NCBI RefSeq assembly: GCF_004152935.1
Contig: NZ_SETE01000010.1
Location: 1-64,000 of the forward strand
Direction: 5' to 3'
Length of the DNA: 64,000 bases
Source of the DNA: Brumimicrobium glaciale
GTDB lineage: Bacteria > Bacteroidota > Bacteroidia > Flavobacteriales_D > Crocinitomicaceae
Part shown: positions 1-64,000 of the stretch, piece after piece
Layout: each line of letters begins with the position of its first letter
Position numbering within the stretch: position 1 is the first letter of the stretch
The notes under the pieces: model-generated
Databases searched by the model: none
Seen by the model: only the letters and a program-made list of their open reading frames with translations
What the model was told of the DNA's origin: nothing
Program-made: the position numbers and the translations under genes

Positions 1-224
1 CAATGATGTGCTTACTCATCCATACAACTATGCCTCTTATCCCGTTCCTGTTCGTCAGTTCAGACTTTTGTAGTCTCGCTTACTTCACTGCATGGATCGC
101 TCCAAACCAGCTTGCGACTTACTAATGCTTCCAGGCGTTACCCCAGCACATGAGAGACTTACACTCTCTGGACTTTCTCACAACTTGTTGTGAGAATTTA
201 TTTATATTTACCATTCAAGGCACA
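1..224. other. Unidentified non-coding sequence at window edge
   Basis: No convincing reading frame covers this stretch. It is clearly richer in G and C than the genes that follow, and its base composition looks foreign to the flanking AT-rich DNA. A perfect 10-bp hairpin with a 2-base loop lies at 175-196 (TTCTCACAAC / GTTGTGAGAA). The sequence is probably the end of a larger structured or mobile element whose other part is outside the window. I could not name a family. Confidence 0.35.
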
Positions 225-343
225 CACACAGCCTTTGCCGTCAGCCTGTAAAACCTTCGATTTTTACATTCATGTAAATCTAAAGTTTGTATCTTCGATA
301 AAACATTTAGCAAACAGGCCGCCGCAAAGGCCCAAACGTTAGC
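225..343 (+). repeat. attC-like imperfect palindrome
   Basis: The arms GCCTTTGC (231-238) and GCAAAGGC (324-331) pair perfectly, and inside them GCCTGT (244-249) pairs with ACAGGC (314-319), leaving bulged bases between the two stems. The right end runs into CGTTAGC (337-343). This two-stem layout ending in a GTTAGC-type box resembles integron attC sites, but the box deviates from the GTTRRRY consensus and the left partner box is not evident. Similar elements lie at 2029-2156 and 19346-19441. Confidence 0.5.
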
Positions 344-486
344 AACAAGTGTAAAAAAGCCTTACAACTCAGCAGATATGTGAAGAATTAGAGCATAATT
401 ATCAAATAATAAAAATCAAAAAAGGTAATTCTAAAGAATACATAACAACCTTTTTTAAAAACAAACAGATTAAACACTTTTTAAAA

Positions 487-1803
487 ATGAATAGTTCTAC
501 AAAAAAAATAAGTTTATGGTCGGCAGTTGGAATAGGCGTTGGAGCCATGATTGGTGCTGGAATATTTGCACTTATGGGAGAGGCCGGAGCAATTGCAGGT
601 AAAGCGGTTTACCTCTCATTTATTTTAGGAGGATTTGTAGCAGCAATTAGTGGTTACTCCTTAGCAAAACTAGGAGCACGTTACCCTGTCGCTGGTGGTA
701 TTGTAGAATATGTAGTTCAGTCTTTCGGTATAAACATTTTTACTGGTGCGATAAGTGTTATGTTGTATTTAGCAACCATATTATCACTGGCATTATTGGC
801 TAAGGCATTTGGAAGCTATGCTGCAGCTTTATCAAATTTCAAAGGGTCTTTGCTACACACTAATATATTTGCTCTATCGATAATGACATTACTTGGTATA
901 GTGCAATATTTCGGAATAAAAAAGATAATCAAATTTCAGAATGTAGCAATCATAATTACCATTACAATATTAGTCACAATTGCCACAGGAGGTTTAATCA
1001 ATATGAAACCTGAATTAATGGCACCGGCATTATATCCTTCATCCAATAAAATACTCTTTAGCCTTGCTATAACCTTCTTTTCATACGAAGGATTTAGAAT
1101 AATTACGAATACCGCTGAAGATATTATTAATCCAGAAAAGAACTTAGTTAGAGCAATTTTTATTTCAATTGCTATTACAATGGTTATTTACACTGCATTG
1201 GCAGTTGCTGTTTTTGGCAACCTGGAAGTTGACCAGGTAATTGAAGCTAAAGACTTTGCTTTGGCTGAAGCAGCTAAACCTATTTTTGGAGCAATTGGGT
1301 TTACCATTATTTCAATTGCCGCATTGTTTGCTACATCATCATCTATTAATGCCGTATTATACGCTGCAACTAATATTTCTTATCAAATGGCAAAAAATGG
1401 TGAGTTACCCGGATTCTTTGCCAAACCAATCGGACAAACCAGAGAGGGTTTATTAGTAACTGTATTTTTAACAGCGATACTGATAATCTTTCTGAATTTA
1501 TTACAAATAGCCGCAGTTGGTTCTATTACTGTATTGTTTATTCACGCAGTAACGCACTTAGGCCATCTTAAAGTTATTCAGCAAACTAAGGCATCAAAAT
1601 TTTTGGTTGTTACTGCTTTGCTTACCACATTGGCAGTAATAGTGTTGTTTTTAATATATTCTATTAAAGACTCGTATACTATACTTTATTTATTTATTGG
1701 AATACTTACGCTGTCATTTTTAATAGAACTAATTATCAGATCAATTACAAATAGAAAAGTTAATAAAGGTAGTGAAGGATTTTTTCGTAAAATTTTTAAA
1801 TAA
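487..1803 (+). CDS. APC superfamily amino acid permease
   Basis: This 438-aa protein is almost entirely hydrophobic, with about twelve likely membrane segments, and belongs to the amino acid-polyamine-organocation (APC) family of inner-membrane secondary transporters. The N-terminal signature GAMIGAGIF (residues 19-27) is the substrate- and ion-binding break of helix 1 in this family. A second glycine-rich segment with YPVAGGIVEYV follows near residues 66-76. The C-terminus is a short basic tail. The substrate cannot be read from sequence; an amino acid or amine is expected. The gene stands alone between attC-like palindromes, with no obvious Shine-Dalgarno site, which is normal in Bacteroidota. 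The ATG at 487 gives the usual family N-terminus. Confidence 0.88.
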   Translation: MNSSTKKISLWSAVGIGVGAMIGAGIFALMGEAGAIAGKAVYLSFILGGFVAAISGYSLAKLGARYPVAGGIVEYVVQSFGINIFTGAISVMLYLATILSLALLAKAFGSYAAALSNFKGSLLHTNIFALSIMTLLGIVQYFGIKKIIKFQNVAIIITITILVTIATGGLINMKPELMAPALYPSSNKILFSLAITFFSYEGFRIITNTAEDIINPEKNLVRAIFISIAITMVIYTALAVAVFGNLEVDQVIEAKDFALAEAAKPIFGAIGFTIISIAALFATSSSINAVLYAATNISYQMAKNGELPGFFAKPIGQTREGLLVTVFLTAILIIFLNLLQIAAVGSITVLFIHAVTHLGHLKVIQQTKASKFLVVTALLTTLAVIVLFLIYSIKDSYTILYLFIGILTLSFLIELIIRSITNRKVNKGSEGFFRKIFK

Positions 1804-2028
1804 AAAAAGTAACCTTCCAATTTTATTTCATAACCTCCTTTAATAGTTGCTAACAAACAACTTGCCTTTCAAACGAAGAGAAAGAAAAAAGGGCAGCAGA
1901 GTTGATCATTGCCTGTCTCGTTTCTTTAGCAGTTTTATTCAATCTACCATCTTGACTGCAATTCTGTTGCTATTTCAAAGTACGTTTAAATCTTTGTAAC
2001 CTTTGATAACGCAGGGCACACACCAGTT
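1804..2028. other. Gap with possible degenerate attC-like element
   Basis: No gene is visible. A GCTAAC box occurs at 1849-1854, just after the permease, and a segment reading GGCACACACCAG (2014-2025) leads directly into the next GCTAAC at 2029. A related GGCACACACACAG stretch stands at the left end of the palindrome near 219. The stem of any element here is too degraded for me to pair convincingly. Confidence 0.3.
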
Positions 2029-2156
2029 GCTAACACGCGGTATAAAATATTGGGGTTTTAGTGGTTATTCGAGCATTCTACCACGCATCAAGTTCGGTGT
2101 AACTGGATAGGAAAATAGCCCGCAATCCCCAACGATTTCATACCGCCACCGTTAGC
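2029..2156 (+). repeat. attC-like palindrome with GCTAAC/GTTAGC ends
   Basis: The element begins with GCTAAC (2029-2034) and ends with GTTAGC (2151-2156), which are exact inverse complements. Just inside, GCGGTAT pairs with ATACCGC, and further in ATTGGGG faces a CCCCAA arm with unpaired bases between. An inner GTGGT / ACCAC pair suggests a variable terminal structure. Paired end boxes, bulged arms and a long variable centre are the architecture of integron attC sites. The boxes do not match RYYYAAC/GTTRRRY exactly and no integrase gene is present, so identity is unproven. Confidence 0.6.
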
Positions 2157-2184
2157 CCCATTATAACAACCTCCTATAAAACGA

Positions 2185-3414
2185 ATGAAGATTAAAACCC
2201 AAATACTGATACTTATTTTATTGACTTCATTCGGAGAATTGAAAAGTCAAGATAGCACCATTTTGCTTAATAATTATGAATCCTATATAAGTCAAGCGAC
2301 TGAAATGAAATATGGATTAAAGATGCGATTGAATAATGGAGCTATTGATAGTATCACGCCCTATTTAAACATAAAATTCGTGATTAAGAGTTATAAGAAA
2401 TCAGATACTATTCGTTTATTAAATAATCAGGAAAAAACCTTAATTGGTTTCTTTAGTAAAGATTATAATACTCTTCTACAAGATATTTTAGGAAAAGAAC
2501 ATTATTATAATTTTGAATATACTCGAGTGAATAGATACTCCGATTATATACCACAATTAAATTATGAATTAAAAGACTTCTGGATTGAAAGTAGTGAAAG
2601 AGTACTATCTCAAATTGAGGAAAGTTCACTGTCTGAAAGTGATAAAACGATTTTATCCAATTACTGGAAAAATGCAATAAATAAACTTTATGGTTTTCCA
2701 TTTCATTCTTATTTCAATCAAGACTCTCTTAACAAAATATCTACTGAATTAATAGATAATTCAAGCGATACAACTTACAATTATTTTATAAAAAATTATT
2801 TAAGATACAGATATACTTATGGAGATTGGGGGATTGGTGCAGATATAACACCCTTTGGTTATGCAAAATTTACAAATGATTTATCCGATTATTTTATAAA
2901 TGGATTTGCAGGAGGTGTAAATATTGATATTTCAAAAAGGAAGTGGATCTATAATATTAAACTATATGGATTCAATGCAGATATAAATAAGAATATTACG
3001 TATAAATCAGATTGGAATACAACTGGACGAATTTTTTCATTTAACGCAGGTTTAAACATAGGATATTCAATTTTAGATAATAATAGATTTAGAATAACTC
3101 CTACTGGTGGGTTAGGTATTGGCGGAATCCGATATATTGAGGGGGATTCAACAATTGAAAAAACAAACGCTTTAATTCAACCAAATTTGGCTATGATTAT
3201 AGATTTAAAATTCAACATTCCAGTAAAACGTTACCGTGAAAAACATAAGAGTTATTATGGAGCAGATAAAGAGGTTGGATATTGGTATTTAAGATTTTAT
3301 GGTGGCTGTCATCCTTTGGGTTTCAATAATAAATTTGAGCAAAATGGAAGTATTTGGTACTTTAACATTGGACTTGGAGGATTTATTAGTCCACCTAAAA
3401 GGTTGATTGAATAA
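2185..3414 (+). CDS. Secreted protein with C-terminal barrel-like domain
   Basis: The product is 409 aa and starts with a Sec signal peptide (hydrophobic core LILILLTSF, likely cut before QDST near residue 22). Residues about 25-200 are polar and mostly helical in character. From about residue 205 the sequence alternates aromatic, glycine and polar residues in strand-like segments such as WIYNIKLYGF and YLRFYGGCHPLGF, as in outer-membrane beta-barrels. I do not recognise a named family. The gene sits directly after an attC-like palindrome, 28 bases from its end, and is a single-gene unit on the plus strand. The likely location is the outer membrane; the function is unknown. Confidence 0.75.
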   Translation: MKIKTQILILILLTSFGELKSQDSTILLNNYESYISQATEMKYGLKMRLNNGAIDSITPYLNIKFVIKSYKKSDTIRLLNNQEKTLIGFFSKDYNTLLQDILGKEHYYNFEYTRVNRYSDYIPQLNYELKDFWIESSERVLSQIEESSLSESDKTILSNYWKNAINKLYGFPFHSYFNQDSLNKISTELIDNSSDTTYNYFIKNYLRYRYTYGDWGIGADITPFGYAKFTNDLSDYFINGFAGGVNIDISKRKWIYNIKLYGFNADINKNITYKSDWNTTGRIFSFNAGLNIGYSILDNNRFRITPTGGLGIGGIRYIEGDSTIEKTNALIQPNLAMIIDLKFNIPVKRYREKHKSYYGADKEVGYWYLRFYGGCHPLGFNNKFEQNGSIWYFNIGLGGFISPPKRLIE

Positions 3415-3523
3415 AATACTGGTGTCAACATGTGGTCATAAAAAAATGCCAAGTGAAGTACTTAATTGTAAATTTAGTACTTTTAATCAATGTTTTACGG
3501 ATTGATAATAAAGAGCTTTAACA

Positions 3524-3867
3524 ATGGCAACTTTTCATACCAAATTAACGTTATGCAAAAGTAGAAATGACCAAATGATTCAGTCGAAATTCATACAAGA
3601 TATTCTAACATTACTTCTTGAAGGAGATGAGGAAAGTGAAGAAGTAAAAAAACAAATAGACTTCTTGACTGAAACTAAATTCGATTACACTGGAGTTGGA
3701 GTGTTTATCTCTTTTGAGCACATGAACGGAATTAAAAAATTTAAAGCAACAAAAGCCGATTTAATTTTAAACGGATTGACTATTTAGAGATTTGGTCATT
3801 TAACGGGGAATACCCTAAGAAAGAACTATCAGAATATGAATTAAAACAAGAATGGGTGACCGAATAA
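3524..3867 (+). pseudogene. Small unknown gene broken by a frameshift
   Basis: The frame from ATG 3524 encodes 87 residues and stops at a TAG at 3785-3787. In the next frame the text continues without a break as IDYLEIWSFNGEYPKK and runs to a stop at 3865-3867. The joined product would be about 116 aa, reading LILNG followed by IDYLEIW, so one base appears to have been lost near 3775. No slippery heptamer is obvious at the junction, which favours decay over programmed frameshifting. I do not recognise the family; its size and acidic character would suit a cassette-type accessory protein. A sequencing error is an alternative. Confidence 0.6.
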
Positions 3868-4061
3868 TAACTAATATTGTTGACAGTTTAACAGAACTAG
3901 CACTGTTGCTTCATCAGTATATGCATTTCACAGTTTCCTGAAATTCATTACCTTTAACCAACAACGCCAAATCGCTGATTTACTCGTTTGATCAGTTTTT
4001 AAAGGTATTCGTGATGTCGCCTTGCTTAGTTGGTTTTTAAGAAAACAAATTATCAAAAATA
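3868..4061. repeat. Palindromic intergenic element
   Basis: AACCAAC (3956-3962) pairs with GTTGGTT (4029-4035) across a centre of about 66 bases that contains further short complementary words. It lies directly upstream of the next gene, as the attC-like palindromes do for their neighbours, but it lacks GCTAAC/GTTAGC ends. It may be a more degenerate member of that set or an unrelated hairpin. Confidence 0.35.
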
Positions 4062-5000
4062 ATGAGAAAAGTACTGCAAATTCTAATCACGCTTATACTA
4101 ATTTCGGTAGCTAGCTGCCAATCAAAGACGGAAATTGTATCTAACGTTGAAGTACTTACGAAGAGTGAACAAAAAGATTCTCTGGACAATGAGCCTTCCA
4201 AAATGTGTATTTACCGCGGTCACCGTTATCATCGTATTTATGAGGAAAATGATTTCCCAGGAGAGCAAATTGAAAATTTCAATCCTGACACGATTAAAAA
4301 GTATGGATTCAAATACTTAGAAATAACTTCAAGTGTATATGGTTTGACTCGAAAACACTACTTTGATACAAATGGCAGAGTGATTCAAACAGTGCATACT
4401 GGTAATTCTCCATTACATCCATCATCAACAGTAGTAATGTCTTATACCACCTCGAAAAAACCCATACCTATGGACAGCGCTTCGATTCATAAAGACTACC
4501 CTAAATCTCAATACTACCCTCTCAAAAAAATAGGAAAATTGGAAAGTACGGATACGATTAGTGAAATTAATAAAAAAGCACTTTCTTACCAATGGCCAAT
4601 TTGGACAAAGCTTGAACCAATTAAAAATGGATGGATTCTTAAATCATATATTGATTCATCCTTAGTTTATAAGGGGATTGTAACAGTAAGTGAAAACTGT
4701 GACACAATGATATTGAAAGACCATCGAATGGCAAATTTAAATATTCCACTCGGTCAAGACCTACCCCATTATTTCACCGAATATTTCATTTTTGAAAATG
4801 ACATTTTAAAGCATTACAAATTTATTACGACAAAACAGACAATTGCCTTAGCAGAGTATAAATGGCCCAAAAAACTCGAAAATGAATTCATATACTTTCC
4901 TAATGGTCTAAGAGAGCGTGTTATTCATAAAGAAATAAATAAGTCTGGAGAATTGATTGAAACTATTTACTACAAATATTATAAAGCAATAACATATTGA
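4062..5000 (+). CDS. Lipoprotein of unknown function
   Basis: This 312-aa product begins with a lipoprotein signal peptide. The hydrophobic stretch ILITLILISVASC ends in a lipobox Cys at residue 19, so the mature protein should be lipid-anchored and periplasm- or surface-facing. The rest is polar, rich in Lys, Tyr and Ile, with a YRGHRYHRIYEEND segment near residue 50. Repeated short strand-like pieces towards the C-terminus (YFPNGLRERVIHKE, TIYYKYYK) recall MORN-like or toxin-antidote repeats, but too weakly to assign. It is a single gene with about 190 bases of spacer on each side, in the cassette-like accessory region. No family recognised. Confidence 0.72.
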   Translation: MRKVLQILITLILISVASCQSKTEIVSNVEVLTKSEQKDSLDNEPSKMCIYRGHRYHRIYEENDFPGEQIENFNPDTIKKYGFKYLEITSSVYGLTRKHYFDTNGRVIQTVHTGNSPLHPSSTVVMSYTTSKKPIPMDSASIHKDYPKSQYYPLKKIGKLESTDTISEINKKALSYQWPIWTKLEPIKNGWILKSYIDSSLVYKGIVTVSENCDTMILKDHRMANLNIPLGQDLPHYFTEYFIFENDILKHYKFITTKQTIALAEYKWPKKLENEFIYFPNGLRERVIHKEINKSGELIETIYYKYYKAITY

Positions 5001-5010
5001 TTATCAATAA

Positions 5011-5026
5011 CTAAATCATGATTTAG
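5011..5026. repeat. Perfect 16-bp palindrome
   Basis: CTAAATCATGATTTAG is a perfect inverted repeat 11 bases after the stop codon of the preceding lipoprotein gene. There is no T-run, so an intrinsic terminator is not supported. It could be a protein-binding site or a transcript-end hairpin. Confidence 0.35.
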
Positions 5027-5197
5027 ATAATCTAAAATATTCGAAGCCTGTACAGAATTACGTGAAACTTAGCCTACATTTCATACCGAAAAGTTTGTTT
5101 TCTAGGTTAGGTACGAAAGCTTAGTCCTGACCATTATGCAAAACCTCACTGTAACAAATCGCTCATTCAAATTGTTATTCTTATAAACAGAATAAAT

Positions 5198-5794
5198 ATG
5201 AGAAAACTACTTATCGTCCTTATTTTAGTTAAAATGTCATTTTTAAGTCTTGGGCAGTTCTCGATGGATTTTACTTTAGGAGCTGGTGAAATGCAACGTA
5301 ATATTCCTTATGGATACCTTAGCAGTAAATTCAAACCAAGTTTAGAATTGAGTTTAAATTATAAGTTTGATTCTGTACCAATTGAAATCAATTTCTCTCC
5401 ATATCTCCTTTCCAATACAATTTATGAGCAGTTTCCCAACTATGAAAATATTGTCGCTAATTACTATCCACAGATTGTCATTATGAGCGGTGTGGGAACT
5501 TATTCAGAAATAAATAAATTTTTGAAAATTTTCGCGAGTATTCAATTCGGATATTGGCATACAAAAACCTCCTACTCTACTTCCTTTGGTGATATAAGCA
5601 ATTTTCAAAACTTTAAAAAGGAAATAAACCAGTTTGCAATTGGTCCAAAATTCAAACTACAATTTGGTAAAAAGAACCTAAAAGCAATTTTGACCTATGA
5701 GGAATATTTTTTAAGTGCCAGCCCAGGTTCAAGGTTTGGAAAAGATAGATTTACTAATTTAACGATGGGTATTTCTTATCACTTCTTGAAATAG
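5198..5794 (+). CDS. Small outer-membrane beta-barrel-like protein
   Basis: The 198-aa product has an N-terminal signal peptide (MRKLLIVLILVKMSFLSLG, probable cut before QFSMD). The mature part alternates aromatic and polar residues in strand-like segments (FKPSLELSLNYKF, LKAILTYEEYFL) and ends NLTMGISYHFLK, a typical terminal strand of small barrels. Length and pattern fit an eight-stranded outer-membrane barrel. The specific function is unknown. It is the last gene of the cassette-like set, followed by a GTTAAC-containing spacer and a decayed antitoxin gene. Confidence 0.7.
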   Translation: MRKLLIVLILVKMSFLSLGQFSMDFTLGAGEMQRNIPYGYLSSKFKPSLELSLNYKFDSVPIEINFSPYLLSNTIYEQFPNYENIVANYYPQIVIMSGVGTYSEINKFLKIFASIQFGYWHTKTSYSTSFGDISNFQNFKKEINQFAIGPKFKLQFGKKNLKAILTYEEYFLSASPGSRFGKDRFTNLTMGISYHFLK

Positions 5795-5889
5795 AACTTC
5801 GGTGCCAAACACCAAACGTTAACTTGCAGTTATAAAATCTTGCATACTGAGTAGATAAAACCTAAATTTATACGTAAAAAGCAATCCGA
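5795..5889. other. Spacer with GTTAAC half-site
   Basis: Just after the barrel gene, CGGTG / CACC complementary words (around 5799-5813) are followed by CAAACGTTAACTTGCAG (5813-5829). The GTTAAC core resembles the ends of the palindromes at 2029-2156 and 19346-19441. Only one side of a possible element can be seen. Confidence 0.3.
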
Positions 5890-6148
5890 ATGAAAACTAA
5901 ATTAACCTTATTAGTGATGAAAAGGTAATTGAAGAGGTAAAAAATATGCTAAATCAAATGGTAAAAGCTTATCTAGTATTGTTGAAGAATTTCTCAGTTC
6001 ACTTGTCTTAAAAGAAGAAACAAATAAGAAAAAATCATCTTTGAAAATTGTGAGGGAATTAAAAGAGTCTGTCAAGCTACCTGATGATTTTACTTCATAC
6101 AAAGAGCTTTTAAAAAATGCATTATTTGAAAAACACTTGGGAAAATGA
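5890..6148 (+). pseudogene. DUF6364-type antitoxin remnant, two frameshifts
   Basis: From ATG 5890 the translation reads MKTKLTLLV, the hallmark start of DUF6364 proteins, which are ribbon-helix-helix-like antitoxins usually paired with PIN toxins. It then shifts frame to DEKVIEEVK, and shifts again to YAKSNGKSLSSIVEEFLSSL, after which the frame stays open to HLGK and a stop at 6146-6148. Two single-base losses, one near 5926 and one in the A-run near 5943, explain the breaks. The intact product would have been about 87 aa. No PIN-domain toxin or remnant is evident downstream, so the module is dead or incomplete. Confidence 0.8.
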
Positions 6149-6326
6149 AATTGACAAAACCACAACCAATTATTTGAAATGCCAACTGGAATTGCAGCAG
6201 AACGAGAAAAAATTGGTGGTGAATGTAAACCCTTTAAAATTTGAAATAAACATTATTTATCCATCCAAAAAAGTGATATTCGTAAAATTATTATTTCCAA
6301 ATAAGCAAAGCATCAAATAAACACAC
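6149..6326 (+). other. Spacer with coding-like fragment
   Basis: A short frame starting MPTGIAAEREKIGGECKPFK (ATG at 6180) looks like the tail of a larger protein rather than a gene: it is only 21 codons, and the Gly-Glu-Cys-Lys-Pro run has the look of a conserved C-terminus. Its parent family is not recognised. This fits the decayed nature of the 5.8-6.3 kb stretch. Confidence 0.25.
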
Positions 6327-7349
6327 ATGAAAAACACAGCTTACTTTTTTATAATAACCATTTCCATAGTATTCATCCTAATCGTAGGAAAAGCCATACT
6401 TATACCTTTTGTTTTTGCCTTATTACTGTGGTTTATAGTTCGTTTTATTCGAGAACAATTAAATAAAATCCATTTTATTAAAAAGTACTTCCCGCTGTGG
6501 TTGAAAAACTTAATTCCTTCTATATTATTAGTTGCTTTGTTTACAATTATCTCAAAATTATTGATGGTCAATATTAATATTTTGACGAAATCTTATTCCT
6601 CCTATGAAGGGAATGTCTATGTTTTGATTACTCAAGTCAACGAACTATTTCAGATCAATTTATTGGAATACTTTAAATCAAATTCTAGTAATTTTAATTT
6701 CATAAGCATCCTTCAAAGAATCATCGAATCCTTAACAAGTCTGGTGAGCAACACCTTTATTATTATCATTTACACGTTATTTATTCTTCTAGAAGAAACT
6801 CACTTTTACACCAAGTTGAAAACTGTTATTTCTGGCGAAAGTCAATTTAGGCACCTCTCAAGAGTCCTCGGCAAAATTGATACATCAGTGAGTAAATATA
6901 TAGGATTAAAAACATTAGTGAGTTTTACAACTGGTTTCGCGAGTTACTTAGCTTTATATTTCATAGGCGTTGATGCCCCCCTATTTTGGGCATTTTTAAT
7001 CTTCCTTTTAAACTACATTCCCACAATTGGCTCTTTAATAGCGACTATTTTTCCAGTAATTTTCTGCTTACTCCAGTTTGGTGATTTCTCTAAAGGATTA
7101 TTAGTATTGACTGTTGTGGGCGGTATTCAGGTTATTGTTGGAAATATATTAGAACCTAAATTAGCGGGAAACTCATTAAATATTAGTCCTTTTGTAGCCA
7201 TATTTGCCTTGTCATTTTGGGGAGCAATTTGGGGAATTACAGGAATGTTTTTAAGCGTCCCTATTACCGTTATTATGGTAATCATCTTTTCTAACTTTAA
7301 GAATACTAAAGCTATTGCAATTATGTTTTCTGAAAAAGGAAAGATTTGA
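6327..7349 (+). CDS. AI-2E family (PerM/YdiK-like) membrane protein
   Basis: The 340-aa product has a hydrophobic hairpin at the N-terminus, a soluble middle segment and a cluster of C-terminal membrane helices, the normal AI-2E layout. The conserved PLFWAFLIFLLNYIPTIGSL segment (residues about 217-236) and the later GNILEPKLAGNSLNISPFVA motif are diagnostic. Members are inner-membrane proteins proposed to export small molecules or, in some species, to act as Na+/H+ antiporters; autoinducer-2 export is shown for very few. The gene stands alone. A second family member begins at 63696. Confidence 0.88.
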   Translation: MKNTAYFFIITISIVFILIVGKAILIPFVFALLLWFIVRFIREQLNKIHFIKKYFPLWLKNLIPSILLVALFTIISKLLMVNINILTKSYSSYEGNVYVLITQVNELFQINLLEYFKSNSSNFNFISILQRIIESLTSLVSNTFIIIIYTLFILLEETHFYTKLKTVISGESQFRHLSRVLGKIDTSVSKYIGLKTLVSFTTGFASYLALYFIGVDAPLFWAFLIFLLNYIPTIGSLIATIFPVIFCLLQFGDFSKGLLVLTVVGGIQVIVGNILEPKLAGNSLNISPFVAIFALSFWGAIWGITGMFLSVPITVIMVIIFSNFKNTKAIAIMFSEKGKI

Positions 7350-8070
7350 TTGTCATTTGTTTGAAATTTAATTAAGGGATTTTAAAGTAAAAACTTTAGT
7401 AATTAATCTAACGCTAATATATGGTGTAATTAAAAGTCAATTGAAAACATTTAGAACAACAATAGCATTTATTCAAGCTCTATTTACACTTATCGGATTT
7501 GGTGTAATGAATGCTTTTTTTTATGCCATGGCTATTAAACTTACAGAAGAAATGAAAGAAATCTCAATCCCACCCTTTTCATCAGATTGAGATCGTTTAA
7601 ATTCCGCGCAATAAAATCTGAATACAAAATGATTTGCCTACGTAAATCTTCTTCTAAATGTAAGATGTTACAATATGAAAAACAGAAATAAAACGCTAGT
7701 CGAATAAAACTGTCTAAATCCACTCAATCCCAACGATAAAGCGCTTCAACGTTTCATGAGTACTTATTTTTTTTATATTTACTGCGGGTAAAAAGATATT
7801 GAGAATTTGAATTCAGTATATCAAACTAAGGAAGAGTTACTTGCGTTTAAAACAACGTGAATAATAGAAATAATGAATTAAGCGGAACCAATTCACCGTC
7901 AACTTCATAATCAATTAGGGGTAAAACATTTTCTTTGTTGAATATAAATATTGGCGTTGATTTTAAGATATTGCTCGTGAGTTGTTATCATCTGATATGA
8001 AGTTTAAAGTTGCTAATAAAAGATATATATTACTCGATTGAGAGTTAAACGAATAGTACAAAAAGAATAA
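7350..8070. other. 720-bp gap without a convincing gene
   Basis: Both strands are interrupted by frequent stops. One small plus-strand frame at 7441-7590 with a hydrophobic core is listed separately. Short coding-like pieces such as EPIHRQLHNQLGVKHF (about 7885-7932) are cut by stops and look like decayed remnants. A minus-strand open stretch at 7541-7723 has no family features. No terminator, repeat or RNA gene was recognised. Confidence 0.4.
7441..7590 (+). CDS. Possible small membrane protein (TTG start)
   Basis: A frame open from 7372 reads, from a TTG at 7441, 49 residues with one membrane segment (IAFIQALFTLIGFGVMNAFF) and an acidic end (TEEMKEISIPP). No ribosome site or promoter is clear and no ATG precedes it in frame. 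It may be a real small gene or a relic of a longer membrane protein. Confidence 0.2.
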   Translation: MKTFRTTIAFIQALFTLIGFGVMNAFFYAMAIKLTEEMKEISIPPFSSD

Positions 8071-9195
8071 ATGAACAATATTGAATCTATAATGAAAGCG
8101 CAGTTGGATTTGCGTACTGAGCAATTGAATATAAGAACATTAGAATCCCATGACGGTTTTACTGACTTCTTTTCCAACGACTATCTTTCACTTGTGGAAA
8201 TCCCTACCCCTTTGCATATTATAGATAAACCGGGAAGCTCGCGGTTAATTTCTGGAACTACTCCCCTTTTTCTAAAATTGGAAAAAAAATGTGCTGAATT
8301 TTTCGATGATGAAGCTGCTTTGGCTTTTAACTCTGGTTACGATGCTAACATAGGTGTTTTTTCATCTATTCCACAACGTGGCGATATGATTCTTTATGAT
8401 GAAAGCTCACATGCCAGCATGATTGATGGAATGCGATTATCATTGGCACGCAGGAGAAGTTTTAAACACAACGACTTGGCCGATCTTGAAAGAAAGTTAC
8501 ACCAACAATCGAGTAATAATTGTTTTGTTGCCGTTGAAGGACTTTACTCAATGGATGGTGATTTAGCTCCTTTAAAAGAAATGCAGAAATTATGTGACGA
8601 ATATGGAGCTTTTTTAATTGTTGATGAAGCCCATAGCGGCGGTGTTTATGGACCTGAAGGAAAAGGTTACGCTAAGGCACAAGGAATTCATCCTTTTCTG
8701 CGAATTTTTACTTTCGGAAAAGCTTTTAGTAGCCATGGTGCTTGCGTGATTGGAAGTCAAATAACAAAAGATTACTTAACCAATTTTGCTCGTTCTTTTA
8801 TTTACACAACCGCATTAAGTGAATTTACTGTAGCCAGAACACTTCATATTTTAGAAAATGCGGATTTCAATAAGCAACAAACTTTATTGCAAAAAAATAT
8901 AAATCATTTTAATAAGATTTTCTCTTCTTTTATATTAACCAGTGACGAAAGATCGCCTATCAAAATTTTACGTTTAAAAGATAGAAAAGAAATAAGAGCT
9001 GTTGAAAAAGAACTGCATAATCAAAGATTCGGAACTGTAGCTGTATTTTCTCCAGCTGTTCCAAAGGAAAAGGAATGTTTAAGATTTTCAATTCACTCTT
9101 ATAATTCAATAGAAGAAATCGATAAATTGTACGCAGTTATTCAAGGCAGTTTACAAGCTGAAAATAAGCCTAAGGCTTTGGAAATTAAGCTTTAA
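8071..9195 (+). CDS. BioF-like PLP-dependent acyltransferase
   Basis: This 374-aa protein belongs to the alpha-oxoamine synthase family (8-amino-7-oxononanoate synthase, 2-amino-3-ketobutyrate CoA ligase, serine palmitoyltransferase), which condenses an amino acid with an acyl-CoA. Visible signatures are SRLISGTTPLF (57-67), SSHAS with His114, VDEAHSGGVYG (184-194) holding the PLP-contacting Asp185 and His188, and TFGKAF with the Schiff-base Lys217. The length is slightly short for BioF. No other biotin gene is adjacent, so an acyltransferase for lipid or cofactor synthesis cannot be excluded. It is a single gene converging on the M61 peptidase gene, with a strong hairpin between them. Confidence 0.85.
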   Translation: MNNIESIMKAQLDLRTEQLNIRTLESHDGFTDFFSNDYLSLVEIPTPLHIIDKPGSSRLISGTTPLFLKLEKKCAEFFDDEAALAFNSGYDANIGVFSSIPQRGDMILYDESSHASMIDGMRLSLARRRSFKHNDLADLERKLHQQSSNNCFVAVEGLYSMDGDLAPLKEMQKLCDEYGAFLIVDEAHSGGVYGPEGKGYAKAQGIHPFLRIFTFGKAFSSHGACVIGSQITKDYLTNFARSFIYTTALSEFTVARTLHILENADFNKQQTLLQKNINHFNKIFSSFILTSDERSPIKILRLKDRKEIRAVEKELHNQRFGTVAVFSPAVPKEKECLRFSIHSYNSIEEIDKLYAVIQGSLQAENKPKALEIKL

Positions 9196-9199
9196 AATA

Positions 9200-9240
9200 G
9201 ACAGGTGGCTGAGCAGAGTCGAAGCCACCTGTCTAGTTTA
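9200..9240. terminator. Bidirectional hairpin between convergent genes
   Basis: GACAGGTGGCT (9200-9210) pairs perfectly with AGCCACCTGTC (9223-9233) around a 12-base loop. T-rich sequence follows on the plus side. It sits between the convergent stop codons at 9195 and 9243 and probably ends both transcripts. The loop-side text GGCTGAGCAGAGTCGAAGCC is a composite hairpin that looks like a dispersed repeat. Confidence 0.7.
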
Positions 9241-9242
9241 TT

Positions 9243-10952
9243 TTAAACATTTCTCCATACATCAAAAGCATCAATATGATCTTTGTCCAAACTAGGTGCT
9301 GGTTTTAAGAAATATCTTTGGTAATATTCATTTTTAGAAGCAGTTAAGTGCAAATTCACCAAAGCTCCTTTTCTATTGATCACAATTTCTTTATCTTCTC
9401 TTCTGTAGAATTTCGCCCATCGATCCGCATTGTTCGTAATCGCCATTTCATTAATTGAAATCACTTTGTCTCCAATCATTGCCCCTGAGATATCCAAAGC
9501 GCCACCCGGATATAATGCTGCAATTACTGTTTCATTATTTACTTCCATGATTTTTGCACCAAGATAAGCTCCAAAATCACTTTCTACAGGTTCGTTTTTG
9601 TATTCAATTCCGATATATTCCAAGCAATCAATCAATAACGTGGTATAAGCTTTTGTTCCATGAACATAATCGTCAAAATACCATTGCATAGAAACACCAG
9701 TCAGTTTTTCGATTTCATTTTGATAATCTTTTTCTGTTACTCCTTTTCCTCGGGCTCCAAAATTAAGGTACATACTGCGCATTACATCGTCCAAATTCTT
9801 TTGATTGTCTGTATATTTCAATAATTGAATATCGAGAATGAAAGCCAATAAACAACCTTCAGTATAAATAGAAACTTTTCTACCTGGCGCTCCGGCAACA
9901 TATCCATCCAACCAAGTATCAAATGAAGAATCTGCGACAGAATAATTGAAACGACCGAAGTTATCCATGTGTTTTTGGATTTGCTTGTTCATTTCAAGTA
10001 AATATTGATCCAAATTAAATACTCCACTTTTAAAGAGCATCAAATCTCCCATATAAGTTGTAACTCCTTCAGCGATGTAACCCAATTCAGAATAATTCTC
10101 TTTCTTAAAATTGTAAGGAACCATTTCACTTGGACGAATAGATTTCACATTCCAAGTATGATATAATTCGTGTGAACTTACGCCCAATAATTCCTTGTAC
10201 ATTTCTTCAAAAACAGCATAACTTGGTCCAAGTGTTATTACTGTAGATTTTGAATGCTCAACTCCGTGGTAAGTTTGATAAGGTAAAATCTGAATCAAGA
10301 AATGATATTCATCTGTTGGGAATTTTGAAAAGGCTTTAATTTGTGACTCGGTAAAAGCTTTAAAATCGTTTTCTAAACGTTTCCAATCTGGTTTAACAAT
10401 TCCATTAAACCATATATAGAAAGTAGTTCCATCTACCTCATAAGTTGATTTTTGTAATTGAGCCGAACAAATAAATGGACTATCTGCTAACTCATCATAA
10501 TTTGCTGCAGTGAAAGAATTTTCTTTTACTTTTAGTGAATGAGCAACTTTCCATGATTTTGGAATGTTTAATATTACTGTAATTGGATCGTTGTATGATT
10601 CGTCGGTAAACAAACAACAATTCACAGGATTCACATACAATTGTGAAGCATCCAAAAATGTAGAACCAGCGTTTAAATCTGTTGCGTAATAACTATATTT
10701 CACAGTAATTGTCTTGCAACCTTCCGTTTGGACAATCCAAGTATTCTTGTTTGCCTTTTGATATTTTAATGCTGAACCATCACCATTAAAAATCTGAAAA
10801 TGATTTACATTCTTTGCAAAATCACCCAATTCATATCTTCCCGGTCGCCAAGCTGGAAAATAAACTGTAGTTTCCTTTCCAGTCGCTTTAATTTCTGCGG
10901 TAATTTGAATGTATTGTTGTTGTGGTGATTTAATATCAAATGTGAATTTCAT
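9243..10952 (-). CDS. M61 family metallopeptidase with PDZ domain
   Basis: Taking the ATG at 10950-10952 gives 569 aa starting MKFTFDIKSPQQQYI, which fits the M61 (glycyl aminopeptidase) N-terminal domain; a start 37 codons further upstream would run into an intergenic palindrome and is rejected. The zinc site is HELYH (261-265) followed by the third ligand Glu295 in GYIAEGVTTYMG. A PDZ-like domain occupies roughly residues 470-550 (YPGGALDISGAMIGDKV). There is no signal peptide, so the enzyme is probably cytoplasmic, as in other Bacteroidota members. The role is peptide trimming; the natural substrate is unknown. Confidence 0.88.
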   Translation of the reverse strand: MKFTFDIKSPQQQYIQITAEIKATGKETTVYFPAWRPGRYELGDFAKNVNHFQIFNGDGSALKYQKANKNTWIVQTEGCKTITVKYSYYATDLNAGSTFLDASQLYVNPVNCCLFTDESYNDPITVILNIPKSWKVAHSLKVKENSFTAANYDELADSPFICSAQLQKSTYEVDGTTFYIWFNGIVKPDWKRLENDFKAFTESQIKAFSKFPTDEYHFLIQILPYQTYHGVEHSKSTVITLGPSYAVFEEMYKELLGVSSHELYHTWNVKSIRPSEMVPYNFKKENYSELGYIAEGVTTYMGDLMLFKSGVFNLDQYLLEMNKQIQKHMDNFGRFNYSVADSSFDTWLDGYVAGAPGRKVSIYTEGCLLAFILDIQLLKYTDNQKNLDDVMRSMYLNFGARGKGVTEKDYQNEIEKLTGVSMQWYFDDYVHGTKAYTTLLIDCLEYIGIEYKNEPVESDFGAYLGAKIMEVNNETVIAALYPGGALDISGAMIGDKVISINEMAITNNADRWAKFYRREDKEIVINRKGALVNLHLTASKNEYYQRYFLKPAPSLDKDHIDAFDVWRNV

Positions 10953-11028
10953 GGGTTTATGTTTTTTCTTAAAGATAAAAATAATTATCTCTGTTTTTGT
11001 ATTTGTTTGCGGTTTTGTAAGGGCGTAT

Positions 11029-11056
11029 GTAGGGGCGTTTTGCAAAACGCCCTTAC
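11029..11056. repeat. GTAGGGGCG-type palindrome
   Basis: GGGCGTTTT and AAAACGCCC form a 9-bp stem with a GC centre, flanked by GTAG and TTAC that extend the pairing. It lies between the divergent M61 and lpdA genes. The design (GTAGGG, short stem ending in TTT, 2-base centre) is the same as the hairpins inside the 96-bp tandem repeat at 24733-24910, so these appear to be members of one dispersed family. Confidence 0.6.
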
Positions 11057-11116
11057 AAAACACCCCTACAAAACAAAAATTCTATTCCTTTATCCTATTA
11101 TTAAGGGTTAAATCAT

Positions 11117-11124
11117 TAAATTCG
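11117..11124 (+). promoter_or_regulatory. Possible -7 box for lpdA (TAAATTCG)
   Basis: TAAATTCG differs from the Bacteroidota -7 consensus TAnnTTTG at one base and lies 31 bases before the lpdA ATG. No convincing TTG -33 element is seen. Confidence 0.35.
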
Positions 11125-11155
11125 CACAACTGAAAAAATTGAAAAATCTAAGAAT

Positions 11156-12547
11156 ATGAGTTACGATATTATTGTTGTTGGAAGTGGACCTGGTGGATAT
11201 GTTACTGCAATCCGCGCTTCGCAGTTGGGTTTAAAGACTGCTATTGTAGAAAAAGAATCACTTGGAGGAGTTTGTTTGAACTGGGGATGTATCCCAACGA
11301 AAGCTTTGTTGAAAAGTGCAAACGTTTTTGATTATTTGAATCATGCAGAGGATTACGGAATTACTGTAAAAGACGCAAAAGCTGATTTTGGTAAGATTAT
11401 CAAAAGAAGTCGTGACGTTGCTGATGGCATGAGTAAAGGTGTTCAATTCTTATTGAAGAAAAACAAAATCGATGTTCTTATGGGTACGGGTAAACTGTTA
11501 TCTGGTAAGAAAGTTGAAGTGACTGACGCTGATGGTAAAAAGGAAACTTATGCTGCTAGTAAAGGCTTGATTATCGCAACTGGAGCACGTTCTCGTCAAT
11601 TGCCAAATCTTCCACAAGACGGTAAAAATATTATCGGATACAGAGAAGCAATGACTTTAGAAAAACAACCTAAAAAATTGGTAGTTGTGGGTTCTGGAGC
11701 TATAGGAATTGAGTTCGCTTATTTCTACAACTCTTTAGGAACTGAAGTAACTGTAGTTGAATTTCAGGACAGCATTGTTCCTGTTGAAGACAAAGATGTT
11801 TCTAAAGAATTAATGAAAAGCTTAAAGAAACAAGGAATTAAAATTATGACAGGTTCTTCAGTTGAAAAAGTTGAAGTTAAAGGAGGAACTTGCAAAGTAA
11901 ATATCAAAACTAAAAAAGGAGAAGAAAACATCGAATGTGATGTTGTTTTATCAGCTGTTGGAATTGAAGCAAATATCGAGAACATCGGATTAGAAGATGT
12001 GGGTATTGCAACTGACAAAGGTAAAATCATGGTAAATGACTTCTATCAAACAAATATCCCAGGTTATTTCGCAATTGGTGACTGTGTACCAGGTCAAGCG
12101 TTGGCTCACGTAGCAAGTGCTGAAGGAATTCTTTGTGTTGAAAAGATCGCTGGACATTCTCCAGAGCCTTTAGATTACAATAACATCCCAGGTTGTACTT
12201 ATGCTTCACCAGAAATTGCATCTGTTGGGTATACAGAAGAGCAAGCAAAAGAAGCGGGTTACGAATTGAAAATCGGTAAATTCCCATTCTCTGCATCAGG
12301 AAAAGCAAGTGCTGCTGGAGCAAAAGAAGGTTTCGTGAAATTAATCTTTGATGCAAAATACGGAGAGTTATTAGGTGGTCACATGATTGGAATGAACGTA
12401 ACGGAAATGATTGCTGAATTAGTAGCAGTTAGAAAGTTAGAGACTACAGGAGAAGAGTTAATTAAAACTGTTCATCCGCACCCAACAATGTCAGAAGCGG
12501 TTATGGAGGCTGCGGCAATGGCGTACGGAGAAGTTATCCATCTATAG
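11156..12547 (+). CDS. lpdA: Dihydrolipoyl dehydrogenase (E3)
   Basis: The 463-aa flavoprotein reoxidises dihydrolipoyl groups of the pyruvate, 2-oxoglutarate or branched-chain dehydrogenase complexes, passing electrons to NAD+. It shows the FAD-binding GSGPGG (9-14), the redox disulfide in GGVCLNWGCIPTK with Cys40 and Cys45, the NAD-binding VVGSGAIGIEFAY segment, the second FAD motif YFAIGDCVPG, and the C-terminal HPHPTMSE, whose His-Glu pair acts as the base. Length is normal. The gene is monocistronic, with a strong terminator downstream; its partner E1 and E2 genes are not in the window. Confidence 0.97.
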   Translation: MSYDIIVVGSGPGGYVTAIRASQLGLKTAIVEKESLGGVCLNWGCIPTKALLKSANVFDYLNHAEDYGITVKDAKADFGKIIKRSRDVADGMSKGVQFLLKKNKIDVLMGTGKLLSGKKVEVTDADGKKETYAASKGLIIATGARSRQLPNLPQDGKNIIGYREAMTLEKQPKKLVVVGSGAIGIEFAYFYNSLGTEVTVVEFQDSIVPVEDKDVSKELMKSLKKQGIKIMTGSSVEKVEVKGGTCKVNIKTKKGEENIECDVVLSAVGIEANIENIGLEDVGIATDKGKIMVNDFYQTNIPGYFAIGDCVPGQALAHVASAEGILCVEKIAGHSPEPLDYNNIPGCTYASPEIASVGYTEEQAKEAGYELKIGKFPFSASGKASAAGAKEGFVKLIFDAKYGELLGGHMIGMNVTEMIAELVAVRKLETTGEELIKTVHPHPTMSEAVMEAAAMAYGEVIHL

Positions 12548-12556
12548 TTTGAATAT

Positions 12557-12655
12557 AAAGTCCGCTATCGGCGTTGCTTGAAGTTTTGAAAGCAGTCATT
12601 GACAAATGTCAACTCCTTGGATTTCAAAACTACAAGCGCCTTGCTATCAGACTTT
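12557..12655. repeat. Large imperfect palindrome after lpdA
   Basis: Outer AAAGTC (12557-12562) pairs with GACTTT (12650-12655). Inner AGTTTTGAAA (12582-12591) pairs perfectly with TTTCAAAACT (12622-12631), with CTTG/CAAG beside it. A central TTGAC-AAAT-GTCAA hairpin caps it. The layout resembles the element at 48630-48707. It could fold in RNA or as extruded DNA. Confidence 0.6.
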
Positions 12656-12699
12656 CTATTTCAAACTTTAGATTTATCTTTAGAAAAGAATATTTAAAG

Positions 12700-12729
12700 G
12701 CGAGAAACTTAATTGTTTCTCGCTTTTTT
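12700..12729 (+). terminator. Intrinsic terminator of lpdA
   Basis: GCGAGAAAC (12700-12708) pairs with GTTTCTCGC (12715-12723) around a 6-base loop, followed at once by TTTTTT. It stands about 150 bases after the lpdA stop, beyond the large palindrome. Confidence 0.85.
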
Positions 12730-12793
12730 GGTTTTAAATATTTATGTGATTGATATTTATAAGATTTATTGCAATGTGGTACTGTAGGCTTGC

Positions 12794-14506
12794 CTACTGA
12801 ACCACAATCCTTGAACTCACCCAAACACCATCAAAATTCATCATTACAATGTATGTTCCAGTTGATAATTTTGATGTGTTCAATTCATATAAATTGTCCT
12901 TTATTTTATTTGAATCAACATTCATTTCTCTTCCTGTAATGGCCAAAACCTTAATCGATTGAATATTGTTTTCTGCGTGAATAGTTAATTTTTCATTTGC
13001 TGGATTTGGGAACAATTGAATTAGTTGTTCTCCTTTAATTTCAGATGCTAAACCTGAAACTCCTCCAACTTCTGGATTAATTATCAACTCACAACCATTG
13101 GCGTCAGTTATTGTTACTTCGTAAGTTCCAATACATAAATCTACAGCTGCAGGACTAGTGTTCGCAGGAAAGTCAGTCCATGTAAATGTATATGGCCCTA
13201 CTCCACCACCAACGATAATCTGTATATCTCCTAGACAATCTCCAGAATTATCAGGGGTAATAAATGTGTTAAATAGTATTGCATCTGGCTCTGTGATGTT
13301 GATACAATAGTCATCTACTTCTCCTAAATCATCCGTTACTGTAACGCAATATGTTCCAACACTTAAATTTGTTGCTGTTTGTGAAGTTTGATTATTCGCA
13401 TTTGCATCCCAAAGAAAAGTGTAAGGTGCTTGACCTAAATTTGGTGTAATTGTAGCTTCTCCGTCATTTCCATTATTACACGAAATGTTGTTTTGACTAG
13501 GAACCAAAGCCAAGCCATTACTTGTTGGGTAATTGATGTCTACTTTTAATTCAACCGGTAAATGATCCGACATGTAATATAAAGCGCGAACAACATTTGA
13601 AGGATATATGCTATTTGAACCTGAAATTAAACTAGAGTTGTAATGGTTTCCGTCGTTTCCAACCGCTCTATAACTTCCTGTTTGATATTGAACATTATCA
13701 TTGTTATTTAATACGTTTTGAGAAACTAGAATTTGATCAAATCGATCATCCATTCCTCCTTTTGAACCACAATCAAAATTTGCACTTGTTCTTGTCGATT
13801 GTGTATGAATTGCAGCGTAAGAAGATGAATTATTCCAATTTCCTGGCGTATTGATTGGATCTTTCAATGCAAATGAACCTGAAGTCATATTCTGATATCC
13901 ATCGTCGTTTGAAGAATAAACGTTCATATCACCACATACAAATACATTTCTATCGGTAGGACGATTGGCAATATAATTCATTAAAATTTGTGTTTGGGAA
14001 TCTCTTTGTGCTTCACTTGAACTTGAATTTCCAGCTTTTAAATGCATCATATATACTTCAATAAAAGTAGTGTCGAAATAGACATTCAAATTCGGATCTT
14101 TTAAATACAAAATATAATGATCAATTTCACGCGGCGAACTTACTACCACATGCTGACTTTTCAATACAAGTTTATCTGAATTATAGAACATAGCATTGTG
14201 CAAATATCCGCTTCCATTGAATGTTGCCGCAATATAATTGGTATTTCCATTCCCGTTTAATGCATCATTCAAAACAGCATCAACTCCCGCTTGAGTTTGA
14301 ACTTCACAAGCCACAAAAATATCTGGTTGAAGATAATTAGTGATCTTCTTTAAGGTATCCGCTCTATTGGGAACAATGGTATTTGAACCACAATCATCCC
14401 TCCCATCTGGATAGTTTAAAAGATTGTAAGAAACGATAGACAAAGTTTCATCTTGTGCAGAAACCACAGACGATAGTGCAATAAAAAGGATAAATAAATA
14501 TTTCAT
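12794..14506 (-). CDS. T9SS-secreted endonuclease/phosphatase-family protein
   Basis: With the ATG at 14504-14506 the product is 570 aa and begins with signal peptide MKYLFILFIALSSVVSA. Residues about 20-330 form an endonuclease/exonuclease/phosphatase domain: VSYNLLNYPD, the metal-binding Glu in ACEVQT, CGDMNVY, and a final MSDHLPVEL with the catalytic His. Two SprB-like repeats follow (NISCNNGNDGEATI...YTFLW...GTYCVTVTD and a second degenerate one). The C-terminus is a type A T9SS sorting domain (LFPNPANEKLTI ... STGTYIVMM). The protein is therefore expected to be exported through type IX secretion and act as an extracellular nuclease or phosphodiesterase. Substrate inferred only from the domain. 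Confidence 0.9.
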   Translation of the reverse strand: MKYLFILFIALSSVVSAQDETLSIVSYNLLNYPDGRDDCGSNTIVPNRADTLKKITNYLQPDIFVACEVQTQAGVDAVLNDALNGNGNTNYIAATFNGSGYLHNAMFYNSDKLVLKSQHVVVSSPREIDHYILYLKDPNLNVYFDTTFIEVYMMHLKAGNSSSSEAQRDSQTQILMNYIANRPTDRNVFVCGDMNVYSSNDDGYQNMTSGSFALKDPINTPGNWNNSSSYAAIHTQSTRTSANFDCGSKGGMDDRFDQILVSQNVLNNNDNVQYQTGSYRAVGNDGNHYNSSLISGSNSIYPSNVVRALYYMSDHLPVELKVDINYPTSNGLALVPSQNNISCNNGNDGEATITPNLGQAPYTFLWDANANNQTSQTATNLSVGTYCVTVTDDLGEVDDYCINITEPDAILFNTFITPDNSGDCLGDIQIIVGGGVGPYTFTWTDFPANTSPAAVDLCIGTYEVTITDANGCELIINPEVGGVSGLASEIKGEQLIQLFPNPANEKLTIHAENNIQSIKVLAITGREMNVDSNKIKDNLYELNTSKLSTGTYIVMMNFDGVWVSSRIVVQ

Positions 14507-14510
14507 CCTG

Positions 14511-14518
14511 CAAAAATA
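14511..14518 (-). promoter_or_regulatory. -7 box TATTTTTG of the T9SS nuclease gene
   Basis: Read on the minus strand, TATTTTTG matches TAnnTTTG exactly and ends only four bases before the ATG at 14506. Transcription would start at or within a few bases of the start codon, implying a leaderless or nearly leaderless message. Confidence 0.55.
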
Positions 14519-14753
14519 GATAAATTCAAGACGATTTAATTGACAATTCACAATTGATAATTAACAATTGATTGATATGTCTTTATTGATGAGCATTTCC
14601 CTTGAATGTTCCCACGAGATAAAATCTCGTGCTAATACTTTATAATTTAACAGAATCTATTTTGGGATAAACATGCGGATAAGCATTATATTTAATCAGA
14701 GCTATTTTCATTTCTTCTGTTTCGTGGAATAAAAGCATGAAGAATGTCAATTA

Positions 14754-15101
14754 TTAACCAAAACTAACATAGAAATTACTAAGTAAATATACTAGCACAC
14801 TAATTGACACATCCAAAAACACATAAATAATTAAAATGAGATCAATTAATTCATTTGTATTAAAATATTTACGTGTTAAATGTCTTTTGAAACAATAGTA
14901 ATAAAGGAATATTCCTGAAAGTGAAAATAAAGCAGGTATAATATTGATTATGTTTTCGAGACTCCAAAAGTTATCATGTTGTTGTAATCTTAAATCTTTA
15001 AGAAATTCAATACCATAAAACATATCATAGAAACCTATTGACCGCAATAAAATGGAGAATGAGAAGAGTATTATAATTTTGATTTTAAGTTTTAAATTCA
15101 T
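14754..15101 (-). CDS. Small four-helix membrane protein
   Basis: The 115-aa product is hydrophobic, with likely membrane segments near residues 7-25, 50-68, and two more around 85-110, and no recognised family motif. It starts MNLKLKIKIIILFSFSILLR. A truncated copy starting VNLKLKIITLFLFSVS lies at 16092-16205, so this is the intact member of a duplicated pair. It sits left of a lipocalin remnant and a divergent barrel gene. Function unknown. Confidence 0.65.
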   Translation of the reverse strand: MNLKLKIKIIILFSFSILLRSIGFYDMFYGIEFLKDLRLQQHDNFWSLENIINIIPALFSLSGIFLYYYCFKRHLTRKYFNTNELIDLILIIYVFLDVSISVLVYLLSNFYVSFG

Positions 15102-15115
15102 TTTGTTGCATTTAT

Positions 15116-15231
15116 TTATTTTTCTAAAAGGAAATTAAATCTCAAAACTTCATACCATTTTCCAAGGTTATTTTCAGCGTCGAATTTTTCTACTTTTTGT
15201 ACTTTCTAGATACACAACTACATAATACCAT
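15116..15231 (-). pseudogene. Lipocalin remnant (left copy)
   Basis: On the minus strand a lipoprotein-like start MVLCSCVSRK (ATG 15229-15231) shifts frame into VQKVEKFDAENNLGKWYEVL and stops at 15116-15118 after about 38 residues. This matches the N-terminus of the intact lipocalin at 16247-16762 (KKFDADKYLGKWYEVARFDF). The remnant has a frameshift and has lost about three quarters of the gene. Position between membrane-protein and barrel genes mirrors the right-hand copy. Confidence 0.8.
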
Positions 15232-15416
15232 TATTATTAGCACAATTCTATTTTCCTCATTTTAAAATATCTTTTGTTGATAATGGAGTATAATTTAGAA
15301 TTCTTCATCTTCATTTTACAAGTTTCTCAATAAAACTTCGATATTTACTTAGCTAGAAGTTAAATTATCCAAAAAATGTTGTTACTATTGTTTTGTTAAA
15401 AAAACAAAAAAACACT
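15232..15416. other. Spacer upstream of the left barrel gene
   Basis: This AT-rich stretch separates the lipocalin remnant from the barrel gene and probably holds that gene's promoter. No exact TAnnTTTG box was found; TACTATTG near 15384 is the nearest match. Nothing else recognised. Confidence 0.3.
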
Positions 15417-16034
15417 ATGAAAAAATTGAAACTAACACTCATTGGATTAATCTCAATGTTAACAATTAGCACAGCTAATGCGCAAGCACTAGAAGAAGGG
15501 GATATAATTATCGATGCCTATTACGGCTTTCCTAACTTGTATAAAACTGTATTTAGAGCTGCTTATGCTGGCTCTGGTCAAGAAATTAATTTAGAAGTAG
15601 GTGGAATTGGTCCATTAGGAGTCAGAGGTGAATATATGATTGCAGATCAGTTTGGTGTTGGACTTGATATCGGTTTCTCAAACACTAAAATAAGTTATGA
15701 GGAAAAAAGTTACGCTAATGAATCGAATAATTATGAATATAATTTCGATACTCGAAAGATTGGTGTTATGGCAACTTTTAATTACCATTTCGTGAAGAAC
15801 TCTGACAATTTTGATGCTTATGTAATGGCTGGTGCGGGTTATGGAAATAGAACCTTTAATTACACGTCTACAGAGCCTGGATATGAAATTGCAACATTTA
15901 GTTCACCTTTTCCAATAGCAGCTAGAATTGGTGTTGGAATGAGATATTTCTTCAGCGAAAACTTTGGTGCAAGTCTAGCAATGGGCTTTGGACAAGGAGG
16001 TTTATTGAATGCCGGAATTTCTCTGAAACTTTAA
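15417..16034 (+). CDS. Outer-membrane barrel protein (left paralogue)
   Basis: The ATG at 15417 gives 205 aa starting MKKLKLTLIGLISMLTIS with signal peptide cut after TANA. The mature sequence is a small OmpA/OmpW-like barrel: strand-like alternation, GIGPLGVRGEYMIADQFGVGLDIGF, and a terminal GFGQGGLLNAGISLKL. It is clearly paralogous to the product of 17058-17666 (shared IAPIGIRTEYMI-like segment, FNYHFLK-like segment and end). An in-frame ATG eight codons upstream would add a polar stretch before the signal and is unlikely. Exact role unknown; outer-membrane location inferred. Confidence 0.82.
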   Translation: MKKLKLTLIGLISMLTISTANAQALEEGDIIIDAYYGFPNLYKTVFRAAYAGSGQEINLEVGGIGPLGVRGEYMIADQFGVGLDIGFSNTKISYEEKSYANESNNYEYNFDTRKIGVMATFNYHFVKNSDNFDAYVMAGAGYGNRTFNYTSTEPGYEIATFSSPFPIAARIGVGMRYFFSENFGASLAMGFGQGGLLNAGISLKL

Positions 16035-16055
16035 AATATTTATGTTTTATTAAAG

Positions 16056-16086
16056 AATGGCTACACATAATTGTGTAGCCATTTTT
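16056..16086 (+). terminator. Terminator of the left barrel gene
   Basis: AATGGCTACAC (16056-16066) pairs with GTGTAGCCATT (16073-16083) around ATAATT, continuing into a T-run. It lies 22 bases after the stop of the barrel gene. Confidence 0.85.
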
Positions 16087-16091
16087 CGTTT

Positions 16092-16205
16092 TTAACTCTT
16101 TGGAATTTTAAACAACTCAATACCGTAAACCATATCTACAGACCAATCAACCTTAATAGATACAGAAAATAAGAATAGTGTAATGATTTTGAGTTTTAAA
16201 TTCAC
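16092..16205 (-). pseudogene. Truncated copy of the small membrane protein
   Basis: A GTG-initiated frame (16203-16205) reads VNLKLKIITLFLFSVSIKVD and then MVYGIELFKIPKS before stopping at 16092-16094, 37 residues in all. It aligns with the first 40 residues of the 115-aa protein at 14754-15101 (MNLKLKIKIIILFSFS ... MFYGIEFLKD). The remaining two thirds are missing. It is the right-hand counterpart in a duplicated three-gene block. Confidence 0.75.
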
Positions 16206-16246
16206 TCTGTTATCATAATTCAACATTCATAATTCAGCATTCCTAT

Positions 16247-16762
16247 TTACCTATCGTGTTCAACCCAAATCAAATTCTCAGTTGCGTAACCAATTTCTTT
16301 TGCTTTTTGGATATATTTCTCTTTAATTTCCTGCGGAATAATAGGTGTTCTTGACAAAATCCATAAATATTTCAAACTTTCACCAGCCACCAATGCATAT
16401 TTATAATCATCATCTAGTTCTACAACATTATATCCTGAATAAAATGGACCGAAAAATGAAACTTTTAACATTGCTGTTTGAGTATCTTTGACAAACTTAG
16501 CCTTCCCTTCTGCTGATGTCCATTCGTTTTTCACATAATTATATCCTTTGTTCACGACTTTGATTGTTCCATTATCGTTTTTCGAATATTCTGCTGTGGT
16601 ATTGTTTAAATTCTTCTCAAATCGAAAATCAAAACGTGCTACTTCATACCATTTTCCGAGGTATTTGTCTGCATCGAATTTTTTAACTGCTTCCGCCTTT
16701 TTAGGTATTGTTGCACATCCAAACAAACCAAATAGCAACAATGCCAAGCCAACTTTTTTCAT
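16247..16762 (-). CDS. blc: Blc-type bacterial lipocalin lipoprotein
   Basis: The 171-aa product has a lipoprotein signal ending in LFGLFGC (Cys16) and then the lipocalin fold signature LGKWYEVARF with the conserved Gly-x-Trp at residues 36-38. The later segments NVVELDDDYKYALVAGESLKYLWILSRTP and the C-terminal helix complete the Blc pattern. Bacterial lipocalins of this type are outer-membrane-anchored binders of fatty acids or lysophospholipids linked to envelope stress. Length is normal. A decayed copy lies at 15116-15231. Confidence 0.93.
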   Translation of the reverse strand: MKKVGLALLLFGLFGCATIPKKAEAVKKFDADKYLGKWYEVARFDFRFEKNLNNTTAEYSKNDNGTIKVVNKGYNYVKNEWTSAEGKAKFVKDTQTAMLKVSFFGPFYSGYNVVELDDDYKYALVAGESLKYLWILSRTPIIPQEIKEKYIQKAKEIGYATENLIWVEHDR

Positions 16763-16786
16763 GATTATTTATTTTTGTATTCTCCT

Positions 16787-16941
16787 AAAATTACCTTTTC
16801 TTATGACTTAACCAATACGAATAGCGTTAAAATTGACTAGTGACAGAACTTATAATTGTCTCAATTACTCCGTTTTATAAATCAATATCAAGACGTTAAC
16901 AATTGAATATCAATAATTTTCCATTAAAATTACCTTTTCTT
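16787..16941. repeat. 16-bp direct repeat, 139 bp apart
   Basis: AAAATTACCTTTTCTT occurs exactly at 16787-16802 and again at 16926-16941, both followed by TATGACTTAAC/GTCATATTTTAAC-like text. The pair lies in the divergent promoter region between the lipocalin and the right barrel gene, so it may be a repeated regulator site or a small duplication. Confidence 0.45.
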
Positions 16942-17057
16942 GTCATATTTTAACTTTAGAACATCTTTATTTTACGTTATTTTGAATTTACAATTATTAA
17001 CTAAATTTTAACCGAATCATATTGAGGTTCAAGTTTTAAATCTATTAAAAAAAAGCT

Positions 17058-17666
17058 ATGAAAAAATTGAAAATTATTACCGCTGGTTTACTTTCCATGT
17101 TTGCCATTTTAAGCTTAAATTCATTTAACGCCCAAGTATTAACAAAAGGCGATTTTTTGTTTGACGCCTATATTGGTTCACCTAAAACTTATGAGCTGAC
17201 TAATAGAAATGATGTTAAAAGATTTGAACGAGAAGATGGTTATTTAATTTACAGTGGTATTGCTCCTATTGGAATAAGAACTGAATACATGATAAGCAAT
17301 AGAATAGGACTTGGTTTTGATGCAAGTTACACCGATTTGAAAATTTCATCTCTTAGCTATGGAAATGCAAAATTTCATGAATATAAATCAATTGCAACAA
17401 TGCTAACATTCAATTATCATTTCCTTAAAAGTTCTGAAAAATTTGATTTATATGGAACACTGGGTGTGGGTGCAGCCCTTCGCTCATCAACAGAAATTTC
17501 GTATATACCAAAATATCAAAGAGAAGACTATGTTTATGACTATCCTTTAGCTTTAAAAATTGGATTAGGTGCAAGATATTTTATCACTGACAAAATTGGA
17601 GTAAATCTATCTGTTGGTTATGGTGAAGGTGGATTTGTAAATGGAGGAATATCAATTAAGTTTTAA
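17058..17666 (+). CDS. Outer-membrane barrel protein (right paralogue)
   Basis: This 202-aa protein begins MKKLKIITAGLLSMFAILSL with a signal peptide likely cut before QVLTKGDF. It shares with the left paralogue the KGDFLFDAYIG-type start of the mature chain, the IAPIGIRTEYMISNRIGLG segment, FNYHFLK, and the end VGYGEGGFVNGGISIKF. The final aromatic residue and strand-like pattern fit an outer-membrane barrel. It is divergent from the lipocalin gene, as the left paralogue is from the lipocalin remnant. Confidence 0.82.
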   Translation: MKKLKIITAGLLSMFAILSLNSFNAQVLTKGDFLFDAYIGSPKTYELTNRNDVKRFEREDGYLIYSGIAPIGIRTEYMISNRIGLGFDASYTDLKISSLSYGNAKFHEYKSIATMLTFNYHFLKSSEKFDLYGTLGVGAALRSSTEISYIPKYQREDYVYDYPLALKIGLGARYFITDKIGVNLSVGYGEGGFVNGGISIKF

Positions 17667-17715
17667 AAATATTGAATATTTCAATTTACCGCACTTACTG
17701 ACTTTAATTCTTTGT

Positions 17716-17752
17716 AAAAACTCTTTTATGAACTTTTTGTGAGAGAGTTTTT
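17716..17752 (+). terminator. Probable terminator of the right barrel gene
   Basis: AAAAACTCT (17716-17724) pairs with AGAGTTTTT (17744-17752) across a 19-base loop, with T residues in the 3' arm. It lies 50 bases after the stop. Confidence 0.55.
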
Positions 17753-18060
17753 ATAAAATTTCTAATTATAAATATATACCAAACCCACTCAATTGAAAAA
17801 CAAACCCTATATGATTAAGCATAAAATTTTTTGTCAAAATTTATATTTAAAGCATTATAAATCAGCCTAATAAGTACAATATTAATAAAAAATAAGCTAT
17901 TATTTTTCATGAAGTCTCTATTTCTAGCCTAGAGCTGTAACTAATTCCACCATAATATTCAGGTTAAAAATAGTTGAACGATCAATTAAAGACGAAACCA
18001 TCCGATACTTTTTAAACAAATTATTACTTTTGCCAGGTTCGATTTTAAAAATAGATTGTA
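17753..18060. other. Spacer upstream of the ClC gene
   Basis: AT-rich and gene-free. The only recognised signal is a TACTTTTG promoter box at 18025-18032, listed separately. Confidence 0.4.
18025..18032 (+). promoter_or_regulatory. -7 box TACTTTTG of the ClC gene
   Basis: An exact TAnnTTTG match 28 bases upstream of the GTG start of the chloride channel gene. A TTG -33 element is not clear. Confidence 0.5.
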
Positions 18061-19335
18061 GTGAAGTTAAAAAGTAGAAGAAAACTCGTTAATTACTTAA
18101 ACATACTTGATCAACCTATCAGGTTTAATCCGTTTCTATTTAGTCGCACATTTTTTCTTTGGGCATTATTGGGATTAATGGGTGGGCTGATAGCTGGAAT
18201 TTATTGGATCATTCTTGAGATGGTTATTCATTTTTTAGGTCAATTTGAAGGGTGGTTAGTTATACCAACAATGGCAATTTCTGGATTTTTAGCCGGAATT
18301 ATCATTCACTTTATTGGAGATCCTGGAGAGATATCTTTAATCGTAAACAACATTAGATTCAATAAAGGCAAACTCGATCCTAAGCGGAATCCATCAATGA
18401 TTTTGTCATCCCTCTTATGTGTTGGCTCCGGAGGAAGTTTAGGTCCAGAAGCTCCACTAGTTCAAGTAACAGGCTCAACAGGAACTTGGCTTGGTAAAGT
18501 ATTCCGTTTAAAAGGCGAAGAATTACGCTCCATGAGTATCGCTGGAATGGCAGCCGGATTCACCGCATTATTTGGTGCTCCTCTTGGTGGAAGTTTATTC
18601 GCTTTGGAAATTCTTCATCACAAACATGTGGTTCAATATTATCAAGCCATTACTCCTGCTCTAGTTTCAAGCTTATTTAGTTATATCGTTTTCGCTTTAA
18701 TCATTAGTTTAGGATTAGGTGCACTTTGGCAAGTTCCTATCTATGAATACGAAGGAATGTTCGATTTCGGATTAGCAGTTTTATATGGAATTATAGCCGC
18801 TGCGGTTGGTTGGTTTTTCATTTATTTAACCAAAACATTCAAGAAAATATTCGAATGGAAAACTATGCCTGTTTACATAAAAATGATGGTAGGAGGAATA
18901 ATTCTTGGATTTATCTCCTATGCTTTTCCAATTACACGTTATTTTAGCCACTACGAAGTCAATGAATTACTCACAACTCCATATACGTTGTGGATGTTAT
19001 TGGCCATTTTATTCTTTAAAATAGCTGCAATTTCTATTACTGTAACTTCCGGTTGGAGAGGTGGATTCATCATTCCGCTTTTCTTTGTTGGAGCGACAAT
19101 TGGATTAATTATCGCTGAAATCTTCCCAGACATCAATGCTTCATTAGCTATAATTTGCAGTATGGCGGCAATCAATTCAACGGTAACGAGAACACCAATG
19201 AGTACAACTATTCTTGTAGCAACATTAACAGGCTTTACTTATTTAATTCCGATACTGTTCGCAAGTTTGACTGGATATTTCTTAGCACCTAAATTACCGT
19301 TTATTGCTGCGCAGTTGAGAGAGGAGAAGGAATAA
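18061..19335 (+). CDS. ClC family chloride channel/transporter
   Basis: The 424-aa inner-membrane protein starts at a GTG (18061). It carries the ClC signature GSGGSLGPEAPLVQ (122-135); Glu130 aligns with the external gating glutamate, here in a GPEAP context instead of the common GREGP. The conserved SGWRGGFIIPLFFVGATIG and NSTVTRTPMSTTILV segments of the ion pathway follow. There is no C-terminal CBS pair, so it is the short form. ClC proteins are Cl- channels or Cl-/H+ exchangers; the gating glutamate is compatible with exchange. Monocistronic. Confidence 0.93.
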   Translation: MKLKSRRKLVNYLNILDQPIRFNPFLFSRTFFLWALLGLMGGLIAGIYWIILEMVIHFLGQFEGWLVIPTMAISGFLAGIIIHFIGDPGEISLIVNNIRFNKGKLDPKRNPSMILSSLLCVGSGGSLGPEAPLVQVTGSTGTWLGKVFRLKGEELRSMSIAGMAAGFTALFGAPLGGSLFALEILHHKHVVQYYQAITPALVSSLFSYIVFALIISLGLGALWQVPIYEYEGMFDFGLAVLYGIIAAAVGWFFIYLTKTFKKIFEWKTMPVYIKMMVGGIILGFISYAFPITRYFSHYEVNELLTTPYTLWMLLAILFFKIAAISITVTSGWRGGFIIPLFFVGATIGLIIAEIFPDINASLAIICSMAAINSTVTRTPMSTTILVATLTGFTYLIPILFASLTGYFLAPKLPFIAAQLREEKE

Positions 19336-19345
19336 TGGTTAATGG

Positions 19346-19441
19346 TTAACGTGTTGTCAATGATGATTTTTGAGCGATGAATAATTCCTAATTAAAAGCC
19401 TCAATTACAACGCAGTTGTAATTCATCACCAAACACGTTAA
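19346..19441. repeat. attC-like palindrome with TTAACG/CGTTAA ends
   Basis: TTAACGTGTT (19346-19355) pairs perfectly with AACACGTTAA (19432-19441). TGATGA faces TCATCA further in, and a compact AATTACAAC-GCA-GTTGTAATT hairpin sits in the right half. It lies between convergent genes (ClC and an FKBP isomerase). The ends resemble those of the accessory-region palindromes. Confidence 0.55.
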
Positions 19442-19465
19442 TAATTAATAATTTAACATTAATCA

Positions 19466-20332
19466 TTATAAAACAGCCGCCACCTGAACATCATAAAAAA
19501 TATCCTCACCAGGTTTTACCATTTCAATCAAACCATCATTACCATAAGCTTCTTTAGCTGGAATGAAGACCATTAATCGGTCACCTTCTCTTGCTGAAAG
19601 CAATGCTTTGTGTAATCCCGGTACAATGTTTTTATCTCCAATTTTCAGTTTGAATGGTTCTCCTCTTTGGTAGCTGTTGTCATAGCGTGGTTTACTTTCT
19701 GAACTTACCCAATAATTGATTAAAACATCATCTTTTGGTTGAATTGAGTCACCAGGTGTTTTTAATTCATCGTATTTCCAAATTTTCACTCCATCAACAG
19801 TTGCTGTAGGTTCAAACTTTTCTACAATTCTCATAGAAAGAATATTGTTTGCATTTGGAGGAACAATTCCTTTGATTCCGTTCTTTCCTCTAGCAAATTT
19901 TGCGGGTAAGAAAATATCAACATCGTCTCCTACTCTTAGTTCTTGCAAAGCAATATCCCAACCTGATGTTTGTTGATTCCAACCCACTAAAAATGGAATA
20001 CTTGGCTTTTTTACCTTGTGATTTCCATCGTAAATTGTACCGTCTTCTAATTTCGCGCGATAATCAATCATTACAACGTCGCCTTTCTTCAATTTCTCCC
20101 CTTTTCCTTTCTTAAAGTAAGTAATCGTGATTCCGTTATTCAACTTTAAAGTATCACTTGCTTTGTCTATTACAATCTCTTTTTGTGGTGAAAGTGAATC
20201 TGATTTCATTTCTTCAACCAAAGCATCATTTTCAGCTGCTTGTTTTTCCTTTTCATCAGAAGTTTTCACCCCTTCAATATCACAAGATGTGAATGTTAAA
20301 CCAACAATTATAATCATTAAAAAAATTCGCAT
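19466..20332 (-). CDS. Two-domain FKBP-type prolyl isomerase lipoprotein
   Basis: The 288-aa product has a lipobox ending in TFTSC (Cys17). It contains two FKBP domains, roughly residues 60-165 and 185-288. Each has the VMIDYRAKLEDGTIYDG-like start and a GDDVDIFLPAKFARG or GDRLMVFIPAKEAYG segment typical of the isomerase flap. It should assist folding of proteins in the periplasm or at the outer membrane. It is the gene immediately downstream of gldI, with one base between stop and start, so the two are co-transcribed. Tandem FKBP domains in one lipoprotein are less common than single-domain forms. Confidence 0.9.
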   Translation of the reverse strand: MRIFLMIIIVGLTFTSCDIEGVKTSDEKEKQAAENDALVEEMKSDSLSPQKEIVIDKASDTLKLNNGITITYFKKGKGEKLKKGDVVMIDYRAKLEDGTIYDGNHKVKKPSIPFLVGWNQQTSGWDIALQELRVGDDVDIFLPAKFARGKNGIKGIVPPNANNILSMRIVEKFEPTATVDGVKIWKYDELKTPGDSIQPKDDVLINYWVSSESKPRYDNSYQRGEPFKLKIGDKNIVPGLHKALLSAREGDRLMVFIPAKEAYGNDGLIEMVKPGEDIFYDVQVAAVL

Positions 20333-20333
20333 A

Positions 20334-20855
20334 TCAATATATTTTTACCAATTCTAAATCTATTACCAAAACTTGTAATGGTGGGATTTTTTTAAAATCA
20401 CCTAATAAACCATGTCCAATATGACTTGGAATTATCAATTTTGCTTTATCTCCTTCAGAAAGGTATTTAATCCCTTCCATAACACCAGTTTCGATATCAG
20501 ATCTGTCTACTTTAAAAGTACTTACTTCTTTTCCTTCTGTTTTATAAAGTAAAGAATCATTTAGCATTTTCACTTCAAACTTAACATCCACTTTATCTCC
20601 TGTCTTAGCAGTTGGTCCTTCAACATCTTCATAAATCCAGTAACGTAATCCTGAACCCGTTGATTTAACTTCCCAATTTTCACGACGTGACAAATACAAA
20701 CGAATATTGATTTCATCCTCTCTTGTAAATTGTTCGTTCATGGTAGTAGAATGTTCTACTGACCATTCAGGCTCTTTTGGCTGTTCCTCTGGCTTCTGCT
20801 CACATGAAAAAAGCAGTCCGGAAAAACTACTTATTAGTATGAATTTTTTTATCAT
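20334..20855 (-). CDS. gldI: Gliding motility FKBP-type isomerase GldI
   Basis: This 173-aa lipoprotein (Cys18 in SGLLFSC) carries one FKBP domain with the GldI-typical run FKVDRSDIETGVMEGIKYLSE followed by GDKAKLIIPSHIGHGL and KIPPLQVLVIDLELVKI. GldI is required for gliding and linked type IX secretion in Flavobacterium, probably through folding of Gld or Spr components. Its place beside a DHH phosphoesterase gene matches the arrangement known around gldI in flavobacteria. A T9SS cargo protein is encoded at 12794-14506, consistent with an active system. Confidence 0.85.
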   Translation of the reverse strand: MIKKFILISSFSGLLFSCEQKPEEQPKEPEWSVEHSTTMNEQFTREDEINIRLYLSRRENWEVKSTGSGLRYWIYEDVEGPTAKTGDKVDVKFEVKMLNDSLLYKTEGKEVSTFKVDRSDIETGVMEGIKYLSEGDKAKLIIPSHIGHGLLGDFKKIPPLQVLVIDLELVKIY

Positions 20856-20857
20856 AA

Positions 20858-21868
20858 TTAATTAAATTCTGGCAAAACGCTTTTTATTTTAGCAATTGCT
20901 TCTTCCATATTTCCATCCCATCTTCCACCTGATGCATTGGCATGTCCACCACCATGAAAGTAGGTTCCAGCCATGACGTTGATTGGGTTATCTTGTCCTT
21001 TTGAACGAAAAGAAATTTTAATTATTCCATCACCTTCTGTTAAAAATATTGATTTTTTCACTCCTTGAATAGAAAGACCAACATTAACCAATCCTTCAGT
21101 ATCTCCTTTGACATAATTAAAACGAGCTAATTCAGATTTGTCTAAAGAAATTATTGAAGTATCAAACTCTTCTAAGATTTCCATTTTCTCGTTAATTGCA
21201 TAACTCTTCAAACGCAATTTATCGAAAGTATTGGTATCAAAAACAGCTTCATGAACTTTATATGGTGCAACACCTCCACGCATTAATGTCGCAATAACTT
21301 CATGCGTATGCGCCGTTACGCTTGGGAAGCGGAAAGATCCACTGTCTGTCATTATTCCACAATACAAAGGTTCACCGATGTTACTATCCAATAAATTGGT
21401 ATTTCCCATTGCTTCAATAAAATCAACGATTAACTGCGCCGTTGAGCATGAAGTAGTTTCTGAAAAAAGTAAATCAAATTCTTCTGCTGGATCTAAATGA
21501 TGATCTATCATTATTTTAAAAGCATTGCTATTGACTAACATTTCTTTCATTACTCCAACTCGACTCATTGCGTTAAAATCTAAGCAAAAAATCACATCTG
21601 CCAATTCAACTTGCTTTTTTACTTCTTCAAATTGTGTTTCGGCATCAATGATTTGGTCAATTCCTATCATCCAATCCAAAAAATATGGAGATGGATCTGG
21701 ATGACAAACTTTTACGTTATACCCTAACTTCTCTAAGTAATGGAAAAGTCCTAATGAACTACCTATCGAATCTCCATCAGGGGATTTATGTGCTACTATA
21801 ACTATGTTTTTCGATGAGGATAAAACCTCTTTTATTTGAGCAATCTTCTGCTCATTAAATGTTTGCAT
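20858..21868 (-). CDS. DHH/DHHA1 phosphoesterase (NrnA-like)
   Basis: The 336-aa cytoplasmic enzyme has the DHH-family motifs HKSPDGDSIGSSL (N-terminal metal site), CLDFNAMSRVG, and DHHLDP, followed by a DHHA1 domain with GGGHANASGG near the C-terminus. NrnA-type members degrade nanoRNA, pAp or cyclic dinucleotide products. It lies two bases from gldI in one transcript. Which substrate it uses here is not readable from sequence. Confidence 0.92.
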   Translation of the reverse strand: MQTFNEQKIAQIKEVLSSSKNIVIVAHKSPDGDSIGSSLGLFHYLEKLGYNVKVCHPDPSPYFLDWMIGIDQIIDAETQFEEVKKQVELADVIFCLDFNAMSRVGVMKEMLVNSNAFKIMIDHHLDPAEEFDLLFSETTSCSTAQLIVDFIEAMGNTNLLDSNIGEPLYCGIMTDSGSFRFPSVTAHTHEVIATLMRGGVAPYKVHEAVFDTNTFDKLRLKSYAINEKMEILEEFDTSIISLDKSELARFNYVKGDTEGLVNVGLSIQGVKKSIFLTEGDGIIKISFRSKGQDNPINVMAGTYFHGGGHANASGGRWDGNMEEAIAKIKSVLPEFN

Positions 21869-21889
21869 GTACTTATTATATTTTTTTAA

Positions 21890-22390
21890 TTATCGTAAAT
21901 CATGTGATTCCGATCTTTTTTCCTCGATTAAAACAATTGAACAAAAAGCTAAATTTGGATCAATTTCTGTTCCATGAATTCTAACTTTTATAGACAAGTT
22001 TTGTGTTTTTGCAGTTTGAATAATGGCTTCATCATCTTTGCCAGACAACTCACTATCGTATAAAATCACTTCAGCAGTTTTGTAGGAAACTATTCCTTTT
22101 TCAACTATCCGATTAACTTCTTTTATTATCAATTGAAATGAAATATTATTCTTTGTGAAATCTTTTTGTCCTGCCGAAGTTTGAATTCTATACTTTACTC
22201 CTGCTTGCGCGATGAATTTCATTTCAAAATCATCTCCAAGATGTAATTCAACTATTTTTGATTGAGAATTTTCAATCCAACCATTAGTAAAATCAGGTGT
22301 TATATGATGTGTTGTATGCTCACATTGAGAAAATGAATTCCCTCCAATGAATATTAATGAACCAAATATTAGATGAGCAAATTTAATCAT
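21890..22390 (-). CDS. Secreted protein of unknown function
   Basis: The 166-aa product has a signal peptide (LIFGSLIFIGGNSFS, cut before QCEHTTHH). The mature part is a mixed strand-like sequence with IVELHLGDDFEMKFIAQAGVKYRIQTSAG, which could be a beta-sandwich. Only two Cys residues appear in the mature chain. It is grouped with the next lipoprotein gene and the DHH-gldI genes on the same strand with short spacers. No family recognised. Confidence 0.7.
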   Translation of the reverse strand: MIKFAHLIFGSLIFIGGNSFSQCEHTTHHITPDFTNGWIENSQSKIVELHLGDDFEMKFIAQAGVKYRIQTSAGQKDFTKNNISFQLIIKEVNRIVEKGIVSYKTAEVILYDSELSGKDDEAIIQTAKTQNLSIKVRIHGTEIDPNLAFCSIVLIEEKRSESHDLR

Positions 22391-22402
22391 GTTTACTTTT
22401 CT

Positions 22403-23290
22403 TTATGAAATAATTGATGTTCTTATTTGTTTAACTAAAGATTTCATCTCCTTAAAAGAATCAGAGTCAAAAGTGCAAGTTGATCCACCATTAAGAATTA
22501 ATAATTCTTCTCTATTCTCTATTTCTAGGTCAAAATTTTCACAATTCAACTTTAAATAAACTTGACATATCTCATCAAATTGCTTCAATAAATCATTTAA
22601 TTGAAGATTATCTTTATAATCCCCTAAAATGCCCATTAAGTTTTCCAATACAAAGCGTTGATCTACAATATGCGTTTGAATTTCACTATTTTCATCGTAT
22701 TTATTAGCAGAAGTCAACAAAATATGCATTGTTTCAATCCAAGCGCCGCTTAAAATAAATGAAAGTTCAACACCCCTTTGTTTTTCAATTAACTCGTCAT
22801 AAATAGACAGATAATATTGCGATGAAACCTCAAATAGTTTATTTGAATCATTAGCCAATTCCTCAACATTAATATCCAAATTACCTTTAAATGATTCAGT
22901 AATACCAATGTCTTTGCCTAGATTCTTTAATGTTGTGTGGTAGTCCATCCATCTTCCTTTACTTTGACTGAAACGCGTCAAATAAGCTCCATCAGACATA
23001 AGAACACCAAAATTTAGTGCTTTTTTAGCATCTGTTGAATAACTAGAAAAATTCGATAATGGGAGTATTAATGAAGGATCAAATTTTGCATTTGAATTAT
23101 AAAATAAATTCATTTGTTCATTCGGAGATGGAATGGAATAAACGACTAAATTTTTTGGTTCATAATTTTGACCCTCTTCCACTTCCACATTAATTATAGT
23201 TTCTTCAACGACAATTGCATCTGCTTCCGAATTACAGGAAACAAACAAAAAAAGTGGAATGGAGATAACATAAATAATATGTTTGGTCAT
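22403..23290 (-). CDS. Conserved-type lipoprotein of unknown function
   Basis: This 295-aa protein starts with a lipoprotein signal (ISIPLFLFVSC, Cys19) and is then acidic and largely helical. The segment LNFGVLMSDGAYLTRFSQSK and the later ELSFILSGAWIETMHILL look like conserved family blocks of a Bacteroidota-type lipoprotein, but I cannot attach a name. A single downstream partner (21890-22390) follows after 12 bases. It begins a transcript after a 90-base spacer from dapA, which ends the neighbouring unit. Confidence 0.7.
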   Translation of the reverse strand: MTKHIIYVISIPLFLFVSCNSEADAIVVEETIINVEVEEGQNYEPKNLVVYSIPSPNEQMNLFYNSNAKFDPSLILPLSNFSSYSTDAKKALNFGVLMSDGAYLTRFSQSKGRWMDYHTTLKNLGKDIGITESFKGNLDINVEELANDSNKLFEVSSQYYLSIYDELIEKQRGVELSFILSGAWIETMHILLTSANKYDENSEIQTHIVDQRFVLENLMGILGDYKDNLQLNDLLKQFDEICQVYLKLNCENFDLEIENREELLILNGGSTCTFDSDSFKEMKSLVKQIRTSIIS

Positions 23291-23379
23291 GATATAGTTA
23301 AATGGTCTTGGTTCAAAATTAATTATTTTTTCAAGAGCACCCTATTTATTTTAAATTATTAATATTAACCAACAAGTTT

Positions 23380-24252
23380 TCAAACTATTAGCTTTAATTG
23401 CGCTTCCATTTTAGACTTCAAATCATCGCTAATTGTAGTCAAAGGCAAACGGACAGTATCATTTCCAATACCTACCAACTCCAAACAATATTTTATTCCA
23501 GATGGATTTCCTTCCGAGAAAAATGAACTTGTGATGTCTAAAACGCTAAAATGTTCTTTTCTCGCTGTTGCTAAATCTCCTTTTAAAGTGGCATTAATCA
23601 TCGTTGAAAACTGTTTTGGCAATGCGTTGGCCACTACCGAAATCACTCCATGTCCACCCATCGCAATAATTGGCATTGTTAAAGCATCTTCGCCAGACAA
23701 AACTGCAAATCCTTCTGGTGCATTCTTTAAAATTTGCATTACTTGCTCAATATTTCCAGAAGCTTCTTTCACTCCAACAATATTTTCGACTTTTGATAAA
23801 GCTAAAGTTGTTTCCGCGGTCATGTTACTCGCTGTTCTACCTGGAACATTGTAAAGTATGATTGGCTTTTTTGAAACTTCTGCAATTGCTTTAAAATGTG
23901 CAATAATACCGCGTTGACTTGGTTTACTATAATGCGGTGAAGCACTTAAAAATCCATCAACTCCATCATTTTCGAAAGCTTTGATTTCTTCAACTAACGC
24001 AGCGGTATTGTTATCTGCCATTCCTAAAACGATAGGTAATTTCCCATTATTTTCCTCTATTACAATAGCTAAAACACGTGTTTTCTCTTCTTTAGTCAAC
24101 GTAGCAGTTTCTCCTGTTGTTCCTTGAACGACTAAAAAATCTGTTCCATTATCAATTTGAAAATTCACTAATTTACGCAGTGCATTTTCATCTACGCTAC
24201 CATCTTTCATAAATGGTGTAACAAGCGCCACTCCAGTTCCTTTAAATTGCAT
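23380..24252 (-). CDS. dapA: 4-hydroxy-tetrahydrodipicolinate synthase
   Basis: The 290-aa enzyme condenses pyruvate with aspartate semialdehyde, the first committed step to diaminopimelate and lysine. Hallmarks are the GTTGE pocket (44-48), YNVPGRT with Tyr134, and GVKEASGN with the Schiff-base Lys162. Length is normal. Its start overlaps the stop of the upstream DUF6913-like gene by one base, so the two are coupled. DapF, a later step of the same pathway, is encoded at 51019. Confidence 0.97.
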   Translation of the reverse strand: MQFKGTGVALVTPFMKDGSVDENALRKLVNFQIDNGTDFLVVQGTTGETATLTKEEKTRVLAIVIEENNGKLPIVLGMADNNTAALVEEIKAFENDGVDGFLSASPHYSKPSQRGIIAHFKAIAEVSKKPIILYNVPGRTASNMTAETTLALSKVENIVGVKEASGNIEQVMQILKNAPEGFAVLSGEDALTMPIIAMGGHGVISVVANALPKQFSTMINATLKGDLATARKEHFSVLDITSSFFSEGNPSGIKYCLELVGIGNDTVRLPLTTISDDLKSKMEAQLKLIV

Positions 24253-24692
24253 TATAATTGAATTTTGGTTAAATACTTATTAATTTGTTGGAATAATTTT
24301 CCGTCCAATAATTGGGAATCAATAAATGATAATTCAAAATCTGGCAGTGTATCTTTTTCCATCCCTACACTCCTTAATTTAGAATTTCTTAAAACTTTCC
24401 CTAGTAATGGCGATCTTTTTTCCATTGCTACAACTAAAACACCTTCCGACTTATCGATTAATAATTCTCTCAAAGAAGGTGTTTTCAGTTTACCAAAAAG
24501 AGTAAAATCCTTTTTAGAAAGATAGTAAACATTAGTTATTTTAGGTAACTCATCAATTTTCACTGAACTATTGATAGAACATATGTAATAAAATGTGTCT
24601 GCAATGGAAATATTCTTTTCAACATTGGATTTCAATTGCTGAAAGTCTTCTTTATTTTTCCATTCAGAAATAACAACAATTTTTTTCCTCAT
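24252..24692 (-). CDS. DUF6913-like protein
   Basis: The 146-aa protein starts MRKKIVVISEWKNKEDFQ and contains a LPKITNVYYLSKKDFTLFGK block and a GVLVVAMEKRSPLLGKVLRNSKL block. These resemble the small Bacteroidota-specific proteins (DUF6913) often found beside dapA. No catalytic motif is visible and there is no signal peptide. Coupling to dapA by a one-base stop/start overlap suggests co-expression; a role in diaminopimelate metabolism would be a guess. Confidence 0.7.
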   Translation of the reverse strand: MRKKIVVISEWKNKEDFQQLKSNVEKNISIADTFYYICSINSSVKIDELPKITNVYYLSKKDFTLFGKLKTPSLRELLIDKSEGVLVVAMEKRSPLLGKVLRNSKLRSVGMEKDTLPDFELSFIDSQLLDGKLFQQINKYLTKIQL

Positions 24693-24732
24693 TTTTCACT
24701 TTTATTTTCTAAATCCTCACTTATCATTCTCC

Positions 24733-24910
24733 AATTTTTGCATCCTTGAATTGCATTTACAATGGAATGGACGATTTACAAATCGTCCCTACATTGTACC
24801 TTTGATGCTGGGTTTTAATGAATCTTTGAATTTTTGCATCCTTGAATTGCATTTACAATGGAACGGACGATTTACAAATCGTCCCTACATTGTGCCTTTG
24901 ATGCTGGGTT
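24733..24910. repeat. 96-bp tandem repeat with internal hairpin
   Basis: Copy one spans 24733-24828 and copy two 24829-24910, the second cut short. I see only two substitutions across the 82 shared bases. Each copy contains GGACGATTT-AC-AAATCGTCC (24769-24788 and 24865-24884), followed by CTAC. This is the same GTAGGGnCG hairpin design as at 11029-11056 when read on the minus strand. The repeat lies between the ligA and dapA groups. Confidence 0.85.
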
Positions 24911-24955
24911 GTTTGAATCCTCCAATTTTTCATTCTTTCAATTTTCATTTTTCAT

Positions 24956-26965
24956 TCATTTTATCATCTCAATAAACTCATTCTCTGAAACAATTTCAAC
25001 GCCTAAACTTTTTGCTTTTTCTAACTTCGCAGGGCCCATATTGTCTCCTGCTATAATAAAAGAGGTTTTTGCAGAAATACTTCCTACGTTCTTTCCTCCA
25101 TTTGCTTCAATGGCTTCCTTCAATTCTTTTCGAGAAAGTGTTTGAAAAACTCCTGAAACAACAATCGACTTCCCTTCTAAAACTGCACTGTCTAATTCTT
25201 TTTCTTCTATTTCGAATTGTAATCCAGCTGTTTTTAGTCCTTCAACTATTTGAACGTTCTCCGCTTGCAAAAAGTGCTGCTGAATTGAAATAGCGATCTT
25301 CTCTCCTACTTCGTCAATAGTGATTAGCTCATCATAAGTTGCACTTCTTAATGCATCAATATTTTTTAATGCTTTGGCAATTTTTTTAGCGACTGTTTCT
25401 CCAACATGACGTATTCCCAAAGCAAATAAAACCCTTTCAAATGGAATTTCTTTTGAATCTTGTAATCCTTTTAATAAATTATTGGCAGATTTATCTCCCA
25501 TTCTTTCCAATCCCACGATTTGATCGAATGTCAAAGTGTATAAATCCGAACTGTTATGAATAAAACCTTCTGCGAAAAGTAGTTCTACTGTTTCCGCTCC
25601 GATTCCTTCAATATCCATTGCTTTTCGAGAAATAAAATGAATTATTCGACCTGTAATTTGTGGTGGGCAACCTAAATCATTTAAACAATAATGATGCGCT
25701 TCTCCTTCCAATCTTTTTAGCGGCTCTTCACATTCTGGACAATTAGAAATGAATTCAATTTTCTTTGCGTCTGGAGCTCTTTGTGTTAAATCGACCCCTA
25801 CAATCTTAGGAATAATTTCTCCACCTTTCTCAACATAAACGGTGTCGTTTTCATGAAGGTCTAACTTATTGATTTGGTCTTCATTGTATAAAGAAGCGCG
25901 GCGAACAATCGTTCCTCCTAATGCAACAGCAGAAAGATTGGCTACTGGAGTTACCGCTCCTGTTCTACCTACTTGGTATGTTACAGCTTCTAATTCTGCG
26001 CTTGCTTGTTCAGTTTTAAACTTATAAGCAATTGCCCATCTTGGAGATTTTGCGGTATTCCCTAATTCCTCTTGCTGACCATAATCATCTACCTTAATCA
26101 CAACTCCGTCAATTTCAAAAGGCAAATCTGCTCTGTTTCTATCCCAATAATGGATAAATTCCATGATTCCTTCAATAGAATCAGTTCTTTTCAGATATTT
26201 TTTTTCTGGAGTAGGAATTTTGAAACCCCATTCTCCAGCATTTAATACACTTTTATAATGACCATCAGCAGGTAAGTCTGTTCCATATACACCGTATAAA
26301 AAACAATCTAATCCACGTTCAGCAACTACACTTGAATCCTGCAACTTTAATGTTCCTGATGCTGAGTTTCTTGGGTTAGCAAAAAGCTCTTCTCCATTTT
26401 CTTCTCTTGATTTATTTAAAGCATTGAAAGATTCCAGTGGGAAAAATATTTCTCCTCTTATTTCAAATACTTCTGGAAAGTTTCCTTTTAAATGCAAAGG
26501 AATTGTACGAATAGTTTTCACATTAGCGGAAACATTTTCTCCTTTTGAACCATCACCACGTGTTATCGCTTGCGTTAATGCTCCATTTTCATAGCGAATA
26601 CCGATGGCAACTCCGTCATATTTCAATTCACAAACGTAATTGACTTTTCCTGGAACTAATTTTTTAACACGGTTTTCCCATTCTACGATTTCTTCTTCTG
26701 AATAGGTATTCGATAAAGAAAGCATAGGATATTCATGCTTTACTGTTTTAAATTTCTTTGTAATATCTCCACCAACTCTTTTCGTTGGACTATTTGAGGC
26801 TGCTAAATCTGGAAATTGCTCTTCAAGGCCTTGCAATTCTTTTAATCGCTGATCATATTCAAAATCTGAAACCTCAGAAACATTTTCTATGTAATATAGA
26901 TGGTTGTAATGATTTAATTCTTTTGTTAAATCTTCTATTCTTTTTACAGCCTCTTTTGTATTCAT
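24956..26965 (-). CDS. ligA: NAD-dependent DNA ligase
   Basis: The 669-aa ligase seals nicks in replication and repair. Domains in order: the Ia/adenylation domain with YYIENVSEVSDFEYD and the active-site CELKYDGVA (Lys115), an OB fold, a four-Cys zinc finger (CPECEEPL ... YCLNDLGC), helix-hairpin-helix repeats, and a C-terminal BRCT domain from about residue 590 (LEGKSIVVSGVF). Length is normal. It follows prmC after six bases, so both are probably one transcript. Confidence 0.97.
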   Translation of the reverse strand: MNTKEAVKRIEDLTKELNHYNHLYYIENVSEVSDFEYDQRLKELQGLEEQFPDLAASNSPTKRVGGDITKKFKTVKHEYPMLSLSNTYSEEEIVEWENRVKKLVPGKVNYVCELKYDGVAIGIRYENGALTQAITRGDGSKGENVSANVKTIRTIPLHLKGNFPEVFEIRGEIFFPLESFNALNKSREENGEELFANPRNSASGTLKLQDSSVVAERGLDCFLYGVYGTDLPADGHYKSVLNAGEWGFKIPTPEKKYLKRTDSIEGIMEFIHYWDRNRADLPFEIDGVVIKVDDYGQQEELGNTAKSPRWAIAYKFKTEQASAELEAVTYQVGRTGAVTPVANLSAVALGGTIVRRASLYNEDQINKLDLHENDTVYVEKGGEIIPKIVGVDLTQRAPDAKKIEFISNCPECEEPLKRLEGEAHHYCLNDLGCPPQITGRIIHFISRKAMDIEGIGAETVELLFAEGFIHNSSDLYTLTFDQIVGLERMGDKSANNLLKGLQDSKEIPFERVLFALGIRHVGETVAKKIAKALKNIDALRSATYDELITIDEVGEKIAISIQQHFLQAENVQIVEGLKTAGLQFEIEEKELDSAVLEGKSIVVSGVFQTLSRKELKEAIEANGGKNVGSISAKTSFIIAGDNMGPAKLEKAKSLGVEIVSENEFIEMIK

Positions 26966-26971
26966 CTCTCT

Positions 26972-27820
26972 TTAAAATTGTGCGTGAATCATTCGGTCTT
27001 TCCCTTGTAAATCCTGACGAATTTCAACTTTCGAAAATCCATAAGAATTTAAAACAACTTCTACTTCTTTTGCCATTTCTTCATGAACTTCGAAATACAA
27101 ACTTCCTTTGGGTACCAAGTGATCTCTCGCATAAAGTGATATTGCTTTATAATAAAGTAATGGATTGTTATTGGGTACGAAAAGTGCTGAATCTGGCTCA
27201 TGATCTAGTACATGATCCTTCATATTTTCTTTATCATCAAGAGGAATATATGGCGGATTAGAAACAATCATATCCCACTTATAATGAGAATAAGCATGCA
27301 GATTTAAAGCATTTGCAAAGTCGAACTGTACATTCAACTTCAGCTGAATAGCGTTTTCATTGGCCAAATCTAAAGCATTTTGAATTACATCCACGCCAAA
27401 TACCTTGCTTTTAGGAATATGCGACTTCAAAGCTAAAGCAATACATCCTGAACCCGTTCCAACATCCAAAATTTTCGGACTGCGGTCTTTCCATTTTTCA
27501 ACAATCCAATACGCTAATTCTTCAGTTTCTGGTCTCGGAATTAATGCTCGTCTGTCAATCTTTAATTCTAAATCATAAAAATAGGCCACTCCTAAAACAT
27601 ATTGAACAGGTTTTCCGTTATTAATTTCAGCAACAGCATGTTCCAACATAACCTGAACATCTTCTGGAACCTTTTGATCATTGTTTAACAACATTTCCGA
27701 AGCATCATACTGCATGTATTGCATCAAAAACATCTTTGCGATTTGTCTCTTTTCTCTATCAATAAATACATCGCTTAGCTTTTCACTAAAACGATTCAGC
27801 ATTTCATTTACAGTGTACAT
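26972..27820 (-). CDS. prmC: Release factor glutamine methyltransferase
   Basis: The 282-aa SAM-dependent enzyme methylates the GGQ glutamine of peptide chain release factors. It shows the PrmC N-terminal helical domain, the IPRPETEELAYW block (95-106), the SAM site ILDVGTGSGCIALAL (117-131), and the catalytic NPPY at 188-191. The gene is the first of a prmC-ligA pair and diverges from the transketolase N-terminal gene. Confidence 0.95.
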   Translation of the reverse strand: MYTVNEMLNRFSEKLSDVFIDREKRQIAKMFLMQYMQYDASEMLLNNDQKVPEDVQVMLEHAVAEINNGKPVQYVLGVAYFYDLELKIDRRALIPRPETEELAYWIVEKWKDRSPKILDVGTGSGCIALALKSHIPKSKVFGVDVIQNALDLANENAIQLKLNVQFDFANALNLHAYSHYKWDMIVSNPPYIPLDDKENMKDHVLDHEPDSALFVPNNNPLLYYKAISLYARDHLVPKGSLYFEVHEEMAKEVEVVLNSYGFSKVEIRQDLQGKDRMIHAQF

Positions 27821-27891
27821 GGTATTCCTATTTTGTGTAAAAGTAGTAATAAATTAAGGGCTATTTCCACTAAAATATTCTAAATTAAGTA

Positions 27892-27899
27892 TAGATTTG
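27892..27899 (+). promoter_or_regulatory. -7 box TAGATTTG of the transketolase operon
   Basis: An exact TAnnTTTG match 29 bases before the transketolase N-terminal ATG, in the divergent space with prmC. Confidence 0.5.
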
Positions 27900-27928
27900 T
27901 AAATCAAAACAATTTGTCACAATAAGCT

Positions 27929-28771
27929 ATGGATATTAAAACAATGGAGCAATATGCTTCACAGACGAGAAGAGATATTGTAAGAATGGTAGCAGCCGTA
28001 AACTCTGGACACCCAGGAGGTTCACTAGGTTGTGCTGACTTTTTTACAGTGATGTATCACAAAATCTTAAAGCAAGATCCTAAAAACTTTACTATGGACG
28101 GTGAAGGAGAAGATTTATTCTTCCTTTCGAATGGACACATTTCTCCAGTATGGTACAGTACTTTGGCACGTGCAAATTATTTTCCTGTTCCCGAATTGGC
28201 AACATTTAGAAAATTAAACTCACGTTTACAAGGTCACCCAAGTATAGATCATAACCTTCCAGGAATTCGTATTGCATCTGGATCTTTAGGTCAAGGACTT
28301 TCTAATGGAATTGGTGCTGCTGAAGCTAAAAAACTAAATAAAGACGATCGTTTTGTTTATGTTTTAATGGGAGACGGAGAATTACAAGAAGGTCAGATTT
28401 GGGAAGCTGCATTATATGCTGCTGCCAAGAAAGTTGATAACCTTATTGCGACTGTTGATTACAACGGACGTCAAATTGATGGTGATGTAGAAGATGTATT
28501 GTCTCTTGGAAACTTAAAACAGAAATGGCAAGCTTTTGGTTGGGAAACACTTGAAGTTGATGGTCATAACATGGAAGAAATAATTGCTACGTACGAAAAA
28601 GCACAATCTTTATGTGGAAAAGGTAAACCAGTAATGGTTTTATTGAAAACAGAAATGGGTCAAGGGGTTGACTACATGACTGGAACGCACAAATGGCACG
28701 GAGCTGCTCCAAATGCAGAGCAATTGGAAAGTGCTTTAAATCAATTAGAAGAAACTTTAGGAGATTACTAA
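27929..28771 (+). CDS. Transketolase N-terminal subunit
   Basis: The 280-aa protein is the thiamine-diphosphate-binding half of a split transketolase. It has SGHPGGSLGCADF near the N-terminus, the LGQGLSNGIGAA block, and the thiamine/Mg2+ motif GDGELQEGQIWEAALYA. It works with the C-terminal half at 30199 to move two-carbon units in the non-oxidative pentose phosphate pathway. In many bacteria with split transketolase the two genes are directly adjacent; here a VWA gene stands between them. Confidence 0.95.
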   Translation: MDIKTMEQYASQTRRDIVRMVAAVNSGHPGGSLGCADFFTVMYHKILKQDPKNFTMDGEGEDLFFLSNGHISPVWYSTLARANYFPVPELATFRKLNSRLQGHPSIDHNLPGIRIASGSLGQGLSNGIGAAEAKKLNKDDRFVYVLMGDGELQEGQIWEAALYAAAKKVDNLIATVDYNGRQIDGDVEDVLSLGNLKQKWQAFGWETLEVDGHNMEEIIATYEKAQSLCGKGKPVMVLLKTEMGQGVDYMTGTHKWHGAAPNAEQLESALNQLEETLGDY

Positions 28772-28846
28772 AGTTGAATTAAATAAAGTCCTCGTTATGT
28801 TATAAGTGAAAATTATAACACGATTCTCGAAGGAAAAGAAGTTAGA

Positions 28847-30199
28847 ATGAAAAAGTTAATCGTTGCAGTATTTATTTGTTTTGCTGGCTATAGTTATGCC
28901 CAAGAAGAACTGACACGTATACTTTTTGTTCTAGACGCTTCCAATTCGATGAATAAAAAATGGGGAAATGAATCAAGATTCGTAACAGCTAAGCGAATTG
29001 TCTCAAATTCTGTGGACAGTTTAAGAGGAATTCCAAATTTAGAAATCGCCTTACGTGTCTATGGTCACCAATCCCCTATTACAGCCAGTTATCAAGATTG
29101 TGCAGACACTAAACTGGAAGTTCCTTTCGCAAAAAACAACCACGATGCAGTTTTGAATAAAATCCGAACCATTCGTGCCAAAGGAACAACTCCAATTGCG
29201 CGTTCACTTGAACAGGCAGCGGATGACTTTCCAGATAAAACTTCTAGAAATGTAATCATATTAATTACAGATGGTATTGAAGCCTGTGATGATGAACCTT
29301 GTGTGATTGCAGATAAATTGCGCGCGAAAGGAATCACGATTAGTCCGTTTGTAATTGGTTTAGGAATGGATATGTCTTATTTATCACATTTTGATTGCTA
29401 CGGAAATTATAAATCAGCTGAAGATCCTCAGGCGTTTGAAGCAGTTTTAAAGAATGTGGTGAACAAAGCCTTGGTGAATACTACAGTTCAAATTAATTTG
29501 AATACAACATCAGGAAAACCTTTGGAAACTGATGTTACACTATTTTTGTATGAATCAGGAACTAAAAATTTAAAGTATTCTTACGTGCATACTTTAAATG
29601 AGGCAAAATTGCCAGACACTTTAGTTTTAGATCCAAGTATTCCGTATGATTTGGTAGCCAAAACACTTCCCGAACAAGTCAAAACAGGGATTAAAATTCT
29701 GCGTAATACTCACAATACAGTAGAATTACCAACGCCACAAGGTCAAATTAAAGTTGTTTTCAATCAACCTTCACGCTATGACTATGTTGATGTGCGTGTT
29801 ATGGAAAAAGGGAAAACGAATACTTTAAACGTTCAAAAATTCAATGCTACCCAAGAATACATTGTTGGGGAATATGAATTAGAAGTTTTGACTTTGCCAA
29901 GAAGATATAAAACGATTAAAGTAAGTCAAAGTGCATTGAACACAGTTTCAATTGATGCTCCTGGAGTGGCCAACTTTTCAGCGTATAAGATTGTCACCGC
30001 TCAAGTATTTGAAGTTAAAGAGAACAATGAATTTGAATGGGTTTGTGATTTACTTGAGAACACGCTGAGCAACACTTTTATCCTTCAACCGGGGAAATAC
30101 AAAGTGGTTTACAGACAAAAAGATTTGAAATCTACCAGCTATACTAAACAAAAAGATTTTAACGTATATTCGAACAAAACAGTAACGATAAATTTATAA
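28847..30199 (+). CDS. Exported VWA-domain protein between transketolase halves
   Basis: The 450-aa product has a signal peptide ([15 protein letters not shown], cut before QEEL). Residues about 22-205 form a von Willebrand factor A domain with the metal site DASNSM and a second conserved block [14 protein letters not shown]. The remainder is strand-rich and unlike named domains ([30 protein letters not shown]), with the look of repeated beta-sandwich modules. Its TAA stop overlaps the ATG of the next gene by one base (TAATG), so translation is probably coupled to the transketolase C-terminal subunit. Envelope location inferred; ligand unknown. Confidence 0.88.
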
Positions 30200-31158
30200 T
30201 GGAAAAGAAAATCAAAATTTTAGGCGAGAAAGATACACGTTCAGGCTTTGGAGAAGGTTTGCACGAATTGGGTAAATCACATCCAAATGTTGTGGCATTG
30301 TGTGCTGATTTAACAGGTTCATTAAAAATGAATGCTTTTGAAGATGATTTTTCAGATCGTTTTTTCCAAGTAGGTATTTCTGAAGCAAACATGATCAGTA
30401 TGGCAGCAGGAATGACGATTGGTGGAAAAATTCCTTTTACTGGAACATTCGCTAACTTTTCTACAGGAAGAGTGTATGACCAAATTCGTCAATCTGTTGC
30501 ATACTCTAAGAAAAATGTAAAGATTTGTGCCTCTCACGCTGGATTAACACTTGGTGAAGATGGAGCAACGCATCAAATCTTAGAAGATATCGGAATGATG
30601 AAAATGATGCCGAACATGACTGTTATTGTTCCAGCTGATTTTAACCAAACAAAACAAGCTACAAAAGCAATCGCTGACTTAGAAGGTCCTGTTTATCTTC
30701 GTTTTGGTCGTCCAAAAGTTCCGATTTTCGTTGCAGATGATGCTGAATTCGTTATTGGGAAAGCTGATACTATTTTTGAAGGAAAGGATGTTTCAATTAT
30801 CGCTTGTGGACACATGGTTTACAAAGCAATTGAAGCGGCTCAAGAATTGGCAAAAGAAGGAATCAATGCAGAAGTTATCAACATGCATACGATTAAACCT
30901 TTGGATATAAAAGCTATTTTAGCAACTGCTAAGAAAACGGGTTGTGTTGTTACCGCTGAGGAACACATGATCAATGGTGGTTTGGGTGATTCTGTTGCGC
31001 AAGTTTTAAGCATGAATAATCCTACACCACAAGAATATGTTGGTGTTGATGATACTTTCGGTGAAAGTGGAACGCCTGATGAATTAATGACGAAATACAA
31101 TATCGATACAGCTGATGTAATCAAAGCAGCAAAAAAAGTTATCGCTCGTAAAAAATAA
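30199..31158 (+). CDS. Transketolase C-terminal subunit
   Basis: The 319-aa subunit carries the pyrimidine-binding domain ([18 protein letters not shown], with the Glu that activates thiamine diphosphate), the [16 protein letters not shown] block, and a C-terminal transketolase domain ([21 protein letters not shown]). It completes the enzyme started by 27929-28771. The start codon overlaps the VWA gene stop. A strong terminator follows. Confidence 0.95.
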
Positions 31159-31166
31159 TAGTTTAC

Positions 31167-31210
31167 AAACAGTTCTTTGGAAGTTTACTTCTGGAGAACT
31201 GTTTTTTTTT
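31167..31210 (+). terminator. Terminator of the transketolase/VWA operon
   Basis: AAACAGTTCT (31167-31176) pairs with AGAACTGTTT (31195-31204), continuing into a run of T residues to 31210. Confidence 0.85.
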
Positions 31211-31272
31211 GATCTAACTCCTGCCCTTTAAAATAGTCTGATTTTACATTTTAGTAATAATTCTAATTTCTC

Positions 31273-32466
31273 ATGAAAAATCCATTGACCACAGCTGAAA
31301 AGTTTAAGCAATTGCAAGGGCAAACCAGTCCATTTCCTTTTTTAATCGAAGTTGATTATGCAAAAGGAAGTTATATCTATGATAAACAAGGAAAGTCTTA
31401 TTTGGATATGATTGCAGGGGTTGCCGTAAACAATATTGGTCACAATCATCCTGAGGTTGTCAAAGCTTTAAAAGCACAAATTGACCGTCATTTACATGTA
31501 ATGGTTTATGGAGAATTCATTCAAGATGCTCCATTAGAAATGGCTGAACGTTTGACAGCGATTTTACCCCAGCAATTGAATTCAGTTTATGCGGTGAATT
31601 CTGGAACGGAAGCCAACGAAGCAGCTATAAAATTGGCAAAGCGTGTGACTGGAAGAAGAGAAATCATTTCTTGTTATGGAGCGTATCACGGAAGCACGAA
31701 CGGAAGTTTAAGTTTATCAAGTAAGGAAATTAAGAAAAAGCCATTTGAACCTTTAATGCCAGAGGTGAATTTTATTCGTCACAATGAAATAGAAGATTTA
31801 ACATTAATCACAGAAAAAACCGCTGGAGTTTTTATTGAACCTATTCAGGGAGATGCTGGTGTTCGACAAGCTTCTACCGAATATTTAAAAGCATTGAGAA
31901 AACGATGTGATGAAACCGGAACACAACTGATATTTGATGAAATCCAATGTGGAATAGGAAGATCTGGAAAGAACTTTGCCTTCGAACACTCTGGAGTTGT
32001 CCCTGATATTTTGACCTTAGGTAAAGCATTGGGCGGCGGAATGCCAATCGGAGCATTGGTGAGTAGTCACGAAAAGCTAGATTTATTCAGTCATGATCCA
32101 ATTTTGGGACACATTACAACATTTGGTGGGCATCCTGTGGTTTGTGCTGCAGCTGCGGCTGGATTAAAAGTTTTATCTGGAATTGATTACGATGAAGTGA
32201 ATAAAATAGGTCAACATATAGAAGATGAATTGTTGAAGCATAAACTCGTGAAAGAAGTTAGACGTATTGGATTTATGTTTGCCATTGACATGGAGAATGC
32301 GGAAGTCGTGAATGAAATTGTGATGAAATGCATGGAAAAAGGATTGATTTCATTTTGGTTTTTGTCGCACCCGGAGAGTTTTAGGTTGAGTCCGCCATTG
32401 ACGCTGAGTCGTGAAGAAGGGGAAAAGGCTTTGAAGATTATTGAAGAGGTGATGAAAGAAATATGA
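31273..32466 (+). CDS. Class III PLP-dependent aminotransferase
   Basis: The 397-aa enzyme belongs to the acetylornithine/ornithine aminotransferase group. It shows NSGTEANEAAIKLAKR (109-124), the FDEIQCGIGRSGK block with PLP-contacting Asp222, and TLGKALGGGMPIGA with the Schiff-base Lys251. The substrate (acetylornithine, ornithine, 4-aminobutyrate or lysine) cannot be fixed from sequence. No arginine-pathway gene is adjacent, so the argD role is unproven. Monocistronic, followed by a repeat-rich spacer. Confidence 0.9.
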   Translation: MKNPLTTAEKFKQLQGQTSPFPFLIEVDYAKGSYIYDKQGKSYLDMIAGVAVNNIGHNHPEVVKALKAQIDRHLHVMVYGEFIQDAPLEMAERLTAILPQQLNSVYAVNSGTEANEAAIKLAKRVTGRREIISCYGAYHGSTNGSLSLSSKEIKKKPFEPLMPEVNFIRHNEIEDLTLITEKTAGVFIEPIQGDAGVRQASTEYLKALRKRCDETGTQLIFDEIQCGIGRSGKNFAFEHSGVVPDILTLGKALGGGMPIGALVSSHEKLDLFSHDPILGHITTFGGHPVVCAAAAAGLKVLSGIDYDEVNKIGQHIEDELLKHKLVKEVRRIGFMFAIDMENAEVVNEIVMKCMEKGLISFWFLSHPESFRLSPPLTLSREEGEKALKIIEEVMKEI

Positions 32467-32860
32467 CACCTACTCTGCGAGAATAATTACTCGGAGAGCT
32501 AGACTTATTTCTCCCGCAGATTTTCGCGGATTACGCAGATTTTTTTCTTCGTGTCGAGTGAAATTTTTGATTTTATTTTTTTTTCTCTATGAAGACCTCC
32601 CTACATCTCTAATGAAAATAATTAAAGTGCCGAATACGCTCAACTTATACTTCTTTTTCTTCTTTTTTCTCTGCGAATCTCCGCCCCTCTGCGAAACTCT
32701 GCGTAACTCTTATTTTTTTTTCTCTGAGTCCCTCCGTGAAAAACCTCCGTGCAACTCTGTGAAAATAATTAAAGCGTCAAAGGCGCTCAACTTATACTTC
32801 TCTTTCTTCCTTTTTCTCTGCGAATCTCCGCCCCTCTGCGAAACTCTGCGTCACTCTTCT
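32467..32860. repeat. Two 98-bp CTCTGCG-rich direct repeats
   Basis: The block 32614-32711 recurs at 32761-32858, offset 147 bp, with few differences. Both carry the C/T-rich core with CTCTGCGAATCTCCGCCCC and CTCTGCG. Between them stands a related CTCTGAGTCCCTCCGTG passage, and upstream (about 32511-32541) a CCGCAGATTTTCGCGGATT-type passage. The resulting frames are repeat-encoded and not genes. This looks like a dispersed intergenic repeat family. Confidence 0.85.
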
Positions 32861-33553
32861 CTATGCCAACAACTTCGCATCATGCACCAATATAGAATTT
32901 CTCTCCAAGTGAATCAATCCTGCTTGTTTAAATTCGTTTAGGATTGTTGTTACTTTTTGTCTTGAAATCCCCGTCAAATTAGCTATTTCTTGGTGAGTAA
33001 GATTGTGTTTAATCAACATTTCATAACCTACAGGTTTTCCAATGTCTTCAGCCATTTCTTTAATAAAGTCTATAATTCTGTGTTTTGACTTCTTAAGCAT
33101 TACCGATTCAAGTCTATTGTCTAGTCTTCGGTAATTGGTCAACATATTTTTAATAACTTTCTGATAAACCTCTTGATTTGCATCACAGATGTTTTTGAAA
33201 TCTTTTGTTGGTATAGAAAGCACTATAGTATTTTTATCCATTACTTTGGCTGAATCATTGTGATTAGCAAACATAGAAGGGTCTATAGCTGCATATTCGC
33301 CATAATAGTCACCGTCATTTAAAATACGTTTGATACTCTCTTTTTCAGAGTCTGAATGTTTGATGATTTTAACTCTTCCGTTTTTAATAAAAAAAACTTC
33401 ATCTATAGAATCACCATTGCGAAAAAGATAATCATTTTTCGAATATTGATTCTCCTTAAAAATGCTTTGCAAGGCTATTTTTCGATCGGATGTAAGTCCA
33501 TCAAACAACTCAATGCTATCAACCAACCACTTCTTTGCACTTTTATTAATCAT
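32861..33553 (-). CDS. Crp/Fnr family transcriptional regulator
   Basis: The 230-aa protein has an N-terminal cyclic-nucleotide-binding-type beta-roll (about residues 20-135: DEVFFIKNGRVKII, LNDGDYYGEYAAID) and a C-terminal winged helix. The recognition part is LTHQEIANLTGISRQKVTTIL (helix-turn-helix, listed here as two pieces LTHQEIANLTG and ISRQKVTTIL). There is no N-terminal Cys cluster, so it is not an Fnr-type iron-sulfur sensor. The effector and regulon are unknown. It faces the aminotransferase and repeats in convergent orientation. Confidence 0.9.
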   Translation of the reverse strand: MINKSAKKWLVDSIELFDGLTSDRKIALQSIFKENQYSKNDYLFRNGDSIDEVFFIKNGRVKIIKHSDSEKESIKRILNDGDYYGEYAAIDPSMFANHNDSAKVMDKNTIVLSIPTKDFKNICDANQEVYQKVIKNMLTNYRRLDNRLESVMLKKSKHRIIDFIKEMAEDIGKPVGYEMLIKHNLTHQEIANLTGISRQKVTTILNEFKQAGLIHLERNSILVHDAKLLA

Positions 33554-33695
33554 ATTCTTTAAGTTTTACTTTAGATAATAATTACGTGTTATTACTTATC
33601 TTATAAAACAATGATTAATAAAAAAAGTTCATGGGAAATAATCTATTTTTTTTTGAAGTTATTTGCAAGCCATCCCTTCGGAAGTGAATCGTCCT

Positions 33696-33732
33696 CAAAA
33701 AAAAAGAGGTTGTCACTTTCGCAACAACCTCT
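33696..33732 (-). terminator. Terminator of the TPR protein gene
   Basis: On the minus strand AGAGGTTGT (33724-33732 complement) pairs with ACAACCTCT, followed by a T-run (A-run 33697-33705 on the plus strand). It lies 22 bases after the stop of the TPR gene. Confidence 0.85.
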
Positions 33733-33753
33733 CTTCTATTTTAGAATTAAATA

Positions 33754-34971
33754 TTATTTACCTTCCGCATCAACTGCATCAGCACGTTTTTTGTACTCTA
33801 ATGCTTTCTCAGTGTTTCCAGCGTTTCTGTGTACTTGAAACAATACATTCAATACTCCTGAATTATTTGGATCTTGATTAATGTAAATTTCCAAAGGCGC
33901 AATTGCCTTTTTGTACATCTCTTGACTTCTTGCACTAACTTGGTCGTAATCAGGATTGTTGAAATCCATTTGACTAGCTGTAGTTTTCAGTTTTTCACCT
34001 CTACCTAAATATAGAACTCCTAAGTTATATGCTGCTTCAGCATATTCTGGATCTATTTTGATAGCGCGCTCAAGGTTGTTTTCAGCTTTAGTGTACAAAC
34101 CTTCCACTTCATCAGATTTAACTTGGTAACCTTCTTCTGTAATTTCCATTGCAGTAAACTCATTATATGCTTTATCTGCAGCAGTCAAGTAAATAGATCC
34201 CATGTTAGAAAACAACACTTTGTTGTTTGGAGATGATTTAGCAGCAGCATCAAAATAAGCTTCAGCTTTTTCTAAATCGTTATTGTCTAATGCGATATTC
34301 ACACCAGCAATTGCTAAATCTTCACTTTCAGGAAACAACTCCAAAGCGCTAGAAATAAATTCCATAGCTTTTTCTGATTCACCTGATTTGCTCAAAGTGT
34401 CAATGTAGTTTCTAGCAGCAATAATTGCATTCGTTTTCATAGCTTCACGCTCTTCTTCGATATTTGCAATTTTCTTTACTTGATAAGCACCTGCAAATCC
34501 AGCAAAAGCCATTTGATAATTCTTCTGCTTAAACATCATTTCACCGATTGTTACAGCTTGACCAATTTTACGGTTGAAGAATAAATCTACATCCGATTTA
34601 TAACGCTTCTTAGCTTCTGTGTGCTTGATTGATCCTTCAATAACATCAAGAATAGAATCAGTCTGATATACTTTCAAATCTTCAGCACCTGTCATTCCAG
34701 ACAATTCAACTAAACTGTAATTAATTACAGCGTTATAGTAATTTGCTTTTGGATCAGCCTTTGTCGACTCATCCTTCATCGCAGGATCAATGTATCTTTT
34801 TGCCTCCAACAAATAAGATTTTGCTTTCACTAAATCTTGACTTGCAAAAGCAGGCTCATATTTCTGAAACTCAAGTGCAGCAGAAACAACATTGCTGTTT
34901 TGTGAGAATCCTTGTGCTCCTATAAAAAATGTAGCACAAAGGATTCCTAAATTTACTTTGTTCAATTTCAT
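33754..34971 (-). CDS. Exported TPR-repeat protein
   Basis: The 405-aa product has a signal peptide (LGILCATFFIGAQGFS, cut before QNSN) and several tetratricopeptide repeats. The clearest are AKSSPNNKVLFSNMGSIYL and the pair NNLERAIKIDPEYAEAAYNL with LGVLYLGRGE. TPR arrays are protein-protein scaffolds; the location should be periplasmic. Its gene lies 20 bases downstream of gyrA on the same strand, so the two may share a transcript, ending at the terminator at 33696-33732. Confidence 0.88.
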   Translation of the reverse strand: MKLNKVNLGILCATFFIGAQGFSQNSNVVSAALEFQKYEPAFASQDLVKAKSYLLEAKRYIDPAMKDESTKADPKANYYNAVINYSLVELSGMTGAEDLKVYQTDSILDVIEGSIKHTEAKKRYKSDVDLFFNRKIGQAVTIGEMMFKQKNYQMAFAGFAGAYQVKKIANIEEEREAMKTNAIIAARNYIDTLSKSGESEKAMEFISSALELFPESEDLAIAGVNIALDNNDLEKAEAYFDAAAKSSPNNKVLFSNMGSIYLTAADKAYNEFTAMEITEEGYQVKSDEVEGLYTKAENNLERAIKIDPEYAEAAYNLGVLYLGRGEKLKTTASQMDFNNPDYDQVSARSQEMYKKAIAPLEIYINQDPNNSGVLNVLFQVHRNAGNTEKALEYKKRADAVDAEGK

Positions 34972-34991
34972 TTTGTTCTGTTTTTTATTTC

Positions 34992-37598
34992 TTATTCTTC
35001 TGTAGTATCATTTTCTGTGCCATCTTCTTCTGGAGCATCAGGATTTTCAGTGTCGATATCTTCTGAATCAACAACACCTCCCTCAACAATCTCTCCGTCA
35101 ACGATTTCACCTTCAATAATTTCTACATCATCTTCTTTCGGCACTTTTGCAACAGCAGCAATTTCACCACCTTTTGAAAGGTTGATTACTTTCACACCTT
35201 GTGCAGCACGACCCATAACTCGAATCTGATCTACTCTTGAACGAATTGTAATTCCACGTTTAGTGATAATCATTAAATCATCATCGTCTGTTACATTCAA
35301 AATAGCAATAAGATCACCTGTTTTTTCAGTAACAGAAAGTGTTTTCACACCTTTTCCACCACGGTTAGTAACACGGTAAATTGGATCTCCAGTTTCCGGA
35401 TCATTAAAGAACGAACGTTTTCCATAACCATTTTCAGAAACAACTAAAATACTGTTCTCACTATCTGGCTCCAAACAAATCATTCCAATAACTTCGTCAT
35501 TTTCTGGTCTGCTCATTTTAACACCTTTCACTCCTATTGAGTTTCTTCCTACGGTTCTCACAGTAGACTCATTGAAACGAATTGCGTATCCTGATCTTTT
35601 CGCCAAGATAATTTCTTGTTTACCATTAGTCAATTTAGCGCTTAATAATTCATCACCTTCATTGATATTAATAGCGTTGATACCATTAGAACGTGGTCGA
35701 GAATAAGCTTCTAACTTCGTTTTTTTAATGATACCTTTCTTAGTACACATTATGATAAAGTTATTATCAACATACTCTTCATTCGTTAAATCTTCAACGT
35801 TGATGTATGCTTTAATCTTATCGTCTTGTTCTATATTGATCAAGTTTTGAATCGCTCTACCTTTAGAAGTTTTACTTCCTTCAGGAACTTCAAATACACG
35901 CATCCAGAAACATTTACCTTTTTCAGTAAATACCATCAAGTAGTTGTGATTTGTAGCAACAAAAATTGTCTCTAAGAAATCTTTATCTCTAGTAGTCGAA
36001 CCTTTTGAGCCCGTTCCACCTCTATTTTGAACTTTGTATTCGCTTAAACTAGTACGTTTAATATAACCTGCATGAGAAATTGTTACAACAACTTCATCAT
36101 CTGGTATTAAATCCTCAATTCTCATTTCTGAAGCTGAGTATTCAATAATAGAACGACGCTCATCACCGTATTTCTCACGAATGTATTCTAATTCTTCTCT
36201 AATAATTGCCATTCTGCGTGACTCATTAGCAAGAATATCTTTTAAATCAGTAATAGTTATCATCAACTCAGCATATTCAGCTCTTAGCTTGTCCTGCTCA
36301 AGTCCTGTTAACTGTCTCAATCGCATTTCTACAATCGCACGTGACTGTAAATCTGAAAGTTCGAAACGTTTGATTAAGTTCTCTCTTGCTTCGTCTGGAC
36401 TGTTTGATGCACGAATGATTTTAATTACTTCATCGATATTATCAGATGCAATAATTAATCCCTCTAATAGGTGTGCTCTTTCTTCTGCCTTACGCAATTC
36501 ATATTTCGTTCTTCTAACAATCACTTCGTGACGGAAAGCAACGAATTTCTCAATCATTTGTTTTAGGTTCAACAACTCAGGTCGACCATCAACCAAACAA
36601 ATGTTATTCACTGAAAATGAAGTTTGTAACGCAGTAAACTTAAACAATTTGTTTAACACTACGTTAGGAATTGCATCACGTTTCAATTCATAAACAATAC
36701 GCAAACCATTTCGGTCAGATTCATCACGGATATCAGTAATCCCTTCAATTCTTCCCTCGTTTACCATATCAGCGGTCTTCTTAATCATATCCGCCTTGTT
36801 CACTTGATAAGGAACTTCAGACACAACGATATGCTCGCGACCGTGTTTATTTTCTTCGATTATCGCTTTTGCACGAATAACAATTCGTCCTTTTCCAGTT
36901 TCAAAAGCTGACTTAACTCCATCATAACCGTAAATGATTCCTCCAGTAGGGAAATCAGGTGCAGTGATGTACTTCATTAAACCTTCAATGTCGATATCTT
37001 TATCATCAACGTACGCAATTGTCCCGTTGATTACCTCAGTTAAGTTGTGGGGCGCCATATTTGTCGCCATCCCAACTGCAATACCACTTGCACCATTAAT
37101 TAAAAGGTTGGGTACTTTAGTAGGTAAAACTGTAGGTTCTGTTAAACTATCATCAAAGTTAGGTACGAAATCAACTGTTTCTTTGTCGAGGTCACCCAAC
37201 ATTTCTTCAGATATCTTTCTTAATCGTGCCTCAGTATAACGCATTGCGGCTGGACTATCTCCATCCATTGACCCGAAGTTACCTTGTCCATCTACTAAAG
37301 GATAACGCAAGGACCAATATTGAGCCATACGCACCATTGTATCATAAACTGAACTATCTCCATGCGGGTGATACTTACCTAATACCTCACCAACGATTCT
37401 CGCTGATTTTTTATGTGCTTTGTTGGAGTAAACTCCTAAATCTTGCATTCCGTAAAGCACACGTCTATGTACTGGTTTAAATCCATCACGTACATCTGGA
37501 AGAGCACGCGAAACAATTACTGACATCGAGTAATCGATGTAAGCGGATTTCATTTCATCTTCGATATTAATCTTAATGATTCTTTCTCCTTCTGCCAT
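34992..37598 (-). CDS. gyrA: DNA gyrase subunit A
   Basis: The 868-aa subunit carries the breakage-reunion domain with catalytic Tyr121 in [10 protein letters not shown] and a C-terminal set of beta-pinwheel blades, ending in a long acidic tail ([15 protein letters not shown]). The quinolone-determining segment [11 protein letters not shown] has Ser82 and Asp86 in place of E. coli Ser83 and Asp87, i.e. the sensitive-type residues. The ATG at 37598 gives the usual [17 protein letters not shown] start. Divergent from clpC. GyrB is not in the window. Confidence 0.98.
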
Positions 37599-37618
37599 CT
37601 TGTCATTTAATTTATTAC

Positions 37619-37637
37619 TGCACGAAAGTTGCGTGCA
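37619..37637. other. Short hairpin in the gyrA leader
   Basis: TGCACG and CGTGCA pair around a 7-base loop. It lies between the gyrA promoter box and the start codon, so it would be in the gyrA leader RNA. Any regulatory role is inference. Confidence 0.3.
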
Positions 37638-37647
37638 TAAGAATCCC

Positions 37648-37655
37648 CGAAAATA
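37648..37655 (-). promoter_or_regulatory. gyrA promoter (TTG, 20 bp, TATTTTCG)
   Basis: On the minus strand TATTTTCG (one base off TAnnTTTG) is preceded by a TTG 20 bases upstream, the spacing known for Bacteroidota primary sigma promoters. It lies 50 bases before the gyrA ATG. Confidence 0.55.
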
Positions 37656-37755
37656 AGGATTTAAATCAAGTTAGGCAACAGTGATTTTATAAATTATAAA
37701 CAAAATCCTGTGAATAATTGTGAAGAACTTAAACCATTCTCTTGTTAAATCGTTT

Positions 37756-37763
37756 TATTTTTG
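37756..37763 (+). promoter_or_regulatory. -7 box TATTTTTG of clpC
   Basis: An exact TAnnTTTG match 57 bases upstream of the preferred clpC ATG at 37821. A TTG at the expected distance is not seen. Confidence 0.5.
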
Positions 37764-37820
37764 AAAGTGTTAATTATCTAGCAAGTGAGCAACACAAAAT
37801 TTATGTATATTCGTAAAACT

Positions 37821-40373
37821 ATGGAAGCAAAATTTTCGCCAAGAGTAAAAGACGTTATCAATTTCAGTCGTGAGGAAGCCTTACGTCTTGGGAATGATTA
37901 TATAGGCGTTGAACACCTACTGCTTGGTCTTATTCGTGAAGGAGAAGGCTTGGGCATTCGTGTATTGAAAGAATTTAATTTAGATTTAGAACAGATACGG
38001 TATCAAATAGAATCGTACCTAAATAAGTCAACTAATAACGCAGCTAAAGATTTGACCAATATCCCATTGGTTAAACAAGCTGAGAAAGTATTGAAAATCA
38101 CATATCTGGAAGCAAAACTATTCAAGAGTCCAGTAATTGGAACGGAACATTTGTTGTTGTCTATATTAAAGGACGAAAACAATGTTGCTTGCAGAACTTT
38201 GAATAGATATGGAGTAATTTATGACAACATTAAAGACGAAATTGAAGCTATGTTAGAAGAAAATAATCCGAGAGCGGAATTCCCTGGAACTGGAGACGGA
38301 GGTGGAGATGCTGGATTTGCAGGTGGAGCTGGACCAACTGGTGGAGCTAGAAAATCTGGAGATACAAAATCAAAAACTCCTGTGCTTGACAATTTCGGTA
38401 GAGATTTAACAAAACTCGCTGAGAATGATCAATTAGATCCAATTGTAGGAAGAGAAAAAGAAATTGAACGTGTAAGTCAAATCTTATCGCGTAGAAAAAA
38501 GAACAATCCTATCCTTATAGGTGAACCTGGTGTTGGTAAAAGTGCCATCGCTGAAGGTTTGGCCTTGAGAATCGTACAACGTAAAGTTTCGCGTGTATTG
38601 TTCGATAAAAGAATTGTGTCGTTAGATTTAGCTTCACTTGTTGCGGGAACTAAGTACCGTGGACAATTTGAAGAACGTATGAAAGCGGTAATGGCAGAAA
38701 TAGAAAAGAACAGAGATGTTATTCTATTTATTGATGAAATTCATACTATAGTTGGTGCTGGTGGAGCAAGCGGATCTTTGGATGCGTCAAATATGTTCAA
38801 ACCTGCTTTAGCAAGAGGAGAACTTCAAGCAATTGGAGCAACTACGCTAGATGAATACCGTCAGCATATCGAAAAAGATGGGGCTTTAGAGCGTCGTTTC
38901 CAAAAAGTATTGGTTGAACCAACAACTGCTGAAGAAACAATTGAAATTTTAAATAACATTAAGGAGCGTTATGAAGATCACCACAGTGTGACTTATACGC
39001 CAGAAGCGATTAAAGCTTGTGTTTCTTTAACGGATAGATATATTTCTGATCGTCACTTGCCGGATAAAGCCATTGACGCATTAGATGAAGTAGGTTCTCG
39101 TGTTCACTTAACGAACATTAATGTACCGAAGCAAATTATCGAAATCGAAGGAAAGATTGAAGAAATTAAAGACAAGAAAAATGATGTAATTAAATCTCAG
39201 CAATATGAAAAAGCTGCTGAATTACGTGATTCTGAAAAGAAACTTCAAGATCAATTAGAAGAAGAGAAATTAAAGTGGGAAGAAGATACTAAAAACCATA
39301 AAGTAACGGTTACAGAGGAAAACGTTGCAGATGTTGTTGCTATGATGACCGGAATTCCTGTTCAGCGTATCGCTGAGAAAGAAAGCGGTAAACTGGCAAA
39401 AATGTATGACGAAGTGAGAAGTCAAATCATTGGTCAAGATGAAGCTGTTTCAAAAGTTGTGAAAGCAATTCAAAGAAACCGCGCCGGATTGAAAGATCCA
39501 AACAAACCAATTGGTTCATTCTTCTTCTTAGGGCCAACCGGAGTTGGTAAAACTTTATTGGCAAAAGTATTGGCCAGACAAATGTTCGATTCAGAAGACG
39601 CTTTAATTAGAGTGGATATGTCTGAATACATGGAGAAATTCTCTATCTCTCGTTTAGTTGGAGCACCTCCAGGATACGTAGGATATGAAGAAGGTGGTCA
39701 ATTAACTGAAAAAGTAAGAAGAAAGCCCTACTCTATTATTCTATTAGATGAGATTGAAAAAGCGCATCCTGATGTGTTCAATATTTTGCTTCAAGCATTA
39801 GATGAAGGTCACATGACGGATGGTTTGGGTCGTAAAATTGACTTTAAAAACACAATCATCATTATGACTTCAAATATTGGAGCAAGACAATTGCAAGATT
39901 TTGGAACCGGTGTAGGATTTGGAACTGCAGCGAAATTAACTGCTACGGACGATGATCAAAAATCAGTTATCCAAAGTGCATTACGTAAAGCATTCTCTCC
40001 AGAATTCTTAAACCGTGTTGATGATATGATTATGTTTAAATCACTTGAACGTGCTGATATTCATAAAATCATTGATTTGGAGTTGGTACATTTGTACAAA
40101 AGAATCAATAACTTAGGTTATCAAATCGAGTTAGACAAAGATTCAAAAGACTTTATTGTTGACAAAGGATATGATGCGAAATTTGGAGCTAGACCTTTGA
40201 GCCGCGCAATTCAAAAATATATTGAGGATCCTTTGGCAGAACAAATTATCAATGCTTCAATCAAAGAAGGTGATACCATCAAGATGACTTTAAACAAGGA
40301 AAAAGATGGTTTAGCAACTGAAGTGATTAAAGGAGAGAAAAAGGTGAATGATGCTAAAGAAGATGAAAAATAA
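37821..40373 (+). CDS. clpC: ClpC-type AAA+ protease ATPase
   Basis: Starting at the ATG 37821 the protein is 850 aa and begins MEAKFSPRVKDVINFSREEA, the family N-terminus; GTG and ATG codons further upstream (37785, 37803) would add a non-conserved extension. It has two Clp_N repeats, a Gly-rich linker, a first AAA domain (Walker A GEPGVGKSAIAEG, Walker B VILFIDEIH), a UVR-like coiled insert (QYEKAAELRDSEKK), and a second AAA domain (GPTGVGKTLLAK, SIILLDEIEKAH). It should unfold substrates for ClpP; ClpP is not in the window. A small terminator follows. Confidence 0.96.
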   Translation: MEAKFSPRVKDVINFSREEALRLGNDYIGVEHLLLGLIREGEGLGIRVLKEFNLDLEQIRYQIESYLNKSTNNAAKDLTNIPLVKQAEKVLKITYLEAKLFKSPVIGTEHLLLSILKDENNVACRTLNRYGVIYDNIKDEIEAMLEENNPRAEFPGTGDGGGDAGFAGGAGPTGGARKSGDTKSKTPVLDNFGRDLTKLAENDQLDPIVGREKEIERVSQILSRRKKNNPILIGEPGVGKSAIAEGLALRIVQRKVSRVLFDKRIVSLDLASLVAGTKYRGQFEERMKAVMAEIEKNRDVILFIDEIHTIVGAGGASGSLDASNMFKPALARGELQAIGATTLDEYRQHIEKDGALERRFQKVLVEPTTAEETIEILNNIKERYEDHHSVTYTPEAIKACVSLTDRYISDRHLPDKAIDALDEVGSRVHLTNINVPKQIIEIEGKIEEIKDKKNDVIKSQQYEKAAELRDSEKKLQDQLEEEKLKWEEDTKNHKVTVTEENVADVVAMMTGIPVQRIAEKESGKLAKMYDEVRSQIIGQDEAVSKVVKAIQRNRAGLKDPNKPIGSFFFLGPTGVGKTLLAKVLARQMFDSEDALIRVDMSEYMEKFSISRLVGAPPGYVGYEEGGQLTEKVRRKPYSIILLDEIEKAHPDVFNILLQALDEGHMTDGLGRKIDFKNTIIIMTSNIGARQLQDFGTGVGFGTAAKLTATDDDQKSVIQSALRKAFSPEFLNRVDDMIMFKSLERADIHKIIDLELVHLYKRINNLGYQIELDKDSKDFIVDKGYDAKFGARPLSRAIQKYIEDPLAEQIINASIKEGDTIKMTLNKEKDGLATEVIKGEKKVNDAKEDEK

Positions 40374-40392
40374 ATTTTAATATTTGAAAAAT

Positions 40393-40426
40393 AAAGGGGG
40401 TATTTATATGCTCCCTTTTTTATTTT
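40393..40426 (+). terminator. Probable terminator of clpC
   Basis: AAAGGG (40393-40398) pairs with CCCTTT (40413-40418) around a 14-base loop, with a T-rich tail. It lies 20 bases after the stop and just before the next start codon. Confidence 0.6.
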
Positions 40427-40433
40427 AATAAAC

Positions 40434-41303
40434 ATGAAAAAAATATCTTTATTTCTATTGTTTGCTATCTCGACCAGTAGCTATCAAGCGCAGGTTAATC
40501 CGAGTTTAGTAAATATTCCTCATGAAGTTTTTGTAAATGATGGAAAAAGTGATTTTAATAAAATACTTTCTCAAGATGCTTCAATTGAAGAAAAAGTTAA
40601 AACACTTCACAGTTTTAATGAGTTGAGCCATGATTTGACTATTCAAACGAATAGTTTTAATGAATATTGGAAAAAATATAAGTCTCAATGGTTTTATATC
40701 TCTTTTAATAAACAGCAAAAACCATTGCTCTTGTTTAAAGGATTGAAAAACGACGTTGACGAAAGAGAATATGTGGAGATTTTTGATCTTGAAAAAGACA
40801 GAAATTATCGCGGACTTTTCAGTGATGTAGGTGTTTTATTAGCTTATAAAATACATCCATTAACAAGCGAAGTTATTTTATATGTGCACAAATATCCGTG
40901 TTGCAAAAGTGCGAGTCATAACATTTATCGACTCAGAAGAGTTGAAGAGGGGCTTAAAATAAACGATCGCTTTTTTGTGGGAAGAGATTCAGGTGATATG
41001 GTGGGACCTTTCTTTCCAAAGAAAGTAGAATTTTCAGATAAATATTATAAGCTAGGTAAAAAAACAGAAGTGCGTTGGTCCCCAGAAGTGGTAGAGGAAA
41101 ATGCTTTTAAAGACTGGGCAGAAACCAATTTAATTATTCATTACAATGAAGGAGCCTTATATAAAATATTATATGAGAAAAATGATTGGCAATTTGTCGT
41201 GTTTTTTAATGGTATTGCTGAAGAGCAAAGTAGAGTTTTGAACTATACAAACTTCAAAAACAAAGGGGTTTATGGTTGGATTAAGGTGAAGAACACGAAT
41301 TAG
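40434..41303 (+). CDS. Secreted protein of unknown function
   Basis: The 289-aa product has a signal peptide (ISLFLLFAISTSSYQA, cut before QVNPS). The mature chain is polar, with strand-like blocks (WFYISFNKQQKPLLLF, DWQFVVFFNGIAEEQS) and a Cys pair in HKYPCCKSASHNIYRL. The end resembles an SH3-like strand set (NKGVYGWIKVK), but this is weak. It starts a plus-strand set of genes leading to cca. No family recognised. Confidence 0.7.
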   Translation: MKKISLFLLFAISTSSYQAQVNPSLVNIPHEVFVNDGKSDFNKILSQDASIEEKVKTLHSFNELSHDLTIQTNSFNEYWKKYKSQWFYISFNKQQKPLLLFKGLKNDVDEREYVEIFDLEKDRNYRGLFSDVGVLLAYKIHPLTSEVILYVHKYPCCKSASHNIYRLRRVEEGLKINDRFFVGRDSGDMVGPFFPKKVEFSDKYYKLGKKTEVRWSPEVVEENAFKDWAETNLIIHYNEGALYKILYEKNDWQFVVFFNGIAEEQSRVLNYTNFKNKGVYGWIKVKNTN

Positions 41304-41359
41304 TCTTTTGAGAAAACCGCAAAGAAACCTGAGTTTTAAAAATCAATAGACTGACCCTC

Positions 41360-41707
41360 ATGATTAAAGGAAAAATTGAAGTAATTAGAATAAATCAAAT
41401 GGTCAATTTTGGTCGTGGTATTAAGCTATTCATCAATAATGAAAAGGTTGCTAAAATTCAAGATGGAGAATCTCAAACATTTGAACTCAATCTAGGAGAA
41501 AATGAGATTTATGCTCAGATAGATTGGTTTAAAACCAATCCATTAAAAATTATTATTAAAGAAAATGAACTTTTTAGACTTGAATTAGGATCTAATCTTA
41601 AAGGGAAAAAGTTATTATTTAGCAATTACTCGCACTATTCCCTTTTCAAACGTTCAGAGTTTTTATACCTAAAACAGATTGATTCAGTAAAATCTTATGC
41701 CGAATAA
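41360..41707 (+). CDS. Small beta-rich protein of unknown function
   Basis: The 115-aa product has no signal peptide. The first 75 residues look like a PEGA-like beta-sandwich: IKLFINNEKVAKIQDGESQTF then LGENEIYAQIDWFKTNP, a pattern seen in small bacterial proteins that pair a displayed handle with a Lys-Ile-Asp-Trp strand. The C-terminal third is more basic (FKRSEFLYLKQ). The spacer of 72 bases to cca contains the cca promoter. Function unknown. Confidence 0.65.
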   Translation: MIKGKIEVIRINQMVNFGRGIKLFINNEKVAKIQDGESQTFELNLGENEIYAQIDWFKTNPLKIIIKENELFRLELGSNLKGKKLLFSNYSHYSLFKRSEFLYLKQIDSVKSYAE

Positions 41708-41763
41708 TCGAAGATATTACTCAGGTGAATAGGCATAAACTATCATTTTAACTAAAAGTCAAT

Positions 41764-41771
41764 TATATTTG
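41764..41771 (+). promoter_or_regulatory. -7 box TATATTTG of cca
   Basis: An exact TAnnTTTG match ending eight bases before the cca ATG (41780). Transcription would begin at or next to the start codon, suggesting a leaderless mRNA. Confidence 0.6.
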
Positions 41772-41779
41772 CACCCGAA

Positions 41780-43192
41780 ATGAAATTGAATTACAAAGAA
41801 AAGCTTAAACATCCCGTTTTTAAAGTCACACGAGACATTATCACCACAGAAGGTCTGGAATCTTATGTTATAGGTGGCTTCGTGAGAGATTTAATATTGG
41901 ATCGACCATCAAAGGATATCGATATTGTTGTTGTGGGCAATGGACTTGAATTAGCAGAAAAGGTCGCAGAAAAACTACGCGTTAAAAAAGTGACTACTTT
42001 CAAGTCATTTGGAACCGCACACTTCAATTATAAAGACCTTGACATTGAATTTGTTGGTGCGCGTAAGGAATCTTACCAAAGAGATTCAAGAAAGCCAATT
42101 GTTGAGGATGGAACACTAGATGAAGATCAAAAAAGAAGAGATTTCTCTATTAACGCATTGGCGTTGAGTTTACATGAAGATAATTTCGGAGATTTAATTG
42201 ATCCATTTAATGGAATTGAAGATTTGGAGAAGGGAATTATTCGTACACCACTCGATCCTGAAACAACCTACTCTGACGATCCATTGAGAATGTTGCGTGC
42301 CATTCGTTTTGCAACACAATTGGATTTTAAGATTGAAATCAAGAGCCTTAATGCGATTAAAGAAAATGCTGAACGGCTTTCAATTATTTCAGCAGAAAGA
42401 ATAAGTGAAGAACTCAATAAGATAATTTTGAGCGATACGCCTTCACGAGGATTCAAATTATTAAATTCAACTCACCTACTCCATCAGTTTTTTCCAGAAA
42501 TGGTAAATTTGTCAGGAGTTGAAACAATTAATGGACATTCACATAAAGATAATTTCTATCATACTTTAGAGGTGTTAGACAACATTGCTGAACATACCGA
42601 TGATTTATGGTTGAGATGGGCAGCGATAATGCATGATATTGCGAAGCCTCCAACAAAAAGGTACAATGAAAAAATTGGTTGGACATTTCACGGCCACGAA
42701 GATTTAGGAGCGAAAATGGTTCCTAAGATTTTTCGTCGGATGAAATTACCGATGGACCATAAAATGAAGTACGTACAGAAACTTGTACGTTTACATTTAC
42801 GTCCTATTTCCTTAGTAAAGGGTGATGTTACAGATTCAGCGATTCGCCGATTATTAAATGAAGCTGGCGATGACATTGAAGATTTAATGTTATTGTGTAA
42901 TGCGGATATAACTTCAAAAAATGACTTTAAAGTCAAGAAATACCGCAATAACTTCAAGAAAGTTGAAGAAAAATTAAAATCGGTTGAAGAAAAAGACAGT
43001 GTTCGTAATTTTCAACCACCAATAGATGGTCAATTAATCATGGAAACTTTTGATATAAAACCATGTGGAGAAATTGGAACAATTAAAAACAGAATAAAAG
43101 AAGCAATTTTAGAAGGAAAAATCCAAAACGACTATGAAGAAGCATTTCAAATGATGCTGAAATTAGGAGAAGAATTGGGTTTGAAGAGATAG
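41780..43192 (+). CDS. cca: CCA-adding tRNA nucleotidyltransferase with HD domain
   Basis: The 470-aa enzyme adds or repairs the 3'-CCA of tRNA. Signatures are YVIGGFVRDLIL and DIDIVVVG (catalytic Asp pair) in the head, the RRDFSINALAL block, the neck DDPLRMLRAIRFATQL, and a C-terminal HD phosphohydrolase domain (FYHTLEVLDNIAEHT, WAAIMHDIAKP). The HD form is common in Bacteroidota. A promoter box lies immediately upstream, and the pRiA4-like gene follows after 42 bases. Confidence 0.96.
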   Translation: MKLNYKEKLKHPVFKVTRDIITTEGLESYVIGGFVRDLILDRPSKDIDIVVVGNGLELAEKVAEKLRVKKVTTFKSFGTAHFNYKDLDIEFVGARKESYQRDSRKPIVEDGTLDEDQKRRDFSINALALSLHEDNFGDLIDPFNGIEDLEKGIIRTPLDPETTYSDDPLRMLRAIRFATQLDFKIEIKSLNAIKENAERLSIISAERISEELNKIILSDTPSRGFKLLNSTHLLHQFFPEMVNLSGVETINGHSHKDNFYHTLEVLDNIAEHTDDLWLRWAAIMHDIAKPPTKRYNEKIGWTFHGHEDLGAKMVPKIFRRMKLPMDHKMKYVQKLVRLHLRPISLVKGDVTDSAIRRLLNEAGDDIEDLMLLCNADITSKNDFKVKKYRNNFKKVEEKLKSVEEKDSVRNFQPPIDGQLIMETFDIKPCGEIGTIKNRIKEAILEGKIQNDYEEAFQMMLKLGEELGLKR

Positions 43193-43234
43193 AAAACTAT
43201 TAACTTTGTTGATTGTTCAATAGGAAACGATAAT

Positions 43235-43786
43235 ATGGCAGGACTTAAATTTAGAATATTACTCGATAGTGTTAAGAACACTGAAGTTTTTAGAGATATT
43301 TTAATCAATGATGATTTTAATTTTGAACATTTTTACAATACTATTTTAGATGCATTTGGGTTTTCAAATGATCAAATGGCGTCATTTTTTGTAAGTGACC
43401 AAGATTGGAATAAAGGAGAAGAGATTTCTTTGATGGATATGTCTTTTGGGCAAATCGATGAAGAAGAGGCTCCCGTAGAAATGAATTCTTTACAATTAAA
43501 AGAACGCATTTCTGATCCAAAACAACGTTTCATATTAGTTCACGACTTTTTATCAATGTGGATTTTCTTAATTGAATTGCACGAAATTACGGATGAAGAG
43601 GTTGAACATCCACAATTAATTCTAGAAGTTGGTGATATCCCTCAAGAAATGATGGATAAAGGCCATAAAAACTTGGAGAATATGAAATTTGAAACAGACC
43701 GTGATCCAAACGCAGAAGATTTTGACGACTTCGATGATGAATTTGGAAATGGTCAGTTTGACAATATTGACGATTACGATATTTAG
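43235..43786 (+). CDS. Plasmid pRiA4b ORF-3-like protein
   Basis: The 183-aa product starts MAGLKFRILLDSVKNTEVFRD, holds NFEHFYNTILDAFGF and ASFFVSDQDWNKGEEI, and ends in a very acidic tail (DDFDDEFGNGQFDNIDDYDI). This is the pRiA4 ORF-3 / IS1096 passenger TnpR family. The family name reflects old annotation of mobile elements; in Bacteroidota such genes are chromosomal and stable. No transposase or inverted ends are near, so it is not evidence of an insertion sequence. Spacing to cca and the methyltransferase suggests one transcript. Function unknown. Confidence 0.85.
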   Translation: MAGLKFRILLDSVKNTEVFRDILINDDFNFEHFYNTILDAFGFSNDQMASFFVSDQDWNKGEEISLMDMSFGQIDEEEAPVEMNSLQLKERISDPKQRFILVHDFLSMWIFLIELHEITDEEVEHPQLILEVGDIPQEMMDKGHKNLENMKFETDRDPNAEDFDDFDDEFGNGQFDNIDDYDI

Positions 43787-43801
43787 TTTAGCATAAATAA
43801 C

Positions 43802-44515
43802 ATGGATAAAAAAGACCCAATCGGTAAAGCAATATGGGATTATCATACCCATAACAGTCCTGAGGATATTGTTGTGGAATCTGATCTTATAGATGACGAC
43901 TTTTTACCTATCGACCATTTAATGCGTAATTTCGACGACTTTCCAAAGTTAGAAATTGCTGCCATGGAACATTGTACGGGAAGAATTCTTGATGTTGGCG
44001 CCGCAGCTGGTCCACATGCTAGATATTTACTCGAAAAAGGACATGATGTAACTACTTTAGAGGTAAGTCCGACTGCTTTGCGTTATTTAGAAGAAGTTTT
44101 TCCTAAAGCAACACACTACTCTACTCCAATACTTGATTTCAATACAGGTGAATACGATACCATTTTATTATTGATGAATGGAATTGGTTTAGCTGGCACA
44201 TTTAATGAAGTGACACCGTTTTTAAAACATGTAGCTTCGCTATTAGCTCCAGGCGGAAGTATTTTGTGCGATTCAACCGATGTTCAAAACGTTTTTGAAG
44301 ACGAAGAAGGAGCACTTTGGGTAGACCTAAACGCAAATTACTACGGGGAATTTAAATTCAATATGAAGTATAAAGATTCAGAAAGTGGCTGGTTCAATTG
44401 GGTTTACGTAGATGTAAAAAACCTTGAGAAATTTGCAAATGAAGCTGGCCTTGACTTGACTTTACTCGAAGATGATGAAAATTCATTTTTAGTCCAATTA
44501 AAAAAACAATTATGA
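43802..44515 (+). CDS. Class I SAM-dependent methyltransferase
   Basis: The 237-aa protein has a Rossmann SAM site RILDVGAAAGPHARYL followed by VTTLEVSPTALRYLEE and LLAPGGSILCDSTDV. The substrate is unknown. The N-terminal segment (IGKAIWDYHTHNSPEDIVVES) is typical of a small Bacteroidota methyltransferase group. Its TGA stop overlaps the ATG of the TraB gene (ATGA), so the two are coupled. Confidence 0.9.
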   Translation: MDKKDPIGKAIWDYHTHNSPEDIVVESDLIDDDFLPIDHLMRNFDDFPKLEIAAMEHCTGRILDVGAAAGPHARYLLEKGHDVTTLEVSPTALRYLEEVFPKATHYSTPILDFNTGEYDTILLLMNGIGLAGTFNEVTPFLKHVASLLAPGGSILCDSTDVQNVFEDEEGALWVDLNANYYGEFKFNMKYKDSESGWFNWVYVDVKNLEKFANEAGLDLTLLEDDENSFLVQLKKQL

Positions 44516-45381
44516 AAACGCTTTTAGTAATAATCTCTGCTCTTTTCTTTTCCATAAATTTTGGAATTGCTCAAGAAACGCCTACAAATTCTCTTTTATG
44601 GGAAGTAACAGGAAAAAAAGTTAAATCGCCATCTTACATTTTTGGAACAATGCACTTAATTCCAAATGATGATTTTTTATTTCCGGAGACATTGAAAGAT
44701 AAAGTTAAGGCTTCTGACATTTTAGTAATGGAAATTGGTGGTCTAGGAGAACAAATGAAAGCGATGAAATTAATGATGTTGGATTCTGGAACAATGTTCG
44801 ATTATTTCACAGAAGAACAGTTGGATTCAATTTTCACTTATACGAAAGAGAACCTTGGCTTTGAAGAAGCGCAAATGCGTATGGCTTTTGGAAAAATGAA
44901 ACCATTTGTTTTATTACAGTTATTTACAAAGGATGCTTTTGGAGAAAATCCACAGAGTTATGAAATGTCATTAGAGAAAATTGCAAAAGCCAATGAAATA
45001 GAGGTTTTAGGCTTGGAAACAATTGAGGAACAAATGGGTTTCATCGACAATTTGAGTTCAGACGATCAGGTAAATATGATCATGGAAGCTTTAAGATCAG
45101 GGGATGATGGAGAGGAAGAAATGAGAAAGTTAATTGATATTTATTTATCTCAAGACATCAATAAGATCCATAGTTTTGCTGTGAACTCAGATGTAAGTTC
45201 ACCTGAATTTGAAGAAGATTTCTTAAACAACAGGAATAAAAACTGGATTGCACCGATTAAGAAAATTATCAAGAAAAACAAAGCGTTTATTGCTGTTGGA
45301 GCCGCACATTTAGGCGGTCCAAATGGAGTAATCGAATTACTAAAAGCGGAAGGATATACTTTAACGCCTGCAAAACTATAA
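44512..45381 (+). CDS. TraB/GumN family protein
   Basis: The 289-aa product has a signal peptide (LLVIISALFFSINFGIA, cut before QETP). It carries the family block YIFGTMHLIPNDD (His at the proposed active site), an acidic helical middle, and the closing FIAVGAAHLGGPNGVIELL. TraB/GumN proteins are related to metal-dependent peptidases or hydrolases; catalysis is not established for this branch. Start codon overlaps the upstream methyltransferase stop; the FKBP gene follows after two bases. Confidence 0.9.
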   Translation: MKTLLVIISALFFSINFGIAQETPTNSLLWEVTGKKVKSPSYIFGTMHLIPNDDFLFPETLKDKVKASDILVMEIGGLGEQMKAMKLMMLDSGTMFDYFTEEQLDSIFTYTKENLGFEEAQMRMAFGKMKPFVLLQLFTKDAFGENPQSYEMSLEKIAKANEIEVLGLETIEEQMGFIDNLSSDDQVNMIMEALRSGDDGEEEMRKLIDIYLSQDINKIHSFAVNSDVSSPEFEEDFLNNRNKNWIAPIKKIIKKNKAFIAVGAAHLGGPNGVIELLKAEGYTLTPAKL

Positions 45382-45383
45382 TT

Positions 45384-45836
45384 ATGAAGTGGATTGGTCT
45401 TTTTATACTCTTATTTTCAATTGCAAGCTGCACAACTTATTCTGAGAGAGATTTAGTATCCTTTGATGATCAAATTAAAGAATATTTAGACTCGACAGGA
45501 TTAGAAATGGAGAGAACCGAAGATGGTCTTTACTACGCTATCGTTGAAGAAGGTGAAGGTGAAGAATTTATTGGTTACAAAGATCAGGTTACCTTCTATT
45601 ACAAAGGTTCTTTCTTGACAGGAAATTCATTTCAAGTTATTTCGAAAAATGATCCCTTAAGCTTTAAAGTGAGTCAATTAATTATAGGATGGCAAGATGC
45701 TTTAATGATGTTGAAAAAAGGCGGAAGTATTCATATAATTATTCCACCGCAACTAGGTTATGCAGATCAAAGTTCGTCGATTATTCCAGCGAATACGATA
45801 TTAGAATATGAATTGACGGTATTGGACGTGCATTGA
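45384..45836 (+). CDS. FKBP-type prolyl isomerase lipoprotein
   Basis: The 150-aa lipoprotein (Cys16 in LFSIASC) holds one FKBP domain with KDQVTFYYKGSFLTGN, a LIIGWQDALMMLKKGGSIHII helix-flap block, and the closing IIPANTILEYELTVLDV. It is the third FKBP lipoprotein in the window. It ends the operon begun near cca and lies before a strong bidirectional terminator. Confidence 0.92.
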   Translation: MKWIGLFILLFSIASCTTYSERDLVSFDDQIKEYLDSTGLEMERTEDGLYYAIVEEGEGEEFIGYKDQVTFYYKGSFLTGNSFQVISKNDPLSFKVSQLIIGWQDALMMLKKGGSIHIIIPPQLGYADQSSSIIPANTILEYELTVLDVH

Positions 45837-45947
45837 CGGTTTGGGTTTACGGTAGGCAAGCTAACAGGGTAAGCCAACCACACTATAACATCCAATTCCG
45901 TGCATCCAACAACATCAAAAAACACCGTCAAATCCAAAATACATCGC
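45837..45947. other. Spacer with partial inverted repeats
   Basis: Short complementary words are scattered here, including TTGACGGT (45833-45840) and ACCGTCAA (45924-45931), and a GGTAGGC / GCCAACC hairpin (45851-45881 region). The pattern resembles a decayed intergenic repeat. No gene. Confidence 0.35.
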
Positions 45948-45986
45948 AAACAAAAAGGACGCACCATAAGTGCGTCCTTTTTGTTT
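45948..45986. terminator. Perfect bidirectional terminator
   Basis: A 17-bp perfect stem (A-rich left arm 45948-45964 ending GGACGCAC, right arm 45970-45986 starting GTGCGTCC) with a 5-base loop. Outer A5/T5 runs let it work in both directions. It separates the FKBP gene from the convergent GAPDH gene. Confidence 0.92.
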
Positions 45987-46017
45987 ACATATTTTAATTA
46001 CCGTTATTTAATTTTTT

Positions 46018-46050
46018 TAGTTACCATGAGATTGCATCTCTTGGTAACTA
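46018..46050. repeat. Hairpin after GAPDH without a U-run
   Basis: TAGTTACCA and TGGTAACTA pair, with GAGAT / ATCTC inside and one mismatch. The T-run lies on the wrong side for the minus-strand GAPDH gene, so it is not a standard terminator. It could protect the GAPDH mRNA 3' end. Confidence 0.45.
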
Positions 46051-46066
46051 ACACAAAACTAAAATT

Positions 46067-47518
46067 CTAGTAATAGATCAATCTTCTTACTTTAGCTACA
46101 TATTTAGCTAAACGAATAACTTGTTTCGTATATCCGAATTCGTTATCATACCAAGTGTATAGCACAACGTTTTTCTTGTCGTTTGAAACTATTGTTGCTG
46201 GTGAATCAAATACGGAACAACATGTATTTCCGATAATGTCATTTGACACCAATTCTTCATCAATTGAATAATGAATTTGGTTGATCAAACTACCATTTAA
46301 TGCTGCATATTTAACAGCATTGTTGATGTCTTCCGTTGTAACTTCTTTATTTAATTCTAAAGCTAAAATTGCCAAAGAACCATTTGGAGTAGGAACACGA
46401 ACAGCGTTTGCTGTTAATTTATTTTCTAAATCTGGAATAACTTTCGTTACTGCTTTACCAGCACCAGTTGAAGTAATAACCATGTTGATTGCCGCTGAAC
46501 GACCTCTTCTTGGTTTCTTATGCATGTTGTCCAACAAGTTTTGGTCGTTGGTATAAGCATGAACAGTTTCGATGTGACCTTTTACAACACCAAATTTGTC
46601 ATTAATAACATTTAATATTGGCGCAATTGCATTCGTTGTACAAGAAGCAGCCGAGAAAATTTTAGTATTCTCAAGATCTAAAGATCCTTGGTTAATTCCA
46701 TAAACGATATTTGGAATTCCTTTTCCTGGTGCAGTTAAAATTACACGAGAAGCTCCTTTTGCTTGCAAGTGTCTTGATAAACTTTCTTTATCTGTAAAAA
46801 CGCCTGTATTGTCAATGATTAATGCATTGTTAATTCCATAAGCTGTATAGTCAATATCTTCTGGATTTTTAGCTTCAATCATTTGAATCTTCATCCCGTT
46901 AATATTCAATACATTGTTTTCTGTATCAACATCTACTATTCCATCAAAAGCTCCGTGAACAGAGTCATTTGTAAATAAAGCTGCACGTTTTTTAATGATT
47001 TCAGGAGAAACATCTCTTGTTACAATTGCTCTTAAACGTAATTGTTGACCTTTTCCTGCTTGTTTGATTAACTCACGCGCTGCAAGACGTCCGATACGAC
47101 CGAATCCGTATAAAACTACATCACGAGGTTCTGTTTTTGCTTTATCTTGACCGATAAAGTCTTTCAACGTTTCTTTTAAGAATTCTTTTTCGTCGCTAAA
47201 ATTAGCTTTTGTGTCATTGTACTCATAAGCTAAACGTCCGATGTCCAATTTTGATGGAGCAAGGTCGATAGATAAAAGTGCCTCTGCCAAAGCAGAAGTC
47301 GTGTACACGTCGATTGGCTTCTGAACTACTTTGCGTGAATAGTCATGCAATTTCATAATTTCAGAAACTGTCAATCCTACAAGGTGGTTTCTAAATAATA
47401 CTAACTCCACTCCTTTGTCATAAAGAAGTTGTCCGGTTTTACTGGCTAATTTAACAGCTGCTCTCTCTCTTTTAACGTGAGCGTCTAACTGTTCTTCATA
47501 CCCGTTTGAAGTATTCAT
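46067..47518 (-). CDS. gap: Long-form glyceraldehyde-3-phosphate dehydrogenase
   Basis: From the ATG at 47516-47518 the protein is 483 aa, about 140 residues longer than ordinary GAPDH. The NAD-binding GFGRIGR stands at residues 138-144 instead of near residue 10, and the catalytic Cys is 293 in SAASCTTNAIAP. The added N-terminal part is helical (VKLASKTGQLLYDKG, FRNHLVGLTVSEIMKLH). A start 12 codons further upstream would overlap the rpoD terminator and is disfavoured. It acts in glycolysis or gluconeogenesis. Extended GAPDHs occur in other Bacteroidota; the extension's role is unknown. Confidence 0.93.
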   Translation of the reverse strand: MNTSNGYEEQLDAHVKRERAAVKLASKTGQLLYDKGVELVLFRNHLVGLTVSEIMKLHDYSRKVVQKPIDVYTTSALAEALLSIDLAPSKLDIGRLAYEYNDTKANFSDEKEFLKETLKDFIGQDKAKTEPRDVVLYGFGRIGRLAARELIKQAGKGQQLRLRAIVTRDVSPEIIKKRAALFTNDSVHGAFDGIVDVDTENNVLNINGMKIQMIEAKNPEDIDYTAYGINNALIIDNTGVFTDKESLSRHLQAKGASRVILTAPGKGIPNIVYGINQGSLDLENTKIFSAASCTTNAIAPILNVINDKFGVVKGHIETVHAYTNDQNLLDNMHKKPRRGRSAAINMVITSTGAGKAVTKVIPDLENKLTANAVRVPTPNGSLAILALELNKEVTTEDINNAVKYAALNGSLINQIHYSIDEELVSNDIIGNTCCSVFDSPATIVSNDKKNVVLYTWYDNEFGYTKQVIRLAKYVAKVRRLIYY

Positions 47519-47555
47519 ATTGTTGTGTTTATGATTTGATTTAAATTTTTGCATA

Positions 47556-47586
47556 TAAAAAAGGGGCTGCTAATAATAGCAGCCCC
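47556..47586 (-). terminator. Terminator of rpoD
   Basis: On the minus strand GGGGCTGCT and AGCAGCCCC (47563-47571, 47578-47586) form a 9-bp stem with a 6-base loop, followed by a T-run (A-run 47557-47562 on the plus strand). It lies nine bases after the rpoD stop and directly before GAPDH. Confidence 0.9.
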
Positions 47587-47594
47587 CAAATTTC

Positions 47595-48461
47595 TTATCC
47601 TAAATAAGCCTTTAAAAGTTTATTTCGCGAAGTGTGTCGCAGTCTTCTAATTGCTTTTTCTTTGATTTGTCTAACTCTCTCTCTCGTTAAGTTGAATTTA
47701 GATCCAATTTCTTCCAGCGTTAAACCGTGATTCATTCCAATTCCGAAGAATAAACGAATAATCTCACGTTCTTTGTCTGTCAATGTTGAAAGGGAACGTT
47801 CTATTTCACGTTGAAGTGACTCAGCCATCAACAGCGTATCTGCTTTTGGAGAATCAGCGTTCGCCATCACATCCATTAAAGTACCTCCATCTTCATTAGC
47901 TGATAATGGTGCATCCATTGAAACGTGACGTCCTGAAACGTTCATGCTTTCTTTAATCTTATCTTCTGGAACTTCCAATGCTTCAGCTAATTCTTCAGCT
48001 GATGGTGGACGTTCGTATTCTTGTTCTAAACGAGAAAATGCTTTATTGATTTTATTCAATGAACCTACTTGATTCAAAGGCAAACGAACAATACGTGCTT
48101 GTTCTGCCAATGCTGACAAAATAGATTGACGAATCCACCAAACTGCATAAGAGATAAATTTGAATCCACGAGTTTCATCAAATTTTTGAGCTGCTTTTAT
48201 CAACCCTAGGTTACCTTCATTAATTAAATCTGGAAGTGTAAGTCCTTGGTTCTGATACTGCTTTGCTACGGAGACAACAAATCTTAAATTAGCTCTTGTT
48301 AATTTCTCTAAAGCTTTTTGATCACCTTGTTTAATTCTTCTTGCCAATAAAACCTCTTCATCGGCTGTAATCAATTCTTCTTTACCAATGTCTTGTAGAT
48401 ACTTATCTAGTGATTGACTTTCTCGGTTAGTGATCGACTTTGTAATTTTAAGCTGTCTCAT
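47595..48461 (-). CDS. rpoD: Primary RNA polymerase sigma factor
   Basis: The 288-aa protein has sigma regions 1.2 ([16 protein letters not shown]), 2 ([53 protein letters not shown]), 3 and 4 ([20 protein letters not shown]). It lacks region 1.1, as primary sigma factors of Bacteroidota do. This group recognises TTG/TAnnTTTG promoters, which is the box found before several genes here including rpoD itself. Terminated by a clear hairpin. Confidence 0.96.
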
Positions 48462-48503
48462 GTTTTTCTTATCCTTATTTTAATAATGGGAAATAAAGTG
48501 TGG

Positions 48504-48511
48504 CAAAATTA
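48504..48511 (-). promoter_or_regulatory. rpoD promoter (TTG, 19 bp, TAATTTTG)
   Basis: On the minus strand TAATTTTG matches TAnnTTTG exactly and is preceded at 19 bases by TTG. It lies 42 bases before the rpoD ATG. This is the best promoter match in the window and suggests autoregulation by the primary sigma factor. Confidence 0.7.
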
Positions 48512-48629
48512 CACCAATTAAACTATACTACAAAATATAAGTGAGGGCAAATTTCTAAATTCACCTACTTATTAAACAATATACTTAAGATGTCCGTTTT
48601 AACCTTATTATTTTCAATCAATAGTGTCC

Positions 48630-48707
48630 GCAAGAAAACTATTTTTTCAAGTCTTTGATAAGAAAACTTCAAAGACAAGCACAACGCAGTATTTGGAGTT
48701 TTCTTGC
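48630..48707. repeat. Large imperfect palindrome between rpoD and degP
   Basis: GCAAGAAAACT (48630-48640) pairs perfectly with AGTTTTCTTGC (48697-48707). Inside, GTCTTTGA (48651-48658) pairs with TCAAAGAC (48669-48676). The two-stem layout recalls the element at 12557-12655. Non-coding. Confidence 0.65.
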
Positions 48708-48734
48708 AAAGACTAAATATGAAATCAAATAACA

Positions 48735-48768
48735 AACGCTCCTAACAGTTTATGATAGGAGCGTTTTT
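48735..48768. terminator. Terminator after degP
   Basis: AACGCTCCTA (48735-48744) pairs with TAGGAGCGTT (48756-48765). Read on the minus strand it follows the degP stop by 24 bases; T-rich tracts flank both sides, so it can act both ways. Confidence 0.75.
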
Positions 48769-48791
48769 ATTACGCAATTACCTGAGAAAGG

Positions 48792-50267
48792 TTACAGTCC
48801 AAATCCGACATAATCTTTCCTTCCACTTTCAGTCATTATTTCTAGCAGTACACCTTTTTGATCATTTCGCTTTAAATATTCTGTAAGTTGCTCAACGCTT
48901 GTCACCTCAACATTGTTGAATTTCGTAATGATAATTCCTTTTGATAAACCAATTGATCTCAATTTACCGGAAGATATAGAAGAGATTTTTACACCGTTTG
49001 AAATATTCAACTCCTTCTTCTCTGTTTTTGTCAACTCTGTGAATGTTGCTCCCAAGGCAGAATATTTTTCAAGCTCATCTTTTGAAGTCAAATCCGTATT
49101 TCCATCAATGTTTTTCAATAACACATCTTTAGTTATAACGTCTCCTTCTCTTCTTAAAGTTAAGGTCACAATATCTCCAGGTCTTCTTCTTCCTATTTCT
49201 TCTTGTAATTCAGCAACTGAGTTAATAGATTTAGAACCCACTTTTAGAATTACGTCTCCTTCTTTCACTTTTGCTTTTTCAGCTCCTGAATCAGCATTTA
49301 CTCCTGCAATATAAAGTCCTTTAGAATCAACCAATTTCTTTTCATTAATTAAATCTTGCGTTACTTCAAGAATTTGAATTCCTAAGAATCCTCGCTGAAC
49401 CATTCCATAGTCTATTAAGTCACTCATAATTTTAGCCACTAAACGCGAAGGAACTGCAAAAGAATAACCAGCATAGTTTCCAGTTTGAGAAGCAATTGCT
49501 GTGTTTATTCCAATTAACTGACCTTGTGTGTTGATCAATGCTCCACCAGAATTCCCAGGATTCACAGCAGCATCAGTTTGTATAAAGGACTCAATTGGCA
49601 TAATTTCCTTATTTTGACTTCCTATTATATTGATATTTCTTGCTTTTGCAGAAACGATTCCGGCAGTTACAGTTGAATTCAAATTAAATGGATTTCCTAC
49701 TGCAAGCACCCACTGCCCCACTTTCACATCGTCACTATTTGCAATTGGCATCGCACGTAATCCAGTTTTCTCAATTTTCAATACTGCAATATCCGTTGAA
49801 GGATCTGTCCCCACAACAACTGCGTCAAATGTTGTATTGTTATTCAGTGTCACCTGAATTTCGCTTGCATTTTGAATTACGTGATTATTGGTAACAATAT
49901 AACCATCTTGAGAAACAATTACACCAGATCCTGATCCACTTCCAAATTGCTTGCGTTCTCTTCCTGCACCTGGTCCATAAAAGAATTCCAAAAATGGATC
50001 AGTTTGAACATAGGATTGAACAACTTTTGTTTTAACGTGAACAACGGAATGGATACTCTCCTCGCTGGCTTTTGTAAAATCAAGTTTACTGTCAATTTCG
50101 GAAGAAGCAAAATTTATGTTAGCTACAGGTGCACCAGTTTCTTCAATTAAACCTGAAGTGGAACCTGTTGATGATGTATAATCTGAAGAATCTAACATAA
50201 AAAACACACCTAATGGCAATAGTCCACCTAGAATTCCTAGGCCTATTGATTTCATATTTTTTTTCAT
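48792..50267 (-). CDS. degP: DegP/HtrA serine protease
   Basis: The 491-aa envelope protease has an N-terminal membrane anchor or signal (LGILGGLLPLGVFFML), a trypsin-like domain with His129 (TNNHVIQ), Asp159 (STDIAVLKI) and Ser240 (NPGNSGGAL), and two PDZ domains (about residues 300-385 and 400-485). It degrades or refolds damaged envelope proteins. An internal ATG at codon 5 is an alternative start. Divergent from the gene at 50414, with a palindrome between. Confidence 0.95.
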   Translation of the reverse strand: MKKNMKSIGLGILGGLLPLGVFFMLDSSDYTSSTGSTSGLIEETGAPVANINFASSEIDSKLDFTKASEESIHSVVHVKTKVVQSYVQTDPFLEFFYGPGAGRERKQFGSGSGSGVIVSQDGYIVTNNHVIQNASEIQVTLNNNTTFDAVVVGTDPSTDIAVLKIEKTGLRAMPIANSDDVKVGQWVLAVGNPFNLNSTVTAGIVSAKARNINIIGSQNKEIMPIESFIQTDAAVNPGNSGGALINTQGQLIGINTAIASQTGNYAGYSFAVPSRLVAKIMSDLIDYGMVQRGFLGIQILEVTQDLINEKKLVDSKGLYIAGVNADSGAEKAKVKEGDVILKVGSKSINSVAELQEEIGRRRPGDIVTLTLRREGDVITKDVLLKNIDGNTDLTSKDELEKYSALGATFTELTKTEKKELNISNGVKISSISSGKLRSIGLSKGIIITKFNNVEVTSVEQLTEYLKRNDQKGVLLEIMTESGRKDYVGFGL

Positions 50268-50321
50268 AATTCTTATTTTTAAATAGTTGATTTATCTACT
50301 CCAATATTAACACCAAAATAG

Positions 50322-50338
50322 ACTGAATATGATTCAGT
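50322..50338. promoter_or_regulatory. Operator-like 17-bp palindrome
   Basis: ACTGAAT-ATG-ATTCAGT is a perfect 7+3+7 inverted repeat in the divergent space between degP and 50414. Its position 55 bases upstream of the degP start fits a transcription factor site for envelope-stress control. The regulator is unknown. Confidence 0.45.
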
Positions 50339-50380
50339 TCGTGTTAAAACATGTTAAGCATTTTATTCATTCTTTTTATG

Positions 50381-50388
50381 TACTTTTG
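50381..50388 (+). promoter_or_regulatory. -7 box TACTTTTG of the dapF operon
   Basis: An exact TAnnTTTG match 25 bases before the ATG at 50414. Confidence 0.5.
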
Positions 50389-50413
50389 ACGCACTATTTG
50401 ATAGTATAATTTA

Positions 50414-51022
50414 ATGAAAAAAATACTCGTTTATTTATTATTATTGCTTGCTGGTGTAGGAATAGGCTATTTCCTCAATTTTGATTTTAAAAATGAGGAT
50501 ATTGCTCAAGAAGACACTGAGGAAATCTACGTTGAAAAAGTTAAGAAAAAGGTCATTAAAAGAAAATCTGAAGTCGAAAAAACAGTTGAAACTCCAGTTC
50601 AAGATGATTCACAACTAGCTTCTGATAATGATTTTATCGTTGACACTTTGTCAAATGAAGAAGATTACATTGAACCTTCTCAAAACACAGAGAGTGAAGA
50701 AGTCATAATTATGGAGGAATTAGTTGCTCAACGTACTATCACATTAGGCCCTTCACCAAATGACACAACTGATGTTTCTGAAATGCTTAACCTAAAAAGT
50801 AAATCTTTTTCCAAGGATATCGTAGTTGAATTTTGGCAGAGTCCTTTAAATATTACGGGATATGAATTAACAAGAAATAGACTGAAATTATTTGGGTTTA
50901 ATCCAAATGAATCGATTTCTTTGCAATTGGACAAAAATGAAGAACAAATCCTACTCAACACTGAATCGATGAGTATTGTGCTTCAAAAATCTAAACAGTT
51001 TAAGACTTTAAAATTAAGATGA
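50414..51022 (+). CDS. Membrane-anchored protein coupled to dapF
   Basis: The 202-aa product has one N-terminal membrane helix (ILVYLLLLLAGVGIGYFL), then a charged linker (VKKKVIKRKSEVEKTVETP) rich in Glu and Asp, and a small strand-rich C-terminal domain (VVEFWQSPLNITGYELTRNR, EEQILLNTESMSIVLQK). No family is recognised. Its TGA overlaps the dapF ATG, so translation is probably coupled. A link to cell-wall synthesis is inferred from this partner only. Confidence 0.75.
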   Translation: MKKILVYLLLLLAGVGIGYFLNFDFKNEDIAQEDTEEIYVEKVKKKVIKRKSEVEKTVETPVQDDSQLASDNDFIVDTLSNEEDYIEPSQNTESEEVIIMEELVAQRTITLGPSPNDTTDVSEMLNLKSKSFSKDIVVEFWQSPLNITGYELTRNRLKLFGFNPNESISLQLDKNEEQILLNTESMSIVLQKSKQFKTLKLR

Positions 51023-51795
51023 CTTTTTCGTTTACAAAATATCAAGGGACAGGGAATGATTTTATCATGGTTGATTGCACATCTGCCAAGGATTTCGAGT
51101 TAGACAATGAGCAAATTGCTGATCTATGTGATCGCAGATTTGGGATTGGCGCAGACGGAATAATTCTCATTTTTGAGCACCCTACCCTAGATTTCAAAAT
51201 GACATATTATAACTCTGATGGTTCACAAAGTTTTTGTGGAAATGGAGCACGATGCGCAGTTCAATTTGCGAAGTCTTTAGGTTTAATTGAAACTAAAGCG
51301 AAATTTGAAGCGATTGATGGTGAACACAATGCGATTATTGATGATGAACTAATTTCAGTAAAAATGAAAGATGTAACATCCTATACTAAAGATGATACTG
51401 CTTATATTATTGATACTGGAAGTCCGCACTATGTGAAATTTGTGGCAGACGTAGATGATGAGGACATTGTTGAGTACGGAAAAAACATTCGTTATTCAAA
51501 AAAATACAAGACAAAAGGTATTAATGTCAATTTAGTTGAAGTTTTGGCAGACAATGAATTGGAAATGCTTACTTACGAGCGTGGTGTTGAAGATGAAACT
51601 TATTCTTGTGGAACTGGCGCAACAGCAGTAGCTCTGGCTTTTTCTTTGGTCCTAGATTATGATGATATAGATGTCAAAATCTTCGTTAAAGGAGGTGAAT
51701 TATATGTAAAAGCTGAACGCAATAATGACACTTTCGACAATATTTATCTTATTGGCCCTGCAGAAAAAGTGTTTGTTGGAGAAATTACAATTTAA
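51019..51795 (+). CDS. dapF: Diaminopimelate epimerase
   Basis: The 258-aa enzyme interconverts LL- and meso-diaminopimelate for peptidoglycan and lysine. The two catalytic cysteines are Cys73 in FCGNGARCA and Cys197 in YSCGTGATA. The N-terminal KYQGTGNDFIMVD is also diagnostic. The length is a little short of the usual 270-280 aa. Start overlaps the upstream stop by four bases. DapA of the same pathway is at 23380. Confidence 0.96.
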   Translation: MTFSFTKYQGTGNDFIMVDCTSAKDFELDNEQIADLCDRRFGIGADGIILIFEHPTLDFKMTYYNSDGSQSFCGNGARCAVQFAKSLGLIETKAKFEAIDGEHNAIIDDELISVKMKDVTSYTKDDTAYIIDTGSPHYVKFVADVDDEDIVEYGKNIRYSKKYKTKGINVNLVEVLADNELEMLTYERGVEDETYSCGTGATAVALAFSLVLDYDDIDVKIFVKGGELYVKAERNNDTFDNIYLIGPAEKVFVGEITI

Positions 51796-51820
51796 AGTTT
51801 TTAAGATTAAATTCCTGTCG

Positions 51821-52110
51821 GGATCTTTACCAGTAAATTCATTATTTTAGTGTTATTTCCGATAAAATGGTTGTACGCTGTAATGGCACGCGGATGACAC
51901 TGATACTTCGGCGGGCTCAGCAGAACTGCAAGCAACGCGGATACTCAAGGGTTTTTCACTTCTTGTGAATTCGGATAAACGCGGATCGCTTTTGTCCGTA
52001 ATAGTAACTATTTCCTTACCATTAAATAATATCATATCTAATTTCTTAAGAGAACCTAATGTGCTGTTAAAGAATTAAAATATAATTCTAGACTTACTGG
52101 TAAAGTATCC
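51821..52110. mobile_element. Candidate miniature inverted-repeat element
   Basis: GGATCTTTACCAGTAA (51821-51836) faces its inverse TTACTGGTAAAGTATCC (52094-52110), perfect over 12 bp and extended with one inserted base. The 290-bp interior has no gene. No target-site duplication is obvious. Size, terminal repeats and lack of coding fit a MITE, but chance or decay cannot be excluded. Confidence 0.4.
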
Positions 52111-52152
52111 AATAAGCATTTAAGATTAATATAATCTTAAATACCAAAATGA

Positions 52153-52250
52153 ATCCCAAAGGGATGGCACGTGTTTACCTAGAACGAAAGTCCTAGGGAA
52201 AAGAAACAGTGTACCTTCAAGTTCTGAAAGGACGACACACCTTGGAAACA
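52153..52250. repeat. Structured intergenic repeat (ATCCCAAAGGGAT type)
   Basis: ATCCCAAAGGGAT (52153-52165) is a hairpin. CCTAG ... CTAGG (52178-52197) forms a second, and the passage ends GGACGACACACC. The pattern recalls a widespread Bacteroidota intergenic repeat in which ATCCCnAAGGGAT is followed by a GACACAC end. That recognition is from memory and needs a search. Confidence 0.45.
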
Positions 52251-52511
52251 ATAGAATCCTAATCAAAGAAGTGAGTTCAGAAAATAGAAACTTACTATTT
52301 ACACTTATCATTACAGTAAACTTTCGGGCAAAGCAATATGCATTAAAGAGGTTTTTTTTAACTCTTTCTGAATCCAATAAAAACCAATCGTAAACCGCTG
52401 AATTAATTGATAATTTAATAAATACCCATCATTCTCAAAAAACAATTGAATTGAATATTTTAAAAACGCATCAAGTTTATATAATTACTCAATAATTCAT
52501 ATTGAAAATCG

Positions 52512-52519
52512 TATCTTTG
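52512..52519 (+). promoter_or_regulatory. -7 box TATCTTTG of the GNAT-mltG operon
   Basis: An exact TAnnTTTG match ending seven bases before the ATG at 52527, so the message is probably leaderless or nearly so. Confidence 0.6.
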
Positions 52520-52526
52520 AACTACC

Positions 52527-53042
52527 ATGTTAAAAGGAAAGAAAATATATCTTCGACAATTAGAGGAGGAGGACGTAAATTTATTGTTGCTTTGGGAAAA
52601 TGACACTGAGAATTGGCGCTATAGCGAGTCAGAAGCTCCGTTTTCATTGCACCAACTCCAACATTATGTTAAGAATGCAAGTCACATTAGAGAGAATAAA
52701 CAATTGCGTTTAATTATCTGCTTGATTGAAGATAATCAAGCCATAGGAACCATAGATTTATTCGAGATTGACTTTAAGAATCACAGAGCAGGTATTGGAA
52801 TACTCATAGCGAATAAAGAAAACCGAAATCAAGGATATGCTTATGAAGCTTTAGAGTTAATGGCTGGTTTTGCATCTAGGAGAATCGGAATGAGTCAACT
52901 TTATTGTGATATCCAATCAGACAATCCAGGAAGTATCGCCTTATTTGAGAAAGTTGGATTTGTTAAAACAGGCACAAGAAAAAACTGGTATGTTTATAAG
53001 AATATCACAATCGATGCTTATTTTTACCAAAAATTTATTTAA
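52527..53042 (+). CDS. GNAT family N-acetyltransferase
   Basis: The 171-aa enzyme is of the RimJ/RimL or SpeG-like branch. It starts MLKGKKIYLRQLEEEDVNLL, has the acetyl-CoA loop in RNQGYAYEALELMAGFA, and the closing IQSDNPGSIALFEKVGFVKTG. It would acetylate a protein N-terminus, a polyamine or an antibiotic; the substrate is not readable. It heads an operon with mltG (two-base gap) and a phosphoribosyltransferase. Confidence 0.92.
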   Translation: MLKGKKIYLRQLEEEDVNLLLLWENDTENWRYSESEAPFSLHQLQHYVKNASHIRENKQLRLIICLIEDNQAIGTIDLFEIDFKNHRAGIGILIANKENRNQGYAYEALELMAGFASRRIGMSQLYCDIQSDNPGSIALFEKVGFVKTGTRKNWYVYKNITIDAYFYQKFI

Positions 53043-53044
53043 TA

Positions 53045-54106
53045 ATGAATAAGCAATTTCGAAAATTGAACTATTTATGGATTTTAGCCTTCTTACTGCT
53101 GCTAAATTCTTGTACCTCTATTGACGCTTATTTTGGTGGTAAAAAGAAATCTTTAAATCAAAAAGAAGCAGACTTTTACATTCCAACTGGAACTGATATT
53201 GAAGAATTGAAAAACTTATTGGTTCTTAATAAAATCATTGACGATGCTGATGCTTTTCAAGCCGTATTGGATTACAAAGAATTTGAAAATAAAAAAGTTG
53301 GAGCTGGTAAATATAACATCGCTCCAAACACGGAATATAAAACGCTAATAAATGGATTCACACTCAATAGTTTAGGGAACGGAAACCAAGAAGTAGAGGT
53401 TGAAGTAACATTCAACAACTGTTTACATATTAGAGATATAGCAGGTAAAGTTTCGACACAAATTGAAATAGACAGTGCGACATTTATCAACTACATATTG
53501 TCTGATTCTATCCTAAATAAATTTGGTTTTAACGAAGCTACAATTGGTGCACTTTTCTTACCGAATACGTATCGTTTTTACTGGGATACTGACCATGTTC
53601 AATTCGTTGAAAAAATGGCCAGTGAATTCAAAAAATTCTGGACACCTGATCGTTTAGCGAAATTAAAACAAGTGGGATTAAGCAGTCAATCTGATGCGGT
53701 AACTTTGGCTTCAATTGTATTTAAAGAACAAGACAAATATCCAGAAGAATGGAAAACAATCGCTGGATTATATTTGAACAGAATTCGTAAAGGTTGGAAA
53801 TTACAATCTGATCCAACATTCAAATTTTGTTGGGGAGATGAATTGAAAGGTGTTGAAAGGTTGACTTACGAACACCGAGATAGAGATTGTCCTTACAATA
53901 CATACATTTATGCAGGATTACCTCCAGGACCAATCTTCATCCCTCCTGCTGATGTTGTAGATGCTGTGCTTAATGCAGAAAATAATGATTACATGTATAT
54001 GTGTGCAAAACCGAAAGGCGACGGTTTACATAATTTTGCAAAATCATTAGCGCAACACAACAGAAATGCTGCGGAATTTCAACAATGGATAAGAAATAGA
54101 AAATAA
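53045..54106 (+). CDS. mltG: Endolytic murein transglycosylase MltG
   Basis: The 353-aa protein cleaves nascent glycan strands to end their growth. It shows a LysM-like N-terminal domain, LFLPNTYRFYWDT (171-183), and the active block LASIVFKEQDKYPEEW with catalytic Glu228, followed by LNRIRKGWKLQSDPT and YAGLPPGPIFIP. The N-terminus ends in a lipobox-like LLLLNSC (Cys23), suggesting a lipid anchor where many MltG proteins have a transmembrane helix. Confidence 0.95.
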   Translation: MNKQFRKLNYLWILAFLLLLNSCTSIDAYFGGKKKSLNQKEADFYIPTGTDIEELKNLLVLNKIIDDADAFQAVLDYKEFENKKVGAGKYNIAPNTEYKTLINGFTLNSLGNGNQEVEVEVTFNNCLHIRDIAGKVSTQIEIDSATFINYILSDSILNKFGFNEATIGALFLPNTYRFYWDTDHVQFVEKMASEFKKFWTPDRLAKLKQVGLSSQSDAVTLASIVFKEQDKYPEEWKTIAGLYLNRIRKGWKLQSDPTFKFCWGDELKGVERLTYEHRDRDCPYNTYIYAGLPPGPIFIPPADVVDAVLNAENNDYMYMCAKPKGDGLHNFAKSLAQHNRNAAEFQQWIRNRK

Positions 54107-54114
54107 TATAAATC

Positions 54115-54609
54115 ATGAAAACAATTGTACTCAACGAAAGACAAATTAATCAAAAGCTTGACAGAATAGCTTATGAAATAGTTGAAAACAACTTTCAGGA
54201 TGAACAGATATTTCTTGTTGGAATAAAAGGAAATGGATTCGAAATAGCTAAAGAACTGGGCAAGAGACTTGAGCTTATTGGTGAACAGAAAATCAATGTA
54301 AGTGAATTAACAATCGACAAGAAAAAGCCACTTGATCATGAAATAACAACAAGCATTTCTTTAGATCATTTTGATAATCAAACGATTGTTTTGGTTGATG
54401 ATGTCATTAATTCAGGAAGAACAATGCAATATGCCTTGATCAAGTTATTGGAACGTCCAACGAAACGTGTGAAGACAGTTGCCCTTGTGGATAGGAAACA
54501 CAGAAGCTTTCCAATCCGCTGTGATTATGTTGGTTTGACTTTATCTACAACTTTACAAGACAGAATTGAAGTTGATTTAGAAGGAGAGAAAAAGGCTTAT
54601 TTGGTATAA
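54115..54609 (+). CDS. Phosphoribosyltransferase (PyrR-like)
   Basis: The 164-aa type I phosphoribosyltransferase has the PRPP-binding motif TIVLVDDVINSGRTM (90-104) and a FLVGIKGNGFEIAKEL block near the N-terminus, as in PyrR and hypoxanthine/uracil enzymes. The substrate base is uncertain. It closes the GNAT-mltG operon after an 8-base gap. The gene is followed by a CAATTGA-rich AT repeat. Confidence 0.88.
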   Translation: MKTIVLNERQINQKLDRIAYEIVENNFQDEQIFLVGIKGNGFEIAKELGKRLELIGEQKINVSELTIDKKKPLDHEITTSISLDHFDNQTIVLVDDVINSGRTMQYALIKLLERPTKRVKTVALVDRKHRSFPIRCDYVGLTLSTTLQDRIEVDLEGEKKAYLV

Positions 54610-54696
54610 GGATAGTTGACAATTGACAATTGATAATGGACAATTGATAATTCGCTTCGCTGAGGAATAAAGCATTTCGTAATTCGTAATTCGTTA
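54610..54696. repeat. CAATTGA(T/C)AAT-type AT-rich repeats
   Basis: Short units such as GACAATTGACAATTG and GATAATGGACAATTGATAA follow each other, and TTCGTAATTCGTAATTCG comes near 54676-54694. Similar units lie at about 14536-14570. These look like slippage-prone intergenic repeats between convergent genes. Confidence 0.5.
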
Positions 54697-55572
54697 TTAA
54701 CCCTTCTCTTGATTGAAATATTCATCCAAGAACTCAAATAAAGGACGGTTCTTGATCTTCAATAAACTTGGACATTCTTTATAATACGTTGTGACAACAG
54801 CAAAGAATTCAGCTTCTGAAGTACCACCATAAGCCGGAATAGAAGATTCATTGGCCTTTATATTGTCCATTGCTTCTTTCATTAATCCTACCCAAATCTT
54901 TTTGTCCTCTTCTCCCAGGTATTCTGGAATTCCATCAATTTTTCCATCGGATTTATCTAATAAATGCGAAAACTCATGAATTCCAACGTTTTGTTTGTCA
55001 TTATCAATTTGAAATCCAGTTTCTAAAGCAGGTAAAGATAAAATCATGGTATTGTTCATTAATCCGCCGTGGTGAACTTTTCCGTTAACAATTCCACGTT
55101 TATTCAGCGAATTATCCATGTCAAAGTTTGTTGGATAAACTAAAACCTCTCTCAAATTTCCATAATTGTAATATGGAAGTCCCCAAAATGCAATAACAGC
55201 ACTTGAAGCCACATAAATACAAGTTTCCTTTTCAGGCCTTTCCTGACCAATCTCTGTAATAGTAACATCCGCCATAAAGATGCCTACCCTATCTTCAAAA
55301 ATGATTTTGTCTTCCTTATTTAATCTTTTGTAGAAAGAAATATGCCCTCTCATCCAATGCTTATCGTTCACAGACAATGAAACTTTTGCTTTTCGAGGAG
55401 ATTTCTTACGTGTGTTGATTCTCCAGAACCAAAGCGCAGCTATAATTGAAACAACCACAATTACACCCACTATTTTAGCGCTAGTAAATCCTTTGTAATG
55501 CAGAATTATTGGAATACTCCCCAATGAAATTAGGAACAAAATAATCCATGGCAAGAATGATTTATTTTTCAT
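54697..55572 (-). CDS. M90 family (MtfA-like) metallopeptidase
   Basis: The 291-aa protein has two N-terminal membrane helices (about 8-24 and 33-50) and a soluble zinc-peptidase domain with HEFSH (198-202) and KSDGKIDGIPEY. MtfA of E. coli is a soluble aminopeptidase that acts on the Mlc regulator; this membrane-attached relative may differ in substrate. Convergent with the phosphoribosyltransferase. Upstream (minus strand) a TATCTTTA box precedes the ATG closely, one base off the promoter consensus. Confidence 0.9.
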   Translation of the reverse strand: MKNKSFLPWIILFLISLGSIPIILHYKGFTSAKIVGVIVVVSIIAALWFWRINTRKKSPRKAKVSLSVNDKHWMRGHISFYKRLNKEDKIIFEDRVGIFMADVTITEIGQERPEKETCIYVASSAVIAFWGLPYYNYGNLREVLVYPTNFDMDNSLNKRGIVNGKVHHGGLMNNTMILSLPALETGFQIDNDKQNVGIHEFSHLLDKSDGKIDGIPEYLGEEDKKIWVGLMKEAMDNIKANESSIPAYGGTSEAEFFAVVTTYYKECPSLLKIKNRPLFEFLDEYFNQEKG

Positions 55573-55659
55573 GGGTTAAAGATAGTAGATATCGGCATTA
55601 GTACAAATGTGGCGTTTTGTTTTTAAAAACTGGTCTTTCACACCTCCAACACAAGCGAA

Positions 55660-56409
55660 TCACTTGCGATAAGCAATTCTCCTTCTATAACTCTTCCTTC
55701 TCAAATTGATTACTTTAAATCTCATATCATCATAAAGAAGATTAAATATTAGAACCGCTGCACCGATAATCAAAGTGTACATTCCTAATTGCAAGGTAGA
55801 ATATGCGAATCCGCCAAACAAACCACCTAAGAAAAAGAATGAAATAATGTAAATTCTTAATTTAATTGAAGCTTTTATTTTCTTGCGATTGGGGTACTTC
55901 TTTTTAAAGAATAAATAAGAAAGTTCAATTCCTAAGTCTGTGAACAATCCAGTTAAATGCGTTGTTCGCACTACTGCGTCAGAGACTTTGGTCACATACG
56001 AGTTTTGTAAACCCATTGAAAATAAGAGTAGACACGCAATTAAATCAGGATATTCGACTAAATAGATACTTCCAAGGATAGCAACGAAAATTAAAATCAG
56101 CGACTCAATAATTACCGGAATAACATAGACATTTAGTCTTTTGTTATTTCTAAAGAATTCGATTAAGAAACTTGAAGCAAATGAACCCAATAAAAAGGAG
56201 AAAATATAAAGAAAATAAACCGTTCCTTTCCAGAATTCAAGATTTGCTACGTCGTTAATAAACAAAGCAAAGTGACCAGTAACATTGGTTGTCAGCTGTT
56301 TTAAAAATAAAAAACCCGTAACGTTTACAATTCCAGCAACAAAAGAAAGTATTATCGCAATTCGAAGATTGTCTTTCATTGTTCTGGCCTTGCCTTGATG
56401 TCTGTACAT
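55660..56409 (-). CDS. DUF1275 (YoaK) family membrane protein
   Basis: The 249-aa protein has about six membrane helices and the family start MYRHQGKARTMKDNLRIAII, with SFVAGIVNVTGFLFL and NVTGHFALF blocks and MGLQNSYVTKVSDAVVRTTHLTG (cited in pieces: MGLQNSYVTKVSD, VVRTTHLTG). The C-terminus is basic (RRKSYRRRIAYRK). Family function is unknown. The given start is preferred because other members also begin with an Arg-His-Gly-Lys stretch. Confidence 0.9.
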   Translation of the reverse strand: MYRHQGKARTMKDNLRIAIILSFVAGIVNVTGFLFLKQLTTNVTGHFALFINDVANLEFWKGTVYFLYIFSFLLGSFASSFLIEFFRNNKRLNVYVIPVIIESLILIFVAILGSIYLVEYPDLIACLLLFSMGLQNSYVTKVSDAVVRTTHLTGLFTDLGIELSYLFFKKKYPNRKKIKASIKLRIYIISFFFLGGLFGGFAYSTLQLGMYTLIIGAAVLIFNLLYDDMRFKVINLRRKSYRRRIAYRK

Positions 56410-56764
56410 ATTTTTAAAATTAACCGTTTATTTGACATTATCCTTTGAAAATGCTCCTCTCTTTCAAGAATATATTTTGAATTTATTCACTCACTTTAAT
56501 ATCAAGCATATTCAAGCGATAAAAGGAACTGATTTAAGTAGATAAGATTTTAAACCCAGGTCTCCATATAACAGAAATTACACACAAAATACCTCGCCAA
56601 AGTCCTATGTACCATAAGTTACATAATCAAGCACTTACTAAGACTTTTATTCAATTCTAATCAACTATGGATTTATATATAGATATCTTTGCAGAATATT
56701 TTAGCCTGTCCATTTAGGAATTCTATTCAATTACAAAATCAGTTTGTTTTTATAAGTACGCATC
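56410..56764. other. Divergent promoter region of DUF1275 and SulP genes
   Basis: No gene is seen in these 355 bases. An exact TATCTTTG box lies at 56684-56691 for the SulP gene. No further repeats or RNA signals recognised. Confidence 0.5.
56684..56691 (+). promoter_or_regulatory. -7 box TATCTTTG of the SulP gene
   Basis: An exact TAnnTTTG match 73 bases upstream of the SulP ATG, giving a leader of about 65-70 bases. Confidence 0.5.
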
Positions 56765-58429
56765 ATGAAAGAACCTCTTTTTAGTCCAAAATTTTTCTCA
56801 CTTTTAAAAAAGGGAATTTCTAGAAAACAAATATCAAAAGACATATCAGCGGGTATTATTGTTGGAATTGTAGCACTTCCACTGGCGATTGCTTTTGCAA
56901 TTGCTTCTGGTGTTTCTCCCGACAAAGGATTGATTACTGCTATTATTGCTGGACTTATCATTTCAGTTCTTGGTGGAAGTCGTGTTCAAATTGGAGGTCC
57001 AACTGGGGCTTTTATCGTAATTGTTTATGCAATTGTTCAAGAACATGGTGTTGATGGATTGATTATCGCCACATTTATGGCAGGATTTATCCTCATTCTT
57101 ATGGGAGTAGGTCGATTGGGGAATTTGCTGAAATACATTCCCTACCCTTTAATTGTAGGATTTACAAGCGGAATAGCCATTATAATTTTCTCTTCTCAAA
57201 TTAAAGATTTTTTTGGATTACCTATCGACACCGTTCCGGCTGACTTTATCAGTAAATGGAAATTATATGCTGTGAATTTCGGAAGCATCAATTGGATAGC
57301 TGTTATAATCGCTGTTGTCACAATTCTTATTAGCCTTAATTTCAGTAGTGTTACTAAAAAAGTTCCTGGTTCTATTATCGCAATTGTATTAAGTACTGCA
57401 GCAGTTTACTTCTTTAATCTTCCAGTTACTACAATTGAAAGTAGTTTTGGCGATATTCCGAATCACATTTCTATGCCGAGTATTCCAAAAATAGATTTAG
57501 CAACAATTCAATCATTGATTCAGCCCGCTTTGGCCATTGCCCTTTTAGGTGGAATTGAATCCTTACTTTCAGCCGTTGTAGCCGACGGAATGATAGGAAG
57601 TCGACACAGGTCTAACACCGAACTTATTGCCCAAGGAACTGCGAATATATTTTCTGCAATGTTTGGTGGAATCCCTGCTACTGGTGCAATTGCAAGAACC
57701 GCTACGAATGTCAACAATGGTGGACGAACTCCGATTGCAGGAATAGTTCATGCGATTGTACTCCTACTCATTATGTTGCTATTTGCTCCTTTGGCAAAGC
57801 TTATTCCAATGGCAAGTTTAGCAGGAATATTAATTGTGGTTTCCTACCACATGAGTGAATGGCGACAGTTTAAATCCTTGTTAAAAGGAAATAAATATGA
57901 CATTCTCGTTTTGCTCGTTACCTTCTTCTTAACAGTTGTTTTCGATTTAGTGTTAGCTATTCAAATTGGAATCGTTTTATCGAGCTTTATTCTAATGAAA
58001 CGCATGAGTGAATCCATGCAAGTTCGAAAAGAATTGGATTCTTACACACCTCGTTCGACAGGTAAATTCAAATATGAAGAAGAACAAATTGAACTTCCTG
58101 AAGGTGTGTTGAGCTATGAAATAAGTGGAGCTCTATTCTTTGGTGCTGCACAGAAATTCCAAGATACCATAAGTCAAATCGATCGCAATCCTAAAGTTCT
58201 AATTCTGCGTGTTAGATACGTACCATTTATTGATGCCACTGGAGTTCACCGATTAAAGGAATTAATTAGACACTTCAACAATCAGAAAGTTCAAGTTATC
58301 ATCTCTGGAGCTGTTCCATCAGTAAAATCGGATTTAGAAAAAGGAATGATTTACAGTGTTCTTCCAGAAGAAAACTTGAGGCTTAATATAGAAGAGTCTA
58401 TAAAACGAGCAAAGGATATTTTGGAGTGA
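56765..58429 (+). CDS. SulP family inorganic anion transporter
   Basis: The 554-aa inner-membrane protein starts with a short cytoplasmic arm, then the SulP signature ISAGIIVGIVALPLAIAFAI and GSRVQIGGPTGAFIV, a multi-helix transport domain, and a C-terminal STAS domain from about residue 440 (LSYEISGALFFGAAQKF, FIDATGVHRLKEL). The anion may be sulfate, bicarbonate or another oxyanion. No carbonic anhydrase or sulfate gene is adjacent. Monocistronic. Confidence 0.95.
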   Translation: MKEPLFSPKFFSLLKKGISRKQISKDISAGIIVGIVALPLAIAFAIASGVSPDKGLITAIIAGLIISVLGGSRVQIGGPTGAFIVIVYAIVQEHGVDGLIIATFMAGFILILMGVGRLGNLLKYIPYPLIVGFTSGIAIIIFSSQIKDFFGLPIDTVPADFISKWKLYAVNFGSINWIAVIIAVVTILISLNFSSVTKKVPGSIIAIVLSTAAVYFFNLPVTTIESSFGDIPNHISMPSIPKIDLATIQSLIQPALAIALLGGIESLLSAVVADGMIGSRHRSNTELIAQGTANIFSAMFGGIPATGAIARTATNVNNGGRTPIAGIVHAIVLLLIMLLFAPLAKLIPMASLAGILIVVSYHMSEWRQFKSLLKGNKYDILVLLVTFFLTVVFDLVLAIQIGIVLSSFILMKRMSESMQVRKELDSYTPRSTGKFKYEEEQIELPEGVLSYEISGALFFGAAQKFQDTISQIDRNPKVLILRVRYVPFIDATGVHRLKELIRHFNNQKVQVIISGAVPSVKSDLEKGMIYSVLPEENLRLNIEESIKRAKDILE

Positions 58430-58432
58430 AGG

Positions 58433-58508
58433 GTGCCGCAGCAGTCAAAGTGCAGCGGTAATGAAACCGCAGCAGTGCAACTGCAGCAGTTCGGTGCGGT
58501 GCAGCGGT
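58433..58508. repeat. GC-rich GCAGCAGT/GCAGCGG repeat cluster
   Basis: Short units (CCGCAGCAGT, GTGCAGCGG, ACCGCAGCAGTGC, CTGCAGCAG, GTGCAGCGGT) follow one another and can pair as ACCGC / GCGGT hairpins. The GC content is far above that of the surrounding DNA. It starts four bases after the SulP stop codon. Non-coding; may be a dispersed repeat or RNA structure. Confidence 0.6.
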
Positions 58509-58532
58509 GATAAATCAAATAAAATTAGCCAC

Positions 58533-58562
58533 AAAAAAAAGCTTCCCATCATGGAAAGCTTT
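58533..58562 (-). terminator. Terminator of the small basic protein gene
   Basis: AAAGCTTCC and GGAAAGCTTT pair around CATCAT with one bulge. On the minus strand a run of eight T follows (A-run 58533-58540). It lies 21 bases after the stop of 58584-58811, and may also stop SulP transcription. Confidence 0.8.
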
Positions 58563-58583
58563 ATAAATTTGTCTAGAAGAAAA

Positions 58584-58811
58584 TTATTTTTTCTTCACAG
58601 CTTTAGTGTCTTTTTTGTTCAACCATTTATCATTTTTGAGTTCACCTAAAACTGTAACATCTTTAATTCTGTTGTAGTCTTCGATCGCCATCAACATTTC
58701 TTCTTTAGTATCACGTCTAATTTTGATACCATTTGCTTTCGATCCTTCGTTTCTTACTTCAATATAAAAACCATCTTTTAGTTTCGCTGGTCTTGTTGGC
58801 GGTCTACCCAT
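58584..58811 (-). CDS. Small basic conserved-type protein
   Basis: The 75-aa product begins MGRPPTRPAKLKDGFYIEVR and contains GIKIRRDTKEEMLMAIEDYNR and a Lys-rich end (NKKDTKAVKKK). The MGRPP start and basic composition resemble small flavobacterial proteins of unknown role; DNA or RNA binding is possible. It has its own terminator and about 165 bases of upstream spacer. Not a known ribosomal protein. Confidence 0.8.
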   Translation of the reverse strand: MGRPPTRPAKLKDGFYIEVRNEGSKANGIKIRRDTKEEMLMAIEDYNRIKDVTVLGELKNDKWLNKKDTKAVKKK

Positions 58812-58977
58812 AATAAATATTTATCTTAATGATTAAAAAAATTCCGAGATATCTCGATTTTGACTAAGATAGAGAACTAAAATAATAAAACCAAATATTT
58901 ATTTGTAATAATGTAATTTAGTTGCAAAAAAGTTTCGATGTTATCCGAACACACTTCTAAAAATCAATACATTATAT

Positions 58978-59961
58978 TCAATACATCATTTTTAATTCTT
59001 TTCTTAATCCTGCATTCTCTTTTTTATTCAACTCCCAATAAGGTAAAACCTTGACTCCTTTTAATTCATAAGTTGAGGTGCGCATTACATTATCAGTAAC
59101 TGTTGGATATGACTCCTCCCAACTCAAAATTCTGTTTTGATTTTCCGATGACAAGAAGAAACGAACACTTCTGCGTAATTCAGGGATTTCATAAACATAG
59201 AAGAATCCTGTTTCCGTATAATCCAATGTTCCAACTGCAGTATAGTTCTTTACTTCTAAATGTGAATTTCTTAAATAAGTTAGACTCGGGAAGATTTCAA
59301 ACTCACCAACGGGCAATAAATCAATCGATAAACGAGCTAGATTAAAAATATTATCTTCCGTTAATACATAATCAATATGATAAGATGTATCACCATCAGA
59401 TTCAAAATAAGATTTGTGTTCGTATTCAAACCCATCATTATTGTTGATTTGTGTAAAAGATTGACCGCACCAATCCTGACTTCCCAAAGTCATTTTTAAA
59501 GGATAATGCACATCATACTTTTCAATTGGTGTAAAAACTGAAGTAAATTGAGAATAATCATAAATCCCGGTACTGAATCTATCTATTCTGTTCATTTTCA
59601 AAACCTTTACACTATTTTCTGATGTGGGTTGATCGGCTTTTACTTGCTTATTTATCAGAAATGGTTCGGTAACAAAAATCAAGACTGCCTCACCTGGATG
59701 TTTGTCTTTATATCTGGCCTTTGTAAGTTTATAAGTTGCAACTTCTGCTTTTCCAGAAAAATAGCTTAGATCATAACTTTTATCGCTTAAATTTTTGACA
59801 CTCCTGCTTCCATCAGCCTTATCTTCTTCAATATTAACTGATTTATCACTTTCTATTTTTGGTACATCAACAGTTGAAGTATTCTCTTCTTTACTGTTGG
59901 TCTTATTTTCACAACTTAAAAACAAAAAAAATAAGATCGGAGAAATATAATGTAGTTTCAT
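58978..59961 (-). CDS. Lipoprotein of unknown function
   Basis: The 327-aa product has a lipoprotein signal (LFFLFLSC, Cys17), then an acidic low-complexity linker (ENTSTVDVPKIESDKSVNIE) and a strand-rich body. Notable blocks are LKMTLGSQDWCGQSFTQIN and YEHKSYFESDGDTSYHID, and a closing VKVLPYWELNKKENAG. The protein may be a surface or periplasmic beta-domain. No family recognised; single gene. Confidence 0.75.
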   Translation of the reverse strand: MKLHYISPILFFLFLSCENKTNSKEENTSTVDVPKIESDKSVNIEEDKADGSRSVKNLSDKSYDLSYFSGKAEVATYKLTKARYKDKHPGEAVLIFVTEPFLINKQVKADQPTSENSVKVLKMNRIDRFSTGIYDYSQFTSVFTPIEKYDVHYPLKMTLGSQDWCGQSFTQINNNDGFEYEHKSYFESDGDTSYHIDYVLTEDNIFNLARLSIDLLPVGEFEIFPSLTYLRNSHLEVKNYTAVGTLDYTETGFFYVYEIPELRRSVRFFLSSENQNRILSWEESYPTVTDNVMRTSTYELKGVKVLPYWELNKKENAGLRKELKMMY

Positions 59962-60198
59962 AATACTAGATTTTTTACTTTGAAAGGTAAAGGTTTATTA
60001 ATCAAATATCTAATTTCTACAACATTTCTTTTCGTTAGTCGAAATGATGCTTAGAAATTCTCTAGAAATTCCAGCAGATTTTATTCAATCCCAGCTTTTA
60101 TATTTTTTAACTATTGAAGTGAAATCAAAGTCAGAATGAAATTTAGTATCTTTTATCATAATTCACGTCTTCACATCTTTTTAACGCTAAAAATTTTA

Positions 60199-60206
60199 TA
60201 TTTTTG
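60199..60206 (+). promoter_or_regulatory. -7 box TATTTTTG of mutAB
   Basis: An exact TAnnTTTG match 23 bases before the mutA ATG at 60230. Confidence 0.5.
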
Positions 60207-60229
60207 ATAAAAAATCAATAAGGTCAAAA

Positions 60230-61534
60230 ATGACAGATTTCTATAAAGAATTTTCAACATCCACAGAGGCTGAATGGCTTGATAAAGTCAAGATAGACTT
60301 AAAAGGGAAAAGCATTGATGAAGCATTGCATAAATTTCATCCAATTGAAGAAATAAATTATTCTTCTTATGGTTTTGCAAATGACAAAAATCAATCTCAT
60401 GCTATTCCAGGTCAGGCAAATTATGCTAGAGGTGGAAAAATACAAAATAACGATTGGATCAATAATGTTTATGTTCCTAAAGATTCTCCAAAAAACATGA
60501 ATGCTTTTGCTTTAAAGCAATTGATGAATGGAGCAACTGGACTAACATTTGATTTACATGATTTTGATGCCAACCAATGTGATTTAATTATCAAAGAAAT
60601 TGGATTTGAACACATAGCTTCAACATTCTATTATTCCACGAAAGAACAATATGATTGGCTAAACAAATTAGCTTCAACTCAAAGTTTAAATGGCTCAGCT
60701 ATAAATACTGGTAATCAAAAATTTGAACTCATTCATAATATTCGTAATTTCATTGTTAAAGGAATAGATGTTCAATATGCCGGTGGAAATATTCACCAAG
60801 AAATTGGATATGCTTTACACAAAGGACATGCGCTACTTTATAAGCTAATTAATGATGGAATGTCAGTTGATGATGCAGCTGCTCAAATCAAATTTAAGTT
60901 GGGAATTGGAAGTAATTTCTTCTTTGAAGTAGCTAAATTCAAAGCATTCCGCGCTTTATGGTACACTGTTGTTCAATCTTACAAACCAGAACACAGTTGT
61001 TCCACTATTGCTTACATAGAAGCAGAAACAGGTTTTTTGAATAAATCTTTAAAAGATCCGCACAACAATTTATTGCGTCAGACAACCGAAGCTTTATCAG
61101 CAGTTTTAGGAGGAGTCAATGAATTAACAATTAGACCATACAATGCTTGGTCAACAGACACAGATCTTGATAAAACGCAGCGTTTAGGATTAAATATTGC
61201 TTTATTATTAAAAGAAGAATCCTATTTAGACAAGGTTATTGATCCTGCTGGAGGTGCATATATTCTAGATGACTTGATGAATTCCATTAAAGAGAAGTCA
61301 TGGACAACTTTCCAAAAACTGGAAAAAGAAGGAATTGACTTTTTAAAATCAGCCATTAATTCAATAGCAAAAACAAGAATTGAAAAAGCTGAAAAACAGG
61401 AGAATAAGCATATCGGAATAAACAAATACTTTAATAACGAACCAAGCAAAACAGCTTGGAAAGTTGAAATAGAAACAGCATTTGGAACACCCGTTATTTT
61501 AGAGAAAGATTGTCAAATTGAAGTACAGCTATGA
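60230..61534 (+). CDS. mutA: Methylmalonyl-CoA mutase small subunit
   Basis: The 434-aa subunit matches the non-catalytic partner of methylmalonyl-CoA mutase. It has a TIM-barrel-like region with [29 protein letters not shown], the [22 protein letters not shown] block, and [12 protein letters not shown]. It lacks the B12 motif DxHxxG, as expected for the small subunit. The C-terminal domain is shorter than in some MutA proteins. Its TGA overlaps the mutB ATG by four bases. Confidence 0.95.
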
Positions 61535-63663
61535 AGAAAATAGATTTTAGTAACATATCTCCAATTGAGGTTAAAGAAAACGGAATTCACGAAGCTGTAA
61601 AATCACATGATACAGCAGAAAAGATTGATTTAAAATCATTTTATCAATTCAGTGACATTTCAACTTTGAAACAACGTCATTTTGTATCTGGAATTCCTCC
61701 ATATTTAAGAGGACCTTATACGACAATGTACACTGCACGACCTTGGACAATTCGCCAGTACGCAGGATTTTCAACAGCTGAAGATTCAAATGCGTTCTAT
61801 AAAAGAAACCTAAAAGCAGGTCAAAAAGGGCTTTCTGTAGCATTTGATTTGGCCACACACCGCGGATACGATTCAGATCATGAGCGTGTTGAAGGAGATG
61901 TTGGAAAAGCCGGTGTAGCTATTGATTCTATTATGGACATGAAACTTTTGTTTGATGAAATTCCATTGGATAAAATGTCTGTATCGATGACAATGAACGG
62001 AGCTGTTGTTCCAATTATGGCTTTCTATATCGTAGCAGCAGAAGAGCAAGGTGTTGACAAAAGCTTACTTTCAGGAACCATTCAAAATGACATTCTGAAA
62101 GAGTTTATGGTAAGAAATACCTATATCTATCCGCCACTTCCTTCAATGAAGATTATTTCGGATATTTTTGAATATACATCTCAGAAAATGCCGAAGTTTA
62201 ACTCGATTTCGATTTCTGGTTATCACATGCAAGAAGCTGGAGCAACTGCTTCTATTGAGCTAGCCTATACCTTAGCCGATGGATTAGAGTATTTGCGTGC
62301 TGGAATAAATGCAGGATTAAAAATTGATGAATTCGCTCCACGCTTAAGTTTCTTTTGGGGAATTGGGATGAATCAATTCATGGAAATCGCTAAAATGCGT
62401 GCTGGAAGATTATTGTGGTCAAAAATCGTTAAACAATTTAATCCAATAAGTGATAAATCATTGGCATTAAGAACACATTGTCAAACATCTGGTTGGAGCT
62501 TAACTGAACAAGATCCTTTCAATAACGTTGGAAGAACTTGTATCGAAGCAATGGCAGCAGTATTTGGAGGAACACAATCATTACACACGAATGCTTTAGA
62601 TGAGGCAATCGCTTTGCCAACTGACTTCTCTGCAAGAATAGCTAGAAATACACAAATTTATCTTCAAGAAGAAACAGGAATCACTGAATTCATTGATCCT
62701 TGGGGAGGAAGTTACTACGTTGAAAAATTAACGGACGAACTGGTAGAAAAAGCATGGGAATTAATTCAAGAAGTTGAAGAATTAGGTGGAATGGCAAAAG
62801 CTATTGAAACTGGCGTTCCAAAAATGAGAATTGAAGAAGCTGCGGCAAGGAAACAAGCGCGTTTAGACTCAGGAAAAGATGTTTTAGTAGGTGTGAATAA
62901 ATACCAACTGGATAAAGAGGAAGAAATGGAGATCTTAGAGGTCGACAATACTAAAGTTCGTCTCTCTCAAATCGCTAGACTAGAAGAATTACGCAAGAAC
63001 AGAAACGAAGACGAAGTGCAAGCCACTTTGAGAGCTTTAGAGAAGATTGCAGCTACTGGCGAAGGAAATATTCTTGAAGCAGCAGTTGAATGTGCACGTT
63101 CTCGCGCTAGTTTAGGAGAAATATCTTCTTCAATGGAAAAATCGTTTGGAAGATATCAGGCAACCATTCGTTCAATTAGTGGAGTTTATTCAAGTGAATC
63201 TATGACAGATAACGATTTCAATACTGCAAAAGATAAAGCAGAAGAATTTGCAAAATTAGAAGGACGTAGACCTAGAATTATGGTTGCCAAAATGGGTCAA
63301 GATGGTCACGACAGAGGCGCTAAAGTAATTTCTACATCATTCGCTGATATTGGATTTGATGTGGATATTGGTCCATTATTTCAAACACCAAAAGAAGCTG
63401 CCAAACAAGCCGTTGAAAATGATGTGCATGTTGTTGGGGTTTCCTCTTTAGCTGCTGGACACAAAACACTTGTTCCACAAATCATTGCAGAGTTGGATCG
63501 ATTAGGAAGAGGTGATATAATGGTAGTTGCAGGAGGAGTTATTCCACAACAAGATTATGATTATCTGTATGACGCTGGTGTTTTTGGAATATTTGGTCCG
63601 GGAACTAAAATCTCAACTTCAGCAATTAAAATACTAGACTTATTAATTGAAAGCGCTAAATAA
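61531..63663 (+). CDS. mutB: Methylmalonyl-CoA mutase large subunit
   Basis: The 710-aa catalytic subunit interconverts succinyl-CoA and (R)-methylmalonyl-CoA with adenosylcobalamin. Residues of the substrate barrel include [18 protein letters not shown] and the [13 protein letters not shown] block. The B12 domain near the C-terminus has DGHDRGAKV with the cobalt-ligating His593 (Asp591-Gly-His). It pairs with MutA for propionate metabolism or odd-chain and amino acid breakdown; the epimerase and carboxylase genes are not in the window. Confidence 0.98.
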
Positions 63664-63695
63664 ACATTTCTAACATTACATACTAAATAACATAT

Positions 63696-64000
63696 ATGAC
63701 AAAAAGCTTCAAATATGATAAAACAGCAAAGGTCTTATTTATCGTAGCATTTATAGTACTTGCCCTTTACTTCTTTACGAATGTATTGATGCCGATTATT
63801 TTTTCAGCTATTGTATCATTGATTCTATTACCAATTGTAAAATTCTTTGATAGAATTGGAATCAATAAATCAGTATCTGTTACTTTAACAGTATTAATTC
63901 TTTTGATTTTTACTTCAGGAATAGTTAGTGTTCTTGTTTTTCAAAGTCAATCTATTGTTGTTGAGCTACCAAAAATGATGAATGAAAATGAAAATTTTCT
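63696..64000 (+). CDS. AI-2E family protein, partial at window end
   Basis: The frame from ATG 63696 stays open to the window end (101 codons). It begins MTKSFKYDKTAKVLFIVAFI and has the N-terminal hydrophobic hairpin (VLFIVAFIVLALYFFTNVLM, then IIFSAIVSLILLPIVKFF and IGINKSVSVTLTVLILLIF) typical of AI-2E/PerM proteins. The start of the soluble middle segment follows. It is a second family member besides 6327-7349. Only 32 bases from mutB, so possibly co-transcribed. Confidence 0.8.
   Translation, partial: MTKSFKYDKTAKVLFIVAFIVLALYFFTNVLMPIIFSAIVSLILLPIVKFFDRIGINKSVSVTLTVLILLIFTSGIVSVLVFQSQSIVVELPKMMNENENF

Follow-up and report, generated by a model that had tools for sequence, protein, structure and literature searches.

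Positions 14754 to 17666 of the window (the whole stretch of 64,000 nucleotides from Brumimicrobium glaciale that was analysed) contain a multi-gene segment present in two copies, side by side and collinear, in which the order small membrane protein gene (minus strand), lipocalin gene (minus strand) and barrel gene (plus strand) is found two times. Different genes have been lost from the two copies and their remnants are recognisable, that of the membrane gene marking either a loss or the breakpoint of the duplication. Tandem duplication with differential loss is probably the best reading of this double locus.

Organization of the locus and its gene products

The left copy includes an intact membrane protein gene (14754-15101, minus strand, 115 amino acids, 70% identity with the gene of Brumimicrobium oceani), a lipocalin remnant (15104-15205, minus strand), the degraded lipocalin 5' end with the intergenic region ahead of the barrel gene (15206-15416, where 15213-15416 matches the intergenic region of the relative G002) and the barrel gene B1 (15417-16034, plus strand, 205 amino acids, with a 69% identical gene in G002). 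A terminator-like hairpin composed of a 15-pair stem and a T run is localized 3' of B1 (16053-16086, plus strand). The right copy is composed of the 5' part of a membrane gene (16092-16226, minus strand), an intact Blc-type lipocalin gene (16247-16762, minus strand, 171 amino acids), a divergent intergenic region that matches the lipocalin-barrel region of B. oceani (16763-17057) and the barrel gene B2 (17058-17666, plus strand, 202 amino acids, with a 70% identical gene in B. oceani). The double locus is flanked on the left by a secreted nuclease-like gene (12794-14506, minus strand), shared at this place by four relatives, and on the right by a ClC-type channel gene (18061-19335, plus strand), found there in three relatives. 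The region contains two terminator-like sites versus a shuffle mean of 1.1. A scan for sigma-70 promoters gave 23 hits versus 23.4 by chance, and the Bacteroidota-type promoter motif TAnnTTTG displayed five scattered hits and was dropped.

The intact lipocalin covers the positions 2-145 of the 146 of the Pfam profile Lipocalin_2 (147.1 bits versus a cut-off of 24; E-value 4.5e-43) and thus has a full-length domain. The E. coli structures of Blc, a bacterial outer membrane lipocalin, match it near full length (residues 17-169 of 171; 1.4e-48 for the structure 2aco), whereas its score of 222 is under the cut-off of 267 of the NCBIfam Blc subfamily. Its N-terminus displays a lipobox-like stretch followed by a cysteine. 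The sole Pfam match of the intact membrane gene is weak and falls under its cut-off (DUF4345, E-value 0.019).

The two barrels are 40-42% identical and both exceed the cut-off of the Pfam family OMP_b-brl (28.7 bits), with 40 bits for B1 (6.2e-10) and 35 bits for B2 (2e-8). The five-row AlphaFold model of B1 (pLDDT 82) has a predicted barrel fold with eight strands of at least 8 residues, as do the small outer membrane barrels represented by the transmembrane domain of OprF/OmpA and by OmpW. OprF and OmpA are the best Foldseek hits of this model (E-values of 4e-6 to 2e-5); the ten best hits display 12-16% identity, query-length TM-scores of 0.41-0.51 and rmsd values above 6. From such a resemblance of a predicted model, no function follows for B1.

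Common ancestry of the two halves

A repeat search detected three direct repeats between the halves, 15111-15194 with 16605-16688 (71%), 15051-15107 with 16155-16211 (70%) and 15406-15467 with 17047-17108 (73%). Local alignments, each compared with 500 dinucleotide shuffles, gave a score of 97.0 for the membrane remnant (best shuffle 53), 88.5 for the lipocalin remnant (best shuffle 54) and 203.5 for the DNA of B1 against B2 (best shuffle 78.5), and none of the shuffles was as good in any of the three comparisons. As a control on real DNA, each gene was aligned with 628 overlapping stretches of 400 bases of the window (both strands counted, the gene itself excluded). The remnant scored highest for the membrane gene (106.5, the next place being a gap-rich match of 85.5 at 16801-17200) as well as for the lipocalin gene (100.0, with 71.0 at the next place).

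At the protein level, the left lipocalin remnant was recovered by tblastn as codons 22-55 of the gene (15104-15205; 59% identity, 4.9e-9). The first-pass annotation had described it as 38 codons with a frameshift. The remnant is real; it has 34 alignable codons in a single frame. A TAA interrupts this frame, a TAG stands before it, and two thirds of the gene are absent at the 3' end. Gaps of one base arise solely upon extension of the DNA alignment towards the old start, so that the term frameshift can apply to the 5' part alone. The right membrane remnant corresponds to codons 5-35 of the membrane gene (tblastn, 52% identity, 4.8e-5). As had been reported, it is cut to 37 codons; these are open from a GTG. 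It lacks two codons, aligns over 33 and holds only the 5' third of the gene.

A reading of the remnants as fortuitous matches in AT-rich DNA or as unrelated insertions draws on the base composition itself and on the match of the membrane gene to 16801-17200, where the score of 85.5 is above 1000/1000 shuffles. This match was considered as a possible third membrane-gene remnant and rejected. It is gap-rich and runs into the coding sequence of B2, and once confined to the intergenic region its score is reached by 43/1000 shuffles; for these reasons we attribute it, without proof, to base composition. For the two remnants themselves, the shuffle and real-DNA controls, the protein-level matches and the common order and strand reject chance or unrelated insertion, to which we attach a negligible probability. 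The repeated order, put forward from the sequence alone, is confirmed.

Between lipocalin and barrel, the intergenic DNA of the left copy is weakly similar to that of the right copy (63.5, with 4/500 shuffles as good; with the limits slightly altered, 65.5, the best of 60 shuffles reaching 63.5). Outside the blocks, no similarity was detected between the stretches 3' of the two barrels (14.0 versus a shuffle mean of 17.7; 484/500 as good) nor between the left flank and the stretch after B1 (18.0 versus 19.5; 349/500 as good). At such divergence, missing homology 3' of both barrels is uninformative on the end of the duplicated segment.

The locus in relatives and the phylogeny of the barrels

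The search for relatives in which the block occurs once and intact, suggested by the first-pass annotation, led to B. oceani (L027/L116), where one membrane-lipocalin-barrel block lies between the same neighbours; this block may be a collapsed duplicate and not the ancestral state. Of 171 intergenic pairs, the highest score (78.0, versus 48.5 for the best of 60 shuffles) is that of the sequences next to the nuclease gene in G002 and in the window, which supports the identity of the locus in these two genomes. G002 associates the lipocalin with a B1-type barrel and B. oceani with a B2-type barrel. The intergenic region between lipocalin and barrel follows the same partition: that of G002 scores 69.5 with the left copy (0/300 shuffles as good) and 56.5 with the right copy (16/300), and that of B. 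oceani 97.5 with the right copy (0/300) and 49.0 with the left copy (59/300). From these scores and the barrel types, G002 resembles one half of the double locus and B. oceani the other.

Within the genus, the lipocalin was found in 5 of the 10 genomes and the membrane gene in 2 of the 10. G002, G004 and G009 keep the lipocalin, and the membrane gene was not found there (the contig of G009 stops just past the lipocalin). No trace of this gene was detected in the nuclease-lipocalin gap of G002, of 660 bases (261/300 and 126/300 shuffles as good), nor in that of G004 (262/300). In G004 the ClC-type gene is placed between lipocalin and barrel, and the only barrel of the B1/B2 kind sits beyond it. 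The lipocalin gene tree does not resolve the branching order. The DNA of the lipocalin remnant scores 106.5 with the lipocalin of G002, 103.5 with that of B. oceani, 89.0 with the window's own gene, and 75.5 and 74.0 with the lipocalins of G009 and G004. Counted on the 102 bases of these 34 codons, the five genes differ little, with 71, 70, 67, 63 and 65 matches, respectively.

After its counterpart in B. oceani, the best matches of B2 by score are B1 of G002 (139.4 bits) and B1 of the window (136.0 bits), closely followed by a gene of another genus (G140, 135.4 bits). In a barrel tree of 33 rows (29 different; one row with a stop, from G023, skipped), B2 nests with B1 of its clade with support values of 97/97. 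This placement did not hold under wider sampling. In a tree of 35 rows, obtained by removing 12 rows (four duplicates and eight distant, long or other-locus sequences) and adding 14 extra relatives, with the broken barrel of G002 excluded, the position of B2 is not fixed; a clade of B2 and B1 is neither supported nor rejected (AU p 0.43), and B2 as a within-clade copy of B1 thus loses the support of the 33-row tree. A group of B1 with three named rows (G035, G017 and G004) without B2 was rejected in the 35-row tree (p 0.0005), which says little about B2 because this group also excludes other B1-type rows. A third tree of 27 rows (the 33 rows minus seven, plus the broken barrel of G002) gave p-values of 0.41 for all five trio barrels as one clade and of 0.28 for the two B1 as one clade. 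The broken barrel of G002, localized beyond the ClC-type gene, groups in this tree with B2 (99/99), which may be due to long-branch attraction.

History of the double locus and models of gene-order change

According to the duplication reading, a membrane gene-lipocalin-barrel segment between the nuclease-like and ClC-type genes would have been copied in tandem in an ancestor of the species. Both barrels would have been retained and would then have diverged far, the reason for their retention being conjectural; the 3' two thirds would have disappeared from the left lipocalin, and of the right membrane gene only the 5' third would survive, leaving the working order membrane gene, B1, lipocalin, B2. 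The two remnants with their order and strand, the single block of B. oceani and the common flanking genes are observed, and the resemblance of G002 and B. oceani to different halves also speaks for this reading; we infer that one event produced all three copies and that it dates back at least to the separation from B. oceani and G002. Against this reading are the loss of the B1-B2 grouping in the 35-row tree, the possible collapse of the B. oceani block, the absence of similarity 3' of the barrels and the weak similarity of the intergenic regions. Neither the barrel trees nor the lipocalin tree converges on one duplication, and the membrane gene occurs in too few genomes for such a comparison; the broken B2-like barrel of G002 and the barrel of G004 beyond the ClC-type gene are unexplained by one simple block duplication. 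An elaborated version, possible but doubtful, describes the locus as a late-stage fossil in which reciprocal loss is readable and sister species keep different halves, B2 having gained a new role and diverged very fast and B1 being conserved.

Complementary decay after tandem duplication, as initially proposed, is supported in part, for the common ancestry and the tandem layout; that both losses are later decay does not follow, as the segment may simply have ended where the right remnant lies. If the duplicated segment extended from inside the membrane gene to past the barrel, its second copy would have been truncated at birth, and the history would comprise one duplication and one deletion (left lipocalin only) and not complementary decay. 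This possibility, compatible with the tandem duplication and not exclusive of it, appears to us evenly balanced. It needs one event fewer, and the remnant is a 5' part whose homology starts at about 16090, where the junction would lie, a few bases past the hairpin of B1; a later deletion as far as the terminator would nevertheless leave an identical picture. Changes specific to the remnant (16/61 at codon positions 1 and 2, 12/25 at position 3; Fisher p 0.075) show no clear excess at third positions, whereas the matches to the window's intact gene (48/66 versus 17/33; p 0.045) lean to past protein constraint, to which substitutions along the lineage of the intact gene itself also contribute. 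Near saturation, dating by codon positions provides weak leanings only.

Rather than being copied from the resident B1-type block, a B2-type block from a diverged relative could have recombined beside it. This merger, which we consider unlikely, would account for the 40-42% identity of B1 and B2 versus near 70% to their counterparts in G002 and B. oceani, and for the different barrel that each of these species carries beside its lipocalin; the 35-row tree is compatible with it and the trees do not resolve the branching among the three species. On the other side, the synonymous difference between B1 and B2 (0.634) is intermediate between the two values obtained across species (0.659 and 0.574), all being near saturation, and none of 200 genomes from the family displayed a donor, though the gene of G140 comes close. 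A reading based on function, in which the trio is an envelope unit whose lipocalin and barrel cooperate and whose duplication was kept for that, seems to us very improbable. Divergent lipocalin-barrel pairs do occur in the window, G002 and B. oceani, and both proteins come from envelope families. However, of 80 named lipocalin loci, 2 have the barrel family, both from Brumimicrobium, and 1 has the membrane gene, the DNA fetched at the other 78 containing no barrel of the B1/B2 family. Moreover, three relatives lack a detectable membrane gene, the ClC-type gene separates lipocalin and barrel in G004, and B1 of the window is intact although its adjoining lipocalin is lost. The earlier suggestion that the three genes once formed one unit thus stands for a physical unit, present in two species, and not for a conserved functional one; the proposed cooperation of lipocalin and barrel is not supported.

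The tandem duplication - random loss model (TDRL) describes an adjacent segmental copy, the loss of different genes from each copy and a new gene order. The window locus shares with it the adjacent copy, the reduction of different genes and the altered order; it differs by keeping both barrels and by one loss that may be a breakpoint. The TDRL literature found consisted, by title, of mitochondrial or method papers, whereas the present case is on a bacterial chromosome. No article on Brumimicrobium and lipocalin was found, and those on bacterial lipocalins and Bacteroidetes included none on gene duplication by title. Models of this kind, including SNAP, are hard to demonstrate because the lost copies vanish. 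Here the remnants of both copies are legible and relatives resemble different halves, so that additional genomes of the genus could allow the sequence of events to be reconstructed. The gene content is ordinary and the locus is a modest new instance of a known process; its value is that of a small readable record of gene-order change.

The SNAP hypothesis (Brandis and Hughes 2020, PMC7055797) involves a duplication retained under selection in the course of niche adaptation, the inactivation of different genes, needed in single copy, in each copy and a new gene order, for segments of tens to hundreds of genes including essential ones; its authors report only the first two steps in natural isolates. 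Compared with this account, the window locus looks like the late steps, in a segment of only three genes, none of them known to be essential. Segmental duplication with asymmetrical loss has also been proposed, in the portion available of Brandis 2021 (PMC8046335), as a cause of gene-order change in bacterial operon clusters; the events were inferred there from gene order and trees, whereas in the window the remnants can still be read.

The repeated stretch and its remnants

The locus, in a genome of 4.27 Mb, is best explained by the tandem duplication of a stretch of three genes, followed by differential loss. Its left flank is a secreted nuclease-like gene (12794-14506, minus strand), whose product contains an Exo_endo_phos domain, SprB repeats and a secretion-system C-terminal sorting domain, and its right flank is a ClC-type channel gene (18061-19335, plus strand). 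Between them, the left copy comprises an intact membrane gene (14754-15101, minus strand), a lipocalin remnant (15104-15205, minus strand) and the barrel gene B1 (15417-16034, plus strand). The right copy comprises a membrane-gene remnant (16092-16226, minus strand), an intact lipocalin gene (16247-16762, minus strand) and the barrel gene B2 (17058-17666, plus strand). Duplication and differential loss would have produced the working order membrane gene, B1, lipocalin, B2.

The double occurrence of this gene order, reported in the first-pass annotation, is real, all three segments being paired independently by a repeat finder. Each alignment was compared with 500 dinucleotide shuffles, none of which scored as high: the membrane-gene remnant obtained 97.0 where its best shuffle gave 53, the lipocalin remnant 88.5 where it gave 54, and B1 against B2 203.5 where it gave 78.5. 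The membrane and lipocalin genes were also each compared with the window cut into overlapping stretches of 400 bases, 628 per gene with both strands counted, and the remnant was the top place outside the gene itself for the membrane gene (106.5, next place 85.5) as well as for the lipocalin gene (100.0, next place 71.0). The match of 85.5, at 16801-17200, is gap-rich and exceeds all of 1000 shuffles; cut back to its intergenic part it is equalled by 43 of 1000, and it was taken for a composition effect. The right membrane-gene remnant was recovered by a two-row profile search of the genome itself (E 7.6e-4) and the lipocalin remnant by a lipocalin protein search (3.7e-7). Beyond the two blocks, the DNA displays no similarity.

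The lipocalin remnant corresponds to codons 22-55 in a single frame with an internal TAA; the final 116 codons are missing and the membrane gene directly adjoins. Compared with the intact lipocalin of the window, it matches at 53 of 68 first and second codon positions and at 14 of 34 third positions (p 0.00036), a pattern to which changes in the intact gene also contribute; against the lipocalin of G002, a genome of the same genus, the matches are 51/68 and 20/34 (p 0.11). These counts would be consistent with a lipocalin copy that encoded a functional protein for a period. The membrane-gene remnant retains the first 35 codons apart from two that are missing, within a frame that stays open for 37 codons, and its homology starts a few bases past a hairpin (16053-16086) that separates it from B1. 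The same picture would be present from birth in a tandem copy whose left edge had fallen within the membrane gene, so that the complementary decay proposed earlier is not required. The codon-position counts of the membrane-gene remnant nevertheless point away, weakly, from a copy born truncated (p 0.045 and 0.075).

Tandem duplication with differential loss fits the tandem duplication-random loss model, and the locus is similar to the late stages of the SNAP hypothesis as outlined in PMC7055797, whose authors themselves report its first two steps in natural isolates. Segmental duplication with asymmetrical loss is also proposed for changes of operon clusters in the account given by a later study (PMC8046335). 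The kind of event is already known; the locus is useful for its readable remnants from both copies and for two relatives that are like different halves.

Arrangement in related genomes

A relative with a single intact three-gene block is B. oceani, where the membrane gene, the lipocalin gene and a B2 counterpart (70%) lie inside the same flanks. In G002, these flanks surround a lipocalin gene and a B1 counterpart (69%) without the membrane gene, and a broken barrel, possibly of the B2 kind, lies past the ClC-type gene. The intergenic region of G002 is closer to the left copy than to the right one; the B. oceani region matches the right copy and not the left. B. oceani and G002 each resemble a different half of the double locus, from which we infer a duplication no younger than the group made up of these two and the window's species. 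These three species group together in the tree (100/99) with the branching among them open, and adjoin B. salinarum (G004) and an uncultured Brumimicrobium (G009); single-gene trees agree. In B. salinarum the ClC-type gene stands between the lipocalin gene and the barrel gene, and the contig of G009 stops just past the lipocalin gene. The B. oceani block may be a collapsed duplicate, because recombination between both membrane-gene stretches would yield its arrangement, and it does not prove what the ancestral arrangement was.

Two local features were also observed. The gap between the nuclease-like and lipocalin genes of G002 (L115:10902-11562) contains, by eye, a palindrome of about 50 bases with a T run, which may be a terminator or a small mobile element. 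The search match to the B. oceani ClC-type gene (L116:10781-12051) is split in two near the start of the gene and contains a TAG and a TAA, so the gene may be disrupted or misassembled at that point.

Gene neighbourhood and distribution

Both partners of the lipocalin-barrel pair belong to the envelope, the lipocalin being, by sequence, a Blc-type protein and the barrel a small protein of the outer membrane. That the three genes form a functional unit has little support. Among 80 named lipocalin loci with flanks of up to 6 kb (lipocalin re-found in 80/80), several of them short and one on a Brumimicrobium contig that stops some 300 bases upstream of the lipocalin gene, two carry a barrel of this family, both from Brumimicrobium, and one carries the membrane gene. 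In this sample the lipocalin-barrel neighbourhood is local to the genus.

The lipocalin gene was detected in 5 of 10 genomes of the genus and the membrane gene in 2; the latter is clear in 3 of 200 family genomes, with weak matches in three more. G163, from another genus of the family, carries a distant relative of this rare gene (L155:359-697), and no lipocalin is found in the 2,185-base locus around it. A decayed lipocalin with three stops is present in a different genus (G035:C90:3958-4263).

The two barrels

Within the family B1 represents the common form, with 48-63% identity at 14 further loci from five other genera, all picked for likeness to B2. Among the 200 family genomes the far-diverged B2 form was seen only in the window and B. 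oceani, the broken G002 gene being a possible further case. Both barrels look constrained between species, with synonymous sites near saturation in each comparison (B1 and its G002 counterpart, dN 0.186 and dS 1.58; B2 and its B. oceani counterpart, dN 0.182 and dS 1.09). A first tree placed B2 within the B1 clade of these species (97/97); with more relatives its place is open, the grouping with B1 being neither supported nor rejected (AU p 0.43), so that fast change of B2 after the copy event is possible and unproved.

In an AlphaFold model of B1 built from a five-row alignment (pLDDT 82, pTM 0.71), eight strands are at least eight residues long; among solved structures the model is closest, with modest TM-scores, to OprF, OmpA and related small barrels. 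Adjacent barrel pairs of the same family occur in G009 and G008 of the genus and in the genomes G028, G015, G019, G075, G097 and G078, so that tandem barrel copying is not rare in this and other genera.
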